The notes under the pieces were generated by a model. That model made no database searches and was not told the DNA's origin. It saw only the letters and a list, made by a program, of their open reading frames with translations. DNA of 32,453 nt from a virus. The stretch lies in the IMG/VR virus record IMGVR_UViG_3300034375_003432, positions 1-32,453 of that record; one strand, written 5' to 3'. Numbering within the stretch: position 1 is the first letter of the stretch; every line of letters begins with the position of its first letter. Made by a program: the position numbers and the translations under genes. Below, piece after piece: positions 1-32,453 of this stretch.

Positions 1-1345
1 AACTGGTATCGCCTAAGACAATCAATCTTTCTTTCATACTAGGAATCGGTAAAGCATAGACTTCATTTAAACCTTCAAACCTTTTGCCTTCTTTATCCAA
101 TGAATCGACTCGTCTATGTAATTCTTGAGCATCATCTTCCGCACTCAAATAAACTGCACTTCCAGAACTTACAATCGGATTACCTAACCAAGAACCAGAA
201 CCATGAGCAACTTTCAAACATAAATCCAATGCCAACATGGATTTACCTATACCACCAATACTTGCCATGATTCCTGGTTTGCCAAGCTCAATAAAATTTT
301 CTACCAACCATTCTCTTTTTGGTATTTCGCCTTTGAGAAACTTGATATTGAATTGTTTTAAAGGCAAACCACGATCTAAGATTTCATTTCTAACTGCATC
401 TAAACCTTGCTCTTGGTGTAAGTCGTTGAAGTCGCCAACAATAGAAGGCAATCTGACAACTGTGTTATTGATTGCTGAGGTAATTTCTTCTGCTTTTTTT
501 TGTCCAACTTGATTGCTGTCATTATCAAAGCAAATAATAAACCTAGCTTTAGTTAGCTTTCTTAAATTAGTAAGAGCAGTAAGACCAAAGTTCGCTGAGA
601 ACACACAACAAACCGCAAGGTTCGTTGCTTCGAATACTGAATATGCGGTTGCTAGTCCTTCAACGATTAAGACTTGATCTAAGTCTTGCCACTCTGACCA
701 ACTAAAACCAACGATATGAACACTACCTTTGACTTCACTTGCACTAACAAATCTTTTCTCGCCCTTCTTATCTATGTATTGCAACGACCTAATCTCAGGC
801 TTGACATTAGTTGTAGAATATAAGGGAACAACAAGGGAATCTCTTATTGTTTTTAACCCATAATTTTTAATTTTTTTCTTCGTGAGGTAATCGTGATTCA
901 CACAATCTATGGCACTTTTAAATCTTTCTTGGCAATCTTTAGCTACTTCGTCTTGCCTTATTTTTCTTTCTTTTTTCTGCCTTTCTATGTTGTCTTGAAC
1001 AATGGCTTTTAATTCGTTTTGCTCTTTTAAAGAAAGTTTATTTATATCGGTGTTTGACCATTTCTTTTGCTCGCCTGTACGCCAGTTGCCATAAGTAATA
1101 TTGATGTAATTGTTATTCTCGTTATAGACATACCAACCAGACTTTTCATTACTCTTATCAGGCCTTGTAGTCGCACTTGCTTTGACCATACATCTGATAA
1201 CTTCTCCAGACGTATCTATAAAACTAACTGCCAAACCATCATCATTCATTTGGTTGATAGCATCAGAAATATCCTTACCACTTCCAAAATGTAATTCTTT
1301 GTCTAATACTAAACCATCACTACCAAAAAAACTTGTCAAATTCAT
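1..1345 (-). CDS. TOPRIM primase / AAA helicase, C-terminus cut by window
   Basis: The frame is open from an ATG at 1345 to the window edge, giving 448 residues without a stop. A TOPRIM-like core is visible: VLIVEG (about 225-230, Glu229) and ICFDND (271-276, Asp274 and Asp276), the usual metal-binding Glu and DxD. A RepA/AAA_25-type ATPase begins after it, with Walker A SIGGIGKS (362-369) and a Walker B-like VYLSAEDD (about 398-405). In such phage fusions the first half primes DNA synthesis and the second unwinds the fork; that role is inferred from the families. I see no zinc-binding primase domain at the N-terminus, which is instead lysine-rich and probably helical (100-145). The ATG overlaps the TGA of the upstream Dam gene (ATGA), so the two are translationally coupled. 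It is the last visible gene of the replication operon. Confidence 0.88.
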   Translation of the reverse strand, partial: MNLTSFFGSDGLVLDKELHFGSGKDISDAINQMNDDGLAVSFIDTSGEVIRCMVKASATTRPDKSNEKSGWYVYNENNNYINITYGNWRTGEQKKWSNTDINKLSLKEQNELKAIVQDNIERQKKERKIRQDEVAKDCQERFKSAIDCVNHDYLTKKKIKNYGLKTIRDSLVVPLYSTTNVKPEIRSLQYIDKKGEKRFVSASEVKGSVHIVGFSWSEWQDLDQVLIVEGLATAYSVFEATNLAVCCVFSANFGLTALTNLRKLTKARFIICFDNDSNQVGQKKAEEITSAINNTVVRLPSIVGDFNDLHQEQGLDAVRNEILDRGLPLKQFNIKFLKGEIPKREWLVENFIELGKPGIMASIGGIGKSMLALDLCLKVAHGSGSWLGNPIVSSGSAVYLSAEDDAQELHRRVDSLDKEGKRFEGLNEVYALPIPSMKERLIVLGDTS

Positions 1346-1767
1346 TTTAAAACCACTACCATACTGTCGTGCATACCTGCTTTGTTTGTTACTTTTTTTC
1401 CAAAAGTGTTAAAACCTATAAACTTTACCCTGCCTTTTAAAAATCTTATTTCTTTTGCGTTTGGTAGAATAAAATCGTGAAATAAGATAGTGCTTGTGCT
1501 AACAGGCAGTAATAAAACACAAAGTTTTCCTTTTTTTGATTCTTCTATTGCCTTTTTGACAAACGCTTCTTTTAATTTTCTACTATATGGAGGATTTACA
1601 AAATTTCTTTTTCCCCAATCTATTAACAAACCATCCTTTTCTTTTGTGATTTCTCCAAAATTAATTGGGCAAGGATCAAAATCAAAATTGAATTCATCAT
1701 TTAATTTTTCATATAGATCTTTCGGTGTTTCCCAATTATCACTATGTTTTAAATTTCTGTTTTTGAT
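1342..1767 (-). CDS. dam-like: Phage Dam-family DNA N6-adenine methyltransferase, non-ATG start
   Basis: The product matches phage Dam (PF05869-type) proteins. These begin with a WETPKDLY-type segment (codons about 1734-1711), then FDFDPCP (near 1686-1666), then the catalytic NPPYS (around 1590-1576), and would methylate adenine in DNA. The frame has no ATG anywhere. A TTG at 1629 gives a 95-aa protein but removes the conserved N-terminal third. The frame is open back to a TGA at 1797-1795. The best-placed initiation site I see is an ATC at 1767 preceded by a GAGGG-type Shine-Dalgarno about 7 nt upstream, inside the 3' end of the preceding gene. The alternative is a -1 frameshift from that gene (its frame is +1 relative to this one). 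The family call is fairly sure; the start is not. Confidence 0.62.
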   Translation of the reverse strand: MKNRNLKHSDNWETPKDLYEKLNDEFNFDFDPCPINFGEITKEKDGLLIDWGKRNFVNPPYSRKLKEAFVKKAIEESKKGKLCVLLLPVSTSTILFHDFILPNAKEIRFLKGRVKFIGFNTFGKKVTNKAGMHDSMVVVLK

Positions 1768-2105
1768 TTGATTCCCTCGTCTGCTAACTCGGATTCAAAA
1801 TCCAAGTAATTTAAAATTATTGTATTGAAAAAAGAATCTCTTTGTTCGTTAGACCATTTGTGTAACTCAAAGCTACCAGTCTGTTTTGCAATCTCTAAAT
1901 ATTTATCCTTGCTTTGTTTCCTTGCGTATGCAATTCCATCTTTATTTGTATAAGATTTTCTAGCAAGTTTTTCTCCTTTTTCAATTCTCTCCTTTATTCT
2001 CTCTAAATGCTCCATTGAGCAACTACCATAATAAACATCATTATGTTTGTAAAGAAACCCTCGTGCAGGTCTGTTACAGACCTTGCACAAGCTAGTTTTT
2101 TTCAT
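1749..2105 (-). CDS. Small protein with N-terminal Cys motif, unknown function
   Basis: This encodes 118 aa starting TAGATG directly after the ssDNA-binding protein gene. An N-terminal CKVCNRP knuckle (CxxC at 7-10) is followed by a later Cys in YYGSCSMEH with a nearby His, so a small zinc site is plausible. The middle is charged and helical (ERIKERIEKGEKLARKS), and the C-terminal part (about 80-118) looks globular. I do not recognise a named family; similar proteins sit in phage replication modules. Its 3' end contains the probable initiation signal of the Dam gene, and the two overlap in a -1 relation, so translation may be coupled or the proteins fused. No function is assigned. Confidence 0.7.
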   Translation of the reverse strand: MKKTSLCKVCNRPARGFLYKHNDVYYGSCSMEHLERIKERIEKGEKLARKSYTNKDGIAYARKQSKDKYLEIAKQTGSFELHKWSNEQRDSFFNTIILNYLDFESELADEGIKSKTEI

Positions 2106-2582
2106 CTAAAAAGGGATTTCTTCGCTGTCTAAAGGATCAACCTCTACTGGCTTTGGTTCAGCTATATCTTCTTTTGGAAGAATAGATTTGCTTTGCTCTG
2201 CCTTACCAAAACCCTTGCCATATTGACTATCAATTTCTGGATAACCATTGTCATTAATTTTCACCATAGCAGTAAAATTAATTCCTTTAAGTTCCTCAGT
2301 ATTTTTTAGAGCAGTCAAGCCACAAGCACTAGCTAAAGCTGATAACTCAGTTCTGCCAATCTCTACCGATTTAGGAGAGTTTGGATTAGCAACTGTGAAT
2401 AAACCAGACACCAATCTGCCACCGAACTTTTCACATTGAATAGAAAATGTCATTCTAATTCCTACCCAACCGCTATCATTACGCATTTCTTGTTCATCGA
2501 CATAGTGCATGGTATATCTACCAGGATTTATCGGTTCATCTTCTTGACCTACTTCTAAGCCACCATATTGTTCAAGATCCAT
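2106..2582 (-). CDS. DUF669-like ssDNA-binding protein with SSB-type tail
   Basis: This encodes 158 aa. The N-terminal 100 or so residues resemble the phage DUF669/SSB-like family: a glycine-rich entry (INPGRYTM), a beta-rich core, and a RTELSALASACG-type helix near 79-90. The last residues, DSEEIPF, are acidic and end in Ile-Pro-Phe, like the protein-interaction tip of bacterial SSB (DDDIPF). The C-terminal 50 residues are Lys/Pro/Glu-rich and probably disordered, as in SSB linkers. The gene follows the Sak4-like ATPase and a small zinc ribbon, which fits a protein that coats single strands and hands them to recombination proteins. The protein-protein role of the tail is inference. The ATG at 2582 overlaps the end of the small zinc ribbon frame. 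Confidence 0.78.
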   Translation of the reverse strand: MDLEQYGGLEVGQEDEPINPGRYTMHYVDEQEMRNDSGWVGIRMTFSIQCEKFGGRLVSGLFTVANPNSPKSVEIGRTELSALASACGLTALKNTEELKGINFTAMVKINDNGYPEIDSQYGKGFGKAEQSKSILPKEDIAEPKPVEVDPLDSEEIPF

Positions 2583-2694
2583 TTCTTACCTCTTTATTAT
2601 TTTTAGTTAAACAAACTGTGCATAAGAACAAGCCATTAGCTTTGTAAATAGCTTCTGACTCACACTCATCACAATAAATTATTTCTTCTTCCAT
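2572..2694 (-). CDS. 40-aa zinc-ribbon protein
   Basis: This small frame begins at an ATG whose first base is the last base of the Sak4-like gene's stop (TAATG) and ends 11 nt inside the next gene. The product has CDEC and, after about 17 residues, CTVC, so two CxxC knuckles that would hold one zinc ion. The flanks are acidic and the tail basic. Tiny zinc ribbons of this kind are common in phage replication operons; partner and role are unknown. The start/stop coupling on both sides and the paired cysteines make it a probable real gene despite its size. Confidence 0.66.
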   Translation of the reverse strand: MEEEIIYCDECESEAIYKANGLFLCTVCLTKNNKEVRNGS

Positions 2695-3422
2695 TACTTC
2701 AACATCTCCGCACGAACAGTTTCCCAATCAAAAGGTAATGATTCAGGAAGCGCATATCTGTTTTTAGCCAAGTAAGCTGGCTTTTCTACTGTATATACTA
2801 CTCTATCTCCTGCGACAGCTTTTGTCGTCATAGTACCACCCTTACCTTTGACTTGAACTGTACCAAGTTTAAAGTTTGCAAAGAAACAGCAATCGCTGTG
2901 TTCAAGAATTAAGTCTGCTGCTTTTCTGTGTAGCTTTAATTCATGGCGATCATAGGCTTCTATCTCTGGCGATTCAAAACGCTTAATCTGATTGTGTGCT
3001 ATTTGCATAATCGTATAGCCTTTTTCACGAAGCTCATTTAACAAGTTAAGATAAATGCGCCAATATTTGAGCGCTTCTACGTAACCTTTCCCATAGCCTA
3101 CAGACTCGATGCTCTTGAAATTATTATCTTGGCAAGCCTTATCCCAAATCAAAGGCTCTAACCAATCCAAACTATCTACCACAAGCGTTTTATAGTCATT
3201 TTCGTTATCAATTAACGACTGTAAGTTTTTAAGCACATCTTCAAAACTTTCAGACAATGGAAAATGGTCGGCTTCAATCTTACCCATACCATCTTCGGTA
3301 AGTACAAATATTGGTTTATTCATACTCGCTGCAAAAAAAGTTTTACCGATACCAGCACCACCATAGAGAACTATTCTTGGCGGTTTCTGTTTTGCTTTCT
3401 TTCTAATATTAGCTAGACTCAT
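2694..3422 (-). CDS. Sak4-like RecA-fold ATPase (single-strand annealing/recombination)
   Basis: This encodes 242 aa, a single RecA-like NTPase domain. Walker A is GGAGIGKT (21-28); Walker B is TLVVDSLDWL (79-88); a sensor-like IMQIAHNQI follows near 138-146. The layout and length match phage Sak4/AAA_24 proteins, which assist strand annealing together with a partner SSB. That partner is likely the DUF669-like protein just downstream, and the DUF2800 nuclease upstream would supply the exonuclease. It acts on DNA in the cytoplasm. The ATG at 3422 lies within the 3' end of the DUF6447 gene (14-nt overlap). A bacterial RadA/DnaB-type helicase is excluded by the short length and absence of extra domains. 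Confidence 0.85.
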   Translation of the reverse strand: MSLANIRKKAKQKPPRIVLYGGAGIGKTFFAASMNKPIFVLTEDGMGKIEADHFPLSESFEDVLKNLQSLIDNENDYKTLVVDSLDWLEPLIWDKACQDNNFKSIESVGYGKGYVEALKYWRIYLNLLNELREKGYTIMQIAHNQIKRFESPEIEAYDRHELKLHRKAADLILEHSDCCFFANFKLGTVQVKGKGGTMTTKAVAGDRVVYTVEKPAYLAKNRYALPESLPFDWETVRAEMLK

Positions 3423-3663
3423 CTTTTATCTCCTTCGTTTCAATGATAGTTGCACTTTCCATGCCTTCTAAAGAATCTTTCAATTCATTTATTAAGCGTT
3501 GTTTATGATCTTGCGCAACCGCTAGTTTATTACTAAGTTCTTGAACATCTGGTTCAATGAACTTAACCATGTTTAAAAGAGCCATTTGGTCTTTGGATAA
3601 ATCCGCTTCCAAATAGTCCTTGCCATCTATTGTCAAAGTTGGACTTTGTACTTCTTCAACCAT
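3409..3663 (-). CDS. DUF6447-like small protein
   Basis: I start this at ATG 3663 because GGAG sits 6 nt upstream; the frame is open further, but that part lies within the upstream nuclease gene. The 84-aa product starts MVEEVQSPTLTIDGKDYLEA and continues with LSKDQMALLNMVKF, a pattern I know from DUF6447 phage proteins. The rest is predicted helical and coiled (NKLAVAQDHKQRLINELKD). It is acidic overall. The function is unknown; its constant place between the DUF2800 nuclease and the Sak4-like ATPase suggests an accessory role in the recombination complex, which is inference. Confidence 0.72.
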   Translation of the reverse strand: MVEEVQSPTLTIDGKDYLEADLSKDQMALLNMVKFIEPDVQELSNKLAVAQDHKQRLINELKDSLEGMESATIIETKEIKDESS

Positions 3664-4387
3664 ATTTTTCTCCATTAGATTTATAGGTTTCACATACTCT
3701 TTTAGCTGGACAAAATCTACATTGTTCGCCAAAAGTGTAATTCGGTTTATCTGCTTCGCAATTATCCAAAGCATTTTTTAATTCTGAAAAACCCCAATCT
3801 ACCAAGTATTCGGCAGTAGTTTCCCACGAACGAACGCTTTGTTTAGATCTCGGTTGCACTATCGTCATTATCACTTTCATATCCTCATTACCATAACGAG
3901 CTAATGCGCCTAGTGCATAAATAGACATTTGTAAATTATTCTCAGGACTGACAGGCCATGTACCTGTCTTTAAATCAACTACTTCGATTACTTCTTTATT
4001 AAAGATAATCGCATCACTTGTACCCCAACACTCAGGATTTATTTCTTCAATGCTTACTTGTTCTTCAATCAAAGGCTTGGCATTTAATTCTTTCGACCTT
4101 GATTCAATATAATCCACATACTCCTTTGCACAATCAATCATATCTTGGTCGGCAATAATCTCTACATCTTCTACAGTTTCGCTTTTACCTAACCAATAAT
4201 CTTCTAGGGTGATGCCTTCTAAATGTCCTTTCATAAGCATTTCTGCCATGTTATGAATGAAAGTACCAACGAGCGCAGGTCTGCCAACAGGTTCTCTTTC
4301 AACACCTTCGGAAAGTTTTATTGAACCAGGACACGCAAACCAACGCTCTGCGCTTGAGGGAGAATACTTAGCGTGCTTAGAAGGCAT
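3656..4387 (-). CDS. DUF2800-type PD-(D/E)XK (Cas4-like) nuclease
   Basis: From ATG 4387 the product is 243 aa, starting MPSKHAKYSPSSAERWFACP, the typical opening of DUF2800 proteins (helix plus a WxxCPGS turn). The nuclease core is visible: WGTSDAIIF (metal-binding Asp), VVDLKTG (Asp and Lys of the motif), then a QM.IYALGA helix. The C-terminal cysteines CRFCPAKRVC, with the early Cys in FACPG, could bind an Fe-S cluster as in Cas4/AddB relatives. It is probably an exonuclease working with the Sak4-like ATPase and SSB-like protein. Initiation at TTG 4426, with GGAGA upstream, is possible and would add 13 residues. The 3' end overlaps the next gene by 8 nt. Confidence 0.85.
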   Translation of the reverse strand: MPSKHAKYSPSSAERWFACPGSIKLSEGVEREPVGRPALVGTFIHNMAEMLMKGHLEGITLEDYWLGKSETVEDVEIIADQDMIDCAKEYVDYIESRSKELNAKPLIEEQVSIEEINPECWGTSDAIIFNKEVIEVVDLKTGTWPVSPENNLQMSIYALGALARYGNEDMKVIMTIVQPRSKQSVRSWETTAEYLVDWGFSELKNALDNCEADKPNYTFGEQCRFCPAKRVCETYKSNGEKYG

Positions 4388-4406
4388 ACTATCTTTTATA
4401 AATTCT

Positions 4407-4598
4407 TTAGTCGTTTCTGCTAACAAAATTACTTTTCTCCATTTTCTCCACATCTTCAAGATCGTATAAGACCTTGCCAGATATTTTGTAGTAAGGGCAA
4501 CCAACACCAGCTAGACGTTGATTGGCTAATGTTCGTGGACTCCTTTTCCAACGATTAGCTAGTTCTTTAGCCGTAATAAATTTCTTATCGTCATTCAT
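4407..4598 (-). CDS. Excisionase/MerR-type helix-turn-helix protein
   Basis: The product is 63 aa from ATG 4598 (a TTG at 4631 would add 11). ITAKELANRWKRSPRTLANQ is a winged-HTH excisionase-family signature: the first helix reads the hierarchy 'ITAKELA', the recognition helix is 'SPRTLANQ', followed by the YYKISGKVLYDLEDVE wing found in HTH_17 proteins. It could be the excisionase partner of the integrase nearby, or a small regulator. It is the first gene of the leftward replication run and is divergent from the DUF1289 gene, so the 4599-4656 gap probably carries promoters for both directions. Confidence 0.72.
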   Translation of the reverse strand: MNDDKKFITAKELANRWKRSPRTLANQRLAGVGCPYYKISGKVLYDLEDVEKMEKSNFVSRND

Positions 4599-4611
4599 AG
4601 TATTTTCTTGT

Positions 4612-4641
4612 TTGTTAAATTTTCCTTCCAAGTGATATAAT
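4612..4641 (+). promoter_or_regulatory. Sigma70-like promoter for the DUF1289 gene
   Basis: A perfect TATAAT lies at 4636-4641, with TTGTTA at 4612-4617 (18-nt spacer). The start codon follows only 15 nt after the -10, so the transcript would have a very short leader; no clear Shine-Dalgarno precedes ATG 4657. Hexamer matches are seen directly; activity is inference. Confidence 0.55.
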
Positions 4642-4656
4642 TAAAACATAAATTAT

Positions 4657-4965
4657 ATGAAAGAGCAAAGAATGTGTTTTCGTGACCAACTAAAGATGGA
4701 TGGTTTGTCCACTTCATTAGAGGACTCTCCTTGCATAAGTATTTGCTCTACAACTTATGGACTTAAAGATTCTTGTATCTGTGGTCGCAATCTCAAACAA
4801 ATTAGTTCTTGGAACTCTTACGATACTGTTACTAAGAAAAAAATTGTTATGGCTGCTATTAAAGACAAAGAATCTTTTCCTAGACAGAAACTTACTTTTT
4901 TGGCTGACGATCATAATATTTCGTTTGAAAAGGCTAAACAAATTTTTGTCATTGATAAGTTGTAG
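4657..4965 (+). CDS. DUF1289-family Cys-rich protein (possible lysogenic-conversion gene)
   Basis: This encodes 102 aa on the opposite strand to its neighbours. Residues 23-53 carry the DUF1289 signature: SPCISIC (Cys26, Cys30), then SCICGR (Cys40, Cys42) and a W after the LKQISSW segment. The family normally has C-x-G-C-x-R; here the spacing is one residue shorter (CICGR), an oddity to note. DUF1289 proteins are common in proteobacteria and are of unknown function; the cysteines suggest metal binding. The gene has its own promoter, sits beside the integrase and overlaps its 3' end by 17 nt in convergent orientation. That location is typical of a cargo gene expressed from a prophage. ATG 4657 is the first start; Met14 is an alternative. 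Confidence 0.68.
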   Translation: MKEQRMCFRDQLKMDGLSTSLEDSPCISICSTTYGLKDSCICGRNLKQISSWNSYDTVTKKKIVMAAIKDKESFPRQKLTFLADDHNISFEKAKQIFVIDKL

Positions 4966-6085
4966 GTAAATCAATTCCTGAGAGAATTTCATCACCGATT
5001 TTCTCTATGTTTTCCTTACTCGTTTTGTCTTCAATATGCTGATAACGCTTCATCATACTAAGCGATTGATGGCCCATAAGCTCACCAGTTTGTAAAAAAT
5101 CTACACTTGCGCTATTTGCAAGTGTACCGAAACTATGCCTTAGATCATGAAGTCTAATTTTGTCTATGTTTGAGCATGAATTTGGCGAAGATTCCTTACA
5201 AGCTAATTTTACGCTGTTCCAGAGCCTTTTAGGGTTTTTGATACCAAGTATCGTTTTTTTCTTTTTCTCGCCTTGTAGAGCCTGTATGACGCTCCGACTT
5301 TGAGAATTCAACCAAATTTTTCTGGTTTTGCCATCTTTATCGGTTTTATGTTCTTTTAACTCAATATAATCGCCATGCCAGTCATCCCATGTAGCACGAG
5401 CTAACTCCCCCTTTCTAGCGCCAGTAAAAATAAGTAAAAGAATAAAACTGACTGAGTGCAACAAAGAGTTATCTTCGTCTAATCTTCTAAATAATTCTTT
5501 AAAGATATTGAGCTTTTCTTCTGGTGTGTAATGTCTAGTTCGTTTTACCTCTGCGTGCTTCTTGATTCTACTAGCTGGATTGGTTTCCAAGTATTCGTAA
5601 TCAATCGCAATCTCAAAGACAGTCTTTAAAATAGTCAGACAACGATTGGCAGTATATTTAGATCTTAAACTGAGTTCGTCAAACCAAGACTTAACATCTC
5701 CTCTGCTAATTGTATCTATTGGTAAATGACCAAAGCCAGGCTTTATGTCTTTCTCGTACAAGCGCACATACTCTTGAATGGTCTTTCTGTTATTCATTTC
5801 CAACTGTTGTTGATATTTAGCAAAGACATAATCTGTCGTTGGTGTCTGCTTGTCATTCTTAGCCAAAGGATCAAAGCTAGTATCAAGCAACATCTTGGCT
5901 TGTAGTTCACTTGCAATCTTGCGTACTGTTTGTATTGGCATACCGCCATGACCAATCTTCATGTTTCTGCGTTTGCCATTGATAGTATATTTAAGATAGT
6001 AGCTGATTTGTTTCTGACCTTTGCTATTAGTCCAGGCTACTTGTTTGATGCTTTGGTTAAGTTTGTCTGAGGTTATCTTTTTCAT
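4949..6085 (-). CDS. int: Tyrosine-recombinase integrase
   Basis: This encodes 378 aa, a normal length for a phage/island integrase. The N-terminus (1-70) is an arm-binding-type beta domain (LKYTINGKRRNMKIG), and residues 85-175 form a SAM-like core-binding domain. The catalytic domain carries Arg224 (TGARKGEL), His313 and Arg316 (LHDLRHSFG), His339 (LMGHQS) and the nucleophile Tyr348 (MMKRYQHI). All the key residues are present, so it should be active in site-specific insertion and excision. It follows two tiny coupled ORFs (start 2 nt after the previous stop). I could not identify the attachment site from this sequence alone; no tRNA-like segment is visible next to it. Confidence 0.95.
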   Translation of the reverse strand: MKKITSDKLNQSIKQVAWTNSKGQKQISYYLKYTINGKRRNMKIGHGGMPIQTVRKIASELQAKMLLDTSFDPLAKNDKQTPTTDYVFAKYQQQLEMNNRKTIQEYVRLYEKDIKPGFGHLPIDTISRGDVKSWFDELSLRSKYTANRCLTILKTVFEIAIDYEYLETNPASRIKKHAEVKRTRHYTPEEKLNIFKELFRRLDEDNSLLHSVSFILLLIFTGARKGELARATWDDWHGDYIELKEHKTDKDGKTRKIWLNSQSRSVIQALQGEKKKKTILGIKNPKRLWNSVKLACKESSPNSCSNIDKIRLHDLRHSFGTLANSASVDFLQTGELMGHQSLSMMKRYQHIEDKTSKENIEKIGDEILSGIDLPTTYQ

Positions 6086-6086
6086 A

Positions 6087-6173
6087 CTACACCAAGTAAA
6101 TCTCTAAGTTCCAAACGAAGGCAAGGATAATGCCAAGCAATAATAAAATGATTAAGTCTTTAGGTTCTCTCAT
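6087..6173 (-). CDS. 28-aa single-span membrane peptide upstream of integrase
   Basis: The ATG at 6173 is preceded by AAGAGAAC and lies inside the end of the preceding small gene; the TAG is 1 nt ahead of the integrase ATG (TAGTATG). The product has a short charged head (MREPKD), then about 16 hydrophobic residues (LIILLLLGIILAFVW) and a short tail. It is probably an inner-membrane peptide. Its tight coupling to the integrase suggests it is real or acts as a leader peptide. No family is recognised. Confidence 0.5.
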   Translation of the reverse strand: MREPKDLIILLLLGIILAFVWNLEIYLV

Positions 6174-6324
6174 TGTTCTCTTGTAATTTTCTGTTTCTGT
6201 AATCATTTAAGATGATTACTCCTCTTTCTCTCAGAGCTTGTTCTTTTATGATTCTATCTATTAACTCTTTTGCTTTTATTGCTTTGCGCTCTTTTATTCG
6301 ATCTATTATATTTTTTTTTCTCAT
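6160..6324 (-). CDS. 54-aa basic protein, unknown
   Basis: Start ATG 6324 has a strong Shine-Dalgarno (AGGAGAAAC). The 54-residue product is rich in Lys, Arg and Ile, starting MRKKNIIDRIKERKAIKAKE and probably all helical. It heads a three-gene leftward unit ending with the integrase and overlaps the 28-aa membrane peptide by 14 nt. It could be a small DNA-binding helper, but no HTH is clear and no family is recognised. Confidence 0.58.
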   Translation of the reverse strand: MRKKNIIDRIKERKAIKAKELIDRIIKEQALRERGVIILNDYRNRKLQENNERT

Positions 6325-6391
6325 TGTTTCTCCTGTTTAGTAAAAGAATATTAAACAATGTAAAGTGATAAAGCAAGTAGTTTAGTGATTA

Positions 6392-6802
6392 TTAGTTAGA
6401 TAATGACTTGATTGCGTTGAAAAGTGAATCTCGACTGTTGTTATCTTTCATATCTTGGTCTTGAACAGTATAGCTTGCAACTTGCGTAGTATGTTTGACA
6501 GGAAGAAAAACGATAGAGTTGTAAGGTTGTGCGTAAAGCGCGTAGATGTCTATTTGACCATCCTTGTAGGATCTTTCTTTAGTATGTGAGCCACGCCTTA
6601 AATCAAACTTCCAATAGTTATGTCCTTTGGTTTTTTTGGATTTCGTTTTAACTTGACACTTGTACAAAGTGTCGTCTATTTCAAATACTATGTCAGCGTG
6701 TGAGCCATGAGGAAGAACACAAACTGTATCAGATTCAAGCGAGAGGATGCTGGCTGTATAGTATTCACCATGCCTTCCCAACTTTTCTCTGGCTCTGGAC
6801 AT
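6392..6802 (-). CDS. PD-(D/E)XK endonuclease
   Basis: This encodes 136 aa. The fold signature reads HGEYY (Glu13), then a CVLPHGSHADIVFE strand-turn (Asp37) and YKCQVKTKS (Gln50, Lys52), i.e. E...D...QxK, close to the PDDEXK_10/I-Ssp6803I-type endonucleases. The C-terminal WKFDLRRGSHTKERSY and DIYALYAQ segments match the family's usual continuation, followed by FLPV. Such stand-alone nucleases in phages resolve DNA branches or cut competing DNA; which applies here is unknown. It starts 1 nt after the stop of the upstream late gene, so it is probably expressed late. It sits outside the replication module, which is unusual for a resolvase. Confidence 0.78.
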   Translation of the reverse strand: MSRAREKLGRHGEYYTASILSLESDTVCVLPHGSHADIVFEIDDTLYKCQVKTKSKKTKGHNYWKFDLRRGSHTKERSYKDGQIDIYALYAQPYNSIVFLPVKHTTQVASYTVQDQDMKDNNSRDSLFNAIKSLSN

Positions 6803-6803
6803 T

Positions 6804-8837
6804 TTATTCTGTCATTGATTGTTCTACTACAGGTACTAATGGTTGTGCTGCTATTGCGCTAACAGGTACGTCTGGAAGTTTAGGCAACGAATCTAAAAAT
6901 CTTCTTAAAAACTCTGCTTTTTTATCCCTGCCTAATTTACCAGCTTGTTCTAATGCTTTTTTGTTAAATGGTCTAGCTAAAAATCCATTTAATAATCTTA
7001 AAATACCAAAGCCAGCTAATGCGCCAAAACCGCCACCAACATTTATTCCTGTTGTACCAATTAAAGCAGTAGGGCCTAAAGATTGTGCAGATCTTAAAAT
7101 TCCAGACCTTAATATAAAAGTATTAACATCAGGCAATGCTTCTGGAAACTCTTTAAGAATGTCTAAAAATTTAAATAATTTATCTGCATCTGTGTATTTA
7201 TAAGTTTTTAACAACTCTTGAGTTGCAGCAAAATTATTGCTTTTAACATTATCAAAACCTAAATCTTTGTATAACTTATTAAAATCTTTTTTATCTCCTC
7301 TTAAATTTTTAGTAAATAAATCATCTAAATAATTTCCAGCAAGTTCATCAATTCTTTTATTGCCAATTAATTTTCTTAAATCTCTAACTGCTTCTGGACT
7401 TTTTACATCGCCAAATGTTTTAGAGTATAAATCTTCGAGTCTTTGTGATGGCGCTCTGCCAACACCAGGTCTTAAAGCACCTGTAGTTAAAGTTTTTTGA
7501 AATTGTTTGCCAGTCGGCCCTTCAACTACTGCCATGTACTCTTTAAATAATCTATCCCCAGCAGACATAAGTCTGCCATAAGAAGTTTTTGGATTTCTTA
7601 ACTGTGATTTTAATTCTTTTTGTAGAGCTGTTACTGTTCGATACGCAGTATTATTTGGAAATTGTCCTTTTGCAGGATCATATTTTTTAGACAAATCTTT
7701 CAATCTAAAATCCAAAGCCTGTATATCATCAAAGTTCATACTTGGTTTAATTATGTCTGCTCCCCTTCTTCTTGCAGTTCCAATTAAAGCATCTTGTCCA
7801 TATAAATTTATATCCAACATTAAATCTTGAACATCCTTTGGCATTTTTTCAAAAACACTTTTAGGCATATTTCTTAAAGCTACAACTCGCAAAGCATTTA
7901 AATTTAAAAAATCACCTTGTTTTTTCATTTCTTGTTCTGCTTTTTTATAAACAGCTTTGTAAGTAGCACGCCAATTATTAAAAGATTGCAAACCAAACTC
8001 TTTTATCATTTCCGATCTTTCAGTTTCAGTTAAAGGTTTAATTCTTGCTAATGGAGAAATTCTTGCATTTAACGCATTATCAACTGCTTCAAAAGTTTTT
8101 GCTAATTGTTGCTGTCCAGGTGCGCCAGCTAAAGGCATCCTACTTGATAAATTGTAAATACCTCTAACAAAAGGAGATGTGCTTGCTTGTCCAAACGACA
8201 GTTCTACCCCTTCTTTCGCTAATGTTTCTGCTTTTTTTGCAGCTTCATCGGTTAAACCTAATGCTTTTTCTAATACACCTATTTGTGTCTGTGAATCTGG
8301 TACTTTTTTTGCAACTTCTTCAATAGCTTCTTTACCACCTTTAAATGCTTTTTTTATTGCTGGAGCTAGCGCTTTACCAGCTACAGGAATTGTTGTTGTT
8401 AAAACTGCATCTATTGCACCAGTTGTTAAAGCATCTTGGGTTCTTTCTTGCAAAGAAGGTTTTGGCATGTCTGGAGCTAATAAATCACCAAGAAAATCAG
8501 CACCAAATGATGCTGCACTTGATCCTGCAAACGCTCCTGCACCTGCACCTGCAATAACACCTGGTGGCCCACCGGGAATTCCTAAGAAACCACCACCTAT
8601 TGCACCAGCAGTACCACCAATAACTTCTAAAGCTACTTCAGCTATTTTTGGTAATCTTCCAGGATAGTCTTTTGCATCTATTAACCCTAACTCAATTCCT
8701 ATATTTCTTGTTTTAGAATAATATTGTTTTGAGTCAATTTTGCCTTCTTGCAATAACTTATATCCATCAGATTTAATTTTGTTAAAAACCTGTTGTTTGT
8801 TTTCTATATTTTTTAAATCTTTGTAAGTTGTTGCCAT
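6804..8837 (-). CDS. Large candidate ejection/internal virion protein
   Basis: This encodes 677 aa, the largest gene of the distal late block. Residues 66-120 form a Gly/Ala-rich hydrophobic stretch (VIGGTAGAIGGGFLG and GVIAGAGAGAFAGSSAAS), and a second hydrophobic Gly-rich segment lies near 590-615 (GTTGINVGGGFGALAGFG). Between them is a long Lys-rich helical region. Two membrane-active segments around a helical body are what podovirus internal proteins, which form the DNA channel across the cell envelope, look like. It is the last of three consecutive genes of this type, with TAATG coupling to the upstream one. I do not recognise a named family, so the role is inferred from place and composition. 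Confidence 0.6.
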   Translation of the reverse strand: MATTYKDLKNIENKQQVFNKIKSDGYKLLQEGKIDSKQYYSKTRNIGIELGLIDAKDYPGRLPKIAEVALEVIGGTAGAIGGGFLGIPGGPPGVIAGAGAGAFAGSSAASFGADFLGDLLAPDMPKPSLQERTQDALTTGAIDAVLTTTIPVAGKALAPAIKKAFKGGKEAIEEVAKKVPDSQTQIGVLEKALGLTDEAAKKAETLAKEGVELSFGQASTSPFVRGIYNLSSRMPLAGAPGQQQLAKTFEAVDNALNARISPLARIKPLTETERSEMIKEFGLQSFNNWRATYKAVYKKAEQEMKKQGDFLNLNALRVVALRNMPKSVFEKMPKDVQDLMLDINLYGQDALIGTARRRGADIIKPSMNFDDIQALDFRLKDLSKKYDPAKGQFPNNTAYRTVTALQKELKSQLRNPKTSYGRLMSAGDRLFKEYMAVVEGPTGKQFQKTLTTGALRPGVGRAPSQRLEDLYSKTFGDVKSPEAVRDLRKLIGNKRIDELAGNYLDDLFTKNLRGDKKDFNKLYKDLGFDNVKSNNFAATQELLKTYKYTDADKLFKFLDILKEFPEALPDVNTFILRSGILRSAQSLGPTALIGTTGINVGGGFGALAGFGILRLLNGFLARPFNKKALEQAGKLGRDKKAEFLRRFLDSLPKLPDVPVSAIAAQPLVPVVEQSMTE

Positions 8838-9847
8838 TACTCTAAATAAAGATTGCTAAAATCAACTGAACTTGGATTAGAGTCTGGCTCTAAAATGTTT
8901 TTTGATTTGCCTTTTAAACCTAATGTTGCTGCTTGTAATTTTTTAAGCAAAACTTTTGATTTGAATAATTCTTCTCTATATTTTTCTTTATCTGAATCGC
9001 TAAGATTAGGACTTTTAATTCCATCTTCTAAATTTTTAATTCTTGATTCTGTTTGAATTTTAAAATTAGAATATTTTTGAAAAGCATCAGCTTCAGAAGT
9101 TGCTGAACTTTCTGGAATATTTTTTTTAATTTCTGTTAAAAGCAAATTACTTGGTCTGCCAGTATAATCATTAGCTAAAGTTGCCAAAATTTCTAAATTT
9201 AAATTATCTCTATCTCTAATTGCTGCTGCTGTTTCTGGAGCTAAATCTGTTCCAAGCAAAAATCTTGAAGGCACATTTAAAAATGTTTCTTGGAAAGCAT
9301 CAGCAGGCGAAAACGCTTGATCTAAATTTGCATAATCATCTTGAAAATTAGTATCTTTTGTAAAAGACTCAACAGACTCATCTGTTTTTTCAATGATTTG
9401 TTGTCCTGATAAATCTTTCGTAGTAAATTTTGCAATATCTCCCAAAGAAGCGCCAGCAAGATACAAAGCATATTCTTGAGGATTCAGATATTGTTTTAAA
9501 GTTTCTTGTGTTTGAATTTGTTGTTGTCTTTGTCTTTCTGCTTCTGCTTCTTGTTGTGCAATTTGCCTTCTTCCAATAGATCGACCAAGAATATCTCTGC
9601 CACCAAAAGCATCACTTAATATAAATAACATTTCAGCTATGCCTTTGCTACGAGCATCTGCTCTGTCTTTATTATATTGAGTTAATTCTGGCGCTGTTAA
9701 AAGTTTTAATTCTTCTTCGCTTTTTGTGTCAAAACCGCCTAATCTAGCCATGCTGTTAAAAGCTCTAGGTTTTCTAGTAGATTCTAATAAGCCAGATAAA
9801 GATTCATCAGCAACTATATTTCCACTATTGTTTTTACCTACAGCCAT
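8837..9847 (-). CDS. Helical candidate internal virion protein
   Basis: This encodes 336 aa. The product is mostly polar and helical, with a Gln/Arg/Glu-rich coiled segment in the first third (RQIAQQEAEAERQRQQQIQT) and a C-terminal Lys-rich coil. It has no signal peptide, membrane span or enzyme motif. The neighbours on both sides are also Ala/Gln-rich virion-type proteins, so it probably belongs to the DNA-ejection set packed inside the head. The family is not recognised; an assembly chaperone is a possible alternative. It starts at ATG 9847, 8 nt after the upstream stop, and its TAA overlaps the next ATG. Confidence 0.55.
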   Translation of the reverse strand: MAVGKNNSGNIVADESLSGLLESTRKPRAFNSMARLGGFDTKSEEELKLLTAPELTQYNKDRADARSKGIAEMLFILSDAFGGRDILGRSIGRRQIAQQEAEAERQRQQQIQTQETLKQYLNPQEYALYLAGASLGDIAKFTTKDLSGQQIIEKTDESVESFTKDTNFQDDYANLDQAFSPADAFQETFLNVPSRFLLGTDLAPETAAAIRDRDNLNLEILATLANDYTGRPSNLLLTEIKKNIPESSATSEADAFQKYSNFKIQTESRIKNLEDGIKSPNLSDSDKEKYREELFKSKVLLKKLQAATLGLKGKSKNILEPDSNPSSVDFSNLYLE

Positions 9848-9855
9848 AATTAATT

Positions 9856-10743
9856 CTATTTAAAAGCTCCCCCACCAGCAGCAGCTCCAAACATGGCTGC
9901 ACCAGTAGCTAAAATATCACCCAAGCCAGTTTCTTTCTGATCTCTTTGTCCGATGACCGCAGGAGATATACCACCTGCTGCGGTGCTTAATAAACCTAAT
10001 TGATAAGCAGGGAATCCAAGTTCTCTTTCAAACTCAGCTCGTTGTGCTTGTAATCTAGCTTGTTCTAATGCTTGTTGTTGTCCACCGATACCAGATAATA
10101 AACCAAGCGTACGATATTGTTCGCCTAACTCACCGCCTAATAAACCAGCTTGTTGTTGCCTGGCTCTTAATTCTAATTCTGCCTGACCAAGCGCTGCTTG
10201 TTGCCTACGAGCTGCATCAGCTTCAGCCATGCCTAACGCTTGACCAAACCCTGCTGAACGTAAGCCAGCGATTGTTTGTGCTGCTTCTTCAGCAAATGGT
10301 CTAGTCGCTTCTGCTTCTAAAATAGCAGAACGACTGCCACCAAACGCACCAGCTCTTATTGCTCTGGATTGCGCTCTTTGTTGTTCTATGTCTTGTCGTC
10401 TTTGAATATCTGCTAATGCAGGCTCTAAAACTTGTTCTGTGTAAGGATCTTGATAGCGAGCTATGTCGGTATCTAGTAAAGATGCAGCTTGCACAGTAGG
10501 TGCGCCTTGTCTTGCTAAACCAGCTAAAGCACTTCTAGGATCAAGAGCCATAGCTTGACCGAATAATCCTCTAGTTGCTTGCATAGCTTGTGCTTGGTCT
10601 GGTGTTAAACCAGCAACCATTTCACCTGTGTATGGCTGAAAAGGTATATCAGCAGCTTCTAATCCTCGCCTAGATGCTTCTGTATAAAGATCTTGTAAAT
10701 ACTCAGGTACTTCTGCTGTTTGTGTTGTTGCGCCTTTACTCAT
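9856..10743 (-). CDS. Ala/Gln-rich candidate DNA-ejection protein
   Basis: This encodes 295 aa. Near residue 35 it has IPFQPYTGEMVAGLTPDQAQ, a motif I associate with a widespread family of tailed-phage virion proteins near the DNA-transfer genes. The middle is a long Ala/Gln/Arg helical stretch (about 125-245), with GAFGGSRSAILEAEATRPFA in it and repeated QQQALEQARLQ-type heptads. The C-terminus is Gly/Ala-rich and hydrophobic (ATGAAMFGAAAGGG), plausible for membrane insertion. It fits an injected internal protein, but this rests on family resemblance and position. The ATG overlaps the previous TGA (ATGA). Confidence 0.62.
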   Translation of the reverse strand: MSKGATTQTAEVPEYLQDLYTEASRRGLEAADIPFQPYTGEMVAGLTPDQAQAMQATRGLFGQAMALDPRSALAGLARQGAPTVQAASLLDTDIARYQDPYTEQVLEPALADIQRRQDIEQQRAQSRAIRAGAFGGSRSAILEAEATRPFAEEAAQTIAGLRSAGFGQALGMAEADAARRQQAALGQAELELRARQQQAGLLGGELGEQYRTLGLLSGIGGQQQALEQARLQAQRAEFERELGFPAYQLGLLSTAAGGISPAVIGQRDQKETGLGDILATGAAMFGAAAGGGAFK

Positions 10744-11120
10744 AATTCTTTTCTAATCATATACTCTCGTTCAAAACCGAGATGTTCAATCTTACGAAGC
10801 CAACCTTTACGACCACCACCATATAATCTTTTTATACCAATGGCTTTAGCAAAAGTTTCAATAGAAGCTAAGATTGCTTCTAGTTCTTCGTATTTGCCAC
10901 CACAAAATAATAAATTCATTACTTTGTGCTGTGGATAAGTAACAATCTCAGTTATAAAGGCTGATTCCTTACCTGGCCACAGATGGAAAAATCCATGTCT
11001 TATTTTATCTTCTATGTCGTCTATTGTATAGGAATCTTGATGTTTTAAAGCAGGCTCAATAAATTGCTTGCAATAATCCCATTGTAGTTCCCAATCTTCT
11101 TTTTTAATCACCCTTTGCAT
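10740..11120 (-). CDS. GNAT-fold-like phage protein
   Basis: I start at ATG 11120 (126 aa), because the frame further upstream lies inside the preceding gene. The second half reads IVTYPQHKVMNLLFCGGKYE, then a helix, GIKRLYGGGRKGWLRKIEHL, GFEREYMIRKEL. This is the layout of small podovirus proteins with an acetyltransferase-like fold (strand, strand, helix, then a GRKGWxR turn). The GNAT acetyl-CoA loop is degenerate, so enzymatic activity is doubtful. The genes on both sides encode virion parts, suggesting a role in assembly. The ATGA overlap with the ejection gene indicates coupling. Confidence 0.62.
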   Translation of the reverse strand: MQRVIKKEDWELQWDYCKQFIEPALKHQDSYTIDDIEDKIRHGFFHLWPGKESAFITEIVTYPQHKVMNLLFCGGKYEELEAILASIETFAKAIGIKRLYGGGRKGWLRKIEHLGFEREYMIRKEL

Positions 11121-11469
11121 ATTCAATAATACTAATAACCAAATGTATATTTGCATGATTAACTTGTGCTTTGACAATTTCACCTTGCGTTAAAATAAGA
11201 CCTGCATTAGTTATTAATTCTTCTGTAGCATGTGCAGATATATTATGTTGTTTAAATATAAAAAACTCGTTAGAGCTGGTATCAGTTATTGATATGTCTA
11301 AATTGGTTTGTTGGTTGCCATGATCGCAAGCAAATATGCTTTCTATTACAGCAAAATCAAAATCATCACCGCTTGGCGCAGTATAAATAGTTTGCTGAGT
11401 AGTTGCTGAAAAAGCATGTTTTGCGCTTACTGCTCTTTGGATATATTGTGCCTTAGATTCAAAATCCAT
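11104..11469 (-). CDS. Small beta-rich virion protein
   Basis: This encodes 121 aa from ATG 11469, whose A is shared with the TAA of the preceding gene (TAATG). It alternates short hydrophobic strands with Thr/Asn/Ser loops (QQTIYTAPSGDDFDFAVIES; NLDISITDTSSNEFFIFKQ), so it is probably a beta-sandwich. That is common among head-decoration, tail-accessory and fibre-anchoring proteins. No named family is recognised, and the function is inferred only from its place between the nozzle-like gene and the GNAT-like gene. Confidence 0.55.
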   Translation of the reverse strand: MDFESKAQYIQRAVSAKHAFSATTQQTIYTAPSGDDFDFAVIESIFACDHGNQQTNLDISITDTSSNEFFIFKQHNISAHATEELITNAGLILTQGEIVKAQVNHANIHLVISIIEYAKGD

Positions 11470-13238
11470 TATCTACGACCTCTGGATTGTACATCCAATC
11501 TAATCTTGCCAACTTGGAAGTCTTGGGTAACATCGCCTTCTATTTTCATCTGAACTTGTCTAGCAGAAAATCTAGCATCGGTATAACCATCAGCGTTGAA
11601 AGAAAAACTACCAAAGTCTGTTTCTGCACCTAATGGTGTAAAACGACCAGTAAAACTTAAAGTTATTGCTGGCAAACTTGTAGTTTCTTCATCAGGCAAG
11701 ATTTGATTTACTTGTGCTACTTTGTCGCCATTACCTATTTCCAACGGGCCTGTTTGACAAAAAGGTTTTCTTGTTCCCAATCCTGGTGAATTAAATAAAG
11801 CTCTTTTATCGTGTTCATAAACAAAACCACCAGAATCGCAAGCGATTGGATTATCAAAGACACCTTGATCTATCCAAGCACCTCTATCGAGTTCGCCAAT
11901 AGACCAGACATTATCTAAATAGTTCCAAATAATATATTTGTTTGGCGATAGTTGGTCTGTACCACCCACAGGAAAAAACCACCAAATCTCATTGTAATCA
12001 ATGTTATGTGCGCCAAAGGTAGCTTGTTTTGTTCTTTGTTGTAAGTTGTCAAAGATAAAATCATGCACATCTGATTTAAGTTCTCTAACTCTGCCATCGT
12101 AGGTAAAGAAAGAGTTTTCACTTATCCACGATAAAAAGCTACCAGACGATATGATTGATCTTGGACTGATTGCCTTACAATTTACCCCAGCATCTTGTAT
12201 GCCATAAACAAAAGGACTACCAGCGTAGTACATCTTGTTTATACCAACATCGGTAAAAATAATAATATCGTTACCATACTTAACTGCGTAATTAGCTTGA
12301 CCACCAGTAGGTATTTGTAAATCGCCTGCTGTATTTCTAGCTGTTGATGTCCAAGTAGTATTATCTTCTCTATCAGACCAGGCTATCTTACGAGGATCAC
12401 CGCCAGAACCGATTGCTACTAAATGTCTTTCATTAGTAACAATAACTGCTTGACAGCCAGTCGGTGCATTGGTTACTGCCGTAGCTATAGTATCTGGACT
12501 ACCGCCACCAGCATCAGGTCGCCATTGATATATCTTGCCATCGCCTGCAAAACAAAAAATTAAATGTTCTCCCCAGTTATCAAAAGAAAAACTTTTGGTA
12601 TCAAATTGTATGCCTGATTGACTTCTCGCATCTCCCCAATCTTCTACACCATAGTGATATGCACCATAACCAGTTGAAGTAATAACATCGTCACCAACAA
12701 AACCAGAAGGTGTAATGTCATACCAAGTGTCATTATAAAAAACATTTACGCCAGCTCTAGTGCCAATAGCTAAGACTTCTTCACCATCATTGGTTTTATA
12801 AGAATACATACCTATTGGAACTGCTGGTTGAATAACTCTTGAAGCAGATGAAGTTGCAGCAGATGTACCAGTACCAGATGTAGCGACAGTAAATGTCGTG
12901 GTAGAAGGCACAGTTGCTACTGTAAAAGTTGTATTGATTTGATTAGCAGTAATACCACCTGTAGCTGCAAAATCTTCTAAGACAACTGTATTGCCAACAA
13001 CTAAATTATGCACAGCAGTTGTAGTTACAGTTATGTTTGCACTTGATGAAGCAGTTGTAACTGTACCACTTAGAAAAGTACCAACTGGATTTTGTCTAAA
13101 GTATGTCCAACCGCCTAAAGGTTTTAGATAACCATTTTCAAAACGAACTAAATCGCCATCGACAAAACGACCTTTATTAGCATAGTCTGTGCCATTTTTT
13201 ATTATTCCTGCTGGGGGTGTTATTTGTACTAACGCCAT
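11469..13238 (-). CDS. Tail nozzle/head-completion-type protein
   Basis: This encodes 589 aa. It opens MALVQITPPAGIIKNGTDYANKGR-like (the first 20 residues are typical of a common podovirus structural family) with FVDGDLVRFENG after it. Residues about 57-135 are an inserted Thr/Ser-rich beta module (ITVTTTAVHNLVVGNTVVL and FTVATVPSTTTFTV). The rest carries repeated strand pairs that look like a propeller (VLAIGTRAGVNVFYNDTWYD; HLIFCFAGDGKIYQW; NEIWWFFPVGGTD). Propeller proteins with this N-terminus form the tail nozzle or DNA-stabilising plug in SU10/P22-like virions. The general role is likely; the exact position in the tail is inference. Confidence 0.68.
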   Translation of the reverse strand: MALVQITPPAGIIKNGTDYANKGRFVDGDLVRFENGYLKPLGGWTYFRQNPVGTFLSGTVTTASSSANITVTTTAVHNLVVGNTVVLEDFAATGGITANQINTTFTVATVPSTTTFTVATSGTGTSAATSSASRVIQPAVPIGMYSYKTNDGEEVLAIGTRAGVNVFYNDTWYDITPSGFVGDDVITSTGYGAYHYGVEDWGDARSQSGIQFDTKSFSFDNWGEHLIFCFAGDGKIYQWRPDAGGGSPDTIATAVTNAPTGCQAVIVTNERHLVAIGSGGDPRKIAWSDREDNTTWTSTARNTAGDLQIPTGGQANYAVKYGNDIIIFTDVGINKMYYAGSPFVYGIQDAGVNCKAISPRSIISSGSFLSWISENSFFTYDGRVRELKSDVHDFIFDNLQQRTKQATFGAHNIDYNEIWWFFPVGGTDQLSPNKYIIWNYLDNVWSIGELDRGAWIDQGVFDNPIACDSGGFVYEHDKRALFNSPGLGTRKPFCQTGPLEIGNGDKVAQVNQILPDEETTSLPAITLSFTGRFTPLGAETDFGSFSFNADGYTDARFSARQVQMKIEGDVTQDFQVGKIRLDVQSRGRR

Positions 13239-13252
13239 GACTTATCCTAAAG

Positions 13253-14161
13253 TTAAGCCGTTCTTTTCCACATATAAACGACTATGTAAGGTTGAATTGT
13301 ACTTACTGTAATACTTGGGTTTGTAGTTGGATTTGCGGTGTAGAAATCACTTGTATCTGGATCGCCAGAGAAATCACTCGCTGCTCCAGAAGAATTAAAA
13401 CTACCGCTTGTAAAACTTGAAGAAAAATCTATACCAGAACTAGCACCAGATCTAGTTCCATCGTACCATTGATGCACATGATTAGGTAAAGTTGTTGAAG
13501 CAGTTTTGCCACCGCCTGTTTCTTCAGCAGTATCAAAATCTGTATCAGAAGAATCTATACCTACAGGTACTTTACCAGCACCAAAAGCTACCCATGTACC
13601 AAAACCCAATAAAGTTCCAGGATTGGTACTTACCGCAGCATTTATATAAATTGATCCTACTGGATATATTTTTTCAAAAATATTTGTGCCATTAAGCTGA
13701 AATTGTCCGCCTGTAGTATTGATATGTGATGAAGCAGTTACAGTAGTTGCTGCAACTGTACTAGCAGAATTTGCGCCAATCGCTGTGCCGTCTATTGCAC
13801 CACCATTAATATCTACAGTAGTTAAAGTAGAAGTGCCAGCACAAGTAATGCTGTTTAATGTTGCTAAACCAGAACTGTTTAATGTAGTAAAACTTCCTGG
13901 CGCTGCTGTACTCCCACCAATCGTGGTGTTGTCAATCGCTCCACCTTCGCAATCAATCGTGCCATCTATGTCTAATGTACCAGCTACTTTTAAAGTTTTG
14001 CCAGAGCCTACGTTAAGACCTACTGACGTACCATTACCAGCACCATTGAAAATACCATCGACAGTATCAAGATTTGTATTGATCTTACCACCCCAAGTAT
14101 TCGTGCTTGCGCCTACTTCTGGTTTTACTAATGATAAATTGGTCGTATTTGTATCTGCCAT
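13253..14161 (-). CDS. Tail fibre/collar protein with shared N-terminal anchor
   Basis: This encodes 302 aa. Residues 1-40 ([18 protein letters not shown], then TWG and LDTVDGIF) are close to the start of the S74 fibre encoded two genes upstream. A repeat-like shaft follows (60-150). A tail-collar/baseplate module occupies about 165-235 ([46 protein letters not shown]). The C-terminal part (235-302) has Gly/Ser repeats and ends [12 protein letters not shown]. It probably binds or supports receptor contact at the tail tip. The HVH residues after the GTW block are usual in this collar family. Confidence 0.78.
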
Positions 14162-14182
14162 AATTAGAAATTATATATTATT

Positions 14183-14539
14183 TTAGCCACCGATTGTTTT
14201 TGTTTGTACTACAGGATTTACTAATTCATTAATCTGAGCATCTAGACCATCTTTTTTAGCTTGGACTTCAGTTGCACCCATAGCTGTTTCAACCCAACCT
14301 TGTACGTCACTTGCAGATAAATCTGCAAAAGCTGTAAAGTCTGATAAGTCTGAAGTGTCTAAAGACTGTGTGCCGTATGCTGTAGCAGTAGCAGGTATGT
14401 TACTACCATCAATGTCTTGCACAGTATTAACATCGTCAGTTGCAGTTAATCGCCAATGTACATTAAAGACAGTATCAGTATTACTATCTATAGTTTTGGT
14501 ATCTACAGTTTTGCAATCCCATGTGTAATTAATTGCCAT
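14183..14539 (-). CDS. DUF7936-like small virion protein
   Basis: This encodes 118 aa. The order [58 protein letters not shown] matches a small beta-rich protein family (DUF7936-type) commonly found next to tail fibre genes in marine and cyanobacterial phages. The function is unknown; it could be a fibre-assembly or fibre-adhesin accessory. It overlaps the S74 fibre gene by 11 nt at its start and ends 21 nt before the collar gene, between two fibres that share an anchor. Confidence 0.66.
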
Positions 14540-15980
14540 TTTTTACCTTGTTAATTTGTGTTTGTAAATCTTCTATCATAGTTTGTTGTTCTTGAATAGC
14601 TTTAACCAAAATTGGAATTAAACCAACTTGGTTTACTCCTTTAGCATCATCTAGTGAAGCACCTTTATAATGACTAACCAATTCCTCTAAACCAGCTTCT
14701 TCTATTTCTTGAGCAATAAAACCTGTTTGATTTTTTTCGCCTTCTCCTTCTATCCAATCAAATCTTCTTGGTTTGATTTTTAATATGTCATCTAAACCTT
14801 TATCTAAATTAACAATATTTTCTTTTAATCTTTGATCAGATAAATTAGTTAAACCAACTCTATAAAATACTTGACCTGTAAAATTTACATAAAAATTTAG
14901 ACCACTACCATCATGCACCATATAGGTAGAAGAACCTGTGCCTGAATTTGTGCTTGTGACGTTATGTAAATTACTACCTGTTATTTGGAATCCAGTAGAT
15001 GCTTGATTATCAGCTGTTTTTCCTATTAAAACGCCACCAGCAGAATCAATTCTCATTCTTTCTGCTGCAGCAGCACTTGCTGTATTATCCGCAGTAAAGA
15101 AAAGAATCTGACCATCAGTTCCATTTGCGTTATCATTGTGTATTGCTTGTATCTTTGCTACAACAGTATTGTCTGTTCTTCCAACAAAATTAATATCAGA
15201 TATTGTCGCACTTGCCGAAGGGGAGTTATTTTTTGTAGTTGGTGTAAGTGTAAGATTACCTGCAAGTTCTAATTTCTCATTAGGACTTGTAGTGCCAATA
15301 CCAACTCGTTCTGAACTATCAATCGTAATAGCAGTAGCATCAGCATTATCGTCTATACCTTGAGAAGTAAAAGCACCGCCTACAGTTAGATCAGAAGGTG
15401 TAGTTAATGCACCACTTAACTTAGCAGAAGTTACTGTGTTATCAGCAAGGGTAGTTGCTAAAGCAACATTACCTGTGCCATCAAAAGAAACTGCATTAGC
15501 AGTAACATTACCAGTCAAAGAAAAGTTTCTGCCTGTAGCTAAAGCAGTTGCTGTTGCAGCATTGCCTGATGTATTTTGATTACCTGCACTATTTACTCCA
15601 GGAAGATCTATATTTGCTGTACCATCAAAAGATACCCCACCAATCGTTCTGGCAGTTTGTAAAGCTGTAGCGGTAGCTGCGTTGCCTGTAGTGCTTTGAT
15701 TTAAAGTACCAACAGTTGCAGTTAAAGTAGCACTAGCCAAATTGGTTAAAGTAGCATTTCCAGAAAGATCGCCACCTAATGTTATGACTGGCGATTTGTT
15801 AATTACAACAGCAGATGCTATATCTCCACCATCAATATTTAATGAAACTGGCGTTCCTGTTGCGCTAAATATTGCATCAATCGTATCTAAATCAGTATTT
15901 AAAGAAATACCCCAAGTATCTTCGGCTGCGCCTGGCTCTGGTTTTATAAGTGATAAGTTTGTTGTTGTTGTGTCTGCCAT
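14529..15980 (-). CDS. Tail fibre with S74 intramolecular chaperone
   Basis: This encodes 483 aa. Residues 1-40 ([29 protein letters not shown]) are the virion anchor shared with the collar fibre. Residues about 50-200 contain repeats of GNAATATAL and VSFDGT/VNxxG type typical of trimeric fibres, then [18 protein letters not shown] and [10 protein letters not shown]. The C-terminal 103 residues (from 381) form a peptidase_S74 chaperone: [10 protein letters not shown] (catalytic Ser in SD, Lys in RLK), RFDWIE, TGFIAQE, then a coiled tail. Such domains trimerise the fibre, cut themselves off and are released. All expected S74 elements are visible. This is the likely host-recognition fibre. Confidence 0.88.
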
Positions 15981-15981
15981 A

Positions 15982-16524
15982 TTACGCTACTTCTTGTTCG
16001 TCTAAATCTGTCCAGGTAGTTGTCGGATTTGTTTGGTTTGTCCAAGTATCACTTGCTACAGTTTGTTCTGTCCAAGTATCTGCTGCAACTATTTGGTCTG
16101 TCCATTTTAACCCACCAATAGAACTAAAACTAGAGATTGCTGCAAGCGTAGCAGTACCATGATCTATTTGTGTACCGACTGAAGTAAAGCCAGAAGTTGC
16201 TGCGATAGTTTGTGAAGCAGCAATAACTAAACGACCAGCAGAACTGAAGGCAGAAACGCCAGCCATAGTTACTTTACCAGCGTCAATTTGTGTACCTACA
16301 GAACTAAAACCAGATACAGCTTGAATCGTTGCTGTACCTAAATCTATCTGTGTACCTACTGAACTAAAACCACTTGTACCTGCAATAGTACCTGCACCAA
16401 GTTTGATGATAACGCCAGACGCACTAACACCGCTAACGCCAGCTATTGTGGCTTCAGCTTGATGTGCTAAGTCGTTATATTTGGATCTACTGTAGTAACC
16501 CTGATTATAGCCGATACTGGCCAT
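15982..16524 (-). CDS. Tandem-repeat virion protein (20-aa and 10-aa repeats)
   Basis: This encodes 180 aa. Residues 31-138 are five-plus copies of a 20-residue repeat (type [20 protein letters not shown]), with exact 20-residue spacing at 31, 51, 71, 91, 111 and 131. Residues 141-180 switch to four copies of a 10-residue repeat starting WT ([40 protein letters not shown]). A strand-turn periodicity like this suggests a beta-solenoid shaft followed by a Trp-Thr cap. It lies between the S74 fibre and the Gp80-like gene and is probably a fibre or appendage. No family is recognised. Confidence 0.6.
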
Positions 16525-16528
16525 GATG

Positions 16529-16921
16529 TTACGCCAGCGTTATATCAAGATCTCCAGCATTGAATCTAAAAACATCACCACTACTTACGACCTTTGAGGA
16601 ATCTAAAGTAGAGTAAGCTAATAAATTACCGCCTGAAGAAGCATCTAAAATACCAACAGCAACCACAGTTCCATAGTTGGCTGTAGCTGTAGGATATTCA
16701 ATAGCTGCTGAATTTGTTGCAGTTGTAGGGTTTGTACCAGAAACAGTAAAAGCTGCTGTTTGTCTAGCGTAAGCTCCGCCAGAAACTTCTGTACCACCAC
16801 CAGTATCAGATGGTGCTACTGTATATAAAGCTGCATATAAAGTAGTTGGTGCTGTGTAAGCATTACCACCAAATACATGGTCTAAAACTTTATCTTCTAA
16901 ATAATCACTAAATCCTGACAT
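16529..16921 (-). CDS. Gp80-like virion protein
   Basis: This encodes 130 aa. The pattern FSDYLEDKVLDHVFGG, then APTTLYAALYTVAPSD, ARQTAAFTVSG, YGTVVAVGILDASSGG, LLAYSTL and VFRFNAGDLDITLA matches a compact beta-sandwich family (Gp80-like/PF23140-type) found in many tailed-phage tail regions. It is probably a structural component attached to the tail or fibre. Start ATG 16921 follows the adaptor gene stop by 8 nt. The general fold is fairly clear; the role in the particle is inference. Confidence 0.7.
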   Translation of the reverse strand: MSGFSDYLEDKVLDHVFGGNAYTAPTTLYAALYTVAPSDTGGGTEVSGGAYARQTAAFTVSGTNPTTATNSAAIEYPTATANYGTVVAVGILDASSGGNLLAYSTLDSSKVVSSGDVFRFNAGDLDITLA

Positions 16922-16929
16922 ATCTTACC

Positions 16930-17577
16930 TCAACTCTTAAAATGATAAGTTGTTTTGTGTGCTTTGCCATAAGTTCTTCTTCTTGGTATTAAAGAGCCTT
17001 TGCCAAATTCAGCACGTTCTTGTTCCATTCTCATTTCCTCTAGTGCTTTTTCAAACAACTGAGAAAACATATTTACACGTTCATCTTCCATTAAGTAGAT
17101 CGAAGCGTGTTTTAGACAACCATATAAATAAACATCTGGGTGTCCAGTCGATACAAAGTTGGTAGTGTTTGTGCTACTCAACGCTGCTATCGAAGCATAA
17201 TAAGTTAATTGTAATGTATAACTTGTGTCAGGTGTAGGTGCTAACTCTAAAGTTTTATCAACAATAGAGAAAAAAACTGGTTGTCCAGAAGTATTGTCGT
17301 TAGCTTTTCTATAAACATCTAAAGATTCTATGGATTGTTGTAATAAAGGTGTGAAATCACCAGAGGTAATTTCTACGTTTATAGCTTCTAACCAGTCAGT
17401 TGGTAAAGATAAATATTGACCATCGGCAGTAGCAGTTGCTCTAACTACCATATCTTTGGTTCTTAATCTTCTGTTAAGTTCACCTTCGGTAGCATCAATA
17501 AAAAAATCCAATTTAGAAGTCAAATCACTTCTATTTAAAAAATCTGCTATCTGTGTTTTTAAATCATCGTAAGTCAT
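16930..17577 (-). CDS. SU10-type head-tail adaptor
   Basis: This encodes 215 aa. It opens MTYDDLKTQIADFLNRSDLT with FIDATEGELNRRLRTKDMV, then a TLQLTYYASIAALSSTN strand-helix and a YLYGCLKHASIYLMEDER helix, which is the standard outline of SU10_adaptor/P22 gp4-like proteins. These form a ring under the portal and connect the head to the tail nozzle. The C-terminus is Lys/Arg-rich (RRRTYGKAHKT). It lies just downstream of the capsid gene, the usual place in SU10-like phages. The start overlaps the preceding gene by 4 nt (ATGA). Confidence 0.83.
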   Translation of the reverse strand: MTYDDLKTQIADFLNRSDLTSKLDFFIDATEGELNRRLRTKDMVVRATATADGQYLSLPTDWLEAINVEITSGDFTPLLQQSIESLDVYRKANDNTSGQPVFFSIVDKTLELAPTPDTSYTLQLTYYASIAALSSTNTTNFVSTGHPDVYLYGCLKHASIYLMEDERVNMFSQLFEKALEEMRMEQERAEFGKGSLIPRRRTYGKAHKTTYHFKS

Positions 17578-17864
17578 ACTTTACCTTGCCAAGTTCTGAA
17601 AAGTTTATTGTTGGGATCATTCAACCATTTTTTCCATTTGGCTTTATCGTTTGCCCAACCTTCTCGTATAGCTTTTTGATATATTACCATAGGTACTTCC
17701 GCAACATGACGTAATTCTTTACCTGGTTTTAATTCTTGTAAGTCTTTAACGTGCTTCAAAATTGGAGCTACGTTTTGTTGAGTGTGATAAACAAACTTAT
17801 CATCTTCTGTAGCGAACTCGCTAACAAAGTTTGTTCTAGTGTCTATTACTGTTCTTCTTGCCAT
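17574..17864 (-). CDS. Conserved 96-aa phage protein, unknown role
   Basis: This encodes 96 aa. It has an N-terminal positively charged segment (MARRTVIDTRTNF), a middle with VAPILKHVKDLQELKPGKEL, and a C-terminal LREG/REGWANDKAKWKKWLN and NPNNKLFRTWQGKV motif. I know similar small proteins from capsid-to-adaptor intergenic positions of many podoviruses, where their role is not defined. It is probably involved in head completion. It begins 4 nt after the T-run of a strong terminator, and no clear Shine-Dalgarno is visible ahead of ATG 17864. Confidence 0.65.
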   Translation of the reverse strand: MARRTVIDTRTNFVSEFATEDDKFVYHTQQNVAPILKHVKDLQELKPGKELRHVAEVPMVIYQKAIREGWANDKAKWKKWLNDPNNKLFRTWQGKV

Positions 17865-17867
17865 CTT

Positions 17868-17898
17868 AAAAAAGAGGGGTGATTACTCACCCCCCTTA
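17868..17898 (-). terminator. Rho-independent terminator after capsid gene
   Basis: On the minus strand a perfect 7-bp GGGGTGA/TCACCCC stem with a GTAA loop (about 11 bp with a G-U and outer A-T pairs) is followed by a run of T (17873-17868). It lies directly between the capsid gene stop (17906) and the ATG at 17864. It should stop most late transcripts after the capsid and lower output of adaptor and tail genes. Confidence 0.82.
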
Positions 17899-17905
17899 AT
17901 TAAAC

Positions 17906-18841
17906 TTATGATGTAGATAAGTCGTAAACAGCTCCATGAGCAGCTTCGTTGCTCACTTCAAGGCCGAATTCAACTACTAGCATTTTAGTTTCAGCATCAC
18001 CAATAGTTGAGATGTCAATAGTTTCAAAATCTCTAAGATAAGAAACTTTTGCGTACTCAGGATCTAATAGTAAGGCAGTTCTAGCTCTACTTCTGTTTGA
18101 AGGAACTACTTGTAGTTCTCCAAAATCACCAGAGTAGATAGATACAGACGCTTCAATAGTGTTTGCATCTACAAACTGTCTAGCTGAACTTCTACCAGTA
18201 AAACCAGATACAACTGATTTCACATGAGGGCCAACAACTAATAATGAAGGCTCACCACCATTAGTGAAACAAGACTGTTGCACAGTCTTAACAAGAGCTT
18301 CAGTAATAGCTCTTTGCGTTCCATTAGTAGTAGCAGCACCACTTCCACCATAAACACCATTAGTACCAATAGACTTGTTAGTAGTGATCCAAGTTTCTAA
18401 ACCACCTGTTTGTCTAGCAGTAGTAGCGTTACCAGTATTTTTAGCATTGTTTTGAGTTAAGGCTTCTTCCATATCTCTTTTCAACGCTTTAGCCATAAGA
18501 GCTAATTGGTGCGCCATTTCACTTCTTTTACCAGCAGCATCAGAAGCGTTTTGTGAACCAGTAACAGTCGCATCTCTGCTTGAGATTTGACAGACGTTAC
18601 TTACTCTAGTTGTAGCAGTCGAAGCTGCTCTTGAAAGTTCAAAACCTTCAAGTTTCCCAGTTGCACTTGCAGCAGGCAAAGATTCAGTTTGCCAATCGAA
18701 TTGCACGTTTTTTACATTGTTTTTTCCAATGGCACTCATTACAGGAGTTGCTGTAGGAGAGATGTTATAAATAACATCACTTAATTGTTCTCTGTCAGCA
18801 GTCGCAGTATAAGTATCAAAGGCATTTGTGACTTTAGCCAT
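17906..18841 (-). CDS. Major capsid protein, DUF5309 (SU10-type HK97 fold)
   Basis: This encodes 311 aa. It starts MAKVTNAFDTYTATADREQL with DVIYNISPTATPVMSAIG, the hallmark N-terminus of DUF5309/SU10 major capsid proteins. Then come QFDWQTESLPAA (E-loop region), SRDATVTGSQ, MAHQLALMAKALKRDMEEAL (long spine helix), NGGEPSLLVVGPHVKSVVSG and DPEYAKVSYLRDFETIDIST. The product should form the icosahedral head. The gene follows the scaffold with 30 nt in between and has a good Shine-Dalgarno (GGAG). A small hairpin with a GAAA loop sits just ahead of it, and a strong terminator just behind, so this gene can be made in excess. Confidence 0.93.
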   Translation of the reverse strand: MAKVTNAFDTYTATADREQLSDVIYNISPTATPVMSAIGKNNVKNVQFDWQTESLPAASATGKLEGFELSRAASTATTRVSNVCQISSRDATVTGSQNASDAAGKRSEMAHQLALMAKALKRDMEEALTQNNAKNTGNATTARQTGGLETWITTNKSIGTNGVYGGSGAATTNGTQRAITEALVKTVQQSCFTNGGEPSLLVVGPHVKSVVSGFTGRSSARQFVDANTIEASVSIYSGDFGELQVVPSNRSRARTALLLDPEYAKVSYLRDFETIDISTIGDAETKMLVVEFGLEVSNEAAHGAVYDLSTS

Positions 18842-18854
18842 GTTTATATACTCC

Positions 18855-18870
18855 TCTAGCTTTCGCTAGA
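18855..18870 (-). promoter_or_regulatory. 6-bp GAAA-tetraloop hairpin before capsid ribosome-binding site
   Basis: The minus strand reads TCTAGC-GAAA-GCTAGA, a perfect 6-bp stem with a GNRA loop. The GGAG Shine-Dalgarno of the capsid gene begins right after it (18854-18851). No T-run follows, so it is not a terminator. It could stabilise the 5' end of a processed capsid mRNA or keep the binding site open. It is seen in the sequence; function is inferred. Confidence 0.45.
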
Positions 18871-18872
18871 AA

Positions 18873-19892
18873 TTAAATTAATTGTTCAAATACTTTAGCT
18901 GCATCTTGGATTTTTCCAGATTTAGCTAATTTCTGTTTTGACTTTTTCAAAGGAGTTGTTTTTCTAACTTGATTGGCAGTACCAGGTCTAGCTACTCTGG
19001 CTGGTGCTTTCTGTGTTGGTTTCTTCTTTGTTGCTTTGATAGTTTTATCATGCAACCAAGAATTTCTTAAACCTAACAAAATGCGATAGTCATAAACTTG
19101 ATCCATTTCTTGTGGCGTGAATCCTAAAACATTTATGGCGTAATCCCTAATCGCTATCTTTTCAGAATTAGCTTTTTCGGCATCTTTCCACTCAGGAACT
19201 TTTTCCAATAACTGCTGGTTGCCAAACTCAACAAATTCTTTAACTTGTTTCTGCTGTTCAGCAAGTTCCTCATCTTTGATTCTTTGCTGTTCAGCTTGAG
19301 CTGCTTCCAGACGTTTTTGTTTTTCGTTCCAAACGTCTTTTTCACGAACATAAGCAATAGGATCTTCGTCATATATAGCTTTCCAATCTGGTTCTTCACC
19401 TAACTCAGCTTTTAAATTAGCTTCAAGTTTCGGTAACAAATCCTTATAAATGTCATCCTTTTGCCTTAACTCTGCTTGTTGGCTTTCAATCTCTTTACGT
19501 TGATTAGCCAATTCTTGAGTCTTGCGTGTATAGTCTTGCTGACGACTGTAGCCGTTTTGGAGTTCTTCGAGTGTGACCTCTACTTCAACGCCATTTTGTT
19601 TAATGGTATAAAGTTGAGGTTGCTCGTCATCCAAAAGCTCTACTTGATCTTCTTGTGACTCATCTTGATCTTCTTCAAGATATTCTTCTTCTGTTTCTTC
19701 AACTTCTTCGGCAGCTTCGAGTTCCATTTCTGGTTCTTCAATAACTTCCTCAATATCTTCTACAGATTCTTCGACAGCTTCAACAACTTCTTCTACTGGT
19801 GCTTCTTCTTCAGGAGTCAGTAAGTTAGAAAATGCTTTTTCTGCCTGTTCTAAATTATTTTGTAATGCAGTCGGTTTTTCCGTTATTGCCAT
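18873..19892 (-). CDS. Scaffold protein
   Basis: This encodes 339 aa. Residues about 25-95 are extremely acidic, nearly all Glu with Val/Asp. The middle (about 120-230) is a Lys/Glu/Gln-rich coil (RKTQELANQRKEIESQQAEL) with an EEPDWKAIYDEDPIAYVREK segment, and the C-terminus (285-339) is strongly basic and ends in a helix. Acidic-coil-basic architecture, placement directly ahead of the capsid gene and lack of enzymatic motifs identify a scaffolding protein that guides head assembly and then leaves the head. It is preceded by a good promoter and an AAAGAGG Shine-Dalgarno. Confidence 0.85.
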   Translation of the reverse strand: MAITEKPTALQNNLEQAEKAFSNLLTPEEEAPVEEVVEAVEESVEDIEEVIEEPEMELEAAEEVEETEEEYLEEDQDESQEDQVELLDDEQPQLYTIKQNGVEVEVTLEELQNGYSRQQDYTRKTQELANQRKEIESQQAELRQKDDIYKDLLPKLEANLKAELGEEPDWKAIYDEDPIAYVREKDVWNEKQKRLEAAQAEQQRIKDEELAEQQKQVKEFVEFGNQQLLEKVPEWKDAEKANSEKIAIRDYAINVLGFTPQEMDQVYDYRILLGLRNSWLHDKTIKATKKKPTQKAPARVARPGTANQVRKTTPLKKSKQKLAKSGKIQDAAKVFEQLI

Positions 19893-19923
19893 GTTTTTAC
19901 CTCTTTGTGTAAATAATGTTTGA

Positions 19924-19953
19924 ATTTTACTCTAAAAGACCAGGAAAGCTCAA
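19924..19953 (-). promoter_or_regulatory. Sigma70-like promoter ahead of scaffold/capsid
   Basis: The minus strand carries TTGAGC at 19953-19948 and TAAAAT at 19929-19924, with an 18-nt spacer. The scaffold ATG (19892) lies about 30 nt past the -10. It lies in one of the few short non-coding gaps of the late block and would give head genes extra transcripts. Matches are seen; use in vivo is inferred. Confidence 0.45.
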
Positions 19954-19959
19954 CAATTA

Positions 19960-20223
19960 TTATCTTGTTATGCTTCTTATCTTGTCTAATTGAGTCTTAG
20001 TTATTCTGCCTTTTTCAATAATAATCCTAAGATGTTTTTCTACTTCAGGCAAAATTCTGATTGCTTTGTGTAAATCTTCTCTAAAGCTGCTATCAGCTTC
20101 AGAGGAGTTTTCCCACTTTTGCAAATATTCTTCTTTGAGGTTAGCAACAGCTTTTTTAAATATATCGCTATTTAAAATAACTTCTGCTTCGTTGGCTTCT
20201 AATACTTCTTTTTGTGAGGGCAT
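19960..20223 (-). CDS. Small helical protein, unknown
   Basis: This encodes 87 aa, almost entirely polar and helical (EAEVILNSDIFKKAVANLKE), with Glu/Lys-rich stretches and no cysteine or membrane span. The N-terminus MPSQKEVLEANEAEVILNS resembles a family of short proteins that sit between lysis genes and head genes in marine phages. A head or packaging accessory role is possible. I do not recognise a named family. It starts 3 nt after the stop of the membrane-protein gene. Confidence 0.55.
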   Translation of the reverse strand: MPSQKEVLEANEAEVILNSDIFKKAVANLKEEYLQKWENSSEADSSFREDLHKAIRILPEVEKHLRIIIEKGRITKTQLDKIRSITR

Positions 20224-20226
20224 AAT

Positions 20227-20460
20227 TTATGAGATGGCTTGATAAATAATTTCTTGGAGTAGAAATCCTGTAACACCTACAAATACAGTAAGCACAAATA
20301 TCAGGGTGTTTCTAAGTGTTTTGTTAAGAGTTTTATCAACTGAGGTAATAGCATTTTCAATAGCATCCAAACGTCTATAGTTTTCTTTCCAGCGTTGTTC
20401 ACAAGCAGCTTCGTGCGAGCTTAAACGCTTATCTACTTCTGCTACTGTTGCTTTTCCCAT
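20227..20460 (-). CDS. Small membrane protein, XhlA/holin-like
   Basis: I start at ATG 20460 because GGAG lies 6 nt before it and the A is shared with the endolysin stop (TAATG); the product is 77 aa. A soluble helical N-terminal half (MGKATVAEVDKRLSSHEAAC, then RRLDAIENAITSVDKTLN) is followed by one membrane span (FVLTVFVGVTGFLL). This helix-then-anchor layout resembles small hemolysin/XhlA-type membrane proteins encoded beside endolysins. It may be a second holin, an antiholin or a membrane tether. Confidence 0.58.
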   Translation of the reverse strand: MGKATVAEVDKRLSSHEAACEQRWKENYRRLDAIENAITSVDKTLNKTLRNTLIFVLTVFVGVTGFLLQEIIYQAIS

Positions 20461-20840
20461 TAATAACTCCAAACAGTCGGTCTTGGTCTTTCTTCCGAAT
20501 GATCTGCAATATCCAGGTGAATAAACCTACTATTGCCTTTTTGATTAACACCAATACCTGTAAAACCATATTCTTGTGCATGATTGATAATTTTATATGC
20601 TTCTGTACCACGACACAATATATCGACTGCAAGACCTGTAGTATGTGTACCAGGCTTAGATTTTTTTGCTTCGATTGGATGCTCTGGACAACGATAGCCA
20701 GAACTGACTACAAAAGAAAAATTTAAAAAAGTTCTAAGAGCTTGCAGTCTATTGAGTAATTCTTCTTTAATACCTTCCTTGCCACAATGCTGACAAGCAA
20801 ATTCTTCTGGCTTAAAGTTTTTATATAATTCCCAGTTCAT
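20460..20840 (-). CDS. Endolysin: M15-family zinc peptidase
   Basis: The product is 126 aa from ATG 20840, with no signal peptide. The N-terminal part has a CQHCGKEGI turn; the catalytic part has SGYRCPEHP, GTHTTGLAVDI (His66, Asp73) and RFIHLDI (His108), the zinc triad of peptidase M15_3/VanY-like enzymes. These cut peptide cross-links in the bacterial wall at release, after a holin opens the inner membrane. The context fits: the 3TM holin gene is two genes upstream and a further membrane protein directly downstream. The gene starts inside the end of the preceding small gene (20-nt overlap). Confidence 0.86.
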   Translation of the reverse strand: MNWELYKNFKPEEFACQHCGKEGIKEELLNRLQALRTFLNFSFVVSSGYRCPEHPIEAKKSKPGTHTTGLAVDILCRGTEAYKIINHAQEYGFTGIGVNQKGNSRFIHLDIADHSEERPRPTVWSY

Positions 20841-21015
20841 CTTCAAATAATACTTTTTCAGCCATGTAGTATTCACCTACGACTATTAAATCTTTGTTCA
20901 TTTGTTTTGCTTTACGTTCGGCTTCGGCAAAGTCATTGGCATAAACCAATGGGCCTTCAAATATCCTAACGCTCTTATCGGATAAGACTGCTGGTATTTC
21001 TGTCATAAAAACCAT
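20821..21015 (-). CDS. Small protein in lysis cassette, unknown
   Basis: This encodes 64 aa from ATG 21015, which follows the holin stop at once (TGATATG). No Shine-Dalgarno is visible, so it is probably made by re-initiation. Residues DFAEAERKAKQMNKDLIVVG look like a small alpha/beta domain (helix then strand). It has no membrane span or signal peptide. It lies between holin and endolysin and overlaps the endolysin by 20 nt. It may be a lysis-timing helper, but no family is recognised. Confidence 0.5.
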   Translation of the reverse strand: MVFMTEIPAVLSDKSVRIFEGPLVYANDFAEAERKAKQMNKDLIVVGEYYMAEKVLFEDELGII

Positions 21016-21016
21016 A

Positions 21017-21439
21017 TCAAGGTTTTAGTACGTCTTTAACATTTTCTTCTCGCATATTGTTACGAGCAACACCTTTCCATTTTTCAGCAGTTCTTAAACC
21101 ACCAAGACCAAGTAAAGATAAAGTCAAAGTCATTAGTCCTTCGGTATTAATTATTGGGGGTTGAATTGATGAGCCTGTAACAACTACTATCCAATTCAGT
21201 AAAGGTGCTAAAAAGAATTGCCAAGCTAGACCTAATGCACAAATCCAAAGGATTGCAGGTCTGCTTCCTGAAACAAAAATACTAGGGTGTTTTGCTTGTT
21301 CTAAATTTATGTCTGCTTGTGCTTTTTGCAAATCAATCATTTGCGATTTGATACTGGCTTCTAGTTCCATACGTTTGTTTTTATCAGGTATGGCTTTACC
21401 AATCAGATCACTAATGGGTTTAAAAAATTTATCAATCAT
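21017..21439 (-). CDS. GTA-type 3TM holin
   Basis: This encodes 140 aa. A charged N-terminal helix (LIGKAIPDKNKRMELEASIK) is followed by SGSRPAILWICALGLAWQFF (first span) and APLLNWIVVV, then MTLTLSLLGLGGLRTAEKWKG. This is the GTA_holin_3TM family, which permeabilises the inner membrane to let the endolysin out. The family is frequent in alphaproteobacterial phages and gene-transfer agents, which is one of the hints about the host. The start overlaps the preceding gene by 8 nt. Confidence 0.82.
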   Translation of the reverse strand: MIDKFFKPISDLIGKAIPDKNKRMELEASIKSQMIDLQKAQADINLEQAKHPSIFVSGSRPAILWICALGLAWQFFLAPLLNWIVVVTGSSIQPPIINTEGLMTLTLSLLGLGGLRTAEKWKGVARNNMREENVKDVLKP

Positions 21440-21794
21440 CTTCTTTGCCCTCTAATATATTTTTAAGTTTCATAGCTTTCTCATGTGCTGAGTCAGCGTG
21501 TAAATCTTTATCAACTATCTTCTCCAATTTTAAACTCTCTATCTTGGTATTGCTAATGTAACGCCAAGTATAACCATCTTTTGAATATACACCAAAAACA
21601 GTAGTACCCATGCCTATTTTAATTATCATGGCTTGTTCGCCATCGAGTAAGACTTTATCGCCTTCGTTGAATTGTGAGTTTAGTTTGAATTTAAGACCTT
21701 TGATAAAAGAAACAGAATAGTCTTTGAGAGCAAGTCCACCTAAGACACTTGCTAATAATAGAGATGCTTCAACATAATATTGCTCAAAGTCCAC
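21432..21794 (-). CDS. Membrane-anchored small beta-domain protein, unknown
   Basis: This encodes 120 aa, probably starting at GTG 21794. Residues 8-22 (VEASLLLASVLGGLAL) are a hydrophobic helix, after which comes FNEGDKVLLDGEQAMIIKIG and TTVFGVYSKDGYTWRYISN, a beta-barrel-like segment such as in MscS/SH3-type domains. The end is Lys/Glu-rich. It could be a membrane-associated virion or lysis accessory protein; neither can be settled here. It lies directly before the holin (overlap 8 nt). Confidence 0.5.
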   Translation of the reverse strand: MDFEQYYVEASLLLASVLGGLALKDYSVSFIKGLKFKLNSQFNEGDKVLLDGEQAMIIKIGMGTTVFGVYSKDGYTWRYISNTKIESLKLEKIVDKDLHADSAHEKAMKLKNILEGKEDD

Positions 21795-21799
21795 TTGTC

Positions 21800-21946
21800 T
21801 TAACCATGAGTTTTTTGCACCTCAAACTCAGCAGTTAGACTAGCTCCTTTATGTGGTTTGAATTTGCCCTCATGCTTCATCAATTTATAAGTCTTGCCAG
21901 ACTTCATAAAGTGATAGCCTTTAGGTGCTTTTAGTTTTTTCTTCAT
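21800..21946 (-). CDS. 48-aa basic protein of a small phage family
   Basis: The ATG overlaps the preceding TGA (ATGA). The product contains GYHFMKSGKTYKLMKH and GKFKPHKGASLTAEFEV, a compact pattern I know from short proteins next to marine phage portal/lysis genes, of undefined function. It is basic (many Lys, His) and has no cysteines. The tight coupling and pattern make it a likely real gene. Confidence 0.58.
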   Translation of the reverse strand: MKKKLKAPKGYHFMKSGKTYKLMKHEGKFKPHKGASLTAEFEVQKTHG

Positions 21947-22059
21947 TTCTTTTTCTTTTTAGCTTTTAACTTTTTAAAATCAGCACCAGTAATTTTATTA
22001 CGAGGTTTAGCTACTCTAGCTAACTTCTTTTGTTTTGGAGAATATTTGCTGTAGGGCAT
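21943..22059 (-). CDS. 38-aa very basic protein
   Basis: Start ATG 22059 has AAGAGG about 8 nt upstream. The product reads MPYSKYSPKQKKLARVAKP, RNKITGADFKKLK and ends in a run of Lys. The GADFKKL pattern is shared by small basic proteins in other marine phages. It has 16 or so Lys/Arg of 38, so nucleic-acid binding is plausible. It is coupled to the following gene by ATGA. Confidence 0.58.
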   Translation of the reverse strand: MPYSKYSPKQKKLARVAKPRNKITGADFKKLKAKKKKK

Positions 22060-22061
22060 GA

Positions 22062-22130
22062 TTAATACCTCTTTTTAGTTTTAGGTTTAGTTTTTGATTT
22101 TTTAGTTTTTTTCTTTTTTGAATGATACAT
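22062..22130 (-). CDS. 22-aa lysine-rich peptide
   Basis: ATG 22130 lies 2 nt after the preceding stop and the frame ends 2 nt before the next ATG. The product is MYHSKKKKTKKSKTKPKTKK and two more residues, i.e. almost only Lys and Thr/Ser. Its perfect spacing within the string of basic genes suggests a real peptide, although composition alone could arise from an AT-rich stretch. Confidence 0.42.
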   Translation of the reverse strand: MYHSKKKKTKKSKTKPKTKKRY

Positions 22131-22132
22131 AG

Positions 22133-22369
22133 TTATTTCTTTTTGCGTTTTGGTCTGAGTAAATCTGCATCGGCTTTTCTCGCACCACCTTTGCCTGTAG
22201 CAAAAGATCGTACTCTGCCTGCTGCCCATTGATGTGCAGATACACCTGGTCGAGATCCTGAAGAATAATAAGCTCCAAGACCTCGTTTATAAACTTTTGC
22301 TAAAGTGCCTTTGGAAATACCACTAGACTTAGCATATTTATCTATAGTCGCTTGCTTACTTCCTGCCAC
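22133..22369 (-). CDS. DUF5824-like basic protein
   Basis: The product is 78 aa, beginning at GTG 22369. The helix-rich pattern SGISKGTLAKVYKRGLGAYY, SRPGVSAHQWAAGRVRSFATG and KADADLLR is typical of DUF5824 phage proteins, which recur near portal and head genes. It is highly basic with a Lys/Arg tail. A head-associated, DNA-contacting role is plausible but not shown. It overlaps the preceding gene by 14 nt. Confidence 0.7.
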   Translation of the reverse strand: MAGSKQATIDKYAKSSGISKGTLAKVYKRGLGAYYSSGSRPGVSAHQWAAGRVRSFATGKGGARKADADLLRPKRKKK

Positions 22370-22547
22370 TTTTACTTCTCTGTTTAGATATTCTGTTCAT
22401 CATAGCTGGGGTTAATTTACCTTGTTTGTATAGTTTAGCAGTTCTTTTTATTTCTTTCTCCCTTGCCTTTGGGTTCTTTGCACCAGCAACATACTTCTTA
22501 GGTACGCCACCTTTAGTCTTTGGTACTTTCTTAAACTTTCTCACCAC
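22356..22547 (-). CDS. 63-aa very basic phage protein
   Basis: The start is GTG 22547 (a second GTG follows). The product reads VPKTKGGVPKKYVAGAKNP, KEIKRTAKLYKQGKLTPAMM and ends SKSGRK. I know this pattern as a small family of unknown function, usually adjacent to DUF5824. It has about 20 Lys/Arg. It overlaps the genes on both sides, so it is translated as part of the chain. Confidence 0.66.
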   Translation of the reverse strand: MVRKFKKVPKTKGGVPKKYVAGAKNPKAREKEIKRTAKLYKQGKLTPAMMNRISKQRSKSGRK

Positions 22548-22822
22548 TTCACCTTATCTGCCCAATACGCTGCGGACATTTTGCCTTTAGCAATATTTTT
22601 TGCGTGTCTGGCTTTGAAAGATTTTCTACGAGCTTTCTGTTTTGCCGACTCACCAGCTTTCGGTTTGCCTGCGGTTTTTACGCCTTGTTGTCCAAAACGA
22701 ATGGTTTTAACTTTGTCGCCTTGTTTGGCAACCACAATATGTGATTTGGTTTTGTGTCCTGGCGTTCTTTTCGGTTTGTTGTAACCAGCTACACCAGCTC
22801 GTTTTAATCTTGAATCTTTCAT
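22541..22822 (-). CDS. 93-aa basic protein with ARHAKNI...AAYWA motif
   Basis: This encodes 93 aa. The N-terminal half is Lys/Gly-rich (KRTPGHKTKSHIVVAKQGD), followed by VKTIRFGQQGVKTAGKPK and a C-terminal helix block SFKARHAKNIAKGKMSAAYW. The last block is shared by phage proteins annotated only as hypothetical. Strong positive charge suggests DNA or RNA contact, for example inside the head. It begins TAATG after the preceding gene. Confidence 0.68.
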   Translation of the reverse strand: MKDSRLKRAGVAGYNKPKRTPGHKTKSHIVVAKQGDKVKTIRFGQQGVKTAGKPKAGESAKQKARRKSFKARHAKNIAKGKMSAAYWADKVKW

Positions 22823-23007
22823 TAGTGTAAAGTCGTTTCCTTAATTAAAAATATTTCTGTATCTTCGCTTATTTTATCCTTAAATAAAAATTGCATAAAT
22901 GATTTTGCTTGTTCAAAACTACGAGCTTTGATGTCTGTGCCGATATAAACGTGTTCTCCAACCACACATTCCAAATGGTATAACTTAATTGGAGAAGTTG
23001 AAGTCAT
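22822..23007 (-). CDS. 61-aa protein, unknown
   Basis: ATG 23007 lies inside the end of the portal gene (22-nt overlap); the stop overlaps the next ATG (TAATG). The product is MTSTSPIKLYHLECVVGEHV, then a DIKARSFEQAKSFMQFLFKD helix and TEIFLIKET: a small alpha/beta domain. No family is recognised. It is unlike the basic proteins following it and may be a portal- or head-associated accessory. Confidence 0.55.
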   Translation of the reverse strand: MTSTSPIKLYHLECVVGEHVYIGTDIKARSFEQAKSFMQFLFKDKISEDTEIFLIKETTLH

Positions 23008-25120
23008 CCTTAAACAACCCCTGTGATTGAGTTTTTGCTATCTGTCGGATAGTTTCTCGGTCACGTTCCATTAACGCATTGATTTCTGCAATATCAATCT
23101 GTGTGCCATATTTACCAGCTAGTTCCGCAGCTTTCAATCTTATATCAGCTTCGGCTTCATCACGCTGTCTATCATCATCCATAATGATTTTCATACGATC
23201 TGTTTCGGCATCAATGACAGCTTTTTGTGCTTGCACTTGTGCTTTTTGGATTTCCGCTTGTGCTAATAAAGTAGCTGGATCAGGTTTATCTTCTTGTGGT
23301 TGCGGTGGCATTGGTGGCACTTGCGTATTGATAAAACTTTGGGCATCTTTAAAACCAGCCATTTCAATCATCTTGGTAAGAGTGTTTGAGTATTGTTGTA
23401 AATTAACCAAAGGATTGTTTGGGCCTAGCTGTTGTAAGATTTGTTCTTGCTTGCCTGCTAAGTTATTTAAAACTGCCATACGTTCATCATCGCTGTTTTT
23501 CGAGATTGCGACATTGACACTAACATCTTTATCGGAATCCCAGTAACGAGGATCAACAGGTACGAATTCGTTATTCAGTCTAAACATATCTTGTCCTTCT
23601 TGGTGTTTGATAACCAAGTTATTGACTAGGCTAAAGAGTTCTTTCATACCACCTTCAGCAAAATGACGACAAATCAATTCAACTCTGCCTTGCGCTCCAG
23701 ACATAGTAGCCGATACTGCAGCTTTCGTGGTGCTTTGTAGTGCTTCGGCATTGAGTCCAGCACTTGCTTTAGAAACTCCAGTACGATTTTCTTTCGCTTC
23801 GTCTAAATATCCTAGAACTGGAAAGGCTTCTTTACCGACAAAAGGTACTGAGAAAGGTTGCACCATACCAGGCGCACGCATACGAATTGGCTGTCCAATA
23901 TCGGTATTTAGTACATCGTCAATATTAACTTGTCCTTCAACCACACCCATTCTTGGGAAAATTGCATGACCTAAAGAATCTAAAGTATCACGCATGATTT
24001 GTGATTTAGCTCTTTGAATTGGAATTACATAGTCTGCTGGACATGAGCCAATTGCAGTATGTGGCTCTGGATCTGGACAAAACATGACAATCGGTAAATC
24101 ATCCCATTGTTCAACATTGATTACATTAATCCCTTCGCCTGCGGTACAAACTCTAATTCTTTCGTCTATGCCATCGCCATCTAAGTCATAAAATAAATAA
24201 TGTTCAACGTATAAAACATTCTTGTTGCCATAACCACCACGATCGGTATAAACATTATCATCATAAGGATTACGAGCTTCCAGTTCGTCATAAACATCAG
24301 CGTCTAAAGCCGAGCCTGAACCTGCATATTGTTCCATTTCTTCTCGGTCGTACCCCATAGCCACCAAGTCGCTGACAGTTTTTACCATGCGATGAGCGAC
24401 ATAAGGCGCTTCATAAATATTTCTCGCATTACGAGAAATTAAAACTTCTTCTGGGGGTACGGATTCAATGCAAACTTGATTTTTTTTCTTGACTCGTCTA
24501 ATCGTAACATCGTAACTGGCAGGGGTTTCTTGCGTAACTTCTTCGCCAGTCGTAGGATCAAGCATCGTCATGGTTTGCATTTCAACTTTCTCTTTGACGA
24601 TTTCTACATCGGCATCCATAACCAAAGCCATGTACGCTTCTGGTGTTAAGTTGGTGTATTCGTGCGTGGCAGCTGAAATACTGTCATCCCAAAATGCTTT
24701 GACAAAGCCAGACTTTCTGACAAGGGCATCTTTGAACGCATCGTAGAGAACTTTAAAACCAGGATTCTTTTCTTGAATAATATAATTTACATAACTGGTT
24801 TGTTGTTCAGCAAAAGGTATGTCCTCAACATTACGAGGTACAAACTCAACGACTTTCTTCGTGCCAAAAAACGTACGCATGATTGAGGGCAACATAAATA
24901 AAATAGAATCTCGAACATCGGTAGAAATAAACTCCGACTGTAGGGAGCTATTTGCTTCTGGTTCGTTGCCTAAATAATATTCTGTGGCTTCTGCTCTCGA
25001 CTCACCGATTTGGTCGATGTAGTCTTTGGCATCATCCATTTCGGATTTTAAGATGCTCTGTAATTCTTGCGTGTCGATTACTTCGTCTTGATTTTCTTCT
25101 TTAGCTTTATCGTTTTCCAT
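22985..25120 (-). CDS. Portal protein (P22/SU10-like)
   Basis: This encodes 711 aa, a normal length for P22 gp1-like portals. Visible elements: an N-terminal SILKSEMDDAKDYIDQIGES, EFISTDVRDSILFMLPSIMR, RTFFGTKKVVEFVPRNVEDI, a DALVRKSGFVKAFWDD segment, VPPEEVLISRNARN, FCPDPEPHTAIG, a SQIMRDTLDSLGHAIFPR helix, AGMVQPFSVPFVGKE, and a C-terminal coil (QAEIQKAQVQAQKAVIDAET) before a helical tail. The ring of portal proteins forms the DNA gate at one head vertex, docks the terminase during packaging and the adaptor afterwards. The start at ATG 25120 is 3 nt after the terminase stop. Confidence 0.92.
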   Translation of the reverse strand: MENDKAKEENQDEVIDTQELQSILKSEMDDAKDYIDQIGESRAEATEYYLGNEPEANSSLQSEFISTDVRDSILFMLPSIMRTFFGTKKVVEFVPRNVEDIPFAEQQTSYVNYIIQEKNPGFKVLYDAFKDALVRKSGFVKAFWDDSISAATHEYTNLTPEAYMALVMDADVEIVKEKVEMQTMTMLDPTTGEEVTQETPASYDVTIRRVKKKNQVCIESVPPEEVLISRNARNIYEAPYVAHRMVKTVSDLVAMGYDREEMEQYAGSGSALDADVYDELEARNPYDDNVYTDRGGYGNKNVLYVEHYLFYDLDGDGIDERIRVCTAGEGINVINVEQWDDLPIVMFCPDPEPHTAIGSCPADYVIPIQRAKSQIMRDTLDSLGHAIFPRMGVVEGQVNIDDVLNTDIGQPIRMRAPGMVQPFSVPFVGKEAFPVLGYLDEAKENRTGVSKASAGLNAEALQSTTKAAVSATMSGAQGRVELICRHFAEGGMKELFSLVNNLVIKHQEGQDMFRLNNEFVPVDPRYWDSDKDVSVNVAISKNSDDERMAVLNNLAGKQEQILQQLGPNNPLVNLQQYSNTLTKMIEMAGFKDAQSFINTQVPPMPPQPQEDKPDPATLLAQAEIQKAQVQAQKAVIDAETDRMKIIMDDDRQRDEAEADIRLKAAELAGKYGTQIDIAEINALMERDRETIRQIAKTQSQGLFKDDFNFSN

Positions 25121-25123
25121 TGA

Positions 25124-26656
25124 TTAACCTATGCGTATAATTTTAGATTTTAAAGGTTGCCTAAAATTATACCCCATAAACGACATACTGCCACTAAAGG
25201 AAGCAGCCGAACTTGCCATCGTTAGTGAGAGCGCATCGGCTTTGTCTGGCGATTTGATACCACGCTTTCGCATTTCTTCTTTACTTTCGAGTTTTATTTT
25301 TCCAGATGAGGTATATTTGTAGATAGGCGCAGCTAATTCAGAAACAAGCTCATCATCATTAGGAAGTCTGCAATCACGCTGCGCCAACCAATCTTTTATC
25401 CCAAACCACAACTCAGCTCGGAGATTTAAGTAATTTTTTTTCGTAGCTGGAGCTTCGGCAACATTGATCCCACGCACAGGCAAGTTCTGTTCGGCTAGTC
25501 TATCGACTACGCCAGAACCCAAACCAATGACATCAATCAAGATTTCTTGTGGGCGTTCTAAAGCGGTGCAATCATCGTATTTGTTTTTAATCGCACCACA
25601 TAACTGCATCAAGTCCATAGATTGAAAAGATTTCATTTCTAAAACTGTATTACCTTGACGCACGCAGAGGGCAGAATTGTCGCCACCATAACGTGCAACA
25701 TCTAATCCCCAAATAATCGGTGCGCTTGCGGATAAAGCTACGTCACGATCTATAGCTGCTTTGATTAATTCCATTGGAATTACTGTGTCATCGTCAGCAC
25801 GAGGGAATTCGCCCAGTACTTCCACTCGTGCGACTGTTGAATCTTCGCCATATTGTTCGAGCATTTGTTGGAACAGCTCTTTATCTGTGCCTTCGACTGT
25901 GCGTGAGTCGATTTGTTCTTGATTCCAGTACGAGCGTTTGCTGTGAAAAGAATCGTAAAATGGGCCAGTATTCCTTCTAGGGTTAGAAAACGTGAACCAA
26001 TACCTATCAGCTGTTGGTTCTGAGAAAAACCCCTCAGAAACGCTGTAAATCGGTGCTGGGATACCTGATGCTTCATCCATAATCAAACAAACTCCGTAAC
26101 TTGAGTGAATTCCAGCAAATGCGTCTGGATTTTCTTCACTCCAAAGCTGCGCTTGTGCGTAGTAATAGCCAGTATCTATCTTTAAATCACGAATTAAAGC
26201 TTCTTCAAACCATTGTGCTGGTCTGATAGTGGTAGCGGTTTTGTTAAACCAATGAGAATTTATGGCTAAAGTTAGCCATTTTCCTAATTCTGCCCAGGTT
26301 CTTGAGCGTAATTGCTGTTCGGTGTTTGCTGTTACGATTATGGTTGAGCCTAAGCGTGTCGAAAGCATCCAAAGTATTAACCAAGACACCAAAGCGGATT
26401 TTCCAATACCACGACCACTAGCTACAGCCAGACGGAACATTTCTGGTAAATCTACGCTTTGATTTCTTTGTATGTGTATTCCAATATCTCGCAAAATTTT
26501 TTCTTGCCACTTACGAGGGCCAGTAAAGTTTTCGAGGGGGGTGCCTTCTTTGCCCCACTCAAAGACGAATTTCACAAAGTTTAGTGGATCATCTTTGATA
26601 TTCATTGACCATAGTTCGGTCATTAGTTCTTTTTCTGCTTCTACACCATATTTCAT
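25124..26656 (-). CDS. terL: Terminase large subunit
   Basis: This encodes 510 aa. Walker A is SGRGIGKS (80-87), Walker B is CLIMDEAS (190-197), and motif III-like FTFSNPRRNTG lies at about 222-232. The nuclease domain shows WGLDVARYGGDNSAL (Asp319), ILIDVIGLGSG (near 372) and DKADALSLT (near 475), with the three acidic residues expected for two metals. It packages DNA into the procapsid and cuts it into genome lengths. No Shine-Dalgarno is visible before ATG 26656 (the region is a T-run), so expression may depend on an upstream signal. The terminase small gene is upstream with a 118-nt gap. Confidence 0.95.
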   Translation of the reverse strand: MKYGVEAEKELMTELWSMNIKDDPLNFVKFVFEWGKEGTPLENFTGPRKWQEKILRDIGIHIQRNQSVDLPEMFRLAVASGRGIGKSALVSWLILWMLSTRLGSTIIVTANTEQQLRSRTWAELGKWLTLAINSHWFNKTATTIRPAQWFEEALIRDLKIDTGYYYAQAQLWSEENPDAFAGIHSSYGVCLIMDEASGIPAPIYSVSEGFFSEPTADRYWFTFSNPRRNTGPFYDSFHSKRSYWNQEQIDSRTVEGTDKELFQQMLEQYGEDSTVARVEVLGEFPRADDDTVIPMELIKAAIDRDVALSASAPIIWGLDVARYGGDNSALCVRQGNTVLEMKSFQSMDLMQLCGAIKNKYDDCTALERPQEILIDVIGLGSGVVDRLAEQNLPVRGINVAEAPATKKNYLNLRAELWFGIKDWLAQRDCRLPNDDELVSELAAPIYKYTSSGKIKLESKEEMRKRGIKSPDKADALSLTMASSAASFSGSMSFMGYNFRQPLKSKIIRIG

Positions 26657-26739
26657 AAAATTAAAAAAAAATTAGTTCATTAGTTACATGGACAGTGCCA
26701 CGCCGCCTGGCTCGAAAGGGGGGCTTTTGCGATTTGGTC

Positions 26740-26775
26740 GAGCGATGAAGCGGAGAAAAAGAAACTTCATCGCTC
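26740..26775. repeat. 11-bp perfect inverted repeat between terminase genes, in a GC-rich patch
   Basis: GAGCGATGAAG (26740-26750) and CTTCATCGCTC (26765-26775) are perfect complements with a 14-nt spacer. One arm runs into the TAG of the small-terminase gene. No T-run follows in either direction, so it is a poor terminator. The neighbouring 26699-26727 stretch (CCACGCCGCC, CTCGAAAGGGGGG) is markedly GC-rich compared with its surroundings. The location suggests a packaging (pac/cos) or terminase-binding site, but that is inference. Confidence 0.45.
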
Positions 26776-27269
26776 TAGGATTCTGATTTACTTTTGGAAG
26801 GAGAGAGAGATTCAGAACCATTATTTTTATCTGTGCCTTTGTTATCTAAGAAGATGCCCTTGCCTTTGTCTATTGATTCATCAAGGCGTTTAGCAGTTTG
26901 AGTTGTATCTCCCATTCGATTACGAGCAGAATTGATAACGTGACTTAAATTTATTGTGTGATTGGTTTCTAAAATGTTTCTGTCTTTCCAGTTGTCGGGA
27001 TCTCTATTTTTTAAAAAGAATATAGCGGAAGTTTCTTTTCCTTCTAAAGCATTATCAAACAGTTTAGAACTTACTTGTGCGATTGCTTTCGCTCTCCCTT
27101 TTTCTAGTGCGTTCTTTATGCTTTTAATATGTTTCTTCCTGGTAAGCGTTGAAGGATTAATCCCTAAACTAGCGCATATTTGACGCTCATTAAGACCCAT
27201 TCCAGCTAAACGCTCTATTTCATTATGATCTAAATTAATCGCTTTCCTTCCTGGTTTTTTCTTTTCCAT
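26775..27269 (-). CDS. terS: Terminase small subunit
   Basis: This encodes 164 aa. The first 45 residues contain a helix-turn-helix (LDHNEIERLAGMGLNERQIC, LGINPSTLTRKK), the usual DNA-recognition domain of small terminases. Then comes a helical ALEKGRAKAIAQVSSKLFDN segment and ETSAIFFLKNRDPDNWKDR, typical of these proteins. The C-terminus (about 105-164) is polar and probably disordered, as expected for contact with the large subunit. It would recognise the packaging site and load the large subunit. It is first in the late block; the divergent plus-strand cassette starts 154 nt away. Confidence 0.86.
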   Translation of the reverse strand: MEKKKPGRKAINLDHNEIERLAGMGLNERQICASLGINPSTLTRKKHIKSIKNALEKGRAKAIAQVSSKLFDNALEGKETSAIFFLKNRDPDNWKDRNILETNHTINLSHVINSARNRMGDTTQTAKRLDESIDKGKGIFLDNKGTDKNNGSESLSPSKSKSES

Positions 27270-27423
27270 GCAAGGTATTTTAATCTTTTTATGTCATTTA
27301 TTCACTAAATAGCTTATTTATTACTTATATATAAACTGTAGAAAAATGTTATTTAATGCTTGAATGTGATATTGATATATGTAAAAATCCATGTATTGAT
27401 TAATAATTAAAGGAGAATTATCA
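27270..27423. promoter_or_regulatory. Divergent control region, terminase / accessory cassette
   Basis: This is a 154-nt AT-rich stretch between the ATG of the small terminase (leftward) and the first gene of the rightward cassette (27424). It holds several A/T hexamers resembling -10 elements and the AAAGGAGAATT ribosome-binding site at 27409-27419. No -35/-10 pair is clearly better than the rest, and no hairpin is obvious. Promoters for both directions are expected here from gene layout only. Confidence 0.45.
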
Positions 27424-27981
27424 ATGAGTAAAACTAAACAAGCAATATATGAGATGCTAACAGAATCAACTGGAAAGCATTTTTTAGATAGTGGCGGAGA
27501 TGAAGGAAGGCACTGGCAAAGCAATCAAAAGAAAACTATTGAGGATTTTGAAAATGAGCCAGATATCATAATTGAAGATGTGGAAACAGATTATCCTTAT
27601 AGAGTTTTATCTGTCTATCATCATCTATCTGATAACTTAGCTTATTTAGAAGATGAAACTAAATACTTTAATGAGTGGATAGAGCAAGAAGGCAGAGATA
27701 ATGTTTTGTATGATGCAAAAGATTATTTGGAAGAGTTTTTTGGTTATGATACGCAAGTAATAAATACTTTTAATGAGGAGTGCGACTTAACTCAGACCAT
27801 TCAATTTGTAGGTGGCAAGATATTTGAAGATGATGTAATCGCTTTATCTATTCACAATGGTGCGGATGTTCGTGGCGGATATACAAACTATCGTTTATTT
27901 AAAATAATAGATGAAGATTTCTATCGCTGGCACGAACCAAGTGACGAAATAAAAGAAAGAATAAGCGAGGAAGTAGCTTAA
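27424..27981 (+). CDS. Strongly acidic 185-aa phage protein (TGKHxLDSGG family)
   Basis: The start has a clean Shine-Dalgarno (AAAGGAG). The N-terminal MLTESTGKHFLDSGGDEGRH segment, then W and QSNQ, is a recurring signature of a phage/mobile-element protein family whose function I do not know. The product has about 43 Asp/Glu against 17 Lys/Arg, net near -26, with the acidity spread along the chain. Strong acidity in a small phage protein can mean DNA mimicry, but no direct evidence is visible. It has no membrane span or enzyme motif. It opens the only long plus-strand operon and is followed by a hairpin whose loop holds its stop codon. Confidence 0.7.
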   Translation: MSKTKQAIYEMLTESTGKHFLDSGGDEGRHWQSNQKKTIEDFENEPDIIIEDVETDYPYRVLSVYHHLSDNLAYLEDETKYFNEWIEQEGRDNVLYDAKDYLEEFFGYDTQVINTFNEECDLTQTIQFVGGKIFEDDVIALSIHNGADVRGGYTNYRLFKIIDEDFYRWHEPSDEIKERISEEVA

Positions 27982-27999
27982 ATGCTACTTCCTTTTTTT
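27969..27999 (+). terminator. Terminator/attenuator with stop codon in its loop
   Basis: GGAAGTAGC (27969-27977) and GCTACTTCC (27984-27992) form a perfect 9-bp stem. The 6-nt loop TTAAAT contains the TAA of the preceding gene, and seven T residues follow (27993-27999). This is a canonical rho-independent terminator built into the gene's last codons. Ribosomes finishing the gene would cover it, so translation could control read-through into the rest of the cassette. Confidence 0.8.
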
Positions 28000-28014
28000 A
28001 GAGGAGAAATAACC

Positions 28015-28287
28015 ATGAGCTTAGAAAACTTAAACACCATAGAAGCAAAATACGATACAACTATTATTTGGGATATAAAAGATATTGCCAAAAGAAAACA
28101 ATTCAAGATTAAAGATATTAAAAAAGTATATGTTGGAAAATGGGCAAGACTTTTTATTGAGTTAAAAAATGGCGAAACCATTATAGAGGATGCTGATACA
28201 GACAATATTACAGATTTTAAATGGTCGTTACATGATTCTTTTTTAGATGCTGATTGTAATGTATTAGATGAACAAGAACATTGTTAA
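28015..28287 (+). CDS. 90-aa protein, unknown
   Basis: The ATG at 28015 has GAGGAGAAATAACC in front (an upstream ATG at 27982 falls in the terminator, so it is rejected as a start). The product reads MSLENLNTIEAKYDTTIIWD, KRKQFKIKDIKKVYVGKWAR, LFIELKNGETIIEDADTDN, ending CNVLDEQEHC. It looks like a small alpha/beta protein; no family is recognised and there is no membrane span. First gene after the attenuator. Confidence 0.55.
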   Translation: MSLENLNTIEAKYDTTIIWDIKDIAKRKQFKIKDIKKVYVGKWARLFIELKNGETIIEDADTDNITDFKWSLHDSFLDADCNVLDEQEHC

Positions 28288-28306
28288 ACCAAAAGGAAAA
28301 ATAACC

Positions 28307-28483
28307 ATGTATAACTTATTGATCAACTACATTGATGCCAAAGACAAGCAAGAGCTATCTTTTGGGCAACACTTCAACATAAAAGGCAGCGAAGTTATTA
28401 GACTGCTTAACACTTATAAACCAAACAAATTCAAAGGCGTAGAGCGTTTTATATTTGATATTCAAAGAATTAAGGAGAAGTAA
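28307..28483 (+). CDS. 58-aa basic protein, unknown
   Basis: The start has AAAAGGAAAAATAACC (the cassette's shared ribosome-binding block). The product is MYNLLINYIDAKDKQELSFG, then GSEVIRLLNTYKPNKFKGVE and RFIFDIQRIKEK. No motif is recognised; probably a compact alpha/beta domain. It lies in line with its neighbours and has an independent ribosome-binding site. Confidence 0.52.
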   Translation: MYNLLINYIDAKDKQELSFGQHFNIKGSEVIRLLNTYKPNKFKGVERFIFDIQRIKEK

Positions 28484-28485
28484 AA

Positions 28486-28569
28486 ATGAAAACAATAATT
28501 AAAGAACTCACAATTTATGATTATGAAGATTTAAAAAAAGGAGAAAATTATGTTAAAAAAAATACCTGA
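28486..28569 (+). CDS. 27-aa peptide, possible remnant
   Basis: This starts 2 nt after the preceding TAA, with AAGGAG upstream (28472-28477), and runs 20 nt into the next gene. The product MKTIIKELTIYDYEDLKKG and eight more residues resembles only the first strand-helix of small phage domains of the 'TLYTYDELSDKAK' type, so it may be a truncated version or a leader peptide. Its 3' part holds the next gene's Shine-Dalgarno. Confidence 0.42.
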   Translation: MKTIIKELTIYDYEDLKKGENYVKKNT

Positions 28570-28831
28570 AGATAAGTCTTATGAATACAAAGGCTACAAA
28601 ATTGAAAGAAGATATCATGGTTCATTTAGAAGAAATTTATGGCTCATAGATGAAGTAGATTTAGATGGCAGAGAATGGATGAAAGACTATTTGCGTGATG
28701 ATTGTTGCGAAACTGATATGATTTTTATTGATAATGGCTCTTACGAAGGTAAAAAATATTATCTATTAGAAAGTTTTGGCGCTTGTAAAGCGTTCATATC
28801 ACAAATTTTATTAAACGAAGATTGGAGTTAA
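28550..28831 (+). CDS. 93-aa protein, unknown
   Basis: AAAAGGAG precedes ATG 28550. The product shows YEYKGYKIERRYHGSFRRNL, WLIDEVDLDGREWM, LRDDCCETDMIFID and SYEGKKYYLLESFGACKAFI. It alternates strands and turns like a small beta/alpha domain. Cysteines (a CC pair, then one near the end) may bind metal but no pattern is convincing. No family is recognised. Confidence 0.55.
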   Translation: MLKKIPEDKSYEYKGYKIERRYHGSFRRNLWLIDEVDLDGREWMKDYLRDDCCETDMIFIDNGSYEGKKYYLLESFGACKAFISQILLNEDWS

Positions 28832-28843
28832 GGAGAAATAACC

Positions 28844-29086
28844 ATGAATAAAGACTATTTAGACAGTCTTAACAAAGATCAATTAGAGACTCGCATATAC
28901 GACCTGGAAAATGAATTGCGCCAAGAATGGTATCAAGAAAAGATAATGTCTTTTAAAACCGCAAGGAAACTAGAAGGAGAGGTTGCATACTGCAAGGCAC
29001 TACTAGAAAACTTTAAACCAGTAGAGAATGACTTTGACAGAGAAATCAGACTTAACCCAAACTTTAACCAAAAGGAGAAGGAATAA
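28844..29086 (+). CDS. 80-aa coiled-coil protein, unknown
   Basis: AAGGAGAAATAACC precedes ATG 28844. The product is mainly helical: LNKDQLETRIYDLENELRQE followed by FKTARKLEGEVAYCKALLEN, giving heptad-like spacing; acidic N-terminal half. The TAA overlaps the next start (TAATG). No family is recognised; a regulator or anti-host adaptor is possible but not shown. Confidence 0.55.
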   Translation: MNKDYLDSLNKDQLETRIYDLENELRQEWYQEKIMSFKTARKLEGEVAYCKALLENFKPVENDFDREIRLNPNFNQKEKE

Positions 29087-29229
29087 TGAGTAGATGTCAA
29101 TTATGCAAAAATCCAGTTGATGAAATATCAACGCAAGAGCAAGCAGGTTTTAAGTTGTGCATGGATTGTGCTTATAACTATTCAGATAAAGATCTTACAG
29201 AGATTATGATTGAGGATGAGGAAATATGA
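29086..29229 (+). CDS. 47-aa zinc-ribbon protein
   Basis: TAATG coupling at the start and ATGA coupling at the end. The product has CQLC (residues 4-7) and, after about 17 residues, CMDC, so two CxxC knuckles for one zinc, followed by an acidic tail (DLTEIMIEDEEI). Zinc ribbons this small often bind nucleic acid or a polymerase subunit. The function is unknown. Confidence 0.6.
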   Translation: MSRCQLCKNPVDEISTQEQAGFKLCMDCAYNYSDKDLTEIMIEDEEI

Positions 29230-29405
29230 GTGAACGAAGCAAAAATCAAACTATGGATTTTGAATTTATAAATGAACTAGAAGATTTGCTACTTAAATAT
29301 TATCCAGGCGGAGAACCTGAAATCTATTCAAAGTGGAGTGAAGATTATAATAATGAAGTTGAAATAAAAATTTTCTGTTATCCGAAACTAAAGGAGAAAG
29401 CATGA
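29226..29405 (+). CDS. 59-aa acidic protein, unknown
   Basis: It begins ATGA inside the zinc-ribbon stop and ends ATGA inside the next start. The product reads MSERSKNQTMDFEFINELED, then a short PGGEPEIYSKWSEDYNNEVE and IKIFCYPK. It is probably a small alpha/beta protein. It has no recognised family. The translational coupling on both sides supports it. Confidence 0.5.
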   Translation: MSERSKNQTMDFEFINELEDLLLKYYPGGEPEIYSKWSEDYNNEVEIKIFCYPKLKEKA

Positions 29406-29527
29406 GTAGAAATTATCTAGTACAAGCTCATTTAGAGTATTTAGTCGAAGAAGGTTTGAAAAAAGGACTAACCGAAAAACAAGCCATTGACTATGCAAAC
29501 AATATATTTTTTTCAAAAGGAGAGTAA
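29402..29527 (+). CDS. 41-aa helical protein, unknown
   Basis: ATGA-coupled to the preceding gene, with an internal AAGGAG just before. The product MSRNYLVQAHLEYLVEEGLK, KGLTEKQAIDYAN is likely two helices. No family or motif is recognised. Its 3' end carries the AAAGGAGAG Shine-Dalgarno for the next gene. Confidence 0.48.
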   Translation: MSRNYLVQAHLEYLVEEGLKKGLTEKQAIDYANNIFFSKGE

Positions 29528-29529
29528 CC

Positions 29530-29646
29530 ATGAATAAAGCCAAACAATTAGCCAATTTAAAAACCGCTAGACTAAAGGCCAAGACCTTGCATAACAAAAA
29601 ACAATTTATGTTAAAAATCTTAGAGTTAGGTAAAATAGAGCAATAA
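29530..29646 (+). CDS. 38-aa basic helical peptide
   Basis: AAAGGAGAGTAACC precedes ATG 29530. The product MNKAKQLANLKTARLKAKTL, then HNKKQFMLKILELGKIEQ, is a lysine-rich amphipathic helix. It may bind nucleic acid or membrane. No family is recognised. It ends 8 nt before a stable hairpin. Confidence 0.48.
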   Translation: MNKAKQLANLKTARLKAKTLHNKKQFMLKILELGKIEQ

Positions 29647-29654
29647 AAGAATTA

Positions 29655-29702
29655 GAAGCAGCGGCAATACCCCCTAGATAATTCTCCCTTTGTCGCTGCT
29701 TC
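29655..29702 (+). other. 13-bp intergenic hairpin
   Basis: GAAGCAGCGGCAA (29655-29667) pairs with TTGTCGCTGCTTC (29690-29702) with one G-U pair, around a 22-nt loop. No T-run follows, so it is not a standard terminator. It lies between two plus-strand small genes and the right arm ends 9 nt before ATG 29712, so it may protect mRNA or mask that start. Confidence 0.45.
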
Positions 29703-29711
29703 GCTAACAAG

Positions 29712-29858
29712 ATGCAAAGATCGAAAACCCAAACCCCACGCCCAATACCAGTAAAAAAGAAAACTTCGCAATCCAGGAAGAATAGAATTAAATCTTCCTC
29801 ACTCAACAAGAACCAAAGAAGGCAACGAGGAAAGAATCTTAAACTAAGTGGTCGTTAA
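29712..29858 (+). CDS. 48-aa Arg/Lys-rich peptide (tentative)
   Basis: ATG 29712 with only a weak AAG ahead. The product MQRSKTQTPRPIPVKKKTSQ, SRKNRIKSSSLNKNQ, RRQRGKNLKLSGR has about 17 Arg/Lys of 48 and no acidic residue at all, like arginine-rich RNA-binding peptides of phage antiterminators. It overlaps the winged-helix gene on the other strand by 20 nt at its 3' end. A chance open frame cannot be ruled out because the strand is A/C-rich here. Confidence 0.38.
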   Translation: MQRSKTQTPRPIPVKKKTSQSRKNRIKSSSLNKNQRRQRGKNLKLSGR

Positions 29859-30282
29859 GCAGCTTTCCCAAACCTACTAACAAAATATGCTTACGCTTGC
29901 GTGAGTGCTGCTTAATCCTTTTCATCCCCCTACGCTCGTCCCCCTCAAGCACTAACCAAATCACGTTCAGATCTACTAGCTCATACACTCGCTTTGCTAC
30001 CAACTTGCTCGATAACCCACTCATACTCGCTAAATAACTGAAACTATCAGGACACGACCAATTCCCATACTTATTAAACCGCTCCACTATGCAATACAAT
30101 ACTAACTTGCCACTACTGCTAATATCTTTTCTCCCCAACTGCGCTCGATACCACTTCCAACATACTTGCTTCATGCGAGAATAATCGTTCTTATACTTCC
30201 CCACTAACGCTATGCGAATCTCTGCCGATTCGCTCTCACGCTCCACATCTATGCTTTTAAGCCACCAATATTCTTGCTCCAC
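29839..30282 (-). CDS. Winged-helix DNA-binding protein
   Basis: The product is 147 aa, starting at GTG 30282 with GAGGAGAGAGA upstream. Residues about 58-110 (SSSGKLVLYCIVERFNKYGN, then CPDSFSYLASMSGLSSKLV, AKRVYELVDLNVI) form a winged HTH of the HTH_36/replication-initiator type: opening helix, recognition helix 'SSKLVAKRVYELV', wing. The C-terminal part is basic (GDERRGMKRIKQHSRKRKH). It could be a replication-initiator-like protein or regulator. It is downstream of a terminator, so it is probably transcribed from its own promoter. Its strand composition (C-rich on plus) differs from neighbouring genes. Confidence 0.62.
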   Translation of the reverse strand: MEQEYWWLKSIDVERESESAEIRIALVGKYKNDYSRMKQVCWKWYRAQLGRKDISSSGKLVLYCIVERFNKYGNWSCPDSFSYLASMSGLSSKLVAKRVYELVDLNVIWLVLEGDERRGMKRIKQHSRKRKHILLVGLGKLLNDHLV

Positions 30283-30301
30283 TCTCTCTCCTCACACACT
30301 T

Positions 30302-30343
30302 AAAAAAAATAAGCAAAAAGCCACTCGGCTTTTGCTTATTTTT
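30302..30343 (-). terminator. Strong bidirectional terminator
   Basis: AATAAGCAAAAAGCC / GGCTTTTGCTTATT (one bulged A; loop ACTC at 30323-30326) extends to about 17 bp with flanking A/T pairs. On the minus strand eight T residues follow (30309-30302), on the plus strand five. It should end the leftward methyltransferase operon before the winged-helix gene and any rightward transcript from the left cassette. Confidence 0.85.
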
Positions 30344-30345
30344 AA

Positions 30346-30475
30346 TAGTATATTGTATATAGTATATGAAGGATGATGCCATCCTCGTTCATAGGAAGGC
30401 ATAGTCCTTATGGTCGGTATTATGGGGTACTCAATCACGCTTCTTTTTTTCCTGCTTTTTGCCCATACCGACAGT
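30346..30475. ncRNA. Structured non-coding stretch, candidate RNA or origin
   Basis: There is no open frame of note on either strand. Three hairpins follow closely: GGATG-ATGC-CATCC (30371-30384); CATAGGA with TCCTTATG (30390-30396 / 30405-30412, one bulged T); and, adjacent to it, GTCGGTAT (30413-30420) with ATACCGAC (30465-30472). An A/T-rich TAGTATATTGTATATAGTATA tract (30346-30366) precedes them, with possible -10 hexamers. It sits between the methyltransferase stop and the terminator. It could be a small RNA or a replication site; type and strand are unproven. Confidence 0.4.
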
Positions 30476-31543
30476 TCATTCTATTTCCAAATCGGTAAAT
30501 AATCCGCCTTGATCTTGTATTCTTTGCCTGGCAATTTCAATATATTCTGCGTTCAATTCGATTAAAACTGCCTTACGATTATGATTACTAGCGACAATGC
30601 CTGTCGTACCACTCCCACCAAAAGGATCTAAAACTGTGCCATTTTCTGGACAACCAGCTAACACACAAGGCTCGATTAAATCCATTGGAAAAGTTGCGAA
30701 GTGTGCGCCTTTAAATGGTTTAGTGGAAACTGTCCAGACTGAGCGTTTGTTTCTTTTGGGATTAGCACCTATCTTTTGTAAATTTTTAGAATAAACACCA
30801 TCTACTGCCTTTATGCTTTTTGGTGTATTCGTGCCATCAGGAAACTTTGCATCTTCCTTTATCGCTTCATTATCAAAATAATATTTAGGACTCTTACTTA
30901 ATAAAAATATGTATTCGTGTGCTTTGGTACAACGATCTTTTACGCTCTCTGGCATAGGATTAGGTTTGTGCCAGATAATATCTTGTCTGAGATACCAACC
31001 ATCTTGCTGTAAAGCAAACGCTACTCTAAATGGTATGCCAACTAAGTCTTTAGACTTTAAGCCTGGTATTTTATAACTTAAAGAAAATTTTTGACCAGCT
31101 CTGCCATCTTTGTATTTAGGATCTATAAATTCTTTTTTATGATTCGTACCGCAATAACTATCTCCTAAATTAAGCCAAACTGTGCCATCGTCTCGCAAAA
31201 CTCGTTTAACTTCTCTGAATACTTCTACTAGGTTATCAACAAATTCTTCTGGTGTATCTTCCATGCCAAGTTGTTTGTCTTTTCTGATTGCACCGCATTT
31301 AGAACATACTTTTTGATGTTGAAAGTTTTGCGTTCCAGCAGATGTACGTTGTTTTTTTGAATCTACGCCACCGCCTTGTTTTGCTCTATCAATGTGATCG
31401 CAATTAGGATTACCGCCTTCCCATTCTGCTGTGCCATAATCCCTCAAACCCCAATAAGGCGGACTTGTAATACAGGTATTAATTGATTGATCTGGTAATT
31501 CTTTTAACTTATCTAAGCAATTACCTTGTAGTATCTTTATCAT
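30476..31543 (-). CDS. Beta-class DNA N4-cytosine/N6-adenine methyltransferase
   Basis: The product is 355 aa from ATG 31543, which has AAGGAG upstream; the earlier frame belongs to the small gene before it. Motif IV TSPPYWGLRDYG (26-37) precedes motif I DPFGGSGTTG (306-315), the order of beta-class amino-methyltransferases. A CSKCGAIRKD zinc-like pair lies between, and HEYIFLLSKS and RQDIIWHKPNPMPES are also typical. TSPPYW leaves N4-cytosine or N6-adenine as target. It would modify phage DNA, probably to evade host restriction; no nuclease partner is adjacent. A lone (orphan) methylase is thus likely. It overlaps the upstream gene by 23 nt. Confidence 0.9.
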   Translation of the reverse strand: MIKILQGNCLDKLKELPDQSINTCITSPPYWGLRDYGTAEWEGGNPNCDHIDRAKQGGGVDSKKQRTSAGTQNFQHQKVCSKCGAIRKDKQLGMEDTPEEFVDNLVEVFREVKRVLRDDGTVWLNLGDSYCGTNHKKEFIDPKYKDGRAGQKFSLSYKIPGLKSKDLVGIPFRVAFALQQDGWYLRQDIIWHKPNPMPESVKDRCTKAHEYIFLLSKSPKYYFDNEAIKEDAKFPDGTNTPKSIKAVDGVYSKNLQKIGANPKRNKRSVWTVSTKPFKGAHFATFPMDLIEPCVLAGCPENGTVLDPFGGSGTTGIVASNHNRKAVLIELNAEYIEIARQRIQDQGGLFTDLEIE

Positions 31544-31634
31544 TTCTTTTCTCCTTCTTTTTACCAAATATTCTCTCAAATTCTTCGTCAAATTTCTTCT
31601 TGTTGAATGGTCTTACATCGCTCCCTTTAGACAT
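31521..31634 (-). CDS. 37-aa conserved small phage protein
   Basis: ATG 31634 has GAGGTAGAGA just upstream. The product opens MSKGSDVRPFNKKKFDEEFE and continues RIFGKKKEKRN. Small proteins of the MSKGSxxRP...F..IFGKK pattern recur in many phages, role unknown. It overlaps DUF3310 by 8 nt and the methyltransferase by 23 nt, so it is translated within the chain. Confidence 0.6.
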   Translation of the reverse strand: MSKGSDVRPFNKKKFDEEFERIFGKKKEKRNDKDTTR

Positions 31635-31839
31635 TCTCTACCTCGTATCTTAATTTTCTTAAAAACCAATCCGCCTTTTCCAAATCCTCTAAGCCGTTCT
31701 TTTTCTCATACCGCCATAAATATTTAATAATACTGGCTTTGAGATACCCTCTAAATTGCTCTGGACTAAGACTGCTTTTGATAGCATCAATACACTCAAC
31801 ACCACCAAACTTATAATGTTCTGGATCAATCTTGCTCAT
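31627..31839 (-). CDS. DUF3310-family protein
   Basis: This encodes 70 aa. The motif sequence HYKFGGVECIDAIKSSL, then EQFRGYLKASIIKYLWRY, EKKNGLEDLEKADWFL is typical of DUF3310, the family that includes phage T7 gp1.7-like proteins linked with nucleotide metabolism. Residues HYK near the start and KYLWRYxxKNG are conserved. The function in this phage is unknown but a nucleotide-related role fits. It begins 14 nt inside the upstream gene. Confidence 0.82.
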   Translation of the reverse strand: MSKIDPEHYKFGGVECIDAIKSSLSPEQFRGYLKASIIKYLWRYEKKNGLEDLEKADWFLRKLRYEVENV

Positions 31840-31933
31840 CTTTCTTTTTCTTAGGATACGCTTTCCAAAGCGCTTCGTTATATTCTTGCTCCGCCTTGCG
31901 ATTCTTTTTCTTTCTTCTTCTGATAAAGCTCAT
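31826..31933 (-). CDS. 35-aa basic protein
   Basis: ATGA-coupled to the preceding membrane-protein gene and overlapping DUF3310 by 14 nt. The product MSFIRRRKKKNRKAEQEYNE, then ALWKAYPKKKKDEQD, is a basic helix with Lys-rich ends. It may bind nucleic acid. No family is recognised; the coupling on both sides supports it. Confidence 0.52.
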   Translation of the reverse strand: MSFIRRRKKKNRKAEQEYNEALWKAYPKKKKDEQD

Positions 31934-32082
31934 AACTTAACCGCCAGGATTGTCAAAATAGAAATCAAAAGTATGTTGCTCATTAGTAGTAATAAACCTA
32001 ACAATGTGTGATACCAAATCCAGCGAGTAGCATAAGCGTTTTTTATGGATAAGTCGTTTGGATCGTATTCTTCTTTATTCAT
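31930..32082 (-). CDS. 50-aa single-span membrane protein
   Basis: Its ATG overlaps the TGA of the C5 methyltransferase (ATGA) and its TGA overlaps the next ATG. A polar start (MNKEEYDPNDLSIKNAYATR) is followed by WIWYHTLLGLLLLMSNILLI, a single membrane span, and a short tail. Similar WYHTLL-type peptides occur in marine phages; role unknown (possibly membrane-targeted). Confidence 0.6.
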   Translation of the reverse strand: MNKEEYDPNDLSIKNAYATRWIWYHTLLGLLLLMSNILLISILTILAVKL

Positions 32083-32453
32083 AGTTGCATATTATTTAAA
32101 ATGTGAGCAATAACTTCAACTGTCCACCCATTACCAAGCATCTTATATCTTTGCGTATTCGATACATGGTTTGTGTAATTATCTGGAACTGTCTGCAATC
32201 TTTCACACTCCAAAGGCGTGAGCTTACGCCAACTTAGTTCCTCATTAACCACTACGCTATCTTTTTGCACAGTCGTCAAGCTATTAGACTTACCACTTTG
32301 ATTCAACTCTAACTTTTGCTCTGTCGTACCGTCTTCTTTGTATCTACCTCGCCAGGCGCCAGATACAACTTTAGGCTTAGTTTCTACAAGTTTTTCTGCA
32401 TGAGCGGATGTAAGCGTTGGCGATTTACCTTCTTGGCTATACACCCTTTGCGT
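32079..32453 (-). CDS. C5-cytosine DNA methyltransferase, C-terminal part
   Basis: Only the last 124 or so residues are in the window; the frame stays open to the right edge. Visible are RVYSQEGKSPTLTSAH, the ESWRKLTPLECERLQTVPD block (motif IX/X region, R.LTP.ECERLQ), and QRYKMLGNGWTVEVIAHIL (motif X, GN). The catalytic PC motif and AdoMet site must lie outside. The family methylates the C5 of cytosine in a short DNA target and would protect phage DNA. It is followed by ATGA-coupled small genes, with DUF3310 and a second, beta-class methyltransferase in the same leftward run. Confidence 0.85.
   Translation of the reverse strand, partial: TQRVYSQEGKSPTLTSAHAEKLVETKPKVVSGAWRGRYKEDGTTEQKLELNQSGKSNSLTTVQKDSVVVNEELSWRKLTPLECERLQTVPDNYTNHVSNTQRYKMLGNGWTVEVIAHILNNMQL

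Follow-up and report, generated by a model that had tools for sequence, protein, structure and literature searches.

Phage fibers made of beads on a rope are already known from podophage GP4. In each GP4 fiber I an elongated rope protein reportedly joins five gp80 dimers. Ten chains of PDB entry 8JOU carry the gp80 sequence. Chain 8JOU_g, too, we take to be gp80. A published study presents this chain as a dimer making up a fibril that runs from an adhesin to the collar, and describes its match, LSH1 gp35, as a dimer as well (PMC13243795); the GP4 collar is given as 15:12 in an excerpt of another (PMC10925440). Bead-chain fibers are likewise found in the Anabaena myophage A-1(L), whose neck fiber (gp82-gp81-gp80) forms, according to excerpts of its description, five bead-chain fibers on a 15-fold collar, but in that phage gp81 trimers serve as the beads and link to one another head to tail, with no repeat rope as an additional component (PMC10966104). 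The protein called gp80 in A-1(L) is a different one that has only the number in common. In a search of the literature on GP4 and on rope and bead fibers, under a selection of wordings, we found no 20-residue repeat family tied to a bead gene, no fixed step across families and no paired tail units.

Here we describe a repeat gene in a viral DNA of 32,453 nucleotides (IMG/VR record IMGVR_UViG_3300034375_003432; the whole stretch is called the window below). The window bears the portal, major capsid and adaptor families of SU10 together with an integrase, and looks like a SU10-type podovirus. What it shares with GP4 fiber I (8JOU) is a bead gene of the gp80 family next to the repeat gene, lying 4 bases upstream (Table 1); the bead protein scores 150 bits with PF23140, 'Podophage GP4 fiber I protein gp80', whose curated cut-off is 27. 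We propose that the repeat protein is probably the rope of a bead-on-rope fiber, with one seat per 20-residue step and the steps setting the length of the fiber.

Table 1. Coordinates of the repeat gene, its parts and neighboring genes in the window
Feature	Position	Strand	Basis
Repeat protein (proposed rope), 180 aa	15982..16524	-	ORF call, lag-20 self-comparison
N-terminal head, residues 1-24, proposed anchor	16453..16524	-	Invariant positions in aligned relatives; function inferred
20-residue unit array, residues 25-140	16105..16452	-	Lag-20 signal; sixth unit extends to residue 144
C-terminal tail, residues 141-180, four 10-residue units starting WT	15985..16104	-	Lag-10 signal, even-number rule
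Bead protein, homologue of podophage GP4 fiber I protein gp80	16529..16921	-	PF23140 E=5.8e-44; PDB 8jou_a E=1.4e-9
Adaptor protein (SU10 adaptor family), tail context	16930..17577	-	PF24175 E=3.3e-36; PDB 9nwi and 7z47
S74 fiber gene	14529-15980	-	Pfam/PHROG profile matches
Gp10_C fiber gene	13253-14161	-	Pfam/PHROG profile matches

Results

Architecture of the repeat protein

The repeat gene is read from the minus strand; the plus strand of the same interval contains several stops. Compared with itself at a lag of 20 residues, the protein is identical at 55 of 160 positions, a value reached by none of 5000 shuffles at any lag from 5 to 44, and at a lag of 40 it is identical at 46 of 140. Six 20-residue units, starting at residues 25, 45, 65, 85, 105 and 125, fill residues 25-144 and carry an in-register Phe at 53, 73, 93, 113 and 133. 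The exact 20-residue repeats named in the preliminary description are thus real, in an array wider than the residues 31-138 given there. The four 10-residue repeats beginning with WT that it placed at residues 141-180 hold as well: the tail Trp residues stand at 141, 151, 161 and 171, and lag-10 identity across residues 139-180 is 14 of 32 (0.438), narrowly above the maximum of 5000 shuffles (0.429). DNA identity between units ranges from 42 to 72% over all pairs of the six, with units 2, 3 and 5 the most alike (67-72%), so the array is old, and a fresh tandem duplication of the window gene was rejected. Of the 29 positions that are invariant among 35 aligned relatives, 13 fall in the head (residues 1-24).

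Profile and sequence searches with the repeat protein returned little. No PHROG family was matched at E<=0.1, no Pfam family rose above its cut-off (Fucose_iso_C, at E=0.28, was the only match and lay below it), and no known tail-fiber family in either collection gave a profile match. A tblastn search against named phages gave nothing at E<=0.01, and a search of the PDB by sequence with the window protein and four counterparts gave nothing significant and no GP4 rope chain.

The two fiber genes of the window, Gp10_C and S74, have near-identical first ~38 residues (MADTxTTNLSLxKPE...TW...NTxLDTxDxIF), presumably a shared attachment peptide, to judge from the sequence.

Relatives and variation in length

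The relatives considered here are the best 80 of 83 from IMG/VR viral contigs, which amount to 61 distinct proteins, some of them cut. After six that were cut or had too little upstream sequence were set aside, the bead gene was found directly upstream of the repeat gene in all 74 testable relatives. This linkage is very strong, and the beads concerned are 73-100% identical to that of the window (best segment).

That repeat number may vary between relatives had been anticipated, and it does so by whole units. The 72 complete relatives are 180 (61 proteins), 300 (5), 200 (3), 160 (1), 295 (1) or 440 (1) residues long, and the length is a multiple of 20 in 71 of them, over a range of 160-440 residues. 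The relatives of 200 residues (L022, L033/L034) carry two extra W units, and the deletion that the alignment shows in the protein of 160 residues (L057) removes exactly one 20-residue unit. In the gene for the protein of 440 residues (L076), stretches of identical DNA, 183 nt long at a lag of three units (180 nt) and 145 nt long at four units (240 nt), are whole-unit duplications, an assembly error being possible in this metagenomic contig.

Repeat genes beside bead genes

We then started from the bead. IMG/VR was searched with two bead alignments (A3 and A2), and the best 80 loci of each scan were kept, giving a sample of 160 loci. Plus-strand ORFs were called mechanically, and neighbors within five genes were tested for tandem repetition against 100 shuffles, a gene passing at z>=6 with a best lag of 18-23 or 39-42. 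The gene at +1 of the bead repeats at about 20 or 40 residues in at least 105 of the 155 loci with a called +1 gene (70/78 and 35/77 in the two sets), a count that is lowered by the choice of a wrong frame in some high-GC loci (e.g. L187, L258) and that includes the collagen-like L225, which passed with a lag of 21 and was dropped from the cluster, register and tail counts below. With z>=6 as the only requirement, at least 107 of the 155 +1 genes pass, 96 of them with a peak at exactly 20 and seven at 40; the +1 gene of L261 passed with a lag of 22. By comparison, the background at positions -5 to -2 and +4 to +5 is 6 of 650 genes, and passes at the remaining positions number 1 of 159 (-1), 5 of 135 (+2) and 6 of 98 (+3).

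A count per bead cluster is the fairer figure, since the first set is dominated by one cluster of 68 members. When the beads were clustered at 70%, the repeat stood at +1 in half or more of the members of 23 of 57 clusters and lay within -1 to +3 in 32 of 57, while 25 of 57 had no such repeat within -1 to +3. Among the clusters without it, some show a weak 20-residue pattern to the eye or had their ORF miscalled, and in others another gene occupies that place.

The step itself is exact. In 96 complete arrays adjoining bead genes (64 and 32 from the two sets, incomplete proteins being left out here and in the tail counts), the mean BLOSUM62 self-score peaks at 20, 40, 60, 80, 100 and 120 residues and falls near baseline one residue to either side, in both sets. 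Since the peaks fall at exact multiples of 20, the arrays have no shared slip of phase across six units. The best ungapped lag-20 stretches run from about 4 to 30 units with a median of 9.5, a measure that underestimates diverged arrays (that of phage BcepIL02 scores 3.8 units against about 11 by eye). An hhalign comparison of alignment A4 with A7, which holds six BcepIL02-type proteins and Itty13, found no similarity (E=0.91). On these grounds the exact step appears to be a spacing constraint common to sequences that look unrelated.

Several other features of these loci deserve mention. In L260 and L261 the bead ORFs are natural head-to-tail fusions of two gp80 beads in one chain, which would suit a bead that works as a dimer. 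A repeat class with a period of 17 residues is common in fiber genes near the bead (18 genes outside +1, e.g. L168 3531-5918 and L085 7259-9451). Repeats of about 20 residues also occur fused to other regions beside the bead, in L243 (a +1 gene of 916 aa), L248 (a +1 gene of 1573 aa), L093 (6402-7427), L100 (3789-4949) and L102 (5403-6326). They are C-terminal in a long adhesin-like protein (L243) and N-terminal in baseplate-region proteins of PVJ1 and of Lietuvens (the Lietuvens protein being annotated DUF2313, and its repeats seen by eye only), and the same kind of repeat is present in the minor tail protein gp32 of mycobacteriophage Hocus.

An LD-rich motif, LDxLDxxxxSLDxLxxSLD, opens the repeat protein in some loci and recurs in the stabilization or virion structural protein that follows (L086, 5389-6219 and 6220-7878; L087, 5397-6107 and 6104-7564); it is perhaps a shared docking motif. 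The heads of the repeat proteins differ by family across L105-L233, with a window-like GYxxGxYxxSxY in some, (L/I)N..LNG in others and TLEQLD..SLD in a third group. Thus the anchor may differ between families while the 20-residue step does not.

Named phages

Bead neighbors, a subset of them, were also tested against 200 shuffles in 22 named phage records picked from match lists. Nine of these records have a passing gene next to the bead, at a lag of 20 or 40 (MEP401, ct2t2046, C72C1, BcepMigl, BcepIL02, ctjtQ328, PVJ1, DSL-LC06 and, on the upstream side, Hocus), and the bead-adjacent gene of the other 13 has no significant 20-residue repeat. Three records have a repeat among the tail genes at a greater distance (Venkman gp51; ctvy9321, at +3 with a lag of 21; ctXG6705). 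Four are repetitive by eye and fail the test (phiM5, z 0.4; Lietuvens, 2.3; Itty13, 4.9; phiOH, 5.5), and no 20-residue repeat was seen in CRP-4, DB2, X1, Atu_ph08, Mendera or Mvi-JY20, among which CRP-4 has a repeat with a lag of 36 and DB2 one at +3 with a lag of 22.

In BcepIL02 the repeat protein gp56 is encoded between the bead gp55, which matches 8jou_a at E=2e-48, and gp57, which matches the Pfam family Gp77, 'GP4 fiber-tail adaptor', at E=5.8e-22. It was through BcepIL02-type proteins and Itty13 that counterparts of the GP4 rope were compared, the rope's own sequence not having been found by search. Unlike the window protein, to which they have no sequence similarity, the BcepIL02-type repeat proteins have an Arg-rich tail instead of Trp units: in the +1 genes of L182-L190 there is no Trp tail, and the C-termini show, by eye, Arg/Leu/Val units spaced about 9 residues apart. 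Half-length units at the end of the protein may, on this pattern, be a general feature. When loci were scanned with a loose motif, 16 had a collar-like ORF following the bead, with a 20-lag gene between the two in eight of them; several of these loci are of the BcepIL02 type, and elsewhere the intervening gene is mis-called, weak or absent. A search for Gp77 itself (PF23148) gave no match in the window or in any control genome, and Gp77 is not among the matches of the 21 window proteins scanned with Pfam.

Whether the repeat protein belongs to the finished particle bears on a further reading, namely that it guides bead assembly as a ruler or chaperone and is absent from the virion. The excerpted list of JC1 virion proteins identified by mass spectrometry includes the bead gp53 and also gp55 and lacks the repeat protein gp54 that lies between them (PMC9144972). 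Similarly, in phiM5 the gene after the bead is unmarked in the particle while both of its neighbors are marked, in a phage where the repeat is statistically unsupported. With about five copies per virion, however, a rope would easily escape detection, and gp56 of BcepIL02 is annotated as virion-associated and matches PHROG 19041, 'virion structural protein'. We consider a role confined to assembly highly improbable.

Paired units in the tail

The tail was measured as the chain of C-terminal aromatic residues spaced 9-11 apart. Among 143 unique proteins, chains of W alone number 0 in 14 proteins, 1 in 9, 2 in 23, 4 in 69 and 6 in 28, with none of 3 or 5. When Y is counted as well, the numbers are 0 in 1 protein, 1 in 15, 2 in 9, 3 in 1, 4 in 86 and 6 in 31; families with chains of 0-2 are mostly without such a tail, and the single odd count above 1, the 3 of L163, becomes 6 once F is counted. 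A tail was then required to contain at least two W within a W/Y/F chain, which leaves 119 of the 143 proteins with a tail, all 119 of them even. Ten named phages bring the set to 153 proteins and the tails to 127, with 4 units in 90 proteins, 6 in 34 and 2, 8 and 3 in one each; Y and F can pad a chain by chance, and the one chain of 8 comes from a named phage. L114, which has two W and whose longest aromatic chain is another one, was left out. The number of tail units is thus even in 126 of 127 proteins, the odd one being ctjtQ328 (3), and even counts are found in 34 of 35 sequence clusters.

Because the 10-residue units come in pairs, the tail grows by 20 residues, as the array does. The preliminary description had read the switch from 20 to 10 residues as a halving of the period, with half-turn units at the end of the protein; with tail units paired and the step still 20, this is not supported, and what appears as a halved period is one 20-residue step made of two similar halves. 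The even counts likely fit a two-fold partner, as far as sequences can tell.

They also do not suggest a three-fold design, as would be expected if the protein were the ordinary trimeric beta-fiber shaft of a tail fiber, with gp80 as the adaptor at its base. The adenovirus triple beta-spiral is a model for such a shaft; the repeat gene does lie among fiber genes (S74 and Gp10_C), and its units show a beta-strand-like alternation. Yet PHROG and Pfam recognize neither a receptor-binding nor a trimerization domain in the protein, the N-terminus common to the window's two fiber genes is a different one, and the ten gp80 chains in 8JOU would exceed the need of one base adaptor. Taken as a whole, this makes a trimeric shaft quite unlikely.

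Structure prediction

A beta-solenoid was the fold first suggested for the repeats. AlphaFold2, run on the monomer with 35 aligned sequences, gave a mean pLDDT of 56 for the best model and 38-44 for the other four. The best model has strands in an 8+3+3 pattern per 20 residues, with pLDDT 71-78 across residues 31-100, and falls below 50 at residues 1-24 and 137-180. A repeated strand pattern is thus there in the best model, but it is backed neither by the other four models nor in the Trp tail. The best model appears solenoid-like when read from its strands, and this is a known artefact for 20-residue repeats: according to a passage of PMC11795689, AlphaFold2 produced beta-solenoids from 36 of 50 random sequences built of 20-residue repeats, and the predicted solenoid is for that reason no evidence. 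Foldseek found no match in the PDB at E<=0.001 and two in BFVD at the same threshold, the first named 'Uncharacterized protein' and belonging to an uncultured phage, the second nameless. The beta-solenoid thus has neither a confident, reproducible prediction nor a match to a solved solenoid.

A tethered model of bead plus repeat chain was made for a relative (L127), in an artificial construct with the stop read as Q and with a shallower alignment in which 9 of 28 rows carry the repeats. There the bead reaches pLDDT 75-93, residues 171-270, with most of the repeats, 51-59, and the tail 30-37; the model shows no docking, and no unit stands out.

These results bear on the possibility that the protein is a free-standing beta-solenoid rod, either a monomer or three strands side by side, in which each unit would be one coil, the Trp units a cap, and gp80 an outside binder or a neighbor. 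Beta-solenoid proteins, the pentapeptide repeats among them, make a coil of about 20 residues possible; the strand pattern of the best model resembles theirs, and an exact unit length without slips also suits a rod. On the other side stand the low confidence of four of the five models and of the repeats in the relative, the ease with which random repeats yield solenoids, a prediction unreliable for this class and the lack of a significant structural match; the rod, moreover, would not by itself explain the linkage to a bead gene. We regard it as unlikely. A beta-solenoid with a half-turn end was rejected as the leading view, on the paired tail units and the unreliable AlphaFold2 prediction.

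Discussion

Our reading of the repeat protein as a rope draws mainly on the scan of +1 genes from the bead side, the counts per cluster, the exact register, the even tails and the linkage in relatives. In the mechanism that we propose, the conserved head would anchor one end of the protein to the neck or tail, and the middle would act as a ruler of 20-residue steps, each of which would seat one gp80-type bead unit. That unit would most simply be one two-fold gp80 dimer, with about 10 residues of rope for each of its equal halves. A fully extended strand of 20 residues spans about 65 Å, about the size of a small dimer. The C-terminal tail, with its near-alike halves, would hold the last beads or a distal partner, and its halves would be alike and paired because the bead is two-fold. 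The number of beads, and with it the length of the fiber, would be set by the count of steps, which would evolve through in-frame duplication or loss of whole units. We infer physical binding of the beads to the rope, at one dimer per step, as well as the anchoring of the head and a role of the fiber in reaching the host surface.

By analogy, the best reading is that the repeat protein works like the rope of GP4. To file it as a homologue of that rope would be unjustified, because no Gp77 was found in the window, by a search that gave no match in the control genomes either, and the evidence on presence in the virion is mixed.

It is about an even question whether the bead and the 20-residue ruler form a general, widely shared module for fibers of coded length. 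A conserved dimeric bead would then read the same step across ropes that look unrelated, in podophages, in long-tailed phages that bear a tape measure and in mycobacteriophages; the number of beads, over about 4 to 30 steps, would be written in the rope gene, and the pairs in the tail would have the same cause.

In the records consulted, the gene beside a Gp80 bead (PF23140) is often entered as a 'hypothetical protein', and, if our proposal is true, a simple sequence rule finds the rope partner of this common bead family. What had looked like a halving of the period is a rule of pairs, with a two-fold partner likely behind it. The natural length variants within one family, from 160 to 440 residues, are material for a direct test of a molecular ruler, and, should the proposal hold, the length of such a fiber would be a number that can be read from the genome.
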